From NCBI GenBank assembly GCA_948474755.1, contig CAOLHI010000394.1, forward strand, positions 1 to 64,000: a DNA stretch of 64,000 nucleotides, read 5' to 3'. The stretch's first letter is position 1, and each line of letters starts with the position of its first letter. Source of the stretch: Ctenosaura bakeri (taxonomy: Eukaryota; Chordata; Lepidosauria; Squamata; Iguanidae). The translations under genes and the position numbers were made by a program. The notes below the pieces were generated by a model. That model was not told the DNA's origin. It ran no database searches and saw only the letters and a list, made by a program, of their open reading frames with translations. Positions 1 to 64,000 of this stretch are shown piece after piece.

Positions 1-124
1 CCATCCAAGTGAGAAAACCAGAGTGGCAAGGCAGCAAGAAATGTGTGACACTGAGGGGAGAAGCACTAATCCTTTTGCCTCAAGTATGCATGTGTATGTA
101 CCTTCAAGCTGTCTGCTGATTTAA
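1..124. other. no recognisable feature
   Basis: I see no repeat, gene or regulatory signal in this stretch. Confidence 0.5.
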
Positions 125-312
125 GGCGAGCCCTTGAATTTCGTAGGGTTTTCTTATGCAAGGAACACTCAGAGGTGGTTTTGCCAGTGCCTTCTTCTGA
201 AATATAGCCTACAGCACCTGATACTTATTGGCAGTCTCCCATCCAGACACTAACCAGTGCTGATCCTGCTTAGTTTCCAAGATCAGACAGGATCTGATAC
301 CTTTAGGGTATG
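125..312 (-). mobile_element. 5S-rRNA-derived SINE, minus strand
   Basis: Read on the minus strand, 208-312 matches the 3' two thirds of vertebrate 5S rRNA: the order 'CTGATCTTGGAA', 'TAAGCAGGATCAGC', 'GGATGGGAGACTG', 'GTAGGCTA' follows the 5S internal promoter region. The part at 125-207 is the shared SINE body and tail ('AGAGGTGGTTTTGCCAGTGCC' on the plus strand, reversed). The Pol III internal control region would explain its origin. Several substitutions and loss of the 5S 5' end argue against a working 5S gene. A second copy lies at 35426-35622. Confidence 0.8.
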
Positions 313-1094
313 CTGATAGTATATTAACTTGTCGGTGCTTTCCTTTCCTTTGATTTATGACATATGTGCTGTAGTTTGAATCTTTGTCAGTATTCTTGAG
401 CTGATTTTCCCACTTTGCTCTAGCACGCTGCTTAAGCTGGCATGTCTATGCATAACACTATTGGAATAAATCTCACTAAGTTGTGTACATGTGTGAACCA
501 GGACATGTGGAAACAAGGTGCTAGAACACACTCATCTCCATTTCAAAGGAGGCTGATCTTTCCAGTTGGACTTATTCATCATCACCAACTATAGAGAGGC
601 GAAATGGAGGTGCAGGAACAAAATGAAAATGCTCTGACATTGCTAAGAAATTATCATTGCGGATAGCTGAACACACTGCCGAAGACACAAAAAATGTGTT
701 TTAATAGTTTTCATGAACTCTTGACTCCTTTCTTGGCAAGCCAGTTAGTAGATAGTAGAAGCAATCTGTGAAGTAAAAAGCAAGTTCACTATCAGATAGC
801 TTTAACATATGGTAGGAGCCTTAAGGAAATGTTCTGGAGAGTCACATGAGGGGGTAAAAAATCAACACTGACAGAAGTCACAGTGGGGGATTATGAAGAG
901 TTTCTTTGACTTATGTCCATGTTTGTGCTTGCTTAGTCCTCACTCCTCACTAACAAAGCTCTCTTGAATTCAGCTTAGTAGAAGGATTTATTTACTTAAT
1001 TATATATTTATTTTGTTTCCATCCTGAACTCCACGTGACAAGCAATGCAGCAGTGGTTAAAGGAAACGCTAGTTTGGGGTACATATCTGTGGGG
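313..1094. other. no recognisable feature
   Basis: AT-rich DNA without a long reading frame or a repeat I can name. It is the left flank of the DIRS insertion. Confidence 0.5.
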
Positions 1095-1137
1095 TTATGA
1101 TCTGTAAAAAGATACATTACTTAGGCAAACCTTTTTC
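1095..1137 (+). repeat. 43-bp direct repeat, left flank of DIRS
   Basis: This 43-bp stretch, beginning TTATGATCTG and ending CCTTTTTC, recurs without a mismatch at 7216-7258 in the same orientation. The two copies abut the DIRS element exactly. It looks like a target-site duplication, although tyrosine-recombinase elements are not expected to make one. Confidence 0.9.
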
Positions 1138-1141
1138 TTCT

Positions 1142-1306
1142 TCGTGGTCTCTGTGCCTTCATACACTAGGAGCTTTAGCGCCTGCGCGGTAGCGTTCGGA
1201 AACTTCTAGAGCTTGTTCGCTTGGCGGGAACCCCTCCCCCACGCCGGTACTGCGCATGCTCCTCCCGCCGAGCAACGGTCTCTCCTCAGTTCTTTCTCGT
1301 CCGCCG
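1142..1306 (+). repeat. DIRS left inverted terminal repeat
   Basis: This is the reverse complement, with a few small differences, of about 7017-7193. The shared core includes GCGCCTGCGCGGTAGCG and the GC-rich block ending near CTCCTCAGTTCT. In DIRS elements this region lies upstream of gag and is expected to hold the promoter; I see no clear TATA box before the gag ATG at 1468. Confidence 0.93.
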
Positions 1307-1467
1307 CCGCGTACGGAAGGTTCTTTAGTTTGTTCCTCTCACGTCGTGCTTGGCTTGCTGTTTTTTCACGGTTTTACGGACTTTCGGACTGTCTTTGACC
1401 TCTCTTTCGGACTCCCCCTTCGGCTTTCGTCTTTTTTGGATTTCGGAGTTTGGCGTTTCTTCGTCTT

Positions 1468-4004
1468 ATGTCCGCGCTCTTTAAGAAGTGCGTGTCCTGC
1501 GGCCGCAAGGTTGCCCTCAACGACGGCCATAAGGAGTGTCTCTTCTGTTTGGGCGAGTCCCACAATATCCGGACTTGCCAAATTTGTAGGGATTTTACTC
1601 CCCAAACTCTTCGCAACCGCTCCGCGAGACTCAAATCTTTTTGTTGGGAGCAGTCTCTGCGGGCGATAGACGAGACCTCCACTTCCAAGATGGCCGACAA
1701 GAAGACGACCACGCCATCGACGGTATCGGCGGCTGCCGTTCCGTCCACCTCGTTGGTATCGGGCTCGGTACCGGCGAAACGCCGATCTCGGCGTTACCGA
1801 GGATCCCGAAGCTGTCGGCGGCTGCCAAGTCAGCTAAAGGATCCTCGACGGCGAGGAAGGCTGAGGCTCCCCTTACGGAGACGCCTGCAAAAAAGCGCCC
1901 TGCTCCGGACGGAGGCAAGGGCAAGGAGAAGGAGAAGAAGAAGAAGAAGAAGGAAAAGAAGCGCTCCCCGGCTGGGGACGCTCAACCTCCTACTCCTCCT
2001 CCTACTCAGCAGCCTTCCAAAGGGCGAGGCGAGTCCGTCGACCTCTCGGAGGATGAGATCGAGGACGTTCCCCAACAGCGCCCGGACTCGCCTGTGGCAG
2101 ACCCTCCAACCCTGGTGGAGGAGCGCCACCGCCCTCTTAGCCGTCGCAGGTCGGCCGACCTGCAGCAGAGAGAGCCCTCTGCTTCTCCGGAGCGGCGTTC
2201 GACCTCCTTCAGGTCCCGGTCCCGCTCTTCCGAGCGTCCGGTGGCCTCGCCGCCTCCGAGGGAGACAAGAGAGGAACAACCTCGCTCGTCTGCCTCCAGA
2301 TACACCTCGGCGTCCTACGTGGCCAGGTACGCGAGGGAATCTGAGTGGAGAGAGCGCCCGGCCTCCTATCGGTCGCATTCGCCATCGTACCGGGATCGGT
2401 ACCATCGTGGCCCGAGTCGCTGGGAGACCTTCCGGAGGTCCCGGTCACCTCGTCGACAGCGCGAATCGCGCTCGCCTAGAGGGGACGAGGCTCGGTACCG
2501 TCGACGCCGAAGCCGATCTCCGTCGGACCGCCGCTCCTTCAGCCGCTCTCCCTCCCCTCGATATCATAGGGCGAGGGAGCCTTCACCACGGTATCGGGCG
2601 ATATCGCCACCTCCTAGGGTCACGGCAACAGCAACGCGCCCTACGGAGTCGGTGGTGACTGAGCGGGCTACGACGACGTCAGCCTGCCAGACTACCCCGG
2701 TCACCACCAAGAGGGTGAAGTCCGTGGTCAGCCATCCCAAGCGGGACGCTGCTGCTACCACCGCCCCGGCTGCGGAGAAGCCTAGGAAGGCAACACCTGC
2801 GGCGACTACGAAGGAGCCGGAGAGCGAGCGGCGAGAGGACTCACCGAGCTCGGAGTCGTACGACTCGAGTGCGGAGTCTGAGGTGTCTGAGGCGGCCTCC
2901 CAGGAGTCTCCTCCGTTGGGATTCGGGGACCCGATCCCAGATTCTGCTCCAGAGGACGTCCACCAGTTCTCTGCGATGCTGCTCCGCATGGCCACTACCC
3001 TCGGCCTTAAGATCGCCGATGCGGAGCCGGAGGATGACGATCCAGCCTTCTCCGTTTTCGAGGAGAAGCGACCTTCCACGGCCCCGCTGCCTCTCCTGCC
3101 CCGGGTATCCAGACTGGTGAAGGCCGCCTGGGATAGACCGGCCTCGGCTCAGCCGATACCGCAGCGGTTAGAACACCTCTACAGGGTGCAGAAGGATAAC
3201 GCCGGTTATCTATTTAATCACCCTGCACCGAACTCTGTGGTCGTCGAGTCCGCGCAGACGAAAGGCTCCGGCAGGCAACACACCACCCCGCCGGACAAAG
3301 AGGGCAGGAAGTTGGACGCCTACGCAAGGAGGTTCTATTCGGCTGCCTCCTTGCAGATCAGGCTGTCCAACACTCAGGCTTGCCTCGCGGCATACCTGAA
3401 GAAGGTGCTCGATCGCCTGCAACCAGCGATGGAAGCGGTACCGGAGGACATCCGCCAAGCCTCCTCCGTGATCTTCAATGAGGCTATCTCCATCGCTCGG
3501 CACCAGATGGCCTCCTCCCGGCACGCAGTGGAGATCGCCTCCCGGGTCATGGCGGGATCCGTTGGCCTCCGCCGCCATGCTTGGCTTCGACCGGCCGACA
3601 TCCAGGAGGACACCAGAAGGAGGATTGAAGATCTCCCCTTCGACGGTGAAGGCCTATTCAATTCGTCCACAGACGAAGCTTTGGACAATCTCGTCAAGGC
3701 GAGACTGACCGCAAAAAAGATTGGGCTGCAGCCGGCCACGCAGACCCGCAGGGCCTCCACCTTCCGACCATCCTGGCGACGATCTTCCACCTCGTCGTTC
3801 CAGCGTTCGGCCCAGTCTGGACAGTCGAGACCGTCCTCCGGCTCATCGGCCAGACGCACGATTAGGCGGCGCCCGCCTTCGTCGAAGAAGTCCCTCCTCC
3901 GAGACAAAGTCTCGGTTTTGACGTGTCTGGCAGGACCCACCAATACCCACTCTTCAGCCTACCATCAGCGCTCGGAGACCGACCGACTCTCGCTCGACAC
4001 CTAG
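1468..4004 (+). pseudogene. gag: DIRS gag-like ORF1 (one frameshift)
   Basis: Putative nucleocapsid-like ORF1 of the DIRS element. I start it at the ATG at 1468 because the conserved vertebrate DIRS N-terminus follows directly: a Cys/His cluster (CVSC, then GHKECLFCLGESH, then CQIC) that could bind zinc. A stop-free frame runs from 1468 to about 1775. The reading then moves to a second frame (-1, or +2), which stays open to the TAG at 4002-4004. The switch lies near 1770-1790, just before a Lys/Glu-rich tract (about 1915-1965). Next come Pro-rich sequence and a long Arg/Ser-rich domain (about 2140-2570) full of RS and SR dipeptides. The C-terminal half (about 2930-3720) is a conserved-looking helical region. 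Full length would be about 845 residues. The function is inferred from position and family, as DIRS gag proteins are poorly characterised. The end overlaps the start of the pol frame. Confidence 0.82.
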
Positions 4005-5831
4005 CGGAGTGGCAGTTTGTCACTACGGACTCTTGGGTACTTTCCATCGTCCGTCTTGGCTACGCCATCGAGTTTCTCGATATTCCTCCTCGCGGCGTTT
4101 ATTACTCCACGCCGTCGAGTCCGGCCCTCCTGGAAGAGATACAATCCTCCTCCAGAAAGGGGCGATCGAGCGGCTCCCGCAAGAGGCCAAGACCACCGGC
4201 TTCTTCTCCAGGTACTTCACGGTACCGAAAGCCGACGGTACCCTCCGGCCGATCCTAGACCTCAGAGGGGTGAACTACTACATCCGCCCCAAAAGGTTCA
4301 AGATGGTCACGATACCGTCGATCCTACCCTTCCTACATCGAGGGGACTGGTTCGCCTCCATCGATCTCCGAGACGCATACTTCCATATCGCCATTCGCCC
4401 GCAGCACAGACGGTACCTCCGCTTCGCAGTCGACGACACCTGTTACCAGTACAAGGTGCTGCCGTTCGGACTCTCGACTGCCCCAAGGGTCTTCACCAAG
4501 TGCATGGCCCCGGTGGTATCCTACCTGCGGACGAAGGGCGCTTCGTCTTCCCCTACCTCGACGATTGGCTGTTGGTGGCGTCCTGCAAACAGAGACTTTA
4601 CCACGACGTCCACGTGACGTTGTCACTCCTGACCCGCCTTGGTCTACGAGTGAATCCGAAGAAGTCCCACCTCGAGCCGGCGAGGGTCTTGGACTTCATC
4701 GGGGCGACGCTCGACTCGACCTCCGCCAGGGCGTACCTACCAGACTCTCGAGCACAAACCTTGATCCGGGCCGCCGCTCACGCTCGTACGGCCCCGACGT
4801 TATCTGCGAGAAGCGTCCAGCAGCTCTTGGGCTACATGGCTGCGACGACCGCTGTGACATATCTCGCCAGGCTGAGAGCAAGACCTCTTCAACACTGGTT
4901 CGTCCGCATATTCGACCCCCTGCGAGACGAACAGACACTCCGACTGCAGCTGCCGGGAGACGTCCGCTCATCCCTCCGATGGTGGCAGTCGCGACGCAAT
5001 CTCATGTCAGGGATGCCTTTCCAGCAGCCGACACCGAAGGTGACGGTAACGACCGACGCCTCCCTGTATGGATGGGGTGCCCACTGCGGCGATCTCAGAG
5101 TCCGCGACAGATGGACCGACGACGAGACCGCTCTCCATATCAACGCGCTGGAGCTGCTCGCCGTCTGGAAAGCCCTACGGGCGTTCCGCCATGCCGTGGC
5201 GGGGCGCACGGTCCTGATTCTGACGGACAACACCACCGCCGTCTGCTACATCAACAGACAAGGTGGGACTCATTCCACGACCCTGCTCGACATCGCGCTC
5301 GGCCTGTGGGAATGGTGCATTCGCCTGCACACGCATCCCGTGGCGGTTCACCTGGCCGGGCAGGAGAACACCACGGCAGATGCCCTCAGCAGAGACACCT
5401 CATCCCATCACGAATGGTCTCTCTCCGGAGAGGCGTTCAGACTGATTCGGGACCGCTGGGCGAACCATCGATCGACCTCTTCGCGACCAGGGAAAACGCG
5501 AAGTGTCGCCGATTCTGTTCCAGAGCGGGCCACGATCGTGCCTCCATCGGGGACGCTTTCCAGTTTCCGTGGACCGGGGAACTCCTCTATGCGTTCCCGC
5601 CGTTCCGCTGCTCGGCCGGACGATATCGAGATCCTCGCCGACCGAGCCGACGCGATCCTGGTAGCCCCGTACTGGCCGAGACAACATTGGTTCGCACCCC
5701 TGCTACGAGCCGTGCGAGACGACCTGCTCCGGTTGCCACCGACACCGGACCTGCTCTCCCACTCCGGCGGCCGAGTCCTCCATCCGGACCTGCCACGCCT
5801 GGCCCTCCATGCCTGGAGGATATCGCACTAG
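3923..5831 (+). pseudogene. pol: DIRS ORF2: reverse transcriptase, RNase H, methyltransferase-like (frameshifted)
   Basis: Copies the element RNA into DNA. Domains in order: an N-terminal motif with TTDSWVLSIV (about 4010-4050); RT with SIDLRDAYFHIAI (about 4357-4392), LPFGLSTAP (about 4459-4485) and the catalytic YLDD (4554-4565); RNase H with TTDAS (about 5046), LELLAVW (about 5149), LTDNTT (about 5219) and an AGQENTTADALSRD end (about 5355-5400); then a DAM-type methyltransferase-like domain with IDLFATREN (about 5472), YAFPP (about 5590) and VAPYWPRQHW (about 5660-5690), typical of vertebrate DIRS. The frame changes at about 4145, 4540, 5460 and 5600, so at least four indels break it. The domains are otherwise uninterrupted and the active-site residues are present. 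The start is uncertain; the frame opens inside the end of gag. The stop at 5829-5831 overlaps the recombinase frame. Confidence 0.93.
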
Positions 5832-6843
5832 ACGATCCCGTGCTCGGTACCGTCCTCGTCGCGGCCAGGAAGGAATCCACCCGTCGCAACTATCAATACA
5901 AGTGGCGACGCTTCCTGACCTTCGCTAACGAGAGGAGTGAGCCGGTATCGCCCGCGGGGCTCTCGACCGTCCTGCACTTCCTCCTGCACCTCCGGCAACA
6001 GGGCCTGGCGTTTCCATCCCTGAAGGTGTATCTCTCCGCGATCGTGGCATACCAACCGCCACGATCTGCTGCCTCGGCCTTCTTCAGGAACGATACCGTT
6101 AAGCGGTTCCTGAAGGGACTTCACCATCTCTACCCGCCGGTATCGCCGCCGCTACCGCCGTGGTCCCTCTCGCTGGTGCTCTCGCAGTTGACGAAGCCGC
6201 CCTTCGAGCCGATGGCGACCTCGGATGACAGGCTCCTGACAATGAAAACCGCCTTCCTGGTAGCGGTGACCTCAGCGAGGCGAGCGGGTGAGATCACAGC
6301 TCTTCGTTCCGATGAGCCCTTCATGGTCTTCCACAGGGACAAGGTGGTCCTGAGACCTGACATCTCGTTCCTGCCAAAGGTGGTGTCCAGTTTCCATCTC
6401 AACCAGGACATCATCCTGCCTGCCTTCTTCCCGAACCCGACGACACCGTTGGAGCGGTCCCTCCACTCCCTGGACGTGCGTCGGGCATTGGCTTTCTACA
6501 AGGACAGGACTGCTTCCTTCCACAGACGCCGCATCTCTTTGTTTGCTATGGGCGACGTCGGAGGGGCCTAAAAGTGTCCACCCAGCGCTTCTCCAAGTGG
6601 GTGGTAAGGACTATTGAACTGGCGTATGAGCTCGCGAGGAAGCCTCCGCCAGTCCTGCTTCGAGCCCACTCCACCAGAGCTGTGGCTACTTCTGCGGCCC
6701 TCCTGCGAGGAGTTGACCTGCATGAACTCTGCCGTGTGGCGACCTGGTCCCAACCATCGACCTTCGTGCGCCACTACAGGCTCGACTGCCGGTCGCGCAG
6801 AGATGCCCGGTTTGGACGTGAGGTGTTGGCTTCCGTGCTGTAG
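5790..6843 (+). pseudogene. DIRS tyrosine recombinase ORF3 (one frameshift)
   Basis: Tyrosine recombinase of the phage-integrase superfamily, which inserts the circular DIRS intermediate. The N-terminal SAM-like DNA-binding part begins near LAARK/STRRNY (about 5855-5890), with YQYKWRRFLTF next. The catalytic Arg box is SARRAGEITAL (about 6270-6303). The second box HSTRA (about 6666-6680) carries His-x-x-Arg, followed by a Trp (TW, about 6742) in place of the second His. The nucleophile Tyr is in VRHY (codon 6775-6777). The order and spacing fit DIRS recombinases of about 330 residues. A frame change near 6535-6545 separates the Arg box from the H-x-x-R and Tyr boxes, so one intact polypeptide is not encoded. 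The 5' end overlaps ORF2 and has no obvious own start; the stop at 6841-6843 lies just before the internal complementary region. Confidence 0.93.
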
Positions 6844-6879
6844 GACCTGACCCGCCGTCCGACCGGTAAGCTACACAGT

Positions 6880-6975
6880 CTCCTAGTGTATGAAGGCACA
6901 GAGACCACGAGAAGAAGAACAGGTTGCTTACCTGTAACTGTGGTTCTTCGAGTGGTCATCTGTGCCATCATACAC
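6880..6975 (+). repeat. DIRS internal complementary region (ICR)
   Basis: The left half (6880-6910) is an exact reverse complement of the element's 5' end (1142-1172). The right half (6915-6975) is an exact reverse complement of the 3' end (7157-7217). In the accepted DIRS model this region templates the joining of both ends to form a closed circle. Joining base 7215 to base 1138 gives a junction that matches the reverse complement of the ICR except for a 2-nt CT difference in a TTC-rich run. Confidence 0.93.
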
Positions 6976-7016
6976 ACCCGCCCTTCCTCCCCTCTTTCTC
7001 AGGTCCCTGTAGGTTC

Positions 7017-7193
7017 TACGGCGGACGACAGAACTGAGGAGAGACCGTTGCTCGGCGGGAGGAGCATGCGCAGTACCGGCGTGGGGGAGGGGTTCCCGCC
7101 AAGCGAACAAGCTCTAGAAGTTTCCGAACGCTACCGCGCAGGCGCTAAAGCTCCTAGTGTATGATGGCACAGATGACCACTCGAAGAACCACA
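7017..7193 (-). repeat. DIRS right inverted terminal repeat
   Basis: This is the inverted partner of 1142-1306. The outermost bases beyond 7193 (to 7215) are not in the left repeat but are matched by the ICR, as in other DIRS elements whose 3' terminal repeat extends past the 5' one. Confidence 0.92.
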
Positions 7194-7215
7194 GTTACAG
7201 GTAAGCAACCTGTTC

Positions 7216-7258
7216 TTATGATCTGTAAAAAGATACATTACTTAGGCAAACCTTTTTC
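7216..7258 (+). repeat. 43-bp direct repeat, right flank of DIRS
   Basis: Perfect copy of 1095-1137. The next host bases (CTTTGAGCAG) differ from those after the left copy, where the element begins, so this is the resumption of the pre-insertion target. Confidence 0.9.
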
Positions 7259-7430
7259 CTTTGAGCAGCTTTATTTCTACTGCTTTCTCATGAAAATGTC
7301 AATTTCATACCCAAGCATTTCATAGATCAGAACCACAAGATGAGTGGCCAAGTAACATCAGAGTGCAATCAAATTGACAAAGATTATTAATGAATCATAG
7401 AGCTGGAATGAGAAAGAAGACAGAAACTAG

Positions 7431-7631
7431 GGCCATTTCTGCACTACACTATTATAGTGCTATTATTCCACTTTCAACATCCAATGGAATCCTGAGGTTT
7501 ACGGTTATGGAGGAGCATTTAGATTTCTCAGCCAGAGAGCTCTTTGGCCTCAGTAAACTACAAACCCCAGAATTCCACAGGGTGTTGAAAGTGGAATAAT
7601 AGCTCTATAATAGTGTAGTGCGGAAATGGCC
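7431..7631. mobile_element. fold-back MITE, PIF/Harbinger-like ends
   Basis: The first ~50 bp (GGCCATTTCTGCACTACAC...) are repeated inverted at the right end (...GTAGTGCGGAAATGGCC). The stem includes TTCCACTTTCAACATCC and its complement, so almost half of the element is stem. Flanking triplets are TAG and CAG, close to the TWA type of PIF/Harbinger. The same family occurs at 13367 and 49095. It has no coding capacity. Confidence 0.8.
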
Positions 7632-8354
7632 CAGGAGAGGCTGCAGCAGTTTGCTTCTCCCTGAGCCTGCTGGAAAGGACAAGACTCCCCCCACCTTGGT
7701 TCTCTTCCTGCTGAGTAAACTACTCAAGTTGAAGTCAGTTTGCAGCAACTGAAGTAAGGTGGGGAGAAAGGAGGAGGTTGGGAGGAGGAGAGAGAAACTG
7801 GGACAATTTAAAAGTAGCTGAAACAACCGAGGACAAATGAGGACAGTTGGAGAATATGCGGATTTTTTATTACATGTATGTATATGCTTGCTTGCTTGCT
7901 TACTTACTTAATGAAGATCTCTTCTTTGTCACTCGTCTTGATTTCTAGAGAAGAACACTAAGGTCACTCTGTGAAACAATAGGCAATTATTAGACTACTG
8001 AAGCAACACAGTTCAGTGTATGTTTCCATTATAGTAAAAGGGCTTTCAAGTGAGGCACTAAGCGTTGTAGGAACAGGGGCTGAGGAAGGTTCATTTTGCC
8101 CCCAAGTTGAATGGGAGGTAATGAAGCTAGCAATATCTCCCCAAGATTTGATGAGAATGGTATAGCCCTGGCTTTCAGCAGAGACATTGCTGGTTACCTT
8201 CTGTCAGTGAGCAACTGCCTCACTGCAAAGCGGAAGCAGAGCTACTCCTCTCTTTTGTCTCACAGCCAGAGAGAAGTGTCTCTTGGAGAGCAGGATTTCT
8301 TCAGAATGACTATGTACAAGAGCAAACGCAGAAGCCAAAGATGTAAGTAGCTGT
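7632..8354. other. no recognisable feature
   Basis: Only a short TGCT/TACT-type tract near 7885-7910 stands out. I see no gene or dispersed repeat. Confidence 0.45.
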
Positions 8355-8381
8355 CATTCATTCATTCATTCATTCATTCAT
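8355..8381 (+). repeat. (CATT)n microsatellite
   Basis: Nearly seven consecutive CATT units. Confidence 0.95.
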
Positions 8382-10544
8382 GGCTGCCTGTGTGTGTATT
8401 TGTTTGTACATATATTGATATATACTAGATCTCTGAGATGGGAAATGTCTCCTAATTTGATTGAGAACTATGCCTTTCTTCTGCAGTGGATAAATTACAC
8501 AAGAGGGGCACAAGTGGAATTTTCAGTGCATTTATACTACAGTATCTGTATTACTAAATGAAGGAGAGATCAGAAGAATGAAAAATAAGCACACTTGTTA
8601 CTATGGAAACCATCAGCAAGCGACTGCTTTATAAAACCAACAAGGAAATAGAGATCAAATACAAGTTAAGAGCATTCCTTATTCAGACAGTAATGACTAG
8701 ATAGGTAAGGGTTTGCTCTTAACAGGGTAAGAGAAGAGCATCGGGAAGCAGCATTTAGGGGCTTCATTATGTTATTTTATGCAAATTGACTTGAGGAAAC
8801 AAGAAATTAGAAATTAGTCTGCCCTTGCTTGTCACACACTACTTTTGAAAGGAAGATGCTAATGCAGCCAAAAGAGAGGAAAGTAGAAAGAGTGTCGGTG
8901 AATTGAAAATAAAAATCAGATAATTTTTTAAAAAAAATGTCCACATCATTGGCAGTTGCAATATATTCTTGTTTCTCAAGACAAATACGATACCAGATAT
9001 AACATGTTGTTAACCCATCCAGTTTGGCACATCAGATTTGAATGCAAAGACTTGTAGGGATCAAACTGTCAAGCCTATATTGGTGACTGAAGATCGAAAA
9101 CAGCAATAAATTCAATAGAAGTTTTGCCATGACTTCAATAGGGCTGTCCTTACAGACACACAAAAAATGGAGAAAATGAAGGAATTATTTTGTGAATTGC
9201 TGGGACACAACTGGGGAAGAAAGGAGGAAAAGCAAAAGAATTCAAATATATCATTACCTAACGTGAGCAAATGTTTTTCTTCTTTTGTCAAAACATTCAG
9301 TGCTGCCTTTAATTCTCTTTCCTTCCATAAAAGCTTCCCCAGGTAGCAAAAACTGTGCAGGCATCTCAAAAAAGAAAAGAAATTTTCTGCTCTGTTCAAC
9401 AACAACAAAAGGACCTTTTATATCAAACATTACTTTAACTTTTTCTCCTGAAAGCAGTTGATAGTTTGGAATTTGGTACACCCCAGTTTACTGTTGCCTC
9501 CAGGATTTAGTCCTATCCATGTTTACTCCCAATTAAATCAGTGGAAGCTTGGTAAATCAATACTTGCGCAAGTCCTATTGATTCGGCGGATCTGTTTTAG
9601 CTGGGACTAACATTGGATTTAATCTCATTTTTATTTATGCTTACTTAATACTCATCTCTTCTTCAGCCTCTTTCCTGAAAATATACAGCAAGTGGTAGTC
9701 ACTACAGTGGATCAGGATGAGGAATTAGATACTGAACAGTGTTGGAGTGAGACAATGTACAGATTAGACTTTGGCATGTTCAGAATTTGGGCTCATATCT
9801 TGGTTGGCTGTAACATTCATTTACTCGGTTCTCAAACTTGCTTAATTTGATAACCACAACTCTGCAACCATTTCTGTAAGACAACACTTCTGGGACTGCT
9901 TGGAAGGAAATGTTTCCAACATCTATATCTATGGAGCTTTTGATATCAATACATTTTTTTCTGCTGTTGTTATATTGTGCAGGTAGGGTCAAAGGCACCA
10001 TGGTTAGGTAAACTTGGTAGACTCTTGGACAGCAGGAAAGAAACTCAAGTAGAATTATATCTGGCAGCAACTGTACTCTATATGTCAATTTCACAGGAGG
10101 AAAAAAGAGGTCAGAACTAGGAACTCCAAGATAGGTCATGCAGTGGCTGGATCTGGGTTCAGCTAAGCTAGGAAACAGATAAGAGCCAAAGTAGGAGGAA
10201 GGAAGATGTGTGGACATGGATAGCTCAGTTAGGATCAAATCATTAGCAGACTTGTTGAAAGAAATTTGTGGAAGAAGGACCACTAGCAAAGTCATCTGTT
10301 AACCACATTTCCAGTTTGCCTACCTGGAAAACAGGACTGAAAATGTCTGTGGCAAGCTAACCATGGAATCTGTGATGACCGTTAGGGCAATGTGTGAGAC
10401 TGATTTCCACCTGTCTGACATTAGAGAATTGAGCTGCTGGACAGATGCCCTGAAACTGATCCAGAGTTGATCATTCTTTGGGTTCTCATGTTCATGGTTA
10501 ACATGTAAAAATATGCAAGCATGTAGGCTCTGTCACATTGCTTG
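8382..10544. other. no recognisable feature
   Basis: AT-rich DNA. A 171-codon minus-strand frame at 9780-10295 has no motif I recognise and biased composition, so I do not call it a gene. Confidence 0.45.
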
Positions 10545-10695
10545 TCTGTTTGTTTTTAATCTGCTATGCCTGAGTCTCAATTTGTTATACTATTGTACTA
10601 TATTTATTTCACTGTAGTTACTGTTGTAATGATCTTTGAGTAGTCCTAATGCAATAGAAGGATAGGGATCCTAAGTTTTCTAAAATAAATAAATA
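10545..10695 (+). repeat. possible L2-type LINE 3' tail
   Basis: The stretch ends in CTTTGAGTAG...AAATAAATAAATAA, the form of the old reptile LINE tail that normally reads 'CTTTGGGTCC...ATAAATAAATAA'. It is strongly diverged. A better preserved tail of similar form lies at 41700-41915. Confidence 0.35.
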
Positions 10696-13366
10696 ACATA
10701 CTGTATAACAAATGAATAACATGTTGGAAGCAGATTAGCAGAACCATCTTAAGTATCCATAACCATTTATATTAAAATAGCATCCATTTGGACATTCCCG
10801 TTATCCATCCCCACAATATCCAGTTCAGGATTCTTTGCTTTTTCAGTCTCATCTGTTAATGAACTGCAATAATCTTTCTTACACCGTTATCAGCCCTATA
10901 ATCTCAAATTGGTTCTGTATTTTATCATCTCCGGATGATCCTAGAAGTCCTGTGATGTGTATTTTATCTGTACCTTTTGCTGACTGATAGTAAATTAGAC
11001 CTGTGTAGTCAATGACTGTATAAGATTATCTGTGGATGGAAAACATTCTAGAGTTCCCAAATCTCTTTACTGTCATTAACGTCTGGAAGCATCTAGCTCC
11101 TTTGCTGGAAATGACTATTGGTCAGTATATCCTGTTAATATTTTTGAGATTCTTGCTGCATGAGTGATCGCTGTGATTAAACTAATACAATAGTTTTAAT
11201 AAAAACTGGAATGAATATTTTGCTCATAAAACAGAATGACATGTGAAATGGGAAAGAATTGCAAATAATGAACCTTAAAACAAACCTTAAATAGGTTTTT
11301 CAAGGAATGTTGCATATGCATATGTAGAATCATATTTTTCATCAGAGCAGAGATTAAGGGTGGATTTAAGCAGAGGCTGCTTTAAAATACTGGAAATGAG
11401 ACCATTTAACCTAAAGCATAAAATGACTTAAGTACTAGCAGTAAAAACACCACAATTTACTCATTTAAAAGCTTGTGGAAAATAGGAACCAAAAAAAACA
11501 GAGGCAGATTGTAGGCTACTGCTTCTCTTTGAGGAGAGAGGCACTGACACTGGTAAGACCCTACCTCAGTGATCACTTGCCTCAGTTCTAGTGATAGGAA
11601 TACCTGCTGGCATTGGAGAGGGATATTTTCTCAATATGCGAAGATCATTTTCTTGCAAAAAGGAAACAATTTCTCTTGCTCTGAGTCAACATTATTAGTA
11701 CAGCTTGTTGACGTGGGAGACAAGCCCAGTGCATATTGTCCCAGCCAGTGTTATATTTGCATTATAAATTCACTTAAAATTAAGTGAAGCTGATTACAGT
11801 CAGGTGTGTGCAACCTTACTTTGGATTCACAGATAGTCATACCTGAGGTAGAAATACTAAAATAAATTCATTTGAATTCACTGTAAGTATGACAAAGTTT
11901 GAATCTAAAGCCATAAATACCTGGAGGAAATACTTCATAATGCTGATTCTCATTTGCACCCATAAAGTTACTGTACAACAAGGTAGTGACTATGTAGGCA
12001 GTTATTGTAGAGATTTTCCTTCCTTCTTCATCCAGCTGATCAAATACTTAAAACTGTATCTGGTTCCCTCAGAGACGCTGAAGGAACTGGAAGACAGTAG
12101 GATGTACAAGCCACATATGTCATGCTATGATCAAGGTAAATTTGTCATCCAGCATGACCTTTATCCTTGAAAATGATCTTAAACTTCTTTTTTCTAGGTA
12201 TGTTGTGTATATTTACTTTGCCAACCAAAAACCTAAAGGATCTGTGGGCTAACAGTCAGTCTTTAATATTTGTACTATTTTACCATCAGATTTGTTGCTG
12301 CAGTAATGATAGTCTTTCTGTTATCAAATTCTGGAATTTGGTTTGACAAACAAAAATTGGGACTGTGATTATCTGTTTGCACACATGCATGCATGGATAT
12401 AGTTCAGATAGTTCACCTTTGGCAGAACCTACTGTTCTTGGCTGTTTTACTTGTAAAGTGCCTTGTATACTGATGGTGCTATATAAAGAAACAGTCATCA
12501 TCGTTATCTATGTCCCCATTTAGTTCAGTGGGTCTTTTGAAGTTTAAACCACTGTCATGTGGAAAAGAAGTGGAGTAAATGATTGGTCGAAGTTGACGAG
12601 AAAGTAACTAGAATTGTAAAACTGTGCTACATAGTGATCCCAAGATGCTAGTTATTCATACTTTTCTAATTGTTGGGACACTGCATGTTTTAGAATCCTA
12701 CAGTATATCATGTTTGGAATTTATCTTTAAACTCATTCTGATTTTTTCTCTGTTTATTTCAATTTATTTTTCTCTATTTGATTTTTTTCTGTTCATTTAT
12801 TTAAAATACGTATCTCCTGGTTTCCAATGTAAACTGTATCAAAGTAACATATAATTTATAACTGTAAAAACTATTGCTATAGGGGGGTTTTTCCCCGAAG
12901 AGAAGCAACAGAGAAAACAAAAGAAGTACAATTCCCTTGGATGTTTTTTTAAAAGTTTTAATTGGAGATCTAGAAGAAACTATGCAAACTCTACAAAAAA
13001 TCTGTCTGGAGACAGTATTCCAGGGCTGGGATATTACCAGTCCTTGGAAACTTTTTTTTTTATAAAAAAATAGTTATATTTCAAATATCTGCTTCCCAAT
13101 CTAGCTACTCTCAGTTGCCATTTTAAAAAATTATTTTCTTCTTGTTTCTTGAAAGTAGCTAAGACAGTTACTTTTGATAATTTGTTTAAAAAGTATTATG
13201 CAACACAGTGCTGGCCTGTGCTACAAAGCACACTTTTCTCCTGTCTATCTCATCCTTGCCTCAGTATCTACGACAGAACATAATCCACCAGCAAGAAATA
13301 CGGCACCAGCCAACTGTGTAATATTCTCCCTCCACTAATTGATGCATCCACCTCATCTAAATATGA
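10696..13366. other. no recognisable feature
   Basis: AT-rich DNA with scattered short frames and poly-A/T runs. I see no domain, RNA gene or clear repeat. Confidence 0.45.
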
Positions 13367-13545
13367 GGCCATTTCCGCATTAGACTATTATAGTGCTATT
13401 ATTCCACTTTCAACATCCGATGGAATCCTGGCCTCTGCAGCTGAGGGAGGGGCCTTTAGAATTGTCAGTCAGAGAGCTCTCTGGAATTCCACAGGATGTT
13501 GAAAGTGGAATAATAGCACTATAACAGGCTAGTGCAGAAATGACC
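13367..13545. mobile_element. fold-back MITE, PIF/Harbinger-like ends
   Basis: It opens GGCCATTTCCGCATTAGAC and closes with the inverse, CTAGTGCAGAAATGACC, and shares the ~50-bp stem of the 7431 and 49095 copies. The flanking triplets TGA and GCA no longer match. Confidence 0.78.
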
Positions 13546-13654
13546 GCAAAGTACTTAAAATTTACAGTTAGACTGCAGAAGGAGGGACTTTAGTCTTCAT
13601 TAAGCAACAATTGTAATATAGCTAATGTATACATTGACCATTGGGGGAAAAATT

Positions 13655-13880
13655 AATTTTGTAGTGGTTTGAGTGTTGGGCTAGGACTCCCTGATGACCA
13701 GGGTTTGAACTCCCTATCAACTAGAAAAACCCCTGAGTAACCTTGGGCAAATCACATTCTCTCAGTCTTCGAGGAGGGCAGTGGCAAACCACTTCTGAAT
13801 AAATCTTGGCAAGAAAATGCCATGAAAGGGTCGCCATAAGTCAGAGTCAACTTGAAAACACACAACAAGAGCAACAACAA
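13655..13880 (+). mobile_element. tRNA-derived MIR/CORE-like SINE
   Basis: Carries a Pol III A-box-like GTAGTGGTTTGAG and a B-box GGGTTTGAACTCC. The MIR-type core (ACCTTGGGCAAATCACATTC, CTCAGTC) follows, then the squamate body GGCAAACCACTTCTGAA...GCCATAAGTCAGAGTCAACTTG and an (ACA)-rich tail. It is one of the most complete copies in the window. Confidence 0.88.
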
Positions 13881-14040
13881 GGTATTTGTCACTAGTTACT
13901 TCCCAGCTCAGATTGCCTCTCAGGATGCAATCATTAGGAAGTCTTTCCCTTTCTCATGACCACCTACCTAATCTCAGAGTGTATCTGAAGAAAAGGCCAT
14001 TGAAACAGATCCTGAAGATCAGCAAGTTCACAGGTTGTCG

Positions 14041-14256
14041 CTATTGCTGTTGTTATGTGCCTTCAAGAAAAGTCCAACTTACGACGAGCCTATCATGATC
14101 ATAGGATTTTCTTGGCAGGCTTTATTCAAAGGAGGTTTGCCATTGCCTTTTTCTAAGGCTGAGAGAATATGACTAGTACTTCTTCCAAAGCTGAGTAGAG
14201 GTTGAATGATGATTTGCACTCCACTCTCCCAGAGCCTTAGTCCAATACGTAACATG
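14041..14256 (-). mobile_element. tRNA-derived MIR/CORE-like SINE, minus strand
   Basis: The (TTG/GCT)-rich tail lies on the left, followed by GTGCCTTCAAGAAAAGTCCAAC and the inverted body with GGAGGTTTGCCATTGCC. The tRNA-like head at 14215-14256 (TAGTCCAATACGTAAC reversed) is diverged. Confidence 0.8.
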
Positions 14257-14339
14257 AGTTCATATGACTCATTGCAAAGAAAGGTCATGCTTGGAGTATC
14301 TTGGTCCCAAGCCACTTAGAGCTGTAGAAGTAAAAACAG

Positions 14340-14878
14340 CATAGAATCATAGAGTTGGAAAGGGCTTCATGGGGCCAACCTCCTGCTCAATGCAGAATCC
14401 CCAGGTAAAGCATCCCCAGCAGGTTGTGTTTTTTTTTTTAGAGGTCATTCGGAAAAGAAGATCCCACCACCTCTCTAGGTAATTGGTTCGAGTGCCAAAG
14501 TGCTCTCCCTGTCAAGAAGTTCCTTCTAATGTTCACTTGCAATCTACTCTCTTGTACTTCATACCTTTAGGCCTCATCCTACCCTGTGAAACAGCAGAGA
14601 ACAGGCCTGCCCCCTCCTCTCTGTGGTAGCCATTTTGATATTTAAAGAGTGCAACCATGTCACCTCTCAGTCTTTTCTTCACCAAGCTGAATATGCCCAA
14701 CTCCTTCCACCTTTTCTCATATGTTTTGTTCTCCACACTTCTTGCCATCCTTGTTGCCTTTCTCTGAACCTCTTTCAACTTGTCTGTATCCTTCTTAAAA
14801 TGAAGCACTCAGAACTGAACTCAGTACCCAGATGAGGTCTGACCAGAGCAGAATCGATGGGACTATTACTTCCCTCAA
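14340..14878 (-). pseudogene. CR1 LINE 3' part, minus strand, ORF2 C-terminus
   Basis: On the minus strand this is the end of CR1 ORF2 (HFKKDTDKLKEVQRKATRM, LGIFSLVKKRLRGDMVALFKY) and its 3' UTR, ending at TCTATGATTCTATGC near 14340. CR1 ORF2 supplies endonuclease and reverse transcriptase for target-primed copying. The ~90 residues at 14533-14808 are open. The copy continues upstream at 15326-15534 and 16356-16740, interrupted by two insertions. It is old and inactive. Confidence 0.85.
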
Positions 14879-15325
14879 TGTTTATTGGTAACTGAAATGC
14901 AAAAAAATAATTCATTCAAACCTTTGAAGCTCCCCTGGTTTCTTTCTCAGGCATCTCAATGCAGGCAAAAGCCATTCCTGTTCTTGACCATGTTTGGACT
15001 AGAGGCAACAGCAATAAAAGGCAGGAAACAAAATTTCAACTCTATTAGCAACAGAAAGTAGCTTCCCTTGAGACCCTGGTTTGTGCCTGTGTTGAGATCC
15101 TTCCAGGAAAACCGAACTACAAGAGAAAGAACATCTGATATAAAATGTAGGCCTGTGACTCTATCATCATCACCTTTCTTCTCCTGTATGATTTTTTAAC
15201 ATCTTTTACCTGAGGAAGAAGCCAATAGTGCTTTGAAAGCTTGCATGATGAATTTTGTGGATTTCTATTGGAATAAAGATATTGCTATTTTATGGATTTT
15301 GGATTTTGCTGCGTGACCAATGTGA
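14879..15325 (+). mobile_element. unclassified insertion within CR1
   Basis: This segment separates two collinear parts of the CR1 reading frame. Its right end has a retroelement-like tail with GAAAGCTTGCATGATGAA followed by AATAAAGATATTGCTATTTT, a form seen in several reptile repeats (compare 55078-55170). I cannot name the family. Confidence 0.45.
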
Positions 15326-15534
15326 CTACCCCTGAATATGTTCTCTTGACTTGGAAACTGTGTTTCTGTTAATGCAGGCTAAAATAGAAATCATCTTATT
15401 CATTTCTGCCTGATTTTCTAGTTTATTTAGGCCTTTTTGAATTCTGTTCCTGTCTTTCAATGTGTTAGCCACCATGCCCAGTTTTGTGTCATCTGCAAGA
15501 CTTGGTAGAGCTTCCCAAACCCCATCATCTAAGT
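15326..15534 (-). pseudogene. CR1 LINE RT fragment, minus strand
   Basis: The minus-strand translation contains the RT motif LADDTKLG with VANTLKDRNRIQKGLNKLE downstream, matching CR1 RT. The RT catalytic Asp pair (ADD) is in this piece. It is continuous with 16356-16740 if the hAT insertion is ignored, and the shared 8-bp duplication ATCTAAGT marks the break. Confidence 0.85.
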
Positions 15535-15854
15535 CAGTGGTTGTTAACCTGGGGTCTGGGGACTCCTGGGTATCCACAGAACCCTGAAGGAGGTTCTGCG
15601 GAGCCCAGCTGCTGGACAGCACAGAGAAGTGGCAGGGAGGTATGAGGATGCTGAACTGCTCCCTCTTTGCAGATAAGGGAGTAGCTTGGGAAGCGCACAC
15701 AGCAGTCACCATGTCTCTTTTGTCAGAAATGCACTGCACATACCCCCAACCGTCATGTCTCTGGCGAAAGGAACACAGCAGCAGGTGTGTGCATATATTT
15801 AAACTGCTCCTTCATTTCCAAAATAGGGAGCTGTTTGGGCATGCGCACATGCCT

Positions 15855-16030
15855 GCCTCCATGACTCTGGAGACCAAATTTTGAATCTGCACTCAGCCAT
15901 GGAAATTCACTGGGTGACCTCAGGCAAGTCACATCCTCTCAGCCTCAAAGAAAGGCAAGGACAACAAATCTTGCCAAGAAAATCTTCATGTTAGGTTTGT
16001 CTTAGAATCTCCATAAATCAATTTTCAAAG
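15855..16030 (+). mobile_element. SINE fragment inside hAT
   Basis: Contains CACTGGGTGACCTCAGGCAAGTCA, CTCTCAGCCTCAA and AATCTTGCCAAGAAAAT in the order of the MIR/CORE-like SINE. The A-box end is missing and the tail is weak. Confidence 0.75.
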
Positions 16031-16075
16031 AAGAGACATGATCGCTAGAAAGAACTTAGCCCTGTCAGTGGCACT

Positions 16076-16262
16076 TTGTTGTTGTGTGCCTTCAGATCAC
16101 TTCAGACTTAGGGCAACCCAAGGTGAACCCATAACCGGTTTTGGGGTTTTTTTGCAAGATTTATTCAGAGGTGGTTTGCCTTTGCCTTCCTCTGAGGCTG
16201 AGAAAATGTGACTTGCCCAAAGCGCCCAGTGTCCGAGCAGGGATTTGAATCCTAGTCTACAG
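16076..16262 (-). mobile_element. SINE, minus strand, inside hAT
   Basis: Left side TTGTTGTGTGCCTTCAGATC, middle GGTGGTTTGCCTTTGCC, right GATTTGAATCCTAGTCTAC: the inverted form of the MIR/CORE-like SINE. The extreme tRNA head is absent. Confidence 0.82.
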
Positions 16263-16355
16263 AAACCTTTAATAGATATATAAATTAATATTTGAATATT
16301 TAAATCTAAATTATTTAAATTATATTTACAGCAAAGAAAAAGTTAAGGATCACTG

Positions 16356-16740
16356 ATCTAAGTTATTGGTAAAAATGGTCATTGATAAAAATGTTTTAAA
16401 GTAATGGCCCTAGGACAGAGCCCCAAGGCACTCCACTTGAGACTTCCTCCCAGTCTGAAGCACAACCATTGATGATGACTCTAAGTTGTTATCCAACCAG
16501 TTATGGACCCATCTGACAGTGTTCCAATCTATTCCACGTTTAAGCAGTTTGCTAATCAATATGTTATGGTGGACCTTATCAAATGTTTTGCTGAAATCAA
16601 GGTAAATTACATTCGCAGCATTCCTACCATAAACTAAGTGGGTGACCTGATTGAAAATAAGATATAAGATTAGTTTGGCAGGATTTGTTCTTGACAAATC
16701 CATGCTGGCTCCTGCTGATTACTGCATTGTCAGATTGGAT
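16356..16740 (-). pseudogene. CR1 LINE RT fragment, minus strand
   Basis: The minus-strand frame at 16410-16703 reads VIYLDFSKTFDKVHHNILISK, the RT motif A region (D in FSK-x-FDKV), followed by WVHNWLDNN. It is the upstream continuation of the CR1 copy at 15326-15534. The left boundary is the hAT target duplication. Confidence 0.86.
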
Positions 16741-17742
16741 TGTAATCAAAAGAACACTGATTATGAAGGGAGAGCTTTTACTGTTGGTAAACCATGTTTA
16801 GAGCAGAGTATTCAGCTGATCTCAGAAGTAAAATAAGAATGAAATTATGGTGTTTTGGTTGTCCAAGCAGTGAGTTTGTGGCATTCTTAGGCCACAATCC
16901 AAAGACATGTAAGTACCTCATGACAAGCACAAGAGGTCTTTCTCCCCCACATGCGTCCCCTAAATCTGCTGTGGAGGAGTGGAAAAACTTCCAGAGAAAT
17001 TTTTGGGGATATCATGGAAGATGGTAGGAGAAGTAGAAAGGGAAGGATAATAAAGGAGTGTCACCGATCAGAAGCTAGCCTGTCATTGGACTGAGGCCAC
17101 AAGAGTGCGCCATATGCACTCCATGAGTACTGAAAGCACATTTTCCATAAGTTTGTCTAAATCTAAAATTAAACACAATCCAACTAACTTGGAGTATTTT
17201 TTTAACAGCTTGATCTTGTAACTATTGTCAGAAGGAGGCCCTGCTGAGTTTGAATTGCATTCCCTTATTGATTTCCAAATTTGTACCCTGCAGAATCAGC
17301 TCAACAGGAGTTCACTTTTCCATCATATCACTAGGATCTAAAAGGCAATTATGGCAGTGCTACCAATTAAACATCAAAAATAGCCATGCTAACGGGGTTT
17401 CTAAGAACTGCAGTCCAAAAACGTAACTTTCCCAAGTTCTGAGTTTCCTGTTGTCATAGTACTTCATTGGTGCTGGACCAGCCCTACTATTTGGTAGTGT
17501 GAGACAATTGCCTCAGGTAATAGATTCTGGAAGGCAGCAATGACAGCCTCCTGTCCACACTCCATACCTATTCCCTTCTACCACATGCCTGGTCCCTAAG
17601 GAAAGCCCTCTCCCACTACCAGTGTTGCTAGTCTAACTGGCTTTTAGTCATAGGAGAGGAGTGGTGTAGCTGGAGCTTTTGCCGCCTGGGGTGTTCCCTG
17701 AGTTTGCTGCACCCTCAATACACACTAAAAATCCATGCGCTG
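16741..17742. other. no recognisable feature
   Basis: No gene or clear repeat. From about 17650 the wording GTGTAGCTGGAGCTTTTGCC resembles a common lizard hAT-like end, too diverged to call. Confidence 0.4.
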
Positions 17743-17743
17743 C

Positions 17744-17780
<37 letters not shown>
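17743..17780 (+). repeat. (CAT)n microsatellite
   Basis: Twelve or more perfect CAT units. Confidence 0.95.
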
Positions 17781-20700
17781 TCACACAGATATATGTCTTG
17801 CCCTCCCACCCCACTTTTCTTTAAGCATCCCTCTGCCCTAATGGTAAGGAGGAAATGAAATGAGAAAATGAATGATTCCTTTAGCTGGGGTTACTACTGC
17901 ATGATGGTGGCAGCAGTGGTGGCTGTTGCTAGCAGTGCAAGCTCCAGGCTCCACATTTTCCACTTCTCCTTCAAATTTGCTTGAACCAACCAACAGGGCA
18001 ATGGCAGCTCCACAGCAAAGCAACGATGGTAGCAGGATTTCTCATAGCTGGACAGCAGCTGCTGGAACAAAGACGGGGGGGGGGAGTGAGTGAGATACAG
18101 AGCTGCCGCTGAGGCGAGTGGGTGGGTAGCCAACCAAGCAGGATGCTCCTTTAGCTACAGAGCTAAAAGAAGGTGGGAAAGTGTTAGAAGTGCAACAACG
18201 CTTAGCACTGAAAAGACCAGAATGCCTCACAGTGGGACAGCAGTAACAGAGGCAGTTAATTAGGGTGACCCAAAATGCCCTCCCTCTTGGTCTACCTATT
18301 CTGATACCCCTGTGGTATAAACGGATACTCTTAGGAATTTCTCTGCCTCTTTTCAGGACTCCTCCTCTTCTTCCCAGTCCTCTCTGAGGATGCAGTTAGA
18401 CTAGAGAGCCCCAGTAACCTTCCTATCTTAGTGTGGAGTTCCTTTAATAAAGCTTTAGTTTATTTTTCCTTTCAGCCATGGTGTCTTGTTCCTTAATCAG
18501 CTCTGCTGCAAATAGGCGCTCTCTGACAGAAAGGAGGGATGGCAGGAGCAGCATGTGTGAAAGAAATTTTTTTAAAGAATTCATTCTCTCTTCCTCTTCC
18601 CTCACCTATTTTTCCTCCTCTCTTCCTCCTCCTCCCTCTCCCGCCCCCAGACGCATACACCAAGTTTCTCTCTATTTGTTAAATTCAAGGACTCTCCCCA
18701 TCCCCAGAAAAGAAGCCCAGAGCTGACCAGTTTTTACTGGCCAAGGTGAGAAGAGAGCAGGGAGAGAAGGGGAGAATAGACAGAGAGGAGGAGGAGGAGG
18801 AGGAGATAGCAGAAGCTGCGCACATGCACAGTTTGCATATGAATATGTGGGTGTATGGCTGGGGAGGAAGGAAGGTGAACTCTTGAAAGTAAACCAGCCC
18901 AAGTGGGAGACTCAGCTTGGGCAATTGGTTGCATTGCTTTGGATGAGAGGGGGAAGTGGAATGAGAGAGTGGACGCATGGGAACAATATGCACATCACAT
19001 GTCGGAACTGGCAGGCATGAGGGAGGGCAGGCAAGTAGCAGTGATGCCACCCAAAAAGTGCTACCAGGGGCAGACAACCTCCACTGCCCCTCTCCCTATG
19101 CAACTGTGGTAGAGGATGCCATCTTAGCCCATTGTCATCTTGTCCTTTGCTTCTGTGAGCAATTTTTTTAAAAATCAGCTGTGCCTTGGTGATGATATTC
19201 CTTGTAGGAATAGCTGGCTGGAGATTTAGCCAGTTCCTGTTAGATTTTGGAAAGCTGACATCCATTGTCCTTGATGTGATTGGGTGCAAATCCTATACGT
19301 AACTCATTATATTTTGCTCTTTTATAATCTCAGGTGTTTGGTGTCTTGTGCAGGTCACCACCTCCAGGTTTTCTCCATGTTCCAAAAGAATTCCTGATGG
19401 TGGTAATCTAATATTTCTTCTCTGCTCTAATATTAAATCAAAGTTGCTAGGTTCCCTCATGTGTTTATAATAGGCTGAAAATGCCTGAAGTTGTCATAGC
19501 ACCTCTATGTATTGTATTAGTTATGATTATAAATTTCGCCAAAGTAATTGTCCTCAAAGCTGTTTCAGTGAATGAGGCGATATTTAACCACCAAAAATAG
19601 GAGCACACTGAAGGCATTCTCTTATTAGTAAGAACAGGCTTGGCATTTCTTTTCCTGATGTGAAACCACCTTTTCATTTATCATGTCCTTCATTTCACAT
19701 CAGACCATTAGAAGGCTTTAAACTTCATTTGTCAGGTTTGAGCACAGGTCTTGTACACTTCCTCATAACACCATCTCATGCTGTTCATTGATGCTGTTCA
19801 GGTAGAGCCATACCTTCGTTAACAAAGCCTCTGATGAAGAAGCTCCTTTTCACAAGGTTGTAGTCTAGTGCTCAAAGCACTACCCCACACTGGCTCTTTT
19901 CATCTGTTCCTAGTCCTTATCATTTCTCTGTTCCTAACTGGCCCTTTCTGTCAGTCCCACCTAACCATTTCACAGACAAGCTTCTGATTTTATATCTCCC
20001 CCATAGGCTCCTTGTCACAGCATTCTGACGGCTAGGGTTGGCTGGCTTTACTCAGGTTTGCCAGGGTGTTCTCTTCACACATACCCATCTCCCTGTTCCC
20101 CAAGTTTAACTTCAGCAAGTTTCCTGAACATAAAACAGAGGGAGTACAAAAACTGTGGCTTAAATCTAATGTACCATTAGCAGAGAAAGATGCTACTGGT
20201 ATTCTATTGGATTTTCCAGTAGCATTTTTCTTCTTCTGGTCCCTAGTAATGATACTGCTTGTACAGTGAATTTGTGTAACCACATGTGCAGCCAGTTGTA
20301 TGACTAGTAACTTGGTTGGATCCTCCTTCTGTATAAGCCCAGAACATTATCTGTGGTAGTGGAATGACACAAGTTGACATCCCTCAAGAGGGATAGACAA
20401 AAGTATTTCAATGCTTGTTGGAACAGCAACTTTTTTTTCCATGCCACTGTTTTTATTTTTAATAGTTTATTTTGGGTTCCTATTTTGTTGCCTTTCAGTA
20501 TGGATATATCATTTCAATTAATACTAAAATGCACTTGTTTATATCGGATTGAATTAATTAATTCCAGAATGGATCCCATCTATAAGATGAAACCAAGAGA
20601 TAAATCAACAAGGGCAGCATAAAGATTTTTTTATGCATGTAAAATGTACAGCAGAAAGCACAAAATAGTTCTATGATATGAACTTGACTCTCTTCTTAAG

Positions 20701-21112
20701 GCTTGTAGAAAAGTGAAGGTTTACCGTTGACTTTACAGCTGGATCTTTACAGCAGAAATTACAAATAATCATGGAACATTTTGTATTTGAGCTAAAAACC
20801 AAGACACTTTGTTTTCTCAAGTTTCACTTGTGTTGAAAATGTTATTAAGATGGGGAAATTATTTAGAAGCACATTACAAAGAACGTTTTCTTGGGGGGTT
20901 TTAGATAGATAGTTATTTAGATAGTTATTTTCAGTTACACAGGTGTCAGTTTGTTAAAGACAATTGTTTCCAAAAAGCCAATTATTCTGAGCACTGTATA
21001 TAAATTTTCATCCTCACTTCCAATTTGCATACAGCTGCAGCAATTCCTCCTTGTGTTCCTTGAAGTTTAAGGATGTTATTTCTTTGATGACAGCCAACGA
21101 CTTTTTAAATTA
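17781..21112. other. no recognisable gene; low-complexity patches
   Basis: A polyG run lies near 18075 and a (GGA)n tract near 18788-18808. The segment 18985-19115 resembles a diverged lizard repeat (CTACCAGGGGCAGACAACC). The rest shows no signal I can support. Confidence 0.4.
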
Positions 21113-21337
21113 GGGACTCATTCACACTATGCAATTATAGTGCTATTATTCTACTTTAACTGCCATGGTTCTGTCCTATGGAATCCTAGACTTTCAGATT
21201 TGGAGAGGGGTCTTTAGACTTCTCAGGCAGACTGCTCTAGTAGCTCAACAGACTGCAAACCTCAGGATTCCAAGGGATGGAACCATGGCAGTTAAAGTAA
21301 AATGATAATGTTATAACTGTGTAGTGTGCATGAGCCC
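21113..21337. mobile_element. fold-back MITE, second family
   Basis: GGGACTCATTCACACTATG at the left pairs with the right end AGTGTGCATGAGCCC. An inner stem includes ACTTTAACTGCCATGG and CCATGGCAGTTAAAGT. It resembles the 7431 family in plan (TTATAGTGCTATTATT) but has a different outer end. Confidence 0.75.
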
Positions 21338-21956
21338 CTGCTTGTATGAGATATTTGTCAACTAGGGTTGGTTTTTCCAGTGAGCTAACATTTATCAGCA
21401 TAACACAGAAGTTTAGGAAGAATTCATCATCTCTGCAAGTGTATTATCTGACTATTTATTAATCTGTCACACAGGTATTGCTTTAGAACAGGGATTACTG
21501 TTGTATTTAAAGAAGAAGAATGGTCATATTGACTATTTAAGTATCACAATTTCATTCATGATACTGCAAACTAACATAAACAGTATATTAATATAACAAG
21601 CAATGGTCTTTGATGAAAGCAGTCATCATTGTTTATTTACTACCAAACATATGAAGCTACCTCAGATATTGAAAGACAGTGTTATGCAGTCATCAGTATG
21701 TTAGACAGGAGAAATATGGGTTGAAATTTCCTCCACAGGTCTAAAGGTTAGTGAATGATCCAGCCTAGTTATTATCTCTCTGCCTAATCCACCTCACAGA
21801 GCATAGAAATTAGTTGTTTGTAATTTATTCCCTTAACTAAGATGAAATTCATAACATTATGATTATAACCTAGGTCTCTTCTAGATGAGCCAATAGTTTG
21901 AGTAATTGTCAGACTAGTCTCTTTCTGGATTTCATGCTTTATAGTGGTTGTTCCTA
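21338..21956. other. no clear feature
   Basis: Around 21650-21780 there may be a very diverged SINE (ATGAAGCTACCTCAGATATTG recalls the 3' part of a squamate tRNA-SINE, reversed). I see nothing else. Confidence 0.35.
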
Positions 21957-22172
21957 TGAGAGCCAACATGGTGTAGTGGTTTGACCACTGGACTATAACT
22001 CTGGAGACCAGGGTTCAAATCCTCATTTGGTGACCTTCGGCAAATCACACTCTCTCACCCTCAGAGGAAGGCAAAGCCAAAACCCTGTGGACAAGTCTAG
22101 CCAAGAAGACCCCATGATATGGTCGACATAAGTCAGAAACTACTTGAGGGCACATACAACAAAACAAACAGG
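21957..22172 (+). mobile_element. tRNA-derived MIR/CORE-like SINE
   Basis: GAGAGCCAACATGGTGTAGTGG head, B box AGGGTTCAAATCC, core TGACCTTCGGCAAATCACAC, body ending CATAAGTCAGAAACTACTTG and an ACAACAAAAC tail. It is full length. Confidence 0.9.
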
Positions 22173-22812
22173 TATAGACAGCAGCTGAGAAGTTTGTTTT
22201 TTAATAGACAAATTTTTTGTTTCTTGAAATAAATTCTTTTACTGTTATTATTCTCTATATCTCTTTCTGGATGTTTTCATTTAAGAATTGGACAAAAAGG
22301 ATGAGTTGTGCGTTACCTGCATTGAACCAGCCAATACACACATCTGCTTGCCCATTGTAAATGTCAGCTGGTGCCTGAGAAAAAAGACCAAGGAAGCTGT
22401 TTAAGGGTAAAAGATCAGGGTGAGTGATAGGACCCTGAAGGTTGGAACTGTGGGGCAAACCTGAATAGTGAATCCATCATAGTATGAAAGCATAGGAGTT
22501 AGTTTTGGGGGCCATACTTTCAATTAGCTTCAGGAGCATACTTTCTGCACCCTTATATCCGTGTTCCCATCTATAACAGGGAAAGAAAAGATGCATTCAT
22601 AAGCTCTTCTGTGCATCCCCTTTGCTCATCTCTGCCATTGTCTACTTATTGGAACAGAATGTTAGAACTTTTGCACCATCAGGATTCTGAATCATGTGAG
22701 AGACTTATGCAGGGAAACAAGCTCTTCACTTTAGACTTCCCACCATAAAGGATGTTGATGTACATCCCTTTTGTTTATTTCCTAAGGTCATTAAAGGGAA
22801 TGTATATTCCCC
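22173..22812. other. no recognisable feature
   Basis: No gene or repeat that I can support. Confidence 0.45.
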
Positions 22813-23009
22813 ATGAGAGATCCAATGTGGTATAGTGGTTTGAACATTGGGCCATGACCCTAGAGACCAGGGTTTGATACCCCACTTACTGATGGAAACA
22901 AAGCTGGGTGCTCTTGAGTTCATCACACACTCTCAGCCCCAGAAACCCCATAATAGGTTCACCCTAGCATCACCATATGTCAGAAATGACTTGAAGGGGA
23001 GACAACATC
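22813..23009 (+). mobile_element. tRNA-derived MIR/CORE-like SINE, internally deleted
   Basis: Head GTGGTATAGTGGTTTGAAC and B box AGGGTTTGATACC are clear. The middle GGCAA...AATCTTGCC block is missing before ACCCCATAATAGG, so about 40 bp have been lost relative to other copies. Confidence 0.85.
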
Positions 23010-24639
23010 AGTATTCCTTAAGTATCCTCACAGATATGTGCCTCAGAATTTCTACTTGCAGTTTAAACTTGTGTTTACCATCCAGTGACCGATTGCAAAA
23101 TAAAGTACACTATATGCAAAAAGTATAGCTGAGGAAAATTGCATGCTATAGCAAGCAGATGTCTTTTACTGTTTGAGGGACCACCTCTTCTTTAAAAAGT
23201 GCTAATTGTTTTATCTAGTTTGACCCTTGTTAAATAAAGTTGTTTCAGGATTTCTTCTGTAAAGGAGATCTCTTTCTTCAGAAGAGAGATATTTCTCAGA
23301 ACTGCAGCAGGAGAAGGAAATAGTTAAACTTCTCCACTGTGCTTATTCGGCTTCTTTTCATTACCACACATGGCCACCTCAGTGGATGCAGTTTGTATTC
23401 AAGAATATTTGCCCTTTAGAATGCACTGAACATCATTGTAGTTTGTCCCTGGAAGGCCTGCATGTGCATCTTTTCTTAAAGCTTTTTTAAAAAGGTATAA
23501 GACTGCAAGCTCAGAATCCACTTATAGAACTAAGTCAGAAATTGGTGAAGATGGCCTTGAGGTTGCATGTAGCCCCCACTCTCCCTGAACCTCCTTTTCT
23601 TTGGTAAAAGAGTGTGAATATTCCTCTGCTACAAGACTCCCAGAGTAAAATTCACCTTTATAATAGATCCCATGGCTTCTCCTCCACCCCATTAATTGCA
23701 TAACATTTAAGGAAAAAAATTCAAAACCAAACATAGATTTCCCGGCACTTCCATTTTGCTTGTGTTTTTTTTTTCCCCTTTCATTTCTGGCCAATATGCG
23801 GGCCCCCCACCCCACCCCAAGATTTCCCACTAGAGAAAATTGTTCATCAGACCTGCTGAAGTTGTCCACCTCTAGTCTAAATGCTTTGTAAGTTGTAACC
23901 CAAGGGGAATGGGTATACAGAAATTTGGGAAGAGAGAGTACAACAGGAAGGTAACATGTCCCAAAAATAAATACCCTGAAGTGCTCTGCAAAGAGTCCTA
24001 CCTAGGAGTAGGTACACCTGTTCGCACTGTATAGAGAAGAATACTCTGATTGAATATGTTCTCTGTTTGAAGCGTTCTTCAGTCCAGGCTTAGTTTAAAG
24101 ACGAAGAGCACTAAATGGGAGTGTTTGTGCAGGTACCTTGAAATCACCTATCACCAGATAGCCCCTAGACAGCCAACTGAGCAGGTGCAGTCTTGTCTGC
24201 TATGGGGAGAGATAATTGTAGTACTTTTTAAATTACATTAATTATTTTTAAATTTTGCATGTGAACATATAAATTGGGAAATCCAAAATGTGTGCAAGTC
24301 TTTTTTTCTTTTTGTTCTCTCTATCCCCTCTCTCTCTCTCTCTCTGTCTTTTTAAACAAACCATAATTAGCAACCTTGCCTGAAAGCAAGAGAGTATAAC
24401 TGGGTTGAGGGCAGCAGCATAACTTAAATGTATGTATTTTAAGTCAGAACAGTCTTGGGTAAAAAGCCCTGTAGGAGAGCATTTCCATGATACAAACTTG
24501 CTGCAAATTGAATGGTTATGATATATGAGAGTGTGTCACACTTCACAATGATCATTGCTCAGATATGATAATCTTCCAAAGACACTCTCCTGAAGGAAAG
24601 TTGAAGCTCCTAAATAGTAGAAAATACATTCTCTTCCTC
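23010..24639. other. no recognisable gene
   Basis: A pyrimidine-rich tract with (TC)n lies at about 24325-24347. I see nothing else. Confidence 0.45.
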
Positions 24640-24701
24640 TTTCTCCTCCTCCTCCTCCGTTGTCATCATCATCATCATCATCGTCATCATCATCATCATC
24701 T
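24640..24701 (+). repeat. (CTC)n then (CAT)n microsatellite
   Basis: A short CTC run passes into interrupted CAT repeats. It creates a spurious His-rich frame. Confidence 0.93.
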
Positions 24702-27263
24702 CTTTCCATCTTTCCTTTCCTCCAAGGTTGATTCTTCTATATTTTCTGATATTATTTCAAAGGATTTTTTCGTAGGTCATTGCAACCTTTGAGGAAAAGC
24801 ATTTATAGCCTGCAGTGGTTTGGAAAACAGACATTCAAGTGCAGCTCAATTCTGTTGACAATTTAGAATGATAGCAGAACTCCCCTAACTGTGAGCAAAT
24901 GCAACTTTAGGATTAATGATGTCTGTATTCTGCAGACAGTATCCCAAAGGGTTAGACTGACAGAGTTGTAAATGAGTTTGGAGAAAGATTTCTCATCACA
25001 AGACTTGGGTAATATTGTCTCCTTCACACATAAGCACTTTTTATTTGAATTCATCCCATCGTGCCCTTGTAAACCGCACATCGGCTACATTTATCTGCAA
25101 GGTCACATGCTGGCCTCTCCACAATAACTACTGTTTCAATTATAGAGGGCTTGCAAGAATTGAGCAACTAGTAACAAAAAAGGTTAATGGGAATTGTAAA
25201 AAGAATGTAACAGAAGGGATCTTTTTTGTTAACATAATTCATTATTTTTATCTAGTTACTGATGTATGCGTATACCAGTGTTGCCAGGGAGAGATGCAGA
25301 GGTATGAAACTGGTAGGTTTATATTCATGGCATACCTCATAATCCCACCAAGCTTCTTATCTCATCCACATTCTGTATCAGGCCACAAGACCTTTTTCTT
25401 CCTCAAAATCTCTTCTGAATGGTTAGGGCCTGGGTTGCAGAGAAAAGATCGTTAAAGTGCCATTATGTAAGCAGACTTGTGCTGTCTTTCCCCTGCGACT
25501 CCTGCTTGCACAAAGTTGTCTTCTAACTTCAACATGCACGCACATATGCACACACAGAGCTGCTTTAAGAGAGAAGATTTGGATAAGCCAGGTATGAATT
25601 TTGTATGTAAAATGATTGTGCGATCAGTTTTGGTAGTCAAGGCAAGTTTTGGGATTGTACATGTGTTTGGAGACATCCTGATCCCTACTGCTTTCTTTAC
25701 AGAAACTCTACTAGTCTAGTAGCCCTTTGAAACAGGAACTAAATTTACTTTATTTCAAGTTTTTAAAAAGTAAATCCATCAAACCCATCTGCCCACCTTG
25801 TGATATGCAATGACTAAATGGGTTTTCTTTAGTATTTAAGTTCAAAAGTTTAATTTATAGTTGAAAATAATAGCATTGCTAGATCTTCAGGCATGGGCCA
25901 AAGTTCCCAGAAGTTGCTATGTTTCTGAGGTCTCCGGGGTAGAAGAATGAATGGCAGTGGCAGTGGAAGAGGAAGAAGTCTGGGTTTTGTATGTAAGTTA
26001 TTTTAAGCCCTGGAGTCCCATTTCCACTCATTCCCAGCTGTCCAGAATTCTTTGGGTCAGTGTTACAGTATGTGAGCTGCACTTGTGCAGTGTTGGTGAA
26101 CTCAAAAAGCCAGGAGTTCAAGGAAAAAACTGGGCAGAAATGGAAGGAGGGAGTGGTAGCACTTGGGCCCATTGGGCTGTCTGATAGAAGACAGAAGTGG
26201 AGTTCTAACATCACAGCTTCTGAGGCTTCATAATGCACAAGCTCCAGCAACAGTGGGAGTGGTTTGAGAGGAGTGGCTTAAGGGGAGAAAAACTCCCAAG
26301 GACTGTCAATAAAACTTCCAACAAGCCATAGAAATAGTGTTTATGGAAAATTTCTCCATGTGCCACATGTGCTGTAGGTGAGGATGCCTGCAATGTGAAC
26401 TTTGTGGGCTTGGTAGAAATTACTGCTACTTTCCACCATAAATGAGAAAGCAACCTGACAAATAAGGGAGCAGTATGTAGAGCAGGATCACAGGCAGAAT
26501 TGGATAGTCATCTACAACTATACCTTGTAGAATTACTGTGGCTACAAGCATTGTTATCTTGACCCTCAGACAAGCAGGTTCTGCCTCGTTCTACTGCCAG
26601 ACTTCATCTATAACCCAGTAAGAATTAGAGTCATATGAGCTCTGTCACGTTTTGTTTTGTTTTGTCAGATTTTTCACGGGCTGTACCTTGTATATAAAAT
26701 GGAAGGAAATTTAGAATCAGAAATCTATACATTTTCTGGCTTGTGACTTTTTTTTCCACGAGAGAAAGAAAAATGTGTCCAACAAAACACACATTTTTGA
26801 AAAATGTACAAAAACATGGTGTGCATTTCTAAAATGTGCATAAATATACAATTGGCGATAGAGGCATGTGCTCATTAATATGTCCACCTAAAAAACTTTT
26901 TTTTCAAACTACAGGTTTTGCCTTATAAAAAAGTCTACACTGAAGGAGCTTAATAGCTGAGAAAGGAATAAGACCACAGAAATGGACTTGACGATCTGCC
27001 AGTCCTAAGTAAAAATTATCTTTTGTCACATAGAGGTGACTTCACACATGGGTAGAAGCATTAACCTGGAAGGGTAAGGATGAACCCTACAAACGTGGAA
27101 GCTGGATAAGCTGTGGAGCAGACGTTGGACTCCTTGGGCTCTGAGGTAGAATCTGGTTCTGTGGGATTCTCCAGATGCAGGTCTTCTTCCCTATGACTTT
27201 ATAATGGTTAACTAGCTCTTGTGTTTTTTTTCCCCCGTCTAAAAGACTGAAATGCCTCTCTAA
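24702..27263. other. no recognisable gene
   Basis: AT-rich DNA with a (GTTTT)n patch at about 26648-26665. The open frames are short and compositionally ordinary. Confidence 0.45.
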
Positions 27264-27728
27264 GGCCCTTTCCACACGGGGGTTTGAAAACGGTGTAGAG
27301 CGACCTCTGACGGAGGTTGTCTACACCGTAAAGTGGATTGGGGCGGACTACTTTTGCTAGTTCCACACCCCAATCCACGCTAGGGCGCCCGGAAGTGGTG
27401 CCGCCGCGTGCTTTTTGAAAACCACTTTTCATGTGCTCTTTAAAAAGGATGACCGTGCAACCCTGTCGCAGCGCCCGGTGTGGATTTGCGGGCGCGCACA
27501 AGGGCATGCCTGCAGATCTGCCGGGGGCGGGCTTTCCGGCTGGCTAGCTTCACCAGTTGATGGAGAGCCTCCGCCAGTCGTAAGCCGCCATTTTGGGCCC
27601 CGCAGGACCCGCGGGACACCGAGTAGTGTGGAGCAGCAAAAACACGCTGCTCGACGTGGCGATGGACTCAGGTAAGCTTCGTTTCAGTGTGGTTTCCCCT
27701 GTTTCTTCGCCCGCATGTGGAAAGGGCC
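27264..27728. mobile_element. GC-rich MITE, PIF/Harbinger-like
   Basis: The ends GGCCCTTTCCACACGGG and CGCATGTGGAAAGGGCC are inverted copies, flanked by TAA (27261-27263) and TAG. The 465-bp interior is rich in G+C and retains many CpGs in an AT-rich setting, suggesting recent insertion or low methylation. It shares its outer ~14 bp with other MITEs here but not its interior. It encodes no transposase. Confidence 0.82.
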
Positions 27729-28785
27729 TAGGTCTTATTTATTGGCAGTAAGAGATTTAAAAGTTAAAATATGCTGGCAATTATTTTGCTTTTGACCATG
27801 CCTATCACAGAAATTTGTTCCCCCCATTGTCTCTCAAACTATATTAAGCCTCTGGGCTGAAAGTGGTTGCATACACTTTATACACCTAAGGTATATCTAA
27901 GCCACTTTGGTTTGGTGCAGCTAGCAGAAGCCCTCTTGGTTAATTACAGGTTGTAAAGGCCTACTAAACTAAGCTGCACAAAGTCTCTTCTGAAAACTAT
28001 ACAGAACAACCTGGAAGAGCTCACTGAACTCCTTGTCATTCTGCCATGAGTCACAAACCCACTATAAGCTTTCTGTTTTCTAAGTGGGAGTTTTGTGCTT
28101 TAAAACTGGTATCAGTCAGATTAAACCAACCAGATATTAATAACAGCGATAAACTCAAATGCATCATATATTAGGCTTAACATTTTTTATTCTACAACAG
28201 TGCTGTCCCCCTTTCTTTATGGTTACAAAGAAAGATGGCAGTTCTGCTTAACTGCCTTTATTTCATTCTTAGTGCCATAGTCAATTTTCTTCTCTTGTCA
28301 GCTTGTCAGGCTTTATTCCTTCACATTCAATTGCAAAGGAGTGAGTCAATGGTAAATTGCACCCTTCACAGTTGCAAAGGACTCTTCTTTCTTTTTTGGT
28401 TCCCAGCATTAATTAATTTTGATGTAAATTGCAAAATTAGGGCTTTTGGGGGGAAAAACTTTTTGAATAATGAAACTCAAATTATTGTTTATAGATATTT
28501 CTATAAAAAATGTTAACTGTACAGTGCAGCTACAGTGCTGGCTGTAAGTGTCCTGTAGGTGGGCAATTGAAGTGATGACAGGTGTCAGAATACTGCATGG
28601 ATTCTTTCTTCAGCGATCTGTGTTTTGGGTAGAGATGGTTGTGTGAGATGGAAACATATCACTCTCCTCACTGTATGATTGGAACTTAGACACTTGATGA
28701 CCTGAGTAACATAGGAAAAAACCATGAAGAAGCCACTCCCATTTGCTCTAATAACGTATGGATCCAGCAGCAGTGGGTAGTATCA
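27729..28785. other. no recognisable feature
   Basis: No gene or repeat that I can support. Confidence 0.45.
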
Positions 28786-28896
28786 ATGTGGATGGTAAAT
28801 TCGTTCTGGGTTTTATTCCAGACTTTGGAGGAGCTGTCCAGGGTGATGGACCATATCCCCAAAATAAATGCAGAACCTTAAAAATTCAGTCTAAAA
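28786..28896 (+). repeat. diverged repeat, copy 1
   Basis: The order TTCTGGGTTTTATTCCAGAC, GGAGCTGTCCAGGGTGATGG, CATATCCCC, AGAACCTTAAA is matched at 30750-30860 (TCTGGTTTTTATTCC, GGAGCTGTCGAAGGTATTAA, CCATCCCCC, GATACCTTGGA). The family is unknown. It lies in a 77-codon frame that I do not consider a gene. Confidence 0.5.
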
Positions 28897-30749
28897 CTCC
28901 ACTAACATTGAAGGCAACAGCTGGCACAGTGTGGATTAGCACCATTGGAGATCAAGCCAAAGTCAATACCACATTGATCTGTCAGGGATAGCAGTTTGCA
29001 CATAGACAGAGTTACACTGGGAGAGGAGGAAATGGACCATAAAATCAAAATTTCATAGAACTATATCCTGTTTAATATAGTGTAGTGATATTCAGACATA
29101 TTTTTAATCTATACAGCTACAACATTTAAAACAGTAAAAGGGAAAATTAGAGGCTTCACCCCATCTCAATTTCTAGCTATCACTGTTTTCAAAATCTGTG
29201 TTTTCAAAATGCACCGTATGCTATCTTCAGCACAAACATGTTAGTAGTGATCATTTTATGTTATTTACCTGTGGGTTTTTTCTATGGGTACTTCGTTTCT
29301 GCATGGGTGGGCAATTTTATTGCATATGCTTAGAAGGTAGTATCAAGGAATAACAATAACAACCAATAAATATAAGTGATGTATGTATTCAGATATGCCA
29401 CAATATTTTCTTATGACTAACATACAGGGATAAAGCTGTCCCCACCTTTGCAGATTAATGTGTCTCTCTGGTATAATTTTGCTCTGTTTTAAAATGTTTT
29501 TCAAAATAGTGGCACTTAGGCCAATGAGCAAAAGGGGATATTTTCTTTCATCGCACTTACTTTAGGGAAAATTAATGCTTTTGTGTTTTTACAAGTAAGA
29601 ACATGAATGCTTTAACTTTGTGCCTATGCTTCCCTTGTGATTCATTGTATTCAGACTTTTAAGGACAAAATATATTAATGCACACCTGTGTGTGTAATAA
29701 CGCCAGTCACAGAAATGTGATGTGATTTACTGGTACTTTGATGGACAAGCAGTCCCTCATATCACAGATCCAAGCCATGAAAGTCTTTAAAGTCCAAACC
29801 AGCATGTTGACTTAAGCTGATAAACCAAGTGGGAGTCAGCATCAGGACTTCTAAACAGGTTCAAACCCTGGTGATTCTTTTTTCACACAGCCCCAGCTGT
29901 TTGCCACCAGATCTGCACCACAAGTGCCAGTAGGTAATGATGGGTTGGCCAGCTGGCCAGGTAAGCACCTCCAGACCAGGATGATGGCTTTCAGCTGAGT
30001 GGGAAAAGGACTTCTGGATATAAATAAAGGGAAGAGGCCTAAGGAAGAGCCTCTTTTCCTTCTCCCTTCTTTCCTTGACTTCCTACATGCTGGTAAGAGA
30101 CCTCAAAGACCCATTGCCCAGCATAGTGGGCACACCTGCAGTATTGCTAGTAGCAAGGAATATGGGCAAATGAAGGAGACAGGAGAGAGTGAGACAGCTG
30201 TATGGTGCAGCAGGCAGTAGGTAACACAGGAGGGTCTCCAGCATCTAGAGCAAGCTGAAACTTGGCTCAGCTGGAGACAGATAGACTTTCCTCCTTTGCT
30301 CACACACTCATGCCACTTCACTTTGGGTACACAGCATTGTCAGGCCTCTGCTCTCCTCCCAGACTGCTGTGTATCTGTAGTTCATGTTGGCTCCTCTCCT
30401 CAGACTAGCATATTGTGATTATGAAAGATAGTCCACATTGAGTGTCTCCCAGGTGTTGTTTGAACTAACTGAAGTTTCTAATATATCTTCAAAGGCAGCA
30501 TCATAATATAAGACATTGCAGTATAATCTGGAGGCCATCAATACAGAGATCACTAAGGCAAGATTATCTTTCTTCAAATGAGGTGCACCTAGCTCCTATG
30601 GGGAAGACGCTCTTTGCCATGAGAGCAGCTTTCACATCCACTGGCAAAGACAGATTGGTTACCACTCTAAAACTTGCCCTTTCAGGGGAAGAGGAACTCT
30701 GTCCAAGCTGCAGGGATGAGTGGTGAGTTCCATGGCAGAGGTACAGTGA
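28897..30749. other. no recognisable feature
   Basis: No gene or named repeat seen. Confidence 0.45.
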
Positions 30750-30905
30750 ATCTGCTCTGGTTTTTATTCCATATATATTAAAGGAGCTGTCGAAGGTATT
30801 AATGCCCATCCCCCGAATAGGTTTGATACCTTGGATAGCTTCTTTAAAGTCTGAAATAAAACCCACAATGAATTCAGCACACCACTGAAACTGATATTCA
30901 GCCCT
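30750..30905 (+). repeat. diverged repeat, copy 2
   Basis: Partner of 28786-28896, in the same orientation. A 115-codon minus-strand frame covers it (30564-30911) but has no motif I recognise. It could be a fragment of a gene-derived retrocopy or of an unlisted repeat. Confidence 0.45.
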
Positions 30906-31944
30906 TCCCAAGTCCTTGAACCAGCCACCAAGAGAACGTCCATTTGTGTAGATTAAACTTCTGCTGATTGACTTTAATTCACTCCATTATCACATCATGA
31001 AAATCCAAGGAAAATGTTTCTGATAATTACATAAGTGGTGGTAACAAACCACACAGGGTATGGTCCCCACAAAAGGACATACATTTTAAAGAAATGCATT
31101 ACATGAAGTTTTTTCTTATTTTGTTTAAATGTAACTTTTATATAATGTGGGTGGATTTGAATTAAATTACCAGACAACATTCAACTTCCAATAGAAACAT
31201 TTGATGATTCACTTGGGTTTGACCCAAATCTCATGAAATATTGTGGCTGCAAAGCAGAAGCAGGACCAACGTTGGCATTCATTGCCCTGATTCTGGTTTA
31301 TATTCAGTCTGAAAGAGCAGGAAGCCTCTTTGTTTCTCTCTCTCTCTCTCCCCCCCCCTTTTTTTCCACAACATTTCTATTATTACCAAGAAAGAAAAGT
31401 ACCACCAAGGATATTTGTTCAGCACCTTGCTCTTTGAAAACAGCTACTCTTGATGTCATCTGTTAGATAACAAGCCATTATGACAATTGCACAAGATCCT
31501 AGTTCAAAATGGAGCTGGCTGCTACTATTGTTCCTTGTCACATGTTGCAGGGGGTGATGACAAGCAGAATCAATCACTTGCTGAACAGCAACATGAAGCT
31601 GAAATAGTTTATATGTGAACATCATATGGCACACTGCTCATGTTAACTTTTTTCCATCACCAAACACTGTCAAGAGTATAACAATATTATATCCAAAGTC
31701 CAATCATGTTTGATTTTCCTATGTGTGGGACTGTATGTGTGTTTCTGTTTATTCAGGTGTATATTACCTGTTGTAGCTAGCTGCTTGCAGTTCCTCTGGG
31801 CATGTGAACAGGAGCAAAATGATGAAGGAAGTCCAAAATGTCATATTACCCACTAACTGTTGTGACTGGCTGGGGCAGACTTTAGATCTTCTTCTCTTGG
31901 GTTCACAAGGAGGGGACATGCCCATAGATAAGAGCAGATACTTT
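30906..31944. other. no recognisable gene; polypyrimidine tract
   Basis: A (TC)n-C9-T9 tract lies at about 31337-31369. I see nothing else. Confidence 0.45.
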
Positions 31945-32347
31945 GGCCCTTTCCTCACAGCATGGCTGTCCCGCAATTAGGACATGACAACAGCTTTCCA
32001 TGGGTTGTGCTTCTACAAAATGTCGTCCTGCCTCCATCTTGTCCCTACATACCATGCAAGCGCAGTATTTGTAAAACAAAAAAAAAAATCCATTTTACGC
32101 TTACAATCTCACTGCACTGCCGCCTTTCCTGGCCATGCGAAAGGGCAGAAGGCACTGGCGATGCCTCCCTCCCCAGCGCAACAATGGCTAGTGCCCGGCT
32201 ATGCTTCAGAAGGGAAGAGGCAGGGCCAGAGTGCTCCTGTTCGCAGCAACCAGGCAAGGTGCAGAGGGGAGCATTCCTGGCATGCTTTCCCTCCCCGAGG
32301 GACTGCAGCAAAAGGACTTTGCTGAGTCTTGTCATGCAAAAATGGCC
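31945..32347. mobile_element. probable PIF/Harbinger-like MITE
   Basis: The left end GGCCCTTTCCTCACAGCATGG and the right end TCATGCAAAAATGGCC are imperfect inverted copies of the terminal motif used by other MITEs here. The flanks are TTT and TAA, so no duplication survives. The interior is richer in G+C than the neighbours. Confidence 0.6.
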
Positions 32348-33427
32348 TAATACTCAGGATGGAATCCATTCAGCTGGTTGAAAGATCTTGGATGGCAGGG
32401 CTAAAAACTTAGAGACCTTCTGCCAAACTAGATAGTACCTAAGGGGCACAGAGTTTGCTCCATCTTGACTGCCTCTCCAAAGTCTATGTTCCAATCACTC
32501 CCTCAACAGAGATGTCTTCTTTGAGGAATAAGTCTCCGGATATACATACTAATTTTGTTTGTTGTATATGGGGATAGAAGGATAAGTACATATTTTGACT
32601 TTGCAGTGTGGTTTGGAAGAAGGTATGTCACAAAAGGCAGGCTATAAATAATTGTAATGATAAACAGATATTAGGCTGCAGTCTTACTCAGCACTGGTAT
32701 ATTTTAGAAATCTCTCCCCTACATACATAGATACAGAGAGAGAGGGAGGGAGGGAGACAGAAAGAGAGAGAAAGGAGGGAGAGAATATGCTCAGGATCTG
32801 CTTGATCAAGCTGTTTACAAAATGGATTTATGTTGCTTCAGGAACAGAACAGGACTCCTTGGCATGGAAGAAGAAATCATACCAGCAAAATTAAGAACTG
32901 TGTTTTACCTAATGGTTCGATTTCATTTCTTTTGAGAGCATACAATAGGAGAGATGACCAAAAATATTTTTATTTCCTATGCGATTCAAATCATGGCTTT
33001 GATAGTGTGGGACATTCACAATAGCTGTCATCTCTGGGCTTCTAATTACTTCCACATGGAGAAGAGAGAATACAAATTCAATAACAATCCATGCAATCAA
33101 ATTGTTTCTGTGCTGCTGTGAAAAGTACATCATGTCATTGTGTGACAACTCAGGCAAGACATTTATTCAGTACTTTAGAAGCAATGACTGTTAATCTGAA
33201 TTTGTTGTCAGTTCCTGAAAAGTATCTTCCTTTTAGCTCTTGAAGTGTTTTTGATAAGAACCCATAAAAACCTGAAAGTCTGCACAAATAACTAGAATTC
33301 TTCTGCCTCCCTCATTCCCTGTTGAGTTCACAGATTTCTTCTACCCAATCAGTGGGGGGATGAGTTGTCAGCTCTGTTCAGGCATGATATTAAGCAAAAA
33401 TACTTTCAGTGGAGACTGTTTATTGAA
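32348..33427. other. no recognisable gene; GA-rich tract
   Basis: A (GA)/(GGGA) tract lies at about 32737-32782. I see no coding signal. Confidence 0.45.
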
Positions 33428-34141
33428 GAAATTCTGTCCCACACCGCCTGATTAACACGGGTGGCGGGGGGGGAACGGCCTTTGCTGCCCTCCCGCAAGA
33501 CGAGATCGTTTGCGGGGGCTGATGGGAGGAGGCAGGGCCGAGCATAGTATTTAGGGCCGCCCCGCCTCTCTCTCAGCTTCTCTTCGGATCCAGGCGACCC
33601 ACCCTCCCTCCCGATGGTTTCAGTGTAAGATAGCTGGTCGCTTCAGGGCCGGGTAGGCATTTTTCCTCCCTATACGGGGTTTTTTTCGCCTAGGTCTCCA
33701 CTGTCATACATATGGTCATCCAGGCCGGCATGGGGGTCTTAAGGTTCGGCGTGTACCTATGGCACCCCTTTTTGGGTGTAGGATAAATCTTATCCTTGAG
33801 GAGGGCCCTGGGATCACCCCACTTGCTGCGCAGCGGGGGGTGGGCCTTGGGGCTCCCCTTCCAGACAAGGGCTGGCCAAAAGTCATCATGCAACTTCAGC
33901 GGTTGGCTTTGGGGTCTGGTATTTCGCTCAACGGGCTAGGGGAGATGGTCGGGAGCTGCCTTTGGCCCTAGTCCGAAGATGCTGTTGAACCCCCCCCCCT
34001 TCTCCTCAGGTCATAAAATGCAAGTTCAAGTTTAAGTTCATGTTTAAGTTCACCCCTTTATGTTAATTAGGCATATTAATAAATTGCCCTAGTTCAACCC
34101 AAGCTCTGTCTGCGATCTCGTTATTTCGTGGGTTGGGCGGC
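33428..34141 (+). mobile_element. Ngaro-like terminal copy (or solo LTR)
   Basis: From about 33731 this matches the 3' end of the element at 56375-58420 in the opposite orientation: GGTCTTAAGGTTCGGCGTG, the block GAGGGCCCTGGGATCACCCC, AAGTTCAAGTTTAAGTTCA tandem units, AATAAATTGCCC and the shared terminus GGGTTGGGCGGC. The upstream part (33428-33730) is GC-rich and is not in the other copy. It could be another terminal-repeat segment of the same Ngaro-type element. The TG/CA-like limits also allow a solo LTR. I see no target duplication. Confidence 0.65.
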
Positions 34142-35425
34142 AATGAGTAGATAAATTTTTTGGTACTAATGAATTATGCTGGTTTGACGGCTTGATTGGA
34201 CCTGCCACATCAGAACAGATCCAATAGTGACCCATATGTAGCAAAGCAACAGTACAAAAGATGCAACAACTTTTTCTTGGTAAAGATAGCCCGACAGCGG
34301 ATGCAGGAGATGTTTCATAGGTATTTCTTTCTTCTGTTTCCGTGGAAGCCCTCAGTCCATGGCTGAAAACCTTATGGATTTATACCAGTGTAAGACTTTT
34401 TATGGACGTTGTGCTAATCCTAGTGGAGCACTTCCACAGCTCAGTGTTGGGGAATGGAGAATCACTGAAATGGGGCACAATTTAAACAGAGCTTAAAAGG
34501 CAAGGTGCCCCCACCGAAATTGGGGCAATTCCTTCCTAACCTCTCAGAATCTGTTCAAACCATGAGGTGACTCTCTGAACTGCAAATGGCATCTTTCTCA
34601 CTAAATCTTCCAGGCTGATTCTATTACTTAGGCTGACCATTAGATCCTATGTTGGGATTCCTCCTTTAACTAAGTCATGCTTGAACAGCAAAATCTATCT
34701 GAGCTGTGTTGTATCTTGCATTTATGACCTTAACTCTAATTCCATTTATTGACTTTACTTCTGTTTTGTCCTTGGATTGTTCCTCAGTCCTGTCTTCCTT
34801 TTCCAATTTTTTTGACTCTTCAGACCTCTGCCCACAGGCCAACCTTCATTCTCCCAACCTACTCCAGGCATACTTTTTGGTAAGTTACAACAGGTTCAGG
34901 AATACAAGAGAAGGTGAGAAAGCTCTGGAACTTTCCATCTTTGTCTCTTAGAATCAAGCCATTACACCATGCTACAGCATCTACTCACCCATTCTCTCCA
35001 CAGTAGGACACAGCTGCTTCTTAAAACTATTAACATGTGGCATTGTGTGAGGTTCAAATTTCTTCCCCATTATAAGCAGTAAATGTAATTTTTAAGGCCT
35101 TCATGATTTGTGAACCAGTCACCCTATACTTCAACTGCAACTTTTTAGTGCCTTTGGCAGGAGAAGGGGAAAAAATACAGTGCACCCTCTACTGGCACAA
35201 CCTCTGCATGTATGAATGCAAGGTCACACAAAGCATTGTGTCTCATTATAGTCAATGGACACTGTGGGCATGCACCCACACTGCTGCAGGTGTGTACATA
35301 TTGCATCCATTGACTACAATGGGACATGATGCTCACTTTTTTTTTTGTTTTATATGGGGGGGCCTGAACAGAACTCCCATATATAGGGCAGGCACATTGT
35401 AAATTCAGAGTACTGTTTCAGTAAA
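34142..35425. other. no recognisable gene
   Basis: A loose inverted repeat lies at about 35241-35328 (TATAGTCAATGG against CCATTGACTACA). I see nothing else. Confidence 0.4.
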
Positions 35426-35622
35426 GGCCTAAATACCCTGAAGGCATCAGATTTCATCTGATCTTGGAAGCTGACTAGGGTCTGCCTTGGTTAGTACTTG
35501 GATGGGAGACCAATATCAGATGCCGTAGGCTGTATTTCAGAGGAAGGAACTGGCAAAACCACCTCTAAGTCTTTCTTGCCTAAGAAAAACCTACATAGTT
35601 CATGATGGCAACCCCACACAAT
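35426..35622 (+). mobile_element. 5S-rRNA-derived SINE
   Basis: The 5' part matches 5S rRNA through CATCTGATCTTGGAAGCTGA, TTGGTTAGTACTTGGATGGG, AGACCA and GCCGTAGGCTG. The SINE body CAGAGGAAGGAACTGGCAAAACC and CTTGCCTAAGAAAAACCTA follow. It is better preserved than the copy at 125-312. Substitutions in the internal control region suggest it is not transcribed as a 5S gene. Confidence 0.88.
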
Positions 35623-35845
35623 ACTTCATTAATGTAATTCAAATGAGTTCCCTTTCATTGTACTTTATCAAGCTATGTTGCTGGTGGCCACAATTTGAAA
35701 AAGCACATCATGCTAGCTGAGAAATCCTAGGAACTGTAACCCAAGAGTGCAATCCAAACTCTGGTGATGGCCATTGTAAACTGGTGCTCCTAGATGAGCA
35801 TGATAGTCTGTTAAGTTGACCTGTAGTGTTGGGGCAATAGTCCCA

Positions 35846-37608
35846 GTAAAAGAAAAAAAGAAGGAGACGATAGGGTCGCTGCGCAGAGAAGATGGCGAAT
35901 TACTCACAGGGGGAAGAGAAAAGGCAGAACTACTTAACACCTTCTTTGCCTCAGTTTTTTCCCAGAAGGATACAAGCACTCAACCTGGTGGCTGGGAGCA
36001 GGGGAGGAAGCAGGGGAAATGAGACACATAATAGGTAGAGAGGTGGTACAGGAATACCTGGCCACACTGGATGAATTCAAGTCTCCAGGGCCAGACAAAT
36101 TACATCCTAGGATATTAAAAGAGCTGGCAGAGGTCATTTCAGAACCGCTTGCTATAAACTTTGAGAAATCTTGGAGGACAGGAGAAGTTCCAGCAGACTG
36201 GAAGAAGGCAAATGTTGTCCCCATCTTCAAGAAGGGAAAAAAGAGGACCCAAATAATTATCGCCCAGTCAGCCTGACATCAGTACCCGGAAAGATCCTGG
36301 AGCAGATCATTAAGCAGTCAGTTTCTAATCATTTAGAAAGCAACGCGGTAATCACGAGAAGTCAACATGGATTTCTCAAAAATAAGTCATGCCAGACTAA
36401 TCTTACCTCTTTTTTAGATAGAGTTACTAGCTTGATAGATGAAGGGAATGCTGTGGATGTAGCATATCTCGATTTCAGTAAGGCCTTTGACAAAGTTCCC
36501 CATGACATTCTTGCAACAAAGCTGGTAAAATGTGGGCTGGACAGGGCTACTGTTAGTTGGATTTGTAATTGGTTGACTGACCAAACCCATAGGGTGATCA
36601 CGAATGGCTGTTTTTCATCCTGGAGAGAAGTGACTAGTGGGGTGCCACAGGGTTCTGTCCTGGGCCCAGTGCTGTTCAATATTTTTATCAACAACTTGGA
36701 TGAAGGAATAGAGGGCATGCTCATCAAATTTGCAGATGACACCAAATTGGGAGGGGTTGCTAATACGCCAGAGGACAGGATCAAAATTCAAAATGACCTG
36801 GATAGATTGGAGAGCTGGGCCGAGGCTAACAAAATGGAATTCAACAGAGAGAAGTGCAAGGTCCTACACTTAGGTAGAAAAAATGGAATACAGAAATATA
36901 GGATGGGGGACACGTGGCTGGATAGCAGTACGTGTGAAAGGAATCTAGGAATCTTCATAGACCACAAGCTGAACATGAGTCAGCAGTGTGATGTGGCAGC
37001 CAAGAAAGCCAATGCAATTCTCAGGCTGCATCAATAGGAGTATGGTGTCTAGATCGAGGGAGGTACTGGTACCACTCTACTCTGCTTTGGTTAGACCTCA
37101 TCTTGAATACTGTGTCCAGTTCTGGGCACCCCAATTCAAGAAGGATATTGACAAGCTGGAGCAAGTCCAGAGGAGGGCGACCAAAATGGTGAGAGGCCTG
37201 GAAGCCTGCCCTATGAGGATAGACTTAGAGAGTTGGGTATGTTTAGTCTGCAGAAGAGAAGGTTAAGAGGGGACATGATAGCCATGTTTAAATATTTGAA
37301 GGGATGCCATGTAGAGGAAGGAGAGGGCTTGTTTTCTACTGCTCCAGAGACCAGGACAAGGAGCAATGGATTCAAGCTGCAGGAGATTCCACCTGAACCT
37401 CAGGAAGAACTTCCTGACAGTCAGGGCTGTCCAGCTGTGGAATGTGCTGCCTCAGAGTGTAGTGGAGTCTCCTTCCTTGGAGGTTTTTAAGCAGAGGCTT
37501 GATGGCCATCTGTTAGGAGTGCTTTGAGGGTGTTCCTGCTGGCAGGGGGTGGGACTGGATGGCCCGTGTGGTCTCTTCCAACTCTACATTTCTATGATTC
37601 TATGATTC
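35846..37608 (+). pseudogene. CR1 LINE, 5'-truncated, with RT
   Basis: A 1.76-kb CR1 copy carrying most of the RT part of ORF2. The motifs in order are [11 protein letters not shown] (about 35920), PGPDKLHPRILKEL (about 36085), ADWKKANVVPIFKKG (about 36195), the NNYRPVSLTSVPGK region (about 36255), AYLDFSKAFDKVPHD (about 36460-36505, motif A), SGVPQGSVLGP (about 36635) and the catalytic FADDTKLGG (about 36730). The C-terminal [18 protein letters not shown] (about 37090) and [12 protein letters not shown] (about 37240) follow. The 3' end is the CR1 terminus TCTATGATTCTATGATTC. It changes frame at about 36015, 36235, 37035 and 37215, so it is dead. The endonuclease domain is missing, and the minus-strand copy at 14340-16740 is a more diverged relative. 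Confidence 0.95.
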
Positions 37609-40600
37609 AATCCTTCAAGTATGCTGAACCCTAGCTGGTCATCCCTGTGGACTGAACCTTATTAGGTTTACATCCCTGAAAGCATAGACTGATTTCAGAG
37701 CAATGCCAACTACATGTCAACTAGGGTGTGTGCTGGCACTTGCCTTCAGTTAGGGGTAACCCTACATGCTCTAGAGAATCCTTCACACAAACAGCACCCA
37801 CAGGGCCCTTTTGCCTAAATGGGGCTCTCTCAGCCATTTGAGTATTTGTAGGTCAAAAACAGCAGTGAGAACTAAGTATAGAAATGGACTAGAAGCCAGC
37901 AGAATGATTTAAAAACTTGGTATTGCTGTCCAATAAATTTCAATTAATTTCTTTTAATTTTTAAAGGTAAGGTCTTTAGGAAGGACCTGTTGGGCTCAAA
38001 GACAGAGTAAATTTGTTCCAGCAGCTCTGATCCTATTTTCCCTGGAACATTGATTTTTCTCTTGTGCTACGTGGCTATCAGAAATACTGCTCATATTGAG
38101 AGGGAGTCATTCATGTTTTTCCATTTTACATAGCAAAGTCTATAAAAGCCAAGTCCCAAGAAATAAACATAAAAATAGCACTGCCATGTTCTGAAAAGGT
38201 GTGAAGCTAAAGTGTCTAAGAGTATAGTGACCTGGCCAAATGTCTGTTAATGGAAAAGAATGACCAAGGAAAAATATGTCAATTAATGCAACAAGCCCAG
38301 GGGTGTTTCCCTCCAACTTAAATTCATAAATATTGATTTCCCCCCCCCAACATATAACCTAGCTTTTGAAGAGTCCGTGATGAAAACCAGTGACCTTAAA
38401 ATCGCTATATTAACATATTGTGCAAAAATGTAATTATAGTAAAAGGTCACAGAATGAAATTTCCAATGTAATTGCAATATATAATCTTGAAAATCCAGAT
38501 GGAAGCCCTATTCAGGTAATAATACCCCAGAAATTTCTTGCAGTACTAAGAGAACTACTGCTAGTTACTTTTTCCCCTCTTTTAAGGAGATACTTTTGAA
38601 AGCATCTCAGCTATATAGTTAAAACTGTATAAGAAGTTTGACCTTTTGTTTAATAACACATTTATCTTAAAACTGCAGGCTATTGTGCAGAAAATCATAA
38701 AAAGCCAGACTTCAAAATCACATCACTGTATTGCTTTATTCAAACGTATATACCTATACAAGAAGAATCTCAGTGCAGTTTTTGCCAAGACAAACTGACT
38801 TAAAAGTCAAGAGTTGCAAACATCATGCATGCCTCACATTTGGAAATAATAATACCTGTGGTGTTCTAGAATAAAAAACTGTGGCCCAACCTTGTCAGCT
38901 CAGACACCAGCACAGCTGTGAAAAGGGCAGAGCTCAAGATCTTAATAGTAGAGTTCCCAGATTTTAGGACCTGGACCCTCTTCTCCAGTTTGCACAGCTG
39001 GAGAAGAATCTCATGCAAGAGCACTACCTTGAAAAGTTGGGGTGTGTGTGTGTCATTTATTACACATGAACTTCATCTAACAACCTCTCAGTGTAGCTTA
39101 AGTATCTGCATGTAGATCTGTGATACACTGAGCTGTATACCTCCCAACTTCCTGTAAATCCCCTGAAGCCACTCCACATGACCGTAACTGTGCTTCACAG
39201 CAAGTAGGCAGGATTGGAGAAGCATCTACCTGTGTCCCCTTAGCAACGTTGAGACCTCTAGAGGGCCCCAGAAGATCTCAGCCTTCATGTCATCATTTTG
39301 CAGTTGCGAACTATGGGGATGTGGCCAGACGTTTCTCCAGTCCTCCCTGCTCAGTGTGAAGCACCTAATGGCTGTGTGGAGTGGCTTCAGGGGCTTCACA
39401 GTAAGTCAAGTTGGGGGCTTTGCAAGCTGTGGGGGGAGGAAGGGAATGTCAATCATCACAGCATCTAAAAAAAGACAGCCACTTGTGTAAGGGAAACTTA
39501 CATACATGTTTGTGTCTCTAACAGAATTCTGGCCTCAGTGGGGTTTTTTAAATGGCATATTCTGTGCAACTGTGGTTGATGCTTAAGATATCATGCTTAA
39601 TATAATCAGGAGCTGCCCCTTGTAGCATCATCAAGTCCAGACTCTTATGACATCACAAGGAGTGATCCCTAGGTTAGTCCCAAAATTTCAGGGCCTGGGA
39701 TAATTCTCACTTAGGAACCATTCTTAAGTCATATTGTGACACAGGCCAGGATACTGCCGCGGTACAAGAAGGTGTGTTAACACTAATTTATCAGCAACAG
39801 CTAGTTGTTGTAGTCAGTATGCAAAATGGGTGTGGAATTCAGAAAGAGGCTGCTAAGAAAATGAGGCAAATGAGATAGGAACAGCATTTGAAAAGACATT
39901 TCCATGGCATACTCCTTCCTCTCTTCTGCAGCTACATGGATCAATATAACATCAGTGTACAAGATCACATACTGTGCACATAAATCCAAAAGCCTGCAGT
40001 AAAATATTTTTTAACAAATTTAAGAGGCCATCTAAAAAAAAATACAGCTATAAATGTAAGAAATTTGATTTCTATTTTTTGTACACGTGCCCTCAGGAAA
40101 GCATATAATGACTCATCTACCTTAACTTCATAGCCTACCTCTTTTCTTACTCCCATGCCATTGTTTTTCTTTTCTTTTTCACTTAAAACACACACACTCA
40201 CCCACAAAGGAGTTATGTCATGATCAAGGCGAGGAGGGAGCAATTTCAACTAAGGAAGGAAGGAGAATACTTAAACCTTTCACCTCTTGTCAGGTAATAT
40301 CACCCTGAACTGCTATTACCTGTGGCCTAGGAAACATAAAAATGTTCCTTTTTATGCCATTAATGTTTTCCCTGATCCAGCTGGTGAAGAGGGTAGAGAT
40401 TTGAATCAGGAAATTGGCAGGGGAAAAGGAGCAGGGGAAAGCAAACTCCAGACTTTCAGGATCTTCCTGCATTGTTTTCCCTTTTTTTACTCGAACCAGC
40501 TTGGACAAAATGTAAAGTTCAGGGATGATGCCATTTACAGACTGATCAGTATGAAATATCCACAAATCTAAATATGAATTGCAGTTTCTCCTATGGAATT

Positions 40601-41690
40601 TCCTTGCCCTGGAGGCCTGGTTGGCAGCAGCGCAGGTGTTTAGCGCTAGGGCCATTACTCCTGGTTGTGCTGGCAGTCTTATTATTCAAATGTTATCTAA
40701 AGAGTAGTCCCAATAGCCTCTTGCACAAGCCATGCCCTCATTTAGGCAGAATGCAGTGGCTCACTGGCACCACTCCACTACCCCTCCACCACACACCCTC
40801 AGAATGATCTGTGGAATAAACCAGAAGCCACCAGTCAACCCATCAACAACCACCAACCACAGTTGCTGCTAGTGCCTCTATCTGCATAAGTACACTGATA
40901 GAGGTTTTGTTCTGGTGTTGTTAGAGAGGGTCTTGGTTCTAATATGCTGCAATCAGATCTACTAGTAGACTCCAATCTTGGTTCCACCCACCTTTGACTT
41001 ATGAACTTCCACGTTTCTTTTCATGGCTATGCACTTGCATCCTGGACCAAGACCCTTAGGGTATTCTTCCCCATCCCACCCCCAGTTTAGGCCAGAGGGA
41101 GGAATACTAACTGTTAATAGAAAGATGGACCATGCATCTTTGACTGTGGAATAGCTGTGCTTTTACACTAGTATCTCCTATATCAGCATATGAACCCACT
41201 TGGGCTCTGAGATCCTCAAAAGAGGTCCTTCTCTAAATCCAACCCAGCTTCCTAGGCACAGTTGGTAGGGATGTGAGATAACATACTCTACAACAGTCCT
41301 GATTTTGCAGGGACAGTCCCAATTAATCCTCTCCTGTCCCTCCTTTTCAGTTACTTTTAAAATGTCCAAGTTTCTTTTTCCTTATCCCTCTTCTCATCTT
41401 TCTTCAGTTGCTGCAGACTAAGTTCAAAGTGCAAAAGTAACTCAGGAAGAGGGAGAGGAATGAAATCTTGCCCTACCCAGTAGGCTCAGGCAAAAGCATA
41501 CTCCTGCAACCTTTCCTAATTTGTGTGTTCTTCCTCGTTAATAGCCTTTCTGATCTTGGCCACATTCTGCTGTTGGGTGACCACATGCGTCTCAGTTTTC
41601 TTCCATAAAATTCATCCTTCCTTTCCTTCCATCAGCGGACAAAGACCCTTATTTTCTAAGAGGCTTTTTCAGATGGAAGGTTTTAAAAGA
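37609..41690. other. no recognisable gene
   Basis: Four kilobases of AT-rich DNA with poly-C and (GT)n patches at about 38340 and 39043. The frames are short. I see no dispersed repeat that I can name. Confidence 0.45.
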
Positions 41691-41699
41691 ATGGACTAT

Positions 41700-41930
41700 T
41701 AAAAGGGTGCTGTATTGTTTTAAACTGAACTGTTTTTATTTGCTTTTAATCTATCTGAATTGTGTTTGTTTCAAGTTTAGTCCTGCTTTTTGTATGCTTT
41801 TTGTATGTTTTTAGCTGTGTTATAATTGTAAGCCTCCTTGAGTCCCAATATGGGGGGAAAGACAAGATATAAATAAACATAATAATAATCATCACCATGG
41901 TCATCAACACCATCATCACCTGTTGTTTTG
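41700..41930 (+). repeat. probable L2-type LINE 3' tail
   Basis: TTATAATTGTAAGCCTCCTTGAG, TCCCAATATGGGGGGAAAG and GATATAAATAAACATAATAATAATCATC follow the pattern of a squamate LINE tail ending in a short A/T-rich repeat. Confidence 0.6.
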
Positions 41931-42449
41931 AAATAAAAAGAAATGATGCAGGATCTCACTGAGCTCCCATGTCATGCAGTTTCAATGGGATGGGCAACTT
42001 CTGCAGGTCCAAAGGCCATACACACTGCCCTAGCCGCTAAAACAAATGCTAACTTATTTATTTTTACTGAAAAAATATATCCTTAGGATAAAATAGACCA
42101 TCTCTCCCCCTAACATTTCTGAATTGCTGCCTACAGATCCTAATTGTTGCGTCATGTGCAGGATAACTCCAGTCTCAGAAATTAGGCTTAGCAGTTTGCC
42201 AAAAGCTTTATTTTAGAAACAGTAGAGTAACAGTTGCACATTTTGGCCACTGTCAGAACTAATAAACTACTGGATTTACAGTGCTTTATAATCTATAACA
42301 TTTCAAATTTGTGCAGGCAAGCATTCTATTTGAAAGCTAATTAAAACAACTCCTTTCCCAGGATCTTATCCCACCTGCCAACTGCCTAACCTTGAAGCTG
42401 TGCTAGTTCCATCTTATCAAAATTCACAGTTTTTCACTCATTTCCATCA
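41931..42449. other. no recognisable feature
   Basis: Nothing supportable. Confidence 0.45.
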
Positions 42450-42454
42450 TCTTC

Positions 42455-42590
42455 TCACAGCATAAACATCAGAGCGCTACCTGGCATTGCATGTCATCTT
42501 ATAAACATCAAAACACTATATGGCATTGCGTTGTATTACAGGGTGTCACATTGTGTGGCATTACGTGACATCACATTGCATGGCAGAGAG
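42455..42590 (+). repeat. imperfect ~40-bp tandem repeat
   Basis: The unit CATAAACATCA...TGGCATTGC... occurs at about 42461 and 42500, and further shorter TGGCATTACGTGACATCACATTGCATGG units follow. The family is unknown. Confidence 0.5.
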
Positions 42591-43211
42591 AACAAAGCCA
42601 ACCTGAGTGTAAGGGCCTTTATTTGTGTTTATTTGCACTGGGAATGGAATCAAACTGGGCACCTGGGGTCTTGAGCTTTGCTCTTAATGGCTCCTGGCAG
42701 TAGTTTAAAACTAGGATGGGCAGCTGCAGTGGTTCTAGTGGGAGGATTTTCTGTCACACAAACTTCCAAAAATGCCAAAAAAAGGAGCAGGAGAGAAGAA
42801 GTAACCAGAATTCTGGATTTTGAGTGTTTTTTAAAAAAAGAAATGTTAAAAGTGCAACTTACTTAAAAAGTTATTTCTTATCAAGGAATCCATGGTGGAA
42901 TTTGTGTTGTTTGGCTTTTTTTGCCCACAGTAAGGATAGTCTAGAGGGTCTGAAGGATTGAAGGATCACTAAATGCATTCCAGAACCGTTTGTCCCTTCT
43001 TGCTTTAAAAGGATGGTATTTAGTGTTGGGTTTCTTTTTAACAAACAAGTGAACGGGGGGGGGGGCAAGCTGGATTGTGTCTATTTGTAGGCAGGTAATT
43101 TATTCTTACTTGAGTTCATTCCCTAGGTATTTGTTTGCTGTCATCTGTCATCTTCATTATGTGGCCCATATAAGAGCCTCATGTGAAAAATGTTGTCTGT
43201 GTCGTTTTTAC
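42591..43211. other. no recognisable feature
   Basis: A G10 run lies near 43055. I see nothing else. Confidence 0.45.
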
Positions 43212-43403
43212 TGTTGTTGTTGCTGTTGGTGTGTGCCTTCAAGTTGTTTCCAACTTATGGTGACCCTAAGACAACCTATCAGGGGTTTTCTGGGGGCTGC
43301 GAGTCTGTGACATGCCCAGTGGGTTTCCATGGCTGAGTGAGGAATCAAACTCTGATCTCCAGGGTTGTAGTCCAATGCGCAAACCACCCCACCACAGTGG
43401 CTT
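43212..43403 (-). mobile_element. tRNA-derived MIR/CORE-like SINE, minus strand, internal deletion
   Basis: TTGTTGTTGCTGTTGG tail, GTGCCTTCAAGTTGTTTCC body, CCAGTGGGTTTCCATGGC, then AATCAAACTCTGATCTCCAG for the B-box region and the inverted head CCAATGCGCAAACCACCCC. The central CAGAGG...TTGCC block is missing. A (GT)n run (43405-43427) adjoins the head. Confidence 0.87.
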
Positions 43404-43815
43404 TGTGTGTGTGTGTGTGTGCATGTGCACAGCTGTATATTCTGGAAAAATGAGAAAAGAGAGGTGGTTTTTTTAAAGTAGCATCCCTGATTCATATTTC
43501 AAACTGTTACAGTTCTATTTGGAATTTAATTATGCTGCATTTTTGAACAACAGTTTATTTCCACAGCAAAGGACTGTGTTCATTTAGTGTAGGAAGCTAC
43601 ATTATGTTTTGTCAATTTCTGAGTTTAAATATCCTGGTGGGCCACTTAGGATTGGAACTGTAAACAGGAGTCAGTGTAGTGCAATAGTTAAGAGTACTGG
43701 ACCATTGGACCGTGGCTGAGGAAACCCAGCAGCAGCTGTTGCTTTCCATGTTAAGTGGAGCAATGAATCTGCTTCATGTTTTACTCTGTCCGTTAATGGC
43801 ATGAAGGTGCTGAAC
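43404..43815. other. (GT)n then no recognisable feature
   Basis: A GT microsatellite at 43405-43427, then plain AT-rich DNA. Confidence 0.5.
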
Positions 43816-44021
43816 CAGTGGCGGAGCTTGGAGTGTGTGGAGGGGGGCAGGAGGGGGTGGGGCTATGGCACAGGGGCATGGCCATGGTGTGTGGGGGCAT
43901 GGCCAGGGCATGGGCATGGCCACGGCACACAGAGGCGTGGCTACAAACTGAGATGCCCCAAAAACATTGCCGCCGGGGACAAACCACTTCTATCGCCCCC
44001 CATCCCTACGTGACTGTGCTA
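43816..44021 (+). mobile_element. short non-autonomous element, GGCATGGCC-rich
   Basis: The left end CAGTGGCGGAGCTTGG and the right end CATCCCTACGTGACTG are imperfect inverted ends of a repeat common in lizards. Internal GGGGCATGGCCA-like units are repeated. The flanks ATGAAGGTGCTGAACC (43801 on) and ATGAAGGTGTTGAACC (44023 on) form a 16-bp imperfect direct repeat. The class is uncertain. Confidence 0.55.
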
Positions 44022-44119
44022 AATGAAGGTGTTGAACCCTGTTCCCCAGAAAGATTCAAAGAACTCCTTCAGAGTTGGAATTAAAACCTGGAGTGGATTC
44101 ACTGCCCCACAGACATGGT

Positions 44120-44330
44120 AGCTACCTACCACTTGCCACTGGTAGACCCAGGTTCATGTCTCCACTTAGCGATGAAGATTATTGGGTAACTTTGGATGAG
44201 ACCATTCTCTTTTAGCCTGAGGTTGTTGTGATGATGAAATGAGGAGGAGGGGAACCACGTATGCTGCCCTGTGATTCTTGGAGGAAAGGCAGGATACAGA
44301 TGTAATATTTTGTGTTTTTATATGTTTTTT
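44120..44330 (+). mobile_element. second-type tRNA-derived SINE, diverged
   Basis: CCCAGGTTCATGTCTCCACTTAG, TGGGTAACTTTGGATGAGACC, TAGCCTGAGGTTGTTGTGATGATG and ACCACGTATGCTGCCCTGTG followed by GGAGGAAAGGCAGGATACAG match the other common squamate SINE, whose tail copies a LINE end. The tRNA head is worn. Confidence 0.65.
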
Positions 44331-45121
44331 TAAAGTCATTAAATGGGACCCAAGAGTCTGCTACACAGGCGGATGTGGCATGCTGAGCATACATCTGCCT
44401 TATAAAGTGGCTGCGGAAGCCACATAGGAAGCAGCCGTAGAGGAATCTCCACAGATTCCACCATCCAACTTTGCTGCATTTCCTTTTTAGTTTTGACCTT
44501 CTTTGCCATAACAGAGGGAATCTTCAGCTCCACACATTGCACTGGATACAGGAATCACCCCTTTAAAATGGCTGTCACTGGATGAAATGATCTATCCTTT
44601 CCCAGAAGAAAGGGAGATTTGATTGGGTTTTATACACTGCTGCATTTTGTTACTTGTAAAGTGGTCATTGTAGCTACTTTAAGGGAGACAATCTCTTTGC
44701 CAACATGAATATTTTGTTAATCTTTCTCCCACCCCCAGGTCTGTGTGATAGTAATGTGCAAAGCAGTTAAGATGATTAGTTGTGTTTAGTACCATAAAGT
44801 TAATGGATCTGAATTGGCTTAAATCCAAGTACTTTGGTTTAAGTGGTTCATGATTTGAATAGTCAGTTTATTAAAGCATTGATTCACCCATTGTAAAAAT
44901 GTTTCTAATCCATTTGAAGTGTTACATGACTTCCTTTGCAATTCAGCTTCAAGAACATGCATAACTTGTTCAGAGAGCAAGGAAAAGAATAGGAAATGAA
45001 GGAAGGAAAAGATAAAACTAAAGACAGAAATGGAAAGAAAGGGGGAAGAAAAAAAGTGAAGACAAGGTTCACACCTGAGAACTATGGGTCAGTTTAGTTG
45101 CATGTTTTATTTTGTTGTATT
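44331..45121. other. no recognisable feature
   Basis: No gene or repeat I can support; GA-rich near 44985-45060. Confidence 0.45.
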
Positions 45122-45123
45122 TA

Positions 45124-45501
45124 CAGTCATCCTTCCACATTCACTAGGGTTAGGGGCACGTGAAAGTGGAAAAACCATGAATAACTGTAGGCCCTCCCAA
45201 ACCATATTTAACACACAAAAAAAAGTATGATCACCATATTCAACCCACCATGGATTCTTTTGAGGCATCAGGGTTCCTTCACAAGGCAGAAGTGGCTGGC
45301 TGGTGGGGCTTCCTGCCACCTCCACTGCTGCCTCACACCATTTTTAATAGGAACTTACAAGCCTTGTTCACAGTTTCTCAGTCTCATGAGGCTTGCAGTC
45401 CCTATTAAAAATGGCACAGGGAGGCAGCAGAGGCAACAGCAAATAATTTGTGAATAATCAAATCCGCAAAAGTGAAATCCGCAAATGTGGAGAGCTGACT
45501 G
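45124..45501. mobile_element. Tigger/pogo-like MITE with TA duplication
   Basis: The left end CAGTCATCCTTCCACATTC and the right end GCAAATGTGGAGAGCTGACTG are inverted, flanked by TA on both sides, as expected for Tc1/mariner (pogo) elements. Inner arms AAAAATGGCACAGGGAGGCAG and CTGCCTCACACCATTTTTAA pair as well. It has no transposase. Confidence 0.8.
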
Positions 45502-45669
45502 TACTTTGTTGATATCATTTAGGACAGAGTAGTAGGCAAAGAACATCTGTCTAGATTTTCTTTAAGTCTCTGCGCAAAATTTTTGAAAAGCAATGGAAAA
45601 GTCCATAATTTAGGAAGGACTTTCATGTATGCCTTCCAGCAAAGAAGAATGATTGAAATCTCCTGATGA

Positions 45670-46005
45670 AATGAACAGAGGGGGCCCTGGCTCATTGTCA
45701 GAATACACGCTTTTCATGGAGAAGGTTTCAGGTCTGAATGCCAGCTTCTTCATGCAGGGCTGAAAAAGATGCCTGTTTGAAACTTATCAATAACTGACCT
45801 AGATAGGCCAATTGTCTGCCTTGGTGCAAGACAGATTCCTGAATGTTTAAGTTCCTGGATTCTGTTCCTGTCATCTCATTAAAAGGATCAGTCAAGAGAT
45901 TATGAGAATGGCCTCTGCACTGTAATCTGAAGAGCTGCTGCCAGTCACATTAAGCAGAATGGCACTACCCAATATAATGCAGCTTCATAATGTCCCTGTG
46001 AATGA
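45670..46005 (+). mobile_element. tRNA-derived SINE, heavily diverged
   Basis: The order GGCCCTGGCTCATTGTCAGA, GAAGGTTTCAGGTCTGAATG, TTAAAAGGATCAGTCAAG, GAGCTGCTGCCAGTCA and AATGCAGCTTCATAATGTCC follows a known squamate tRNA-SINE. One internal part (about 45780-45880) appears out of order or duplicated. Confidence 0.6.
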
Positions 46006-46741
46006 GGGAAAGGCAATTAAGGCTTGTTAAAAGGATGATATGAGCAGGAAACAAATATATAAAAAAGCCAGGGATACAGGTACAATATTAGAAGTGCGGT
46101 TTTTATTGCTTCATTTACAGGCGGTGAAGAGCAGACTAGAATTTTAGATATAAGTTCTTCCCTCTCGGTGTGTATCATTTCCTTTTACAGATTGTTCTGT
46201 GTGCTCTCTGTCACCTTCTCTCTCAGAGCACTAATCCAGGGTATGCAATATGTTTGCTTTCAGATATCAACATGGCAGGAGAGCCAAAACCATACAGACC
46301 TAAGCCAGGAAACAAGCGGCCACTTTCAGCTCTCTACAGGTAAGCTGATCTACTAATTAATATACCCAGGAACTGCCTCTGGAGATCTGAGGACATACGC
46401 CCCATGGAAGGTGAATAACTGCCATTCACTTACTTGAGTATCCATCTGCCAAACAGCCTCTGCTGCAAGAAAACACTGTTGGCAAATCAGTCACCCAGAC
46501 CATCACAAGCTGCAGCTGACTCAGTCCAAGACCTCCATCCTGACTTCCACTCCGTTCTCTTCCTCTCTACTCACACAGTTTGGAACATGCTCTTACCTGG
46601 AATCAGTATATTATAATTTATTGTGAATGTACAAAAAATAACTGTCCCAAGATGCCAAGATGGTTAAACTGATGTATTTTGGACATACCTTTAGAAGACA
46701 AGACTCGTTAGAAAAAAACAATGATGCTTAGCAAGGCAAAA
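46006..46741. other. no recognisable feature
   Basis: Nothing I can support. Confidence 0.45.
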
Positions 46742-46866
46742 AGGCAGTGATGTAGATTCGAGTCAATCAACTTGGACTCAAATTGGACTTAAGTCACTTC
46801 AGTGACTCAACTCGGACTCAGCTTGGCAATAAACGATGCACTGACTCGACTCAACTCAAGACTTGT
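46742..46866. repeat. GACTCGA/GACTTGA short-motif array, left
   Basis: Irregular repeats of GACTCAA, GACTCGA and AAGTCA. A matching array in inverted sense lies at 48985-49092. Together they may be the repeat-rich ends of one DNA transposon that later received the insertions between them. Confidence 0.5.
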
Positions 46867-47343
46867 ATATTTTTAATTTTTTTAACATAATATTTTTAAC
46901 ATATTTTTTTAACATAATACATTCATCCAGAAACCTTAAGGCTTTGAACAAAATTTCCATCTCGTTTTGTCTAGTGGTCACATGGCAATCTGTCTCAAGC
47001 CCAAAATGTGGGTGCATTTATCAGGGGGGAAAAGCAAATGGATTAGGCAACAGGCTTGAGGCAGTCTTGAGGTGTGCTCAGCAGCCTGTCCCCACTGCAT
47101 ATTGGAGGAGCTTGCTAAACCTTTTCCTAAGGGCAGAAGGCAAGCCTCACTGCCAGAGTGCAGGATGCGTTCCTCAGGAGGAACAGCAAATGTGTGAGGC
47201 AACAGGCTTGAGGAGGAAGGATCTTTCCTTCTAAAGCTATTAAAGTTTCAGTAATGGGAAGTAAGAAGGATCCTATTCGCCACTTCTGAAAAATCCTCCA
47301 GCTTCAGGAATGGGAAGAAAGAAGTAAGAAATGGGATCTCTGG
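46867..47343. other. interior of possible composite element
   Basis: TTTAACATATTTTT-type sequence, then a fragment with AAGGATCCTATTCGCCACTTC (about 47257) that is echoed at 48846 (AAAGATCCTATTTCCCACTTC). This suggests the stretch between them was inserted, or that a short segment was duplicated. Confidence 0.4.
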
Positions 47344-48248
47344 GGGTCCCAGGAGGGACACCTAAATAACCAAACAACACAACTTTGGGGGAAATTAGCT
47401 GGAGCACTCACTAAAGCTAGCGAGAGGCAGGGTAACTTAGCAGGATCTTGCAACCTAGCGTCTACGGGGTCAGGTCAGCCAAGCAGCCAGATGGGTTAAA
47501 ATAGCAAAAATTATGTTTATTAAGTACAGACAAATATTAAAGACACCACAGTCACACAGCTAACTAAAGAATCAGAGATTGACTTGAAATAGGGATTTTT
47601 GGAGGGAAATGGATGATAGACACCGTCTCGTAGTTCTGGACCTTGAGAGCGAAGTTGGGAGTGCAATGAAGAAACTCAGCACGACAGAGCGGTCTGAGCG
47701 ATCCGGGGTTGAGCAGTCTCAGTTACCAGAACTGAGGGGAAGGCTCGCCAGGCAAAGCAGCAGCAAGGCGGTCTGGAAGTTCAGAGCGATCCAGGAAGGT
47801 CTCGGAATCAGGGGGTTTTATAGGGTGAATTGTGACTGCAGGCCTTACTCGGTGAGAACAATGCGATTTGGGAGTGAGACAAAGCCTTGGAAAGGTCAGA
47901 GTTTAGCATGATTGACTTAAAGCCAAATTAACAATAGTGTAGCCAGTATGCAAATGTGGAGCGCTTTGTACAGCTTTGTCAGGTTGCCTGCTTGGGGCAG
48001 GGAGCCTTTGTTAGTATCGTGCATATGCGATGAGGTGTTTGCCAGAGAGGTCCCTGAAGTGACGAACTGGCTGTATCTGGCCTGCCTGGGTGGAGAATGG
48101 AATGTCCAGCAATTATCGGCCGCGCCTGTTTATGTTCTTGTCCAGAGGACTCACAAACATGTGGAGCGGGGTGGCAGAGGAAAGCCGAATTGTTTGATAT
48201 CAAAGTGATATCGAGTGCTATCTCCGGGTAGGCCTGGACTGCAGTAAC
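47344..48248 (-). mobile_element. candidate solo LTR, minus strand
   Basis: Read on the minus strand it starts TGTTACTGCAGTCC and ends GGGACCCCCA. It has a TATAAAA box (plus 47814-47822) and an AATAAA signal about 300 bp downstream (plus 47516-47521), the layout of an LTR promoter and polyadenylation site. No flanking duplication or internal retroviral/Gypsy coding is seen. An old endogenous retrovirus or Gypsy LTR is possible, and the class cannot be settled by eye. Confidence 0.5.
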
Positions 48249-48846
48249 ACGATTCTTGGTTGCATCAGTAGGAATATGATGTCTAGATCGAGGGAGGTAA
48301 TGGTACCACTCTATTCTGCTTTGGTTAGACCTCATTTGGAATACTGTGTCCAGTTCTGCGCACCTCAATTCAAGAAGGATATTGACAAGCTGGAGCATGT
48401 CCAGAGGAGGGCAACCAAAATGGTGAAGGGTCTGGAAGCCATGCCCTTTGAAGAGCATCTTAGGCAGCTGGGGATGTTTAGTTTGCAGAAAAGAAAGTTA
48501 AGAGGGGACATGATAGCCATGTTGAAATATTTGAAGGGATGTCATGTTGAAGAGGGGTGGGCTTGGTTTCCGGTGCTCCAAAGACTAGGACAAGGAGCAA
48601 TGGATTCAAGCTACAGGAAAAGAGATTCCACCTGAACCTCAGGAAGAATTTCCTGGTGGTCAGAGCTGTCCAGCAGTGGAATATGCTGCCTTGGAGGGTG
48701 GTGGAGTCTCCTTTTTTGGTGGTTTTTAAGCAGAGGCTGGATGGCCATCTGTCGGGAGTGCTTTAAGTGTGTGTTCCTGCATGGGAGGAGGTTGGACTGG
48801 ATGACCCGTATGGTCTCTTTCAGTTCTGTGATTCTTTGATTCTGTG
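48249..48846 (+). pseudogene. CR1 LINE 3' end
   Basis: Encodes only the CR1 ORF2 C-terminal tail: [20 protein letters not shown] (about 48290), [19 protein letters not shown] (about 48370), [18 protein letters not shown] (about 48470). A frame change near 48555 precedes [10 protein letters not shown] and the 3' end TTCTGTGATTCTTTGATTC. It is closely related to the copy at 35846-37608. 5' truncation is normal for this LINE. Confidence 0.93.
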
Positions 48847-48984
48847 AAAGATCCTATTTCCCACTTCCAAAACTGCAGATGGCAAAATCACAAATGTGGA
48901 GGTCTGACTCTACTTAAATTGTTACAACTGACTTTATACGACTCTGTCCATTAATTCTGGAATATAGGTTGGGATATAAAGTTG
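48847..48984. mobile_element. Tigger-like MITE fragment
   Basis: CAAAATCACAAATGTGGAGGTCTGACTCTAC resembles the right end of the 45124-45501 family. The left end is lost or displaced by the insertions to its left. Confidence 0.5.
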
Positions 48985-49092
48985 GCTCCCAGACTTGAGA
49001 CTTGACTTGAAAATACCATGCAACCACTTGAGACTCGACTTGAGACTTGAAGGTAGAGACTTGAAACTTGACTTGAGACTTGGAATGAGACT
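48985..49092. repeat. GACTTGA/GACTCGA short-motif array, right
   Basis: Units such as GAGACTTGACTTGA are repeated irregularly. It is the inverted counterpart of 46742-46866. Confidence 0.5.
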
Positions 49093-49094
49093 TA

Positions 49095-50183
49095 GGCCAT
49101 TTCTGCACTAGACTGTTATAGCACTATTATTCCACTTTCAACATCCTATGGAATCATGGGGTTTGCAGTTAGGGAGGGGCCAGCCAGATATCCTAAACTG
49201 TCATCCTAAACTATCATCCTAAAATGTCTGGGAATTGCTTGTTCTTGTTCTCAGTACACAGTTATCCTCGGTGCAGCTTTTATACCTTTAAACTCTTGGT
49301 AACATCCTCTCTTTTCCATAAAGTGAGAGTTGGGAATCTTTTTGGGCTGCAACTGTCACAATCTCTTAGCATGGACCATGAAGGGTGGGTCTGGTGTGAA
49401 TTTTAAGACCAAAAGATATGGTGGGCCAGGAGTTCTCCAACCCTGTAAGAGGGTATATTTATTAGTCTTATAAAATGATAAACTGCCTTGGACCAAGTGT
49501 CCCACATACTTTCATGTGAACATGACTGGTAAATAATCAAATTTTGGGTGGTCCTTTTTTTTTTTAGCTTTGAAATGTATCAAGATAGGCAAGCAGTTTC
49601 GTTGCAATGTGACCTCAGATGTCCTTGGATAACACCAAATATCTGGATCTATTTCAGCCCATTTTCTAGTGTGACTTAGTTAACTGAGGGTAACTGAGGC
49701 CTTTGAGGCCCCTCCTTAAACTGAAAACCCCAGAATTCCATAGGACAGGGCTTTCCAAATGGTGTGTCTCAACACATTAGTGTGCTGCCTGTAATGTGTT
49801 GGTGTATTGCCTCCCCAGCTGAGAAATACCCTTCCCACCCAAGCCTGGCCCACTGCTGTCACTCTTGCTGAGGCCTTTCCCTGGCAAAAGTGATGGCAGC
49901 GGGCAAGGACTGTATGGGAGGGGGCTGCCTTTCCTCCTACCATCACTCTTGCTGGGGCCTTTCCTGGTGAGGGCGACTGCAATGGTCAGGATCAGGAGGC
50001 TGCCTTTCTCCACCCTAGAGATGCCTCTGGGTACCTCCGGTTTGGTAGTAAAGCTGAATTACTGTGTCACCAAATGATGCATGTTGAAAAAGTGTGTCAC
50101 CAACATGAAAAGTTTGGAAAGCTCTGCCATAGGATGTTGAAAGTGGAATGAAAGCTCTCTAACAGTCTAGTGTGGAAATGGCC
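49095..50183. mobile_element. fold-back MITE, interrupted
   Basis: GGCCATTTCTGCACTAGACTG opens at 49095 and CAGTCTAGTGTGGAAATGGCC closes at 50183. The pieces either side of the hAT (49746-50126) rejoin at the 8-bp duplication CCATAGGA to give the stem motif GAATTCCATAGGATGTTGAAAG. The interior 49190-49700 is not in the other two family members and is another insertion or a longer form. The flanks are TTA and TAT. Confidence 0.8.
49746..50126 (+). mobile_element. hAT MITE, copy 1, 8-bp TSD
   Basis: The ends CAGGGCTTTCCAAATGGTG and AAGTTTGGAAAGCTCTG are flanked by an exact CCATAGGA duplication (49738-49745 and 50127-50134). It is 381 bp with no coding capacity. It is the same family as 50506-50845, in the opposite orientation. 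Confidence 0.92.
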
Positions 50184-50289
50184 TATGATTATGGAGATGT
50201 CACTATTAACACGTACATTCTTCAAAATACAATCTTGGTCTAACCTTTTCTTCATCTTTTAATATGAGGGTATTCAGGAAAAACTGCAT

Positions 50290-50877
50290 CATAAACTATT
50301 GTTTATTTACAAGGCCTCCAATTCAACTTCAGTTTATGGCAACCCTATCCTACGGTTTCTCTGGCAAAATTTATTTGGAAGAAGTTTGTTATTGCCTTCC
50401 TCTGAGGCTGAGAAATATAACTTGCCCAAGATCACCCAGGGAATTTCCATGGCCATGTGGGGATTTGAACTCTGGTCTCATGGAGTCATAGTCCAACACT
50501 TAGACCAGAGCTTTCCAGACTTTTCATGTTGGTGACACACTTTTTAGACATGCATCATTTTGTGACACAGTAATTCAGTTTTACTAGCAAACCAGAGGTT
50601 AAACTAACCCTTTATAAGAGACACAGACACATACCGGTACTTAAATTGTAATAACAAAATGTATGGGGATACAACATATCTCATGAAAACCTTTCATTTA
50701 TATTTTTAAAAATATATGATTTATAAATAATAATGTACATTTCCAAGGCTCAGGTTGGGGGTGGTTCTTGGCCCAGGGAAGTGACACACCTACACACTTC
50801 AGGAGACACACTAATGTGTCATGACACACCATTTGGAAAGCCCTGACTTAGACCATTGTACCACACTGGCTCTCTGC
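50290..50877 (-). mobile_element. MIR/CORE-like SINE, minus strand, split by hAT
   Basis: The inverted body (50290-50505) holds TTGCCTTCCTCTGAGGCTGAG, CTTGCCCAAGATCACCCAGG and GATTTGAACTCTGGTCTCATG. The tRNA-like head resumes at 50854 (CATTGTACCACACTGGCTCTC). The break is the ACTTAGAC target duplication of the hAT element. Confidence 0.9.
50506..50845 (-). mobile_element. hAT MITE, copy 2, 8-bp TSD
   Basis: The ends CAGAGCTTTCCAGACTTTTC and GGTGTGTCATGACAC (reversed) are flanked by ACTTAGAC at 50498-50505 and 50846-50853. It is 340 bp, inverted relative to copy 1. It landed inside a SINE, so it is younger than that SINE. Confidence 0.92.
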
Positions 50878-53211
50878 ATCATAATTTGAGCTGCATCTTG
50901 CCATCGGAGTGTTTCAAATGGTGAGTTGTTTCCCAATATTAGCAGGCTTTTGAAGGATAAGAATATGAAATCTTTATCTTACCAATTTCTAAGCCTGCTA
51001 CTGTTTCTGATTACAAAGAGTACTCACTTGCTGTTTGCATTAGAACAGTCAACACCATTTTGCTAAGCCAAATCTGATGGGCTCATTACAGCTTGTTGAT
51101 GCATAATGACTTTGGCACTCTTACTTTGATGCAGGGTATAAAAAGGTCAGCTGGCATCAGCTTTATCCAAATAATTATTGATGCTGCTAGAAGAACAGTA
51201 CTTAAAGATGACAGCTGGACATATATTTCCCCACAGCATCACTGTTGATCTCCGTGCTTGGTGCTTTATCCGTATTGATCTTATTCAGTGAAATACATCA
51301 AGTAAGCAAATCTGTTGTTTTCTGCCAAACAGATCTGCCAAAATGTATTCCTCAAGTGCAGATGCTCAGAGCATAAAATAAAATAAGACAGAGCAGGGTG
51401 AATCATTGGTCACTACAGAGTTTCCTTTTTAGAATACTCATATCAAAAGACTGGATAGGGAGAAAAACTTGATGGGGAGATGTGGCCAAAGGAAGGGGAA
51501 ATTGTGAGGTTAAATTGGTAGGTGGGGAATGGGTGAGACCAGGTGGGTAGTTAAAGAGTGGATAAAATAAGGACATTGATTCATATAAGAATTCTGCACC
51601 CCAATGAAATTTGCCTCCATTCCCCAGATTTCTAGCATTACAGAGAGTGAGACACTGAAAATTATTCACACTTCAAGCTCTTATATTTGCATTTCCTTGG
51701 CAATGTTGTCTACTTCTTTTCGTGGGATGCCCAAACCATATTTCTAAATGCCCATGTGAATGTTTAAGTTGCTGCATTGCTATGAATTTGAGGACTGAAA
51801 GGAAAATGTCTTGGAGAGGAGAAAGCAGAATTCTTATTGGGGGTACAGAACCTCCCATTGGGTGAGATCCAGCCATGTTTGCCATCTCTCCATTTTGAGT
51901 CACTCTCTCTTGATTCTTGCATTGCTGTCAAGACCCTCCAACATCAGGCCTGAAAGCAATCAGTTGGAAAGGCCTGAGGGTCTCTGAAACACTTGCCATG
52001 ATGCTTTGTTGGAGAGGCAGGGATCCTCACAGTAGAGAGAGGCATAATTTGCTCCCACTTCAATTCCACCACGTGCAGCGGGATATTTACCCCACTTCCT
52101 GGGAAGACTGATGCTTTACGCTTATTAAGGCTGCAACGTTTGGATGACACGAGGTAGCTGCCAGATGTGTAGTTTGGCTTTCAAGGATCATACCCAAATG
52201 TAAAATGCCATGTTTTTCATGAAGAAAAGCATATAAAATATATAGGGTAAGTTTCATATTGAATTGGCTCATAACAGTTTAAAGGTCTGTGAATGCTTCA
52301 GCACTTCGTCTATGCTGAGATTCAGACAGACTAGATTTAGTCTAGACTTAAATGATACTGTTGTTCTTTATTTGTGGAGTGGCAGAGTTATTAAATAATG
52401 TAACATTTGTAGAGTGATGTTGCAAGTTTGTTCCTCTAACACTCAATAATAAGTATATTACAGTATACACATTTTTCCTAGGAAGAGAAGAATAGCAAAT
52501 TATGTAATACCATTCTTCATGAGGAATCAGCCTAAAACAATTTTGGTTGCTGAACTGCAATGAGATAACATACAAATGAATACCACCATTAGAAAATATT
52601 CCTGTCCAGGTAGTGTTGCAATTTTACACCTCTGTTTTAGTACATTGCATTGAGTTACTCATTTAAACAGAAATCTATTGGAAGGCCAATGGATAATTGC
52701 TTTCCTGTATTGCCTGAAACACTTTGAGGTAATTTACTGTATCACCACAAATCTCCTAAAACCATTTAGTCAAATATGCTGAGAGAGGGTCAAATTCGGG
52801 GCAGCTGTATTTTCAGCAAATTGAATCTCAGTTCTTGAGAATGGATTTCAAACAGGTTTTTAATTGCAATGTTTTATCCACAGGCCATCACACACACAAC
52901 TTCTTTCCCCTTGGAGAAGCAGATATCCAATTATATCCTGTATCAGAATATTGATGTCTTACCTCTTTCCTTGGTTGTAAAACTTTTTAAACTCTCAGCT
53001 TGCTTCTCTTAGACTCTGTTATGGAGGGAAATATTAATTTATGTCTCATATTTGTTTCCTCCATTTCCTCAGAGATGTTCAAGAACAATCTTCCCTTCCC
53101 CTTTGATCCTCACAGCAACCATGAGAGAGTTTAGACTGCTTTGAAGTCTCACCCACTCAGTTACATGACTGTGTGGAAAGGTGAGGCTGGGTCTGTGCTG
53201 TTCTAGCCTAA
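50878..53211. other. no recognisable gene
   Basis: AT-rich single-copy-like DNA. The frames are short and no dispersed repeat is recognised. Confidence 0.45.
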
Positions 53212-53598
53212 GGCTCTTCCACACCTTACCTTAGCCCCTCGCCCTGCAGTCGCAATCCTGGATACAGCCTTTCCCAGGAAGGGAGCACAATGGGAATGCT
53301 CCTCTCCACACATGATTGGCTCCCTGTGGAAGGAAGCATGAGGGGCATGACTCTTCCTTCCATAGTGCAGCCAGGCTCTTTCCTATGCTGCACTGGGGCA
53401 GGAAGCACCTCCATTGCGCTTCAGAGCCTTCCACAGGGCAGGTAAGTGCGGAAGCATCATGTGATCGGAGGGTCATTGACAAAGAAAATCCATTAATGAT
53501 TTACCCCACTATCTCACTGGTTGACAATGGGAGAGGACAGGACTGCGGGAATATCTTGCATCCCCATACCGGGACACCATGTCCATGCAGAAAGGGCC
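53212..53598. mobile_element. PIF/Harbinger-like MITE with TAA duplication
   Basis: The left end GGCTCTTCCACACC and the right end ATGCAGAAAGGGCC are imperfect inverted copies with exact TAA on both sides (53209-53211 and 53599-53601). This is the 3-bp TWA target choice of PIF/Harbinger. It has no transposase. Confidence 0.8.
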
Positions 53599-53994
53599 TA
53601 ATATGTAATTACCATATCACAATCTGAAATAGAAATAATTGAATTTTAGACCTTTGCTGAGATCTTTCAGTTCTGGTTCAAAGACAGTCAATTCCTGAGG
53701 CAACATAGTACATGTGGTATGCTCTAATGTGGAAAAATTGCCAAAAGAAAAGAAAGCAAGAAACCTTTTCCCCATATTTTTTCTGTGGGAGGAAAACAGA
53801 CAGAGAAAATCTTCCTGTTGGTTGCTCTATTTGTTGCAAAAGTTTTCAGGGTTTTTTTTTTTTAAACAACAACAGCAACAACAAGCAAACAACATTGGCT
53901 GTTTCAGGGAACACAGAGAGGCAATTCCCAGCACAAAGAGAAATATTTTATTCCTCCCTTTAGGCTGGGTTCTTTTTATTCTGGATGTATTGCA
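53599..53994. other. no recognisable feature
   Basis: A polyT run and (AAC)n patch near 53855-53890. I see nothing else. Confidence 0.45.
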
Positions 53995-54225
53995 AGAGAG
54001 CCAAGTGAACATTGAACTAGGATTCTGAAGATGAGGGTTCAAATCCCCACTTGGCCATGGAGACTCACTGAGTTACCTAAGGCAAGTTACACTTTCTCAC
54101 CTCGGAAGAATGCAAAGGCAAACCCCCTCTGAACAAATCTTGCCAAGAAAACCCCATGATAGGTTTGCTTTATGCTCACAATAAGTTAGAAATGAATTGA
54201 AGGCACACAACAACAACAACAACAA
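53995..54225 (+). mobile_element. tRNA-derived MIR/CORE-like SINE
   Basis: Head GAGAGCCAAGTGAACATTG (A box worn), B box GGGTTCAAATCCCC, AAACCCCCTCTGAACAAATCTTGCC body and an (ACA)n tail. Confidence 0.9.
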
Positions 54226-55077
54226 TGCAACACCTCCCTTTTTTTTTGAAATGTGATTGTATAGTTTCAATTAAAGGGCATTCCTCTAGATTGTGTGGGG
54301 GGGAGCACAAGGCGTTTATGCTAAATCAGTAAGCGTTTTGGAGCACTACACCCTTAAAAAAGAAGGCAAGCCCATCCAGGTCTCCAGAGCCAGAAGTGAG
54401 CAAGGCACAGAAGATATCTCTGACTCGCCAGTTGCCTATAGCATTATGAAATCTGAGAGTTTTATTGGTTAAATTGCCTACCTAGCTTCTTCTTCCTCCC
54501 TCTCTTCCCTGATGTCTGAAGTGGTCCTTGTGGATTGAAAATGCTTTTCTAGGTTTTCTGTTGTAAAGAGATCTCACTTTTTTACAGTATTTTGGACAGT
54601 TCCTGAGTTTTCTAGATGCTCTGTAATAGAAAAATTTTAAAAGTATGCACAAATTGTCCCATTCTTGACAAGAAAGAATATCAAACTCTGTGGGGAAATG
54701 GTCAGGTCCCTCAGAGTTGTTTGTTTGTTTGTTTGTTTTTCACACAAAAAATGCACAAAACCTTGAGTTTTGTAACAAAACTAAACTAAACCTTCATGTG
54801 GCAAACAGTGCTGGGTTTTGCATAAATGAAACTTCTTGAAAAATGCCAGAATGGAAATAATCATCCAGAAATGCACATATTTTCACCCAGTAGGACGAAA
54901 GCTTTCGAAGTTCTTCGTTCTTGCATAGGAGAATAAAATAAAGATTTGCATCCCTAATCAAAAGAGAATATGTCGTCCATGTCTGTGACTTGAACTGTTT
55001 TCCATTAGAGCATTTTTCAAGGGTGAAGAGTGTTTGCCATGTTTACCCTATTGTAGCAAAAATAACAAGAAGTGTTG
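54226..55077. other. no recognisable gene; (GTTT)n
   Basis: A (GTTT)n tract lies at about 54719-54738. At 54892-54950, GGACGAAAGCTTTCGAAG resembles the unclassified tail motif of 55078-55170. Confidence 0.4.
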
Positions 55078-55170
55078 TGGTACCTTAAAGATTTACAGAT
55101 TTTATTGGCATAGCATTTTGTAGATTATGTCCACTTCGTCAAGTGATATGTTTCATCGAAAGTGAAAGAT
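55078..55170 (-). repeat. unclassified reptile retroelement tail, minus strand
   Basis: Reversed, it reads CACTTGACGAAGTGGACATAA, then CCAATAAAATCTGTAAATCTTTAAGG: a widespread reptile repeat tail. The family name is uncertain. Confidence 0.55.
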
Positions 55171-56310
55171 TATTATATATGTGCTTTGGGGGAGTGTGAT
55201 TATAGTTAATGCTCCATTTACTTACCCAACAAGCCAAGCATGTGTGTAATCTGCTAGCTGAGGAGGCATGCTTTTAATGGGATTGGCTGCAATCACTGTA
55301 AGCCTTGTGCAGGATTTTTGCATACAATCATATCAATGTTATTTATATTACAGACTTGAATCAAAGGAGCCTTTCCTGTCTGTTGGGTGAGTAAGAATCT
55401 TTATTTGAGAAAAGTACTTACCAGTAGTTACTTAGTTTTCATAACAATTTAGTCAACGCTTAGAGATTTTACTACCAGGCTTGCATTCATGCAGACTTCA
55501 TCAAAATTCTGAAAATTACAGCATCCACTGGGTATGTATGAAAGGAGCACTTAGGTTGAAGATTAGTCTCAGATTATACTTATCTGTATGTAACTGGCAT
55601 CATTCCTTGCTCAATGTGTCCTATCACAAAGTGGACAGATCTCCTAGTTTATTTATTGGTTACTTGTTTGCATTTCCTGCAGCCTAAATAACATTTACAC
55701 TGGCCAAATGTTTTCTCGGATTTGAAAAGGATTCTACCCTCGTACAACTTCATTAACTTTTATTAACCATAAAGATATCTTTTGTGTCTCCTAGCTTTGT
55801 TCCCCATTCTGTGGCCTTAAAACATGAGCATGAATTTTCTTCATAATGAAAAAAGTCAATAGAGCATGAGATCACTTTCTTCTCTCTTGGTTGGTTATAT
55901 TATCGCCTTCTCTCTCTCCCTTTGTCTTCCATCTGCATCTGTTACCCAAAGCTATTTGGTGTTTGTGTTTTTCTCAGAACTGAGGAAAATTACTTTTTAA
56001 GATGACAGCTCCCAGATTCTGGGTCTTATAGTCCAAAAAAATGAACTTTTCTGAGTTCTGACTTTTCTACAAATAGTGTGTTTAACATACACATTACACA
56101 CACACACACACATACACACATCTACACACTGCTTTTCTGATCCAGCCATTTCTTTCCAGTACACAAGCAACAATGCAAACAGAAAGTCTTCAATATTTGT
56201 CCTATTTCCTGCCCCCACCTCCAATAGTATGTGTTATATTTCCTCTCTTCCAGGTGGGAGCTATACCTTTAATGTAAATTGAGAATTACAGTAGAGGTCT
56301 TCTTTCTCTG
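55171..56310. other. no recognisable gene; (CA)n
   Basis: A (CA)n tract lies at about 56095-56120. I see nothing else. Confidence 0.45.
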
Positions 56311-56374
56311 TATAAATAAGGAATGTGCACCATGTGATACTCTAGATGTTACTGGATTACAATGCCCATGATTT
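56311..56374 (+). repeat. 64-bp direct repeat, left flank of Ngaro-like element
   Basis: A perfect 64-bp match to 58421-58484, from TATAAATAAGG to CCCATGATTT. The two copies abut the element ends exactly, and the sequence after the right copy (CTCACTATTGG) is the continuing host DNA. Confidence 0.93.
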
Positions 56375-58420
56375 GCCGCCCAACCCACGAAATAACGAGA
56401 TCGCAGACAGAGCTTGGGTTGAACTAGGGCAATTTATTAATATGCCTAATTAACATAAAGGGTGAACTTAAACTTGAACTTGACCTTGAACTTGTATTTT
56501 ATGACCTGAGAAACGGGGGGGTCAACCGTATCTTCGGACTAGGGTCAAGAGGCAGCTCCCAACCATCTCCCCTAGCCCGTTGAGCGAGATACCGGGCCCC
56601 AAAGCCAACTGCTGAAGTTGCATGATGACCTTTGGCCAGCCCTTGTCTGGGAGGTGAGCCCCAAGCCCCACCCCCCGCTGCATAGCAAGTGGGGTGATCC
56701 CAGGGCCCTCCTCAAGGATAGGATTTATCCTACACCCCGAAAGGGGGTGCCATAGGTACACGCCGAACCTTAAGACCCCCCCATACCGGCCACGGATAAG
56801 GGCAAGCGTCTGCTTAGTCCTTATTCCCCCATCCCCTCAAGATCAAGTCCAGCACCCTTTGCAAATCATTTTGTAATTTTGTAAGGAATGTAGCAACCCA
56901 AGCCCCATCTCGAGGCACAGCGAAGCTCTTGGATGAACCACGCATCGTGGATGGCCTGTATACACACGGCCTTTTCCTTCAACAGACCAAGGTCATTACC
57001 ACCCCGGTGAATGACCCTTCAATAGACCAAGGTCATTACCACCCCGGTGAATGACCCTCACCTCACATCATGGATGGCCTGTATAACCAAGGCCTTTCCT
57101 TTCACCAACCAAGGTCATTACCGCCCCGGTGAATGACCGTCACATCCGAGGGAGGTCCACCGCACTCCCCGAACAACAGAGGTAGCACGCTATGCCACAG
57201 CAGTCCCCCCATTCCAAGCCAACGTATGAATGCCCGCGCACCCAGTCACAGGTTCGGGCCCATATAATCACTACGAGCCTGCTGGTCAGCCCAGAGGACG
57301 AAATTGTGGCTGCAGATCCATGCTCGCTTCCTCACCTCCACAGCCGGTCGATCTGGAAAGGAACTCAAAACGTTAAGGCAGATCGATTGGCCAGCCATAG
57401 CGCCAGAACGCCAAGGATTTCCACCCACCAGTCTTCAGGATGTCGCCAGTCTACGTGCCCATCTGTGCTGCAGTGAAGGCTGCCCCCCGCAACATGCTTG
57501 TGTGCCAGAATTGACTCCCTGTATGCCCCATCGTCGCTGGGCCTTCTCTGTGATGTTCCAGAAGCGTGAGGAGTTGTGTCCACATGACGCGAAGAGGCCC
57601 AGCATGTGCTCCCTTGCTAATGGTGAAAATTCTAAGTGCCTTCAAGAAGGACAAAAGGTTGCATCAGCGCATACCCGTGAGATCACCATAGCGCCCCCCT
57701 TGGCCTGGTCTGTCCTAGATCCCCTTATGACCGGATGGGAATCCCCCCCCAGACAGGTCCTGGAGTACCAGGGCCCTGCCTGAGCTGTCTCTCTTGGTCC
57801 GAGCAACCAATTCACCTACTCTTAGTGCCCCAAAATGTAATGAGGGCCACCGCGTGGAAGAAAAGAGCCTCATATGTTGAAGAACTTGCTATTTTCCCAC
57901 GTCACCCAACCCCTCCGGGTGCCCGGAAAATTAGGTGCCCACTATCACGGAAAGTGGTTGCTTGCCGCACCCCTCTATGGTCCTAAAGTGGCATGACGGG
58001 AGAGGCCTGCTTGCTTAAGGGCCATACGGAATTGCAAGATGCAGTCGACTGGGAGTGTCCAGCGTCCCATGACCTTTGGACCTACGGAAGCTGCTGAGCT
58101 CCCAGGTCACCTTGCTGTGACTCTTCTAGGTGCTGGGTGCGATTGACCTACCTATCATCCTGGTTACCTCACCCCGCCAAGACTCCTCAGGCCAGCGGGT
58201 GTCGGTTCTGGGAGAGGTACGGCGGCTGGAGCCAATTCCTTGAAGCGCTCCATCTGCATACGGGAAAGAGAGTTAGCCCAGGAATTATCAACGCCTTCAA
58301 CTACTTTGAAAACAATCGTAAAGCGTAGACATTGAAGCATGCACGGCCAAACGAATCTCATGGATTGTCAATCCCTTCTGACTGCAGCGCGGTTATCACC
58401 AGAATGGACGACGCCACCGG
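56375..58420 (-). mobile_element. Ngaro-like tyrosine-recombinase retroelement, 5'-truncated and degenerate
   Basis: The element reads on the minus strand. Its 5' end (58420) lies within the pol region: the frame at 58164-58361 ends an RNase H-like segment (VDNSWANSLSRMQMERFKEL) with Pro-rich sequence after it. A stretch near 57990-58040 weakly recalls a recombinase C-terminal region (ALKQAGLSRH). Then comes an SGNH-hydrolase-like domain (RKRAWICSHNF, RWLGMGG, and VIHRGGNDLG) and a 3' part of about 440 bp shared with 33731-34141. RT, RNase H, recombinase and SGNH hydrolase in that order is the plan of vertebrate Ngaro elements. Stops and frame changes abound, so it is dead. The RT active site is absent. 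The YR identification is the weakest part. Confidence 0.7.
56943..57141 (-). repeat. tandem duplication of GGND-coding segment
   Basis: Three copies of a 26-bp near-palindrome lie at 56991-57016, 57031-57056 and 57113-57138. Read on the minus strand, each encodes V-I-H-R-G-G-N-D. A larger unit (ATGGCCTGTAT, AAGGCC and the palindrome) is present twice. The repeat sits in the SGNH-like region and disrupts it. Confidence 0.85.
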
Positions 58421-58484
58421 TATAAATAAGGAATGTGCACCATGTGATACTCTAGATGTTACTGGATTACAATGCCCATGATTT
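58421..58484 (+). repeat. 64-bp direct repeat, right flank of Ngaro-like element
   Basis: Exact partner of 56311-56374. Confidence 0.93.
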
Positions 58485-58567
58485 CTCACTATTGGCTAGA
58501 ATGGCTATTACTGATAGGAGCTGCAGTGCCACAACAGCTGGAAAGCCACAGATTGCTTGTTGGGTGG

Positions 58568-58772
58568 TTCTTGTTGTGGTTGTGTGTCTTCAAGTTGTTT
58601 CCAACTGATGGTAGCTCTAAGGTAAATCTGTGATGAGGTTTTCTTGGCAAGATATTGGAGAAGGTTTGCAGTTACTTCCATTTTATGCTGAGAGGGTGTG
58701 ACTTGCCCAAGGTTTCTATGGGGTCTGCTGGAGTCCTAGTCCAACATTCTAACCACTATACTGAACTGGCTT
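58568..58772 (-). mobile_element. tRNA-derived MIR/CORE-like SINE, minus strand
   Basis: TTGTTGTGGTTGTGTGTCTTC tail, CAAGTTGTTTCCAACTGATGG, TTTTCTTGGCAAGATATTGG, TGTGACTTGCCCAAGG and the inverted head TCCAACATTCTAACCACTA. The B-box region is deleted. Confidence 0.85.
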
Positions 58773-59064
58773 GTAAGTTGCTTAGCCATAAATATATGAG
58801 CTCTACTGTAGCAACTCCAGACTTAATGGTTGCACTTAATGGCTTATTTACTTAACTTATGAGAGCTATGCATTTCAGTTAAATATATATTCTATCAACC
58901 CATGTCATTCCATAATGAGAAATGCAAGCATCTGTGCAGACAGATCTACAATGGTTTTCCTCAATTTACATGTGATGGATTTATTTGACAGTTTTCTGGT
59001 ACCCTGGATACTTTTTAAAAAAACAAAACAGTATTCTATTGGCAACCAGGTGAATTATTGGAAT
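58773..59064. other. no recognisable feature
   Basis: Nothing supportable. Confidence 0.45.
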
Positions 59065-59200
59065 ATATCCACACTACACAACTACAGTACTTTGATGCTA
59101 TAATAGCATAGCACTTTAAGTGCTGTGGTTCCATCTTGTGGAATCCTGAGATTTCTTATCTCATGAAGGACTTGGAATTGTCAGCTAGAGAGCTCTTACA
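59065..59200 (+). mobile_element. MITE fragment related to the 21113 family
   Basis: ATCCACACTACACAACTACAG and AAGTGCTGTGGTTCCATC recall the left part of the fold-back MITE at 21113-21337. The right half is missing. Confidence 0.5.
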
Positions 59201-61872
59201 TGCAGAAAAGTAAGCAAAATTTCTCTAGCAGGGAATTCTCAGTCTGCTTTTAATTAAATGGTTGAAATTCTATCCTTTTGCTGAGCAAAACATGTTTTTA
59301 CATTAAATGGCTTCATGTCAAGAAACGGACAATTTTTTCATGTAATAGACAATTTTGCTAAATGGCTGCAACACACAAGGCTATTTTTCAGTTGCACGGA
59401 AGAACAGAATGACAGGCACAGATGCATAAATCACTCTTCACAAACCAGCATGTGTTTTTGAGATGGCAGGAGACGGGACAGATCAGAAATTGTTGGAGCT
59501 CATGCTCCATAGGTACATTTCACAAGTAGGGATGAACTTTCTGAAGCGATAATGAATACTACAAAACAACAAGAATGGTGAGAAGATGCTGATTGAGATG
59601 ATGTCTCAGAGAAGGTCCAAGTGAAATTCTGCCATTGTAATCTTCCCATATTTTTTCCCCATGGCTTCTTCCCGTTTCTTTCTTTTCCTACTGGAAAGAC
59701 AGAATAGCTGCACCATATCTTTATCTAAACCGTCTGCTTAGAAGCACCCATAGGGTGCCATTTTTTCATGGCTTTTCTGTAAATTGAACGATTACAGATA
59801 GCTCTGCTTTGTGTAATACTTGGTCCAGGCTGCCATATGTCAAGAGTCTCCCTTCCTTACCCATGAAACATTGACAGGTAGAGAACCTGTCATTCTGGAA
59901 TCTTCCCATAGTTTCAGATGACTAAAAGACATGTAACGGAGGAGATTTCTTCAGAAGCCTGGCTCCACTTTATTTGAACTGGCCTTGACAAAAGTAATGC
60001 TGCAGAGATGGAATAGATCAGTTCAACTTCTGAGCAACAGATGCTTTAAACATAACCCAGTATGTTTTAAGTGGAAAAGCTGAGGCAAGATTACTAAAAA
60101 TAATGCTCCAGTTTAGCTTTCTTTTCTCTTTTTTTCTGTTTCAAATCATACTGGTTAGAATACAAGAAGTCTGTAATTAAGAACAGAAATGGAGGGGGAG
60201 TTTTTACATATCCATTTTAGCTGACGAAGACCTTAAAATAGCTGTGCAGAGGAAAGAAGAAAATAGAGGACAAAGTGGATAAAAATGCATTGACAGATGG
60301 ATTGGAAAAATAAATTGGAAGTAGTTAAAAAGTATAACTTAAAAATATTTTCCCTGTTTCTATTTTCTTTCTTTCCTTTCTTTAGTACTGAGAAATAAAC
60401 TCAAGTATAGACTTAGATCTTTCTGCTTTTTTTCATGAGCCCTAAAAGGTTCCTGAAAAACTTTGCAATTTAAGGTTGATCTTATGTAGAATTGTTTTTA
60501 TTTCTTCTAACAATATAAAAATTCCATTAGCTTGTGAAGTTATTCTTGGTATTGTCTCTTGCATTCTTAAATCTCCATCTGTGCTTCAGTGCAGAATGTT
60601 TTTGACAGAGAACTAATCAGTGACTGTTTCATTCTAAGCAGAACACTCATGATCATGGTGAGACTAGCTGTGTATAAAATTAAGATTAGAGATGGAAAAG
60701 AAATTTGCCTTGATTTTAAAACAATTTATCCAAACTGGCTTGCAAGAACATGAAGGAAATGGTATATTTATTGTCATTGGGAAGAACATATGAGCATCAG
60801 ACTTTTTTCATTGAATTCTGTGCAAATAAATTTGTATGGCTAAAAATATAACTTTGAAAAAATGTGCATAAATATGCTTGTGGATATTTGCAAAAATATA
60901 CACATAAAAATAGTTTTAAAGTACAGATGTTAGGGAAAAATGGTGAATACCAAAACGCATAAATTCCATATGGGAAGGAAAAACAGAATCTCATCTTACA
61001 TGAAATAAAGATGCCAGCAAGACTTAGAAAAGTGCTAGAAAGCAAGATTGAGATATTTTCATGTCCCTGATGAAGACTGAAATTCTGCTTGGCTGTAGAA
61101 GGAACCTTTGAAAACCTTTGTTTTCCTCAATCCTATATGCATATGTTCTAAAATATATCAAGAAAGAACTTGTGTGTCCAGGAAATGTAGCATCAGTGTA
61201 GGAGAGTACATATGTATTCATTAGAATCTCATAACATCCTGAAAAATGTGTTATCTCAAAGAGGATTCCACTCGTTGTATCTAAGTGAGATTTCACTGTG
61301 GAGCACTTGATATGCCAGCCATGGCTTCCTTAATATTATCTTTCATTCTGATGAGCCAGGTCATTCCTTTCTGTTCAGCTTATAAACTCTTCTTAATGAT
61401 ATACTGGTTCACTTCAGAGTGTATTTTTTTCTCAAGTCTAGAAATAAGGAGTTAATAAGGAGTCCGCTCCTTGCAGTATTCACTTAACACACGCAGAAAG
61501 AATAAATGAGTTTACAGCTCAAAAACAATCCAACAAATGGGAATGACATTATTTGTTTTAGTGTAACAATATATTCTATAAATATTATTTTTAAAGTGTC
61601 TGGAGTCTAAATAAATGCTATTTAAGCATTCATAGAGATACTTGGAGAGGAAGGGGGGTTTGTTTGTTTGTTGAGAAAAGTTTTATGCATTCTGTCTGAA
61701 AGGTAAGTGAACAGCATAAAGAAAGAGATGGAACAGATCCATTGCAAAATATAATTGCACAGGTCATTAGTAAGTTCTCTTTAGGACATCCTTTCCCAAT
61801 CCAGCACCGTTTCCCTTGTTCTCCCCACCTCCCACTTTATACCTGAAATTACACCTAATAAAAACACACTTA
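59201..61872. other. no recognisable gene
   Basis: AT-rich DNA with a (TTTC)n patch near 60365-60385 and a (GTTT)n patch near 61660. No gene or clear repeat is seen. Confidence 0.45.
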
Positions 61873-62365
61873 GGCCATTTCTGCACAGGATCATTACCAT
61901 GGATTACTGCGTTTTGACATTGTTAAGTTCTGCACATGGGAGCGAAGTAGTATCGCGTTATTTTCCATTGTTCTGCATGGAATCAGCTGTTAGTGTGCCA
62001 CCGTGCGTTGAAAAGCACAGTATGCAAAAACTAGAAAAAATCCAATTCAATTCCTACATCGACTCAGCATCGGTTTTTGACAGTGATGCAGAGACGTAAA
62101 ACCGTGTCAGTGCGCATATATGTCACTCTGCTTATGTTTTCCTGTAAGGGTGGAAGTTCAGCCAATAAGGGGCCATCAGGGCAGGGTAAGGGGAAGCCAG
62201 GGGAGTGACTAGCGACGAGATAGTGCAGATGCACGAACTCACATTCTTCCACATGACATTGCTCAAAATCAAGGGGTGTGCAGAACACAACAAAGGTTAA
62301 CCATGTTATTTAAACCTGCCATGAGATGCTGCGCGCTGCTTCTTGTGTCTCATGTGGAAATGGCA
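61873..62365. mobile_element. PIF/Harbinger-like MITE with TTA duplication
   Basis: GGCCATTTCTGCACAGG opens and CATGTGGAAATGGCA closes, flanked by TTA at 61870-61872 and 62366-62368. The interior differs from that of the 7431 family. It has no coding capacity. Confidence 0.78.
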
Positions 62366-62968
62366 TTAAACAAAGTATCTTTGATACTCCCTACCGTACT
62401 TTGAGCCTTTAATGATCCTGGCAGTAGTATCATGCATAACATGGGGAGGCAATTAGACCATTGTCTTATGGGGAGTCTCTTCACATATATTTTTCACGAA
62501 AACTGCCACAAAAACAGGCCATCTTCAACTAACTGAAAATATTTTAAAATAAAGGAATGCTTTGATAGTGACAGTCTTAACAAGGGGAGATTTTACTGTC
62601 CATGGGGCCAATTAGGGTTTCATTTTTAAATCCACATGGAGAGGGGAAAAATAATAATTTCATTGCATGCTTGAAATTCAATTAATATAATCTGTTCTTT
62701 TTTATTATTTTATGAAAGGGCTATTAACAAGAGTCATCATTACTAATGAAGGCCTCTACTTTATTTTGCCAGGTGTTTTGGCTGAATAAAAATTGCTTAG
62801 GGCCCAAACCAACCTTTGCAATTTAGTGAACTCTTTGACCTTAATGAGCAAAAATACCTGTTTTTTAAAAATGTAATCCAGCGGATGCTGGGGAGGGGCA
62901 TCAGTAGTGAAGATTCCATTTTCAATCTAGTTCACTTTTGTACATAGAATGGGAAAAGGTATGTCATC
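62366..62968. other. no recognisable feature
   Basis: Nothing supportable. Confidence 0.45.
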
Positions 62969-63202
62969 TTGTGAGCCCGAGTGGTATAGTGGTTTGAGTG
63001 TTAAGATTACAACTCTGGAGACTGTGGTTAAATCCCTTCTCTGCCATGGAAACCCACTGGATGACCTTGAGCAAATCACACTCTCTCAGCCTCAGAGGAA
63101 GGGAAAGGAGAACTCCCTCTGAACAAATCTTGCCAAGAAAACCCCATAATATGTTCACGTTAAGGTCACCATATCTCAGAAGCAACTTGAAAGCACGCAA
63201 AA
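62969..63202 (+). mobile_element. tRNA-derived MIR/CORE-like SINE
   Basis: CCCGAGTGGTATAGTGG head, CCATGGAAACCCACTGGATGACC core entry, CTCTCTCAGCCTCAGAGGAAGG, AATCTTGCCAAGAAAACCCC and CAACTTGAAAGCACGC. It lacks a long (ACA)n tail. Confidence 0.9.
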
Positions 63203-64000
63203 ATATCCTTTGCCTCAGGCAACAAAATTTATCATCCCCATTAACAGGAGTTTCACCTTGCCCTTAGTTCATCATATATAATAGCTGGAGAAAAGATATT
63301 TAACCTTTCTCCTCCCATGTGTCATCTCAGTGAAAATCGTCTTTGCCCTACACTACTGTTAGCCCTACTGTTAAGAGTAGCTTCTGTGTATGGATGAAGT
63401 ATTTGAGGGAGTACAAACACATGAGAGACTGTAGCCTAGATCATATTTTTAGTGTTAACTAGAACAGACCCATTGAGTCAGTCAGATTTACCTCCCTTTT
63501 GGCTCACCATTCGAGAGTTGATTTGGTAGGTCTACTCTAGATGGGTTAGCCAGTAGGATTTCAGCCTGTGTATGTAGTTTTAAACTTCCTGTATTCAGTG
63601 AAAAACAGGGTCCCTGGTTTTGCTATTAAACATAAAAAAAAAAAAACCTGGTATGCTTTCTGTTTCCGAAACATGGCAGGGAAAACTAAAGTTTACATGG
63701 CAATGACAGCCAAAACTGATGCCATGAGAGGTACTTCCTAGGGGCCTTGAATTCCTGGTAAACTCAGTAGACTTGGATTGCATTTACAGTCTCAATGTTT
63801 ATCTTTCATCTCTCCTTTAGAGCAAACTGTTTACCTCTGTGTTTTTTGAAACGTTATTTTAAATAGTGTCTAACAGTTAGTTTCATTGAACAGCCTGCTC
63901 TTTGCTGAGAACAAATGTATTACCAGATAGATTGTGTTCAGAATATCTTTTGTTTCCATGTAGGTTTTTTAGAAGGAGGTATTTCATTTTCGAAAGTATA
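63203..64000. other. no recognisable feature
   Basis: Only a poly-A run near 63634-63646 stands out. Confidence 0.45.

Follow-up and report, generated by a model that had tools for sequence, protein, structure and literature searches.

Long target duplications flank some 5'-truncated copies of a Ngaro-like element in Ctenosaura bakeri

Truncated insertions of the LINE-1 type have a fixed 3' end, a variable 5' end and a target duplication. To our knowledge, Ngaro integration leaves no target duplication, and the way in which the DNA of retrotransposons with a tyrosine recombinase (YR) enters the chromosome is poorly known. The Ngaro layout, as given in the available part of PMC8547959, consists of split direct repeats in the order A1-[ORFs]-B1A2B2 and is accompanied by isolated AB units, and an SGNH hydrolase is described as an extra ORF of amphibian Ngaros in the corresponding part of PMC9210276. 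For DIRS1-like elements, integration is stated to proceed without target duplication in the available section of PMC3266345. The Type 2b Ngaros of Cafeteria burkhardae are described as 5'-truncated, by a deletion of ~2 kb over ORF1, in an account that mentions no target duplications in its available part (PMC8547959). Long duplications have been estimated for the LTRs of HERV-K (HML-2), 13-450 bp in length, one of which, 111 bp, surrounds a truncated provirus (PMC5488345, available part).

The window, that is, the whole stretch of 64,000 nucleotides analysed here, is the start of contig C394 in a genome of 1.905 Gb and 8,006 contigs. It contains a direct repeat of 65 bp, 100% identical between positions 56310-56374 and 58420-58484 (spacing 2,110), which is the longest exact direct repeat found in the window; the 65-mer is present twice and a chance origin is excluded. 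The perfect duplication reported in the earlier note is thus real, but its length is 65 bp instead of 64 bp and its coordinates were one base off. As the note also held, the enclosed element is rich in stops (24, 24 and 32 in the three frames) and 5'-truncated, since sister copies extend upstream past its 5' end. It differs from the sister copy L009 (C1928) by 15 substitutions and one gap across 2,044 bp and shares with it 80 of 80 stops (79 of 80 with L010), so the element was dead before it moved. Together with 0 differences in 65 positions between the repeats, this bears out the proposed recent movement of an already dead sequence. Only the interior and the B repeat are retained, and the window copy is a non-autonomous Ngaro-like remnant. 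The genome search gave an apparent fixed 5' end at query position 2108; this is merely the end of the query, and relatives continue upstream.

Table 1. Features of the window (window coordinates) and target duplications at the five duplicated copies
Feature	Position	Strand	Description
Target duplication, 3'-end copy	56310..56374	-	65 bp, core AAA at 56374-56372 (- strand)
Target duplication, copy at truncated 5' end	58420..58484	-	65 bp, identical
Ngaro-like element, 5'-truncated, non-autonomous	56375..58419	-	2,045 bp
B repeat	56375..56797	-	ends GGGTTGGGCGGC at 56375, the fixed 3' end
AATAAA	56433..56438	-	only one in the element, no ATTAAA; 58 nt upstream of the B end
SGNH-hydrolase coding remnant, broken	56878..57332	-	GGNDLG motif three times, internal tandem duplications
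ALRVGEL, tyrosine-recombinase R-box remnant by eye	57808..57828	-	no match in homologue search
RNase H-like remnant, by eye	58253..58397	-	GDNRAAV... / VDNSWANSLSRMQ
Single extra base at the 5' joint	58419..58419	-	matches neither the target copy nor the parent L009
Solo A-B unit, older, same family	33430..34141	+	both termini, AAT on each side, no longer duplication
Duplication, C84 (L027) copy			26 bp, exact
Duplication, C1141 copy			47 bp, 1 mismatch
Duplication, window copy			65 bp, exact
Duplication, C171 copy			309 bp, 4 mismatches
Duplication, C1067 (L034) copy			451 bp, exact

The GGNDLG triplet at 56937-57137 of the window is accompanied by internal tandem duplications of ~40 and ~80 bp, and related copies also have repeated motifs. 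The solo A-B unit, whose A and B repeats are 85% and 92% identical to those of the L024 copy, is an analogue of a solo LTR. Three other repeat pairs are present in the window: a direct pair of ~590 bp at 86% (37024-37605 and 48258-48847), an inverted pair at 96% (1138-1306 and 7019-7188), and a perfect inverted pair of 61 bp (6915-6975 and 7157-7217).

With the element as the query, 40 of 1,575 candidates were scored, yielding 86 matches. Copies were fetched with flanks at 39 loci, along with two upstream stretches and, later, short probes and further flanks. Of the 39 loci, 12 have the arrangement B1-A2-B2 at their 3' end, with B of ~422 bp and an A block of ~352 bp. The A1 repeat is found in 10 loci (including L049); its match to the A block spans ~130-170 bp, except in L023, where the whole block is matched; A1 and B1-A2-B2 are both present on C1367 (L049 and L019). 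The relatives therefore have the split direct repeats A1...B1-A2-B2 described for Ngaro, and not the inverted terminal repeats of DIRS1-like elements, as the A and B repeats are direct.

A fragment of the L028 copy matches P0001 (PF13472) with E 9e-23 and 53% identity, and P0001 in turn matches positions 57332-56878 of the window (E 2e-16), downstream of the R-box-like motif. An SGNH hydrolase after the YR is the arrangement of amphibian Ngaros. The recombinase and RNase H motifs were recognised by eye only: a relative's fragment had neither a Pfam match nor a homologue in the YR search, the Pfam scan of six fragments had no match, to reverse transcriptase, RNase H or any other family, and searches of PDB and Rfam gave none either. 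The family thus resembles Ngaro (DIRS order) in its split direct repeats, AB units and SGNH hydrolase ORF, as far as these are described in the available parts of PMC8547959 and PMC9210276. It differs from Ngaro and DIRS in the duplications of 26-451 bp at five truncated copies, given that DIRS1-like integration is stated to occur without any (PMC3266345, available section).

The 3' end of the family is fixed. The exact 22-mer of this end has 348 matches in the genome, a count that takes in internal B1|A2 junctions, and the next two bases are AA in all 348 (GGGCGGC|AA) and AA(A/T) in 346. The end GGGTTGGGCGGC is common to the window element and the solo A-B unit, as the earlier note had observed; the 5' end of the latter is not ragged, as had been claimed, and the unit runs from the A terminus to the B terminus. 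Where an A1 terminus is present, the copy begins with a core rich in A/T, and TCGTCC or a near variant comes next. Among eleven two-ended copies (L009, L013, L014, L017, L023, L024, L026, L039, L047, the solo unit of the window and the C1367 copy), none has an adjacent exact repeat longer than 5 bp; ten show at most 3 bp, and L014 shows 5 bp. A twelfth two-ended copy, with an inverted interior (C3879), was left out of this count; no repeat is apparent in the few bases of flank that were read. In L009, L023, L026 and L047 the two flanks share weak, non-adjacent matches of 12-23 bp, which were taken as chance. The absence of repeats at the two-ended copies fits the statement on DIRS1-like integration in the available section of PMC3266345, and also means that duplication is not the ordinary mode of this family. 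All eleven two-ended copies are without duplication, unlike five truncated ones, the window copy among them. The duplicated truncated copies thus descend from Ngaro-like elements but are without the usual scar.

Two further kinds of copies were seen. The C3879 copy (L105, L112) has intact A1 and B2 termini around its inverted interior. In several short units the start of A1 is fused to the interior or to B by internal deletion (L013, L024, L026, L047, L058, L063, L102, L109), and these constitute another class of defective insertion.

Ten copies constitute a broken class, defined by an intact B end, a 5' break and no A1 in the flank examined. Five of them have a target duplication that starts exactly at the 3' end, and all five 5' ends differ. 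The other five (C3580, C1756/L018, C1143/L029, C2965/L038 and C424/L044) have no duplication within the flank examined, which was 1,527 bp on the 3' side for C3580, and 617-1,626 bp on the 5' side and 1,610-2,170 bp on the 3' side for the other four. These four break where sister copies run on; in L029, a few bases past the break look element-like by eye, and the true end may be further out. The unduplicated broken copies may represent another type of event or later deletions, or their A1 may lie beyond the examined flank. A further three unduplicated copies could not be assigned clearly: the flank of L021 resembles a SINE tail by eye, and L028 and L036 break within low-complexity sequence for which each is the other's only match. 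The 39 loci thus comprise ten with A1 (nine in the locus and one via L049), two duplicated (L027, L034), four broken without duplication, the three ambiguous ones, L046 at a contig edge, and 19 without a located 5' end.

Duplications are found in 5 of 10 broken versus 0 of 11 two-ended copies (Fisher p = 0.012), in a small sample of ten broken copies from one genome. The difference persists with the three ambiguous copies included (5/13 versus 0/11, p = 0.041) and with the window copy, the starting point of the study, excluded (4/9 versus 0/11, p = 0.026). The earlier note had read the locus as 3'-primed, 5'-truncated retroposition and had proposed testing whether aligned copies share the 3' end, vary at the 5' end and carry direct repeats. 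This description suits the five duplicated copies and does not hold generally, given five broken copies without duplication and eleven two-ended copies with a fixed 5' end and none, the latter being of the kind that the note had named as a refutation.

More truncated copies were sought with three sets of probes. In the first (20 probes), 18 continued inside the element, and the other two, C150 and C291, proved to be A1-deletion units. In the second (18 short and two longer probes), C1141 led to a truncated copy and C171 proved truncated; 14 others continued inside the element, as did C201 (also L092), while C12 and C376 matched no fetched copy and C41 did so partly. In the third (14 probes), C3580 is truncated, C3879 is the two-ended copy with the inverted interior, C1725 and C6154 are A1-deletion units, nine continued, and C4625, an internal fragment without the 3' end, was dropped. 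The mirror class, with A1 intact and the 3' side truncated, was sought among 40 scored copies of the 5' interior, 38 of which also carry a downstream motif (matched by eye); the searches are not symmetric, and this comparison rules out only truncation upstream of that motif. The two copies without the motif are second copies on C6757 and C5523 and perhaps represent one locus. On each of these contigs, a copy in forward orientation lies close to an inverted 5'-interior copy without the motif, possibly from one locus assembled twice.

At the 3' joint of the duplicated copies, the positions where the element's 3' end gives AA are occupied by TG in the target copy of C1067 and by CA in that of C84, so the element contributes AA and the target the base that follows. 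The target cores are AAA in the window, C171 and C1141 copies, CAT in C84 and TGT in C1067; AAA in three of five has p = 0.0003 under the trinucleotide frequencies of the window. The 5' joints show overlaps of 0-6 nt, namely an imperfect one in C1067 (CCAACC versus CCAATC or CCAATT), CCT in C1141, A in C84, none in C171, and none plus one extra base in the window copy. The 3' end of the truncated copies coincides with the recombination junction of the complete ones. The sole AATAAA lies 58 nt upstream, so a polyadenylated RNA would be expected to stop elsewhere, and joining by a recombinase fits better than priming on such an RNA. The targets of the window copy (58482-58491) and the C171 copy (L096) have TAGTGAG|AAA in common, which may be chance among five sites.

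We tentatively read the window copy as a dead, non-autonomous Ngaro-type element that was recently inserted by one end only; its anatomy is observed directly, and from it we infer which enzyme acted, in what order the steps took place and how the site was repaired. An active relative would have made, in trans, element DNA that was incomplete but had kept its B end intact. A putative tyrosine recombinase, represented here only by a motif seen by eye, for which the homologue search had no match, would also have acted in trans, cutting the target at a short core and joining the B end only, as on the 3' side of complete insertions, with AA from the element and the next base from the target. In the absence of A1 the second half of the reaction would be impossible, and the other chromosome arm could then be end-joined to the broken 5' end with an overlap of 0-6 nt. 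An arm first extended past the site, either by copying from the sister chromatid or by a distant second nick and fill-in, would yield a direct repeat of 26-451 bp, and a trimmed arm would yield none. The chemistry would be that of tyrosine recombinases in general, and a linear cDNA would fit. This reading draws on the fixed 3' end, the differing 5' ends, the 5/10 versus 0/11 distribution of duplications, the stops that predate the move, the AAA cores at three of the five sites, the overlaps at the 5' joints and the position of the single AATAAA. Against it are the five broken copies without duplication and the deviating cores CAT and TGT. The unduplicated copies, including C3580 (L104, L111, L114), form a second class for which a repair model must also account.

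A fixed 3' end, differing 5' ends and variable duplications are also the classic signature of target-primed reverse transcription, in which the Ngaro machinery would prime cDNA at the RNA 3' end from a target nick, stop early, and use a second nick 26-451 bp off; the A's of the core could pair with the primer T's. We consider this unlikely, as it requires an RNA whose 3' end falls precisely on the recombination junction in spite of the AATAAA 58 nt upstream. Moreover, a cut by a tyrosine recombinase leaves a 3'-phosphotyrosine and no free 3'-OH as a primer, the usual LINE target duplications are far shorter than 309 or 451 bp, and half of the broken copies are unduplicated. Retroposition of Ngaro transcripts by a LINE in trans, like that of processed pseudogenes, would agree with 5' truncation and with duplications beginning with AAA in three of five copies, yet it is very unlikely: GGGCGGC-AA is followed by target sequence, with neither a LINE-type nor a poly(A) tail; two-ended copies have the identical 3' end, which lies 58 nt past AATAAA; and the duplications are too long. 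The truncated copies resemble LINE-1-type insertions in their fixed 3' end, variable 5' end and target duplication, and differ from them in that a poly(A) or short-repeat 3' tail is absent, the 3' end is a recombination junction, and the duplications reach 451 bp; 5' truncation with target duplication is present in five of the ten broken copies and absent from the other five.

The recombinase need not have acted on the target at all if linear, B-ended Ngaro DNA was end-joined at staggered double-strand breaks. Overlaps of 0-6 nt at the 5' joints, the broad range of duplication lengths, the occurrence of copies both with and without duplications, and the core TGT would all agree with such capture, but it is made rather improbable by the AAA core in three of five copies, few as five are. 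The untrimmed B end of all counted copies provides no independent evidence against it, as only B-ended copies were counted and C4625 was dropped. A pseudo-duplication through later rearrangement, or an assembly error, would be conceivable for loci known here from the assembly alone, and rearrangement is discussed as a cause of the long HERV-K duplications in the available part of PMC5488345. It is nevertheless hardly probable for five independent loci, all flush with the same 3' end and differing in their 5' ends and lengths.

The one-ended joining that we favour could have a parallel outside YR elements. HERV-K (HML-2) has LTRs and a DDE integrase, not a tyrosine recombinase, and the duplications described here were seen only in 5'-broken copies. 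By analogy, and as a link of our own, the shared range of lengths suggests that integration by one end, with subsequent repair, has such an outcome in general, the HERV-K range of 13-450 bp in the available part of PMC5488345 being strikingly similar to ours.

Our searches of the open-licence PMC literature turned up no account of Ngaro or DIRS copies flanked by duplications. Scars at five of ten broken sister copies and at none of eleven complete ones hint at a second, incomplete insertion route. For annotation, this calls for caution, because an element flanked by a target duplication may still be a YR element. With long duplications set directly against the recombination junction, the truncated copies look like insertions caught halfway, and genome sequences can then be used to test the order of events, namely which of the two ends is joined before the other and whether a linear cDNA is involved. 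More speculatively, and with a low probability in our estimate, Ngaro integration could normally begin with one-ended joining of the B terminus. The cDNA, linear and possibly single-stranded, would be attached to a single strand of the target at a core rich in A/T; only full-length cDNA would then give clean insertions free of duplication, and incomplete cDNA would give 5'-truncated copies with long duplications or none, depending on host repair. If so, these copies would be a genomic fossil record of the route by which YR retrotransposons pass from cDNA to chromosome.
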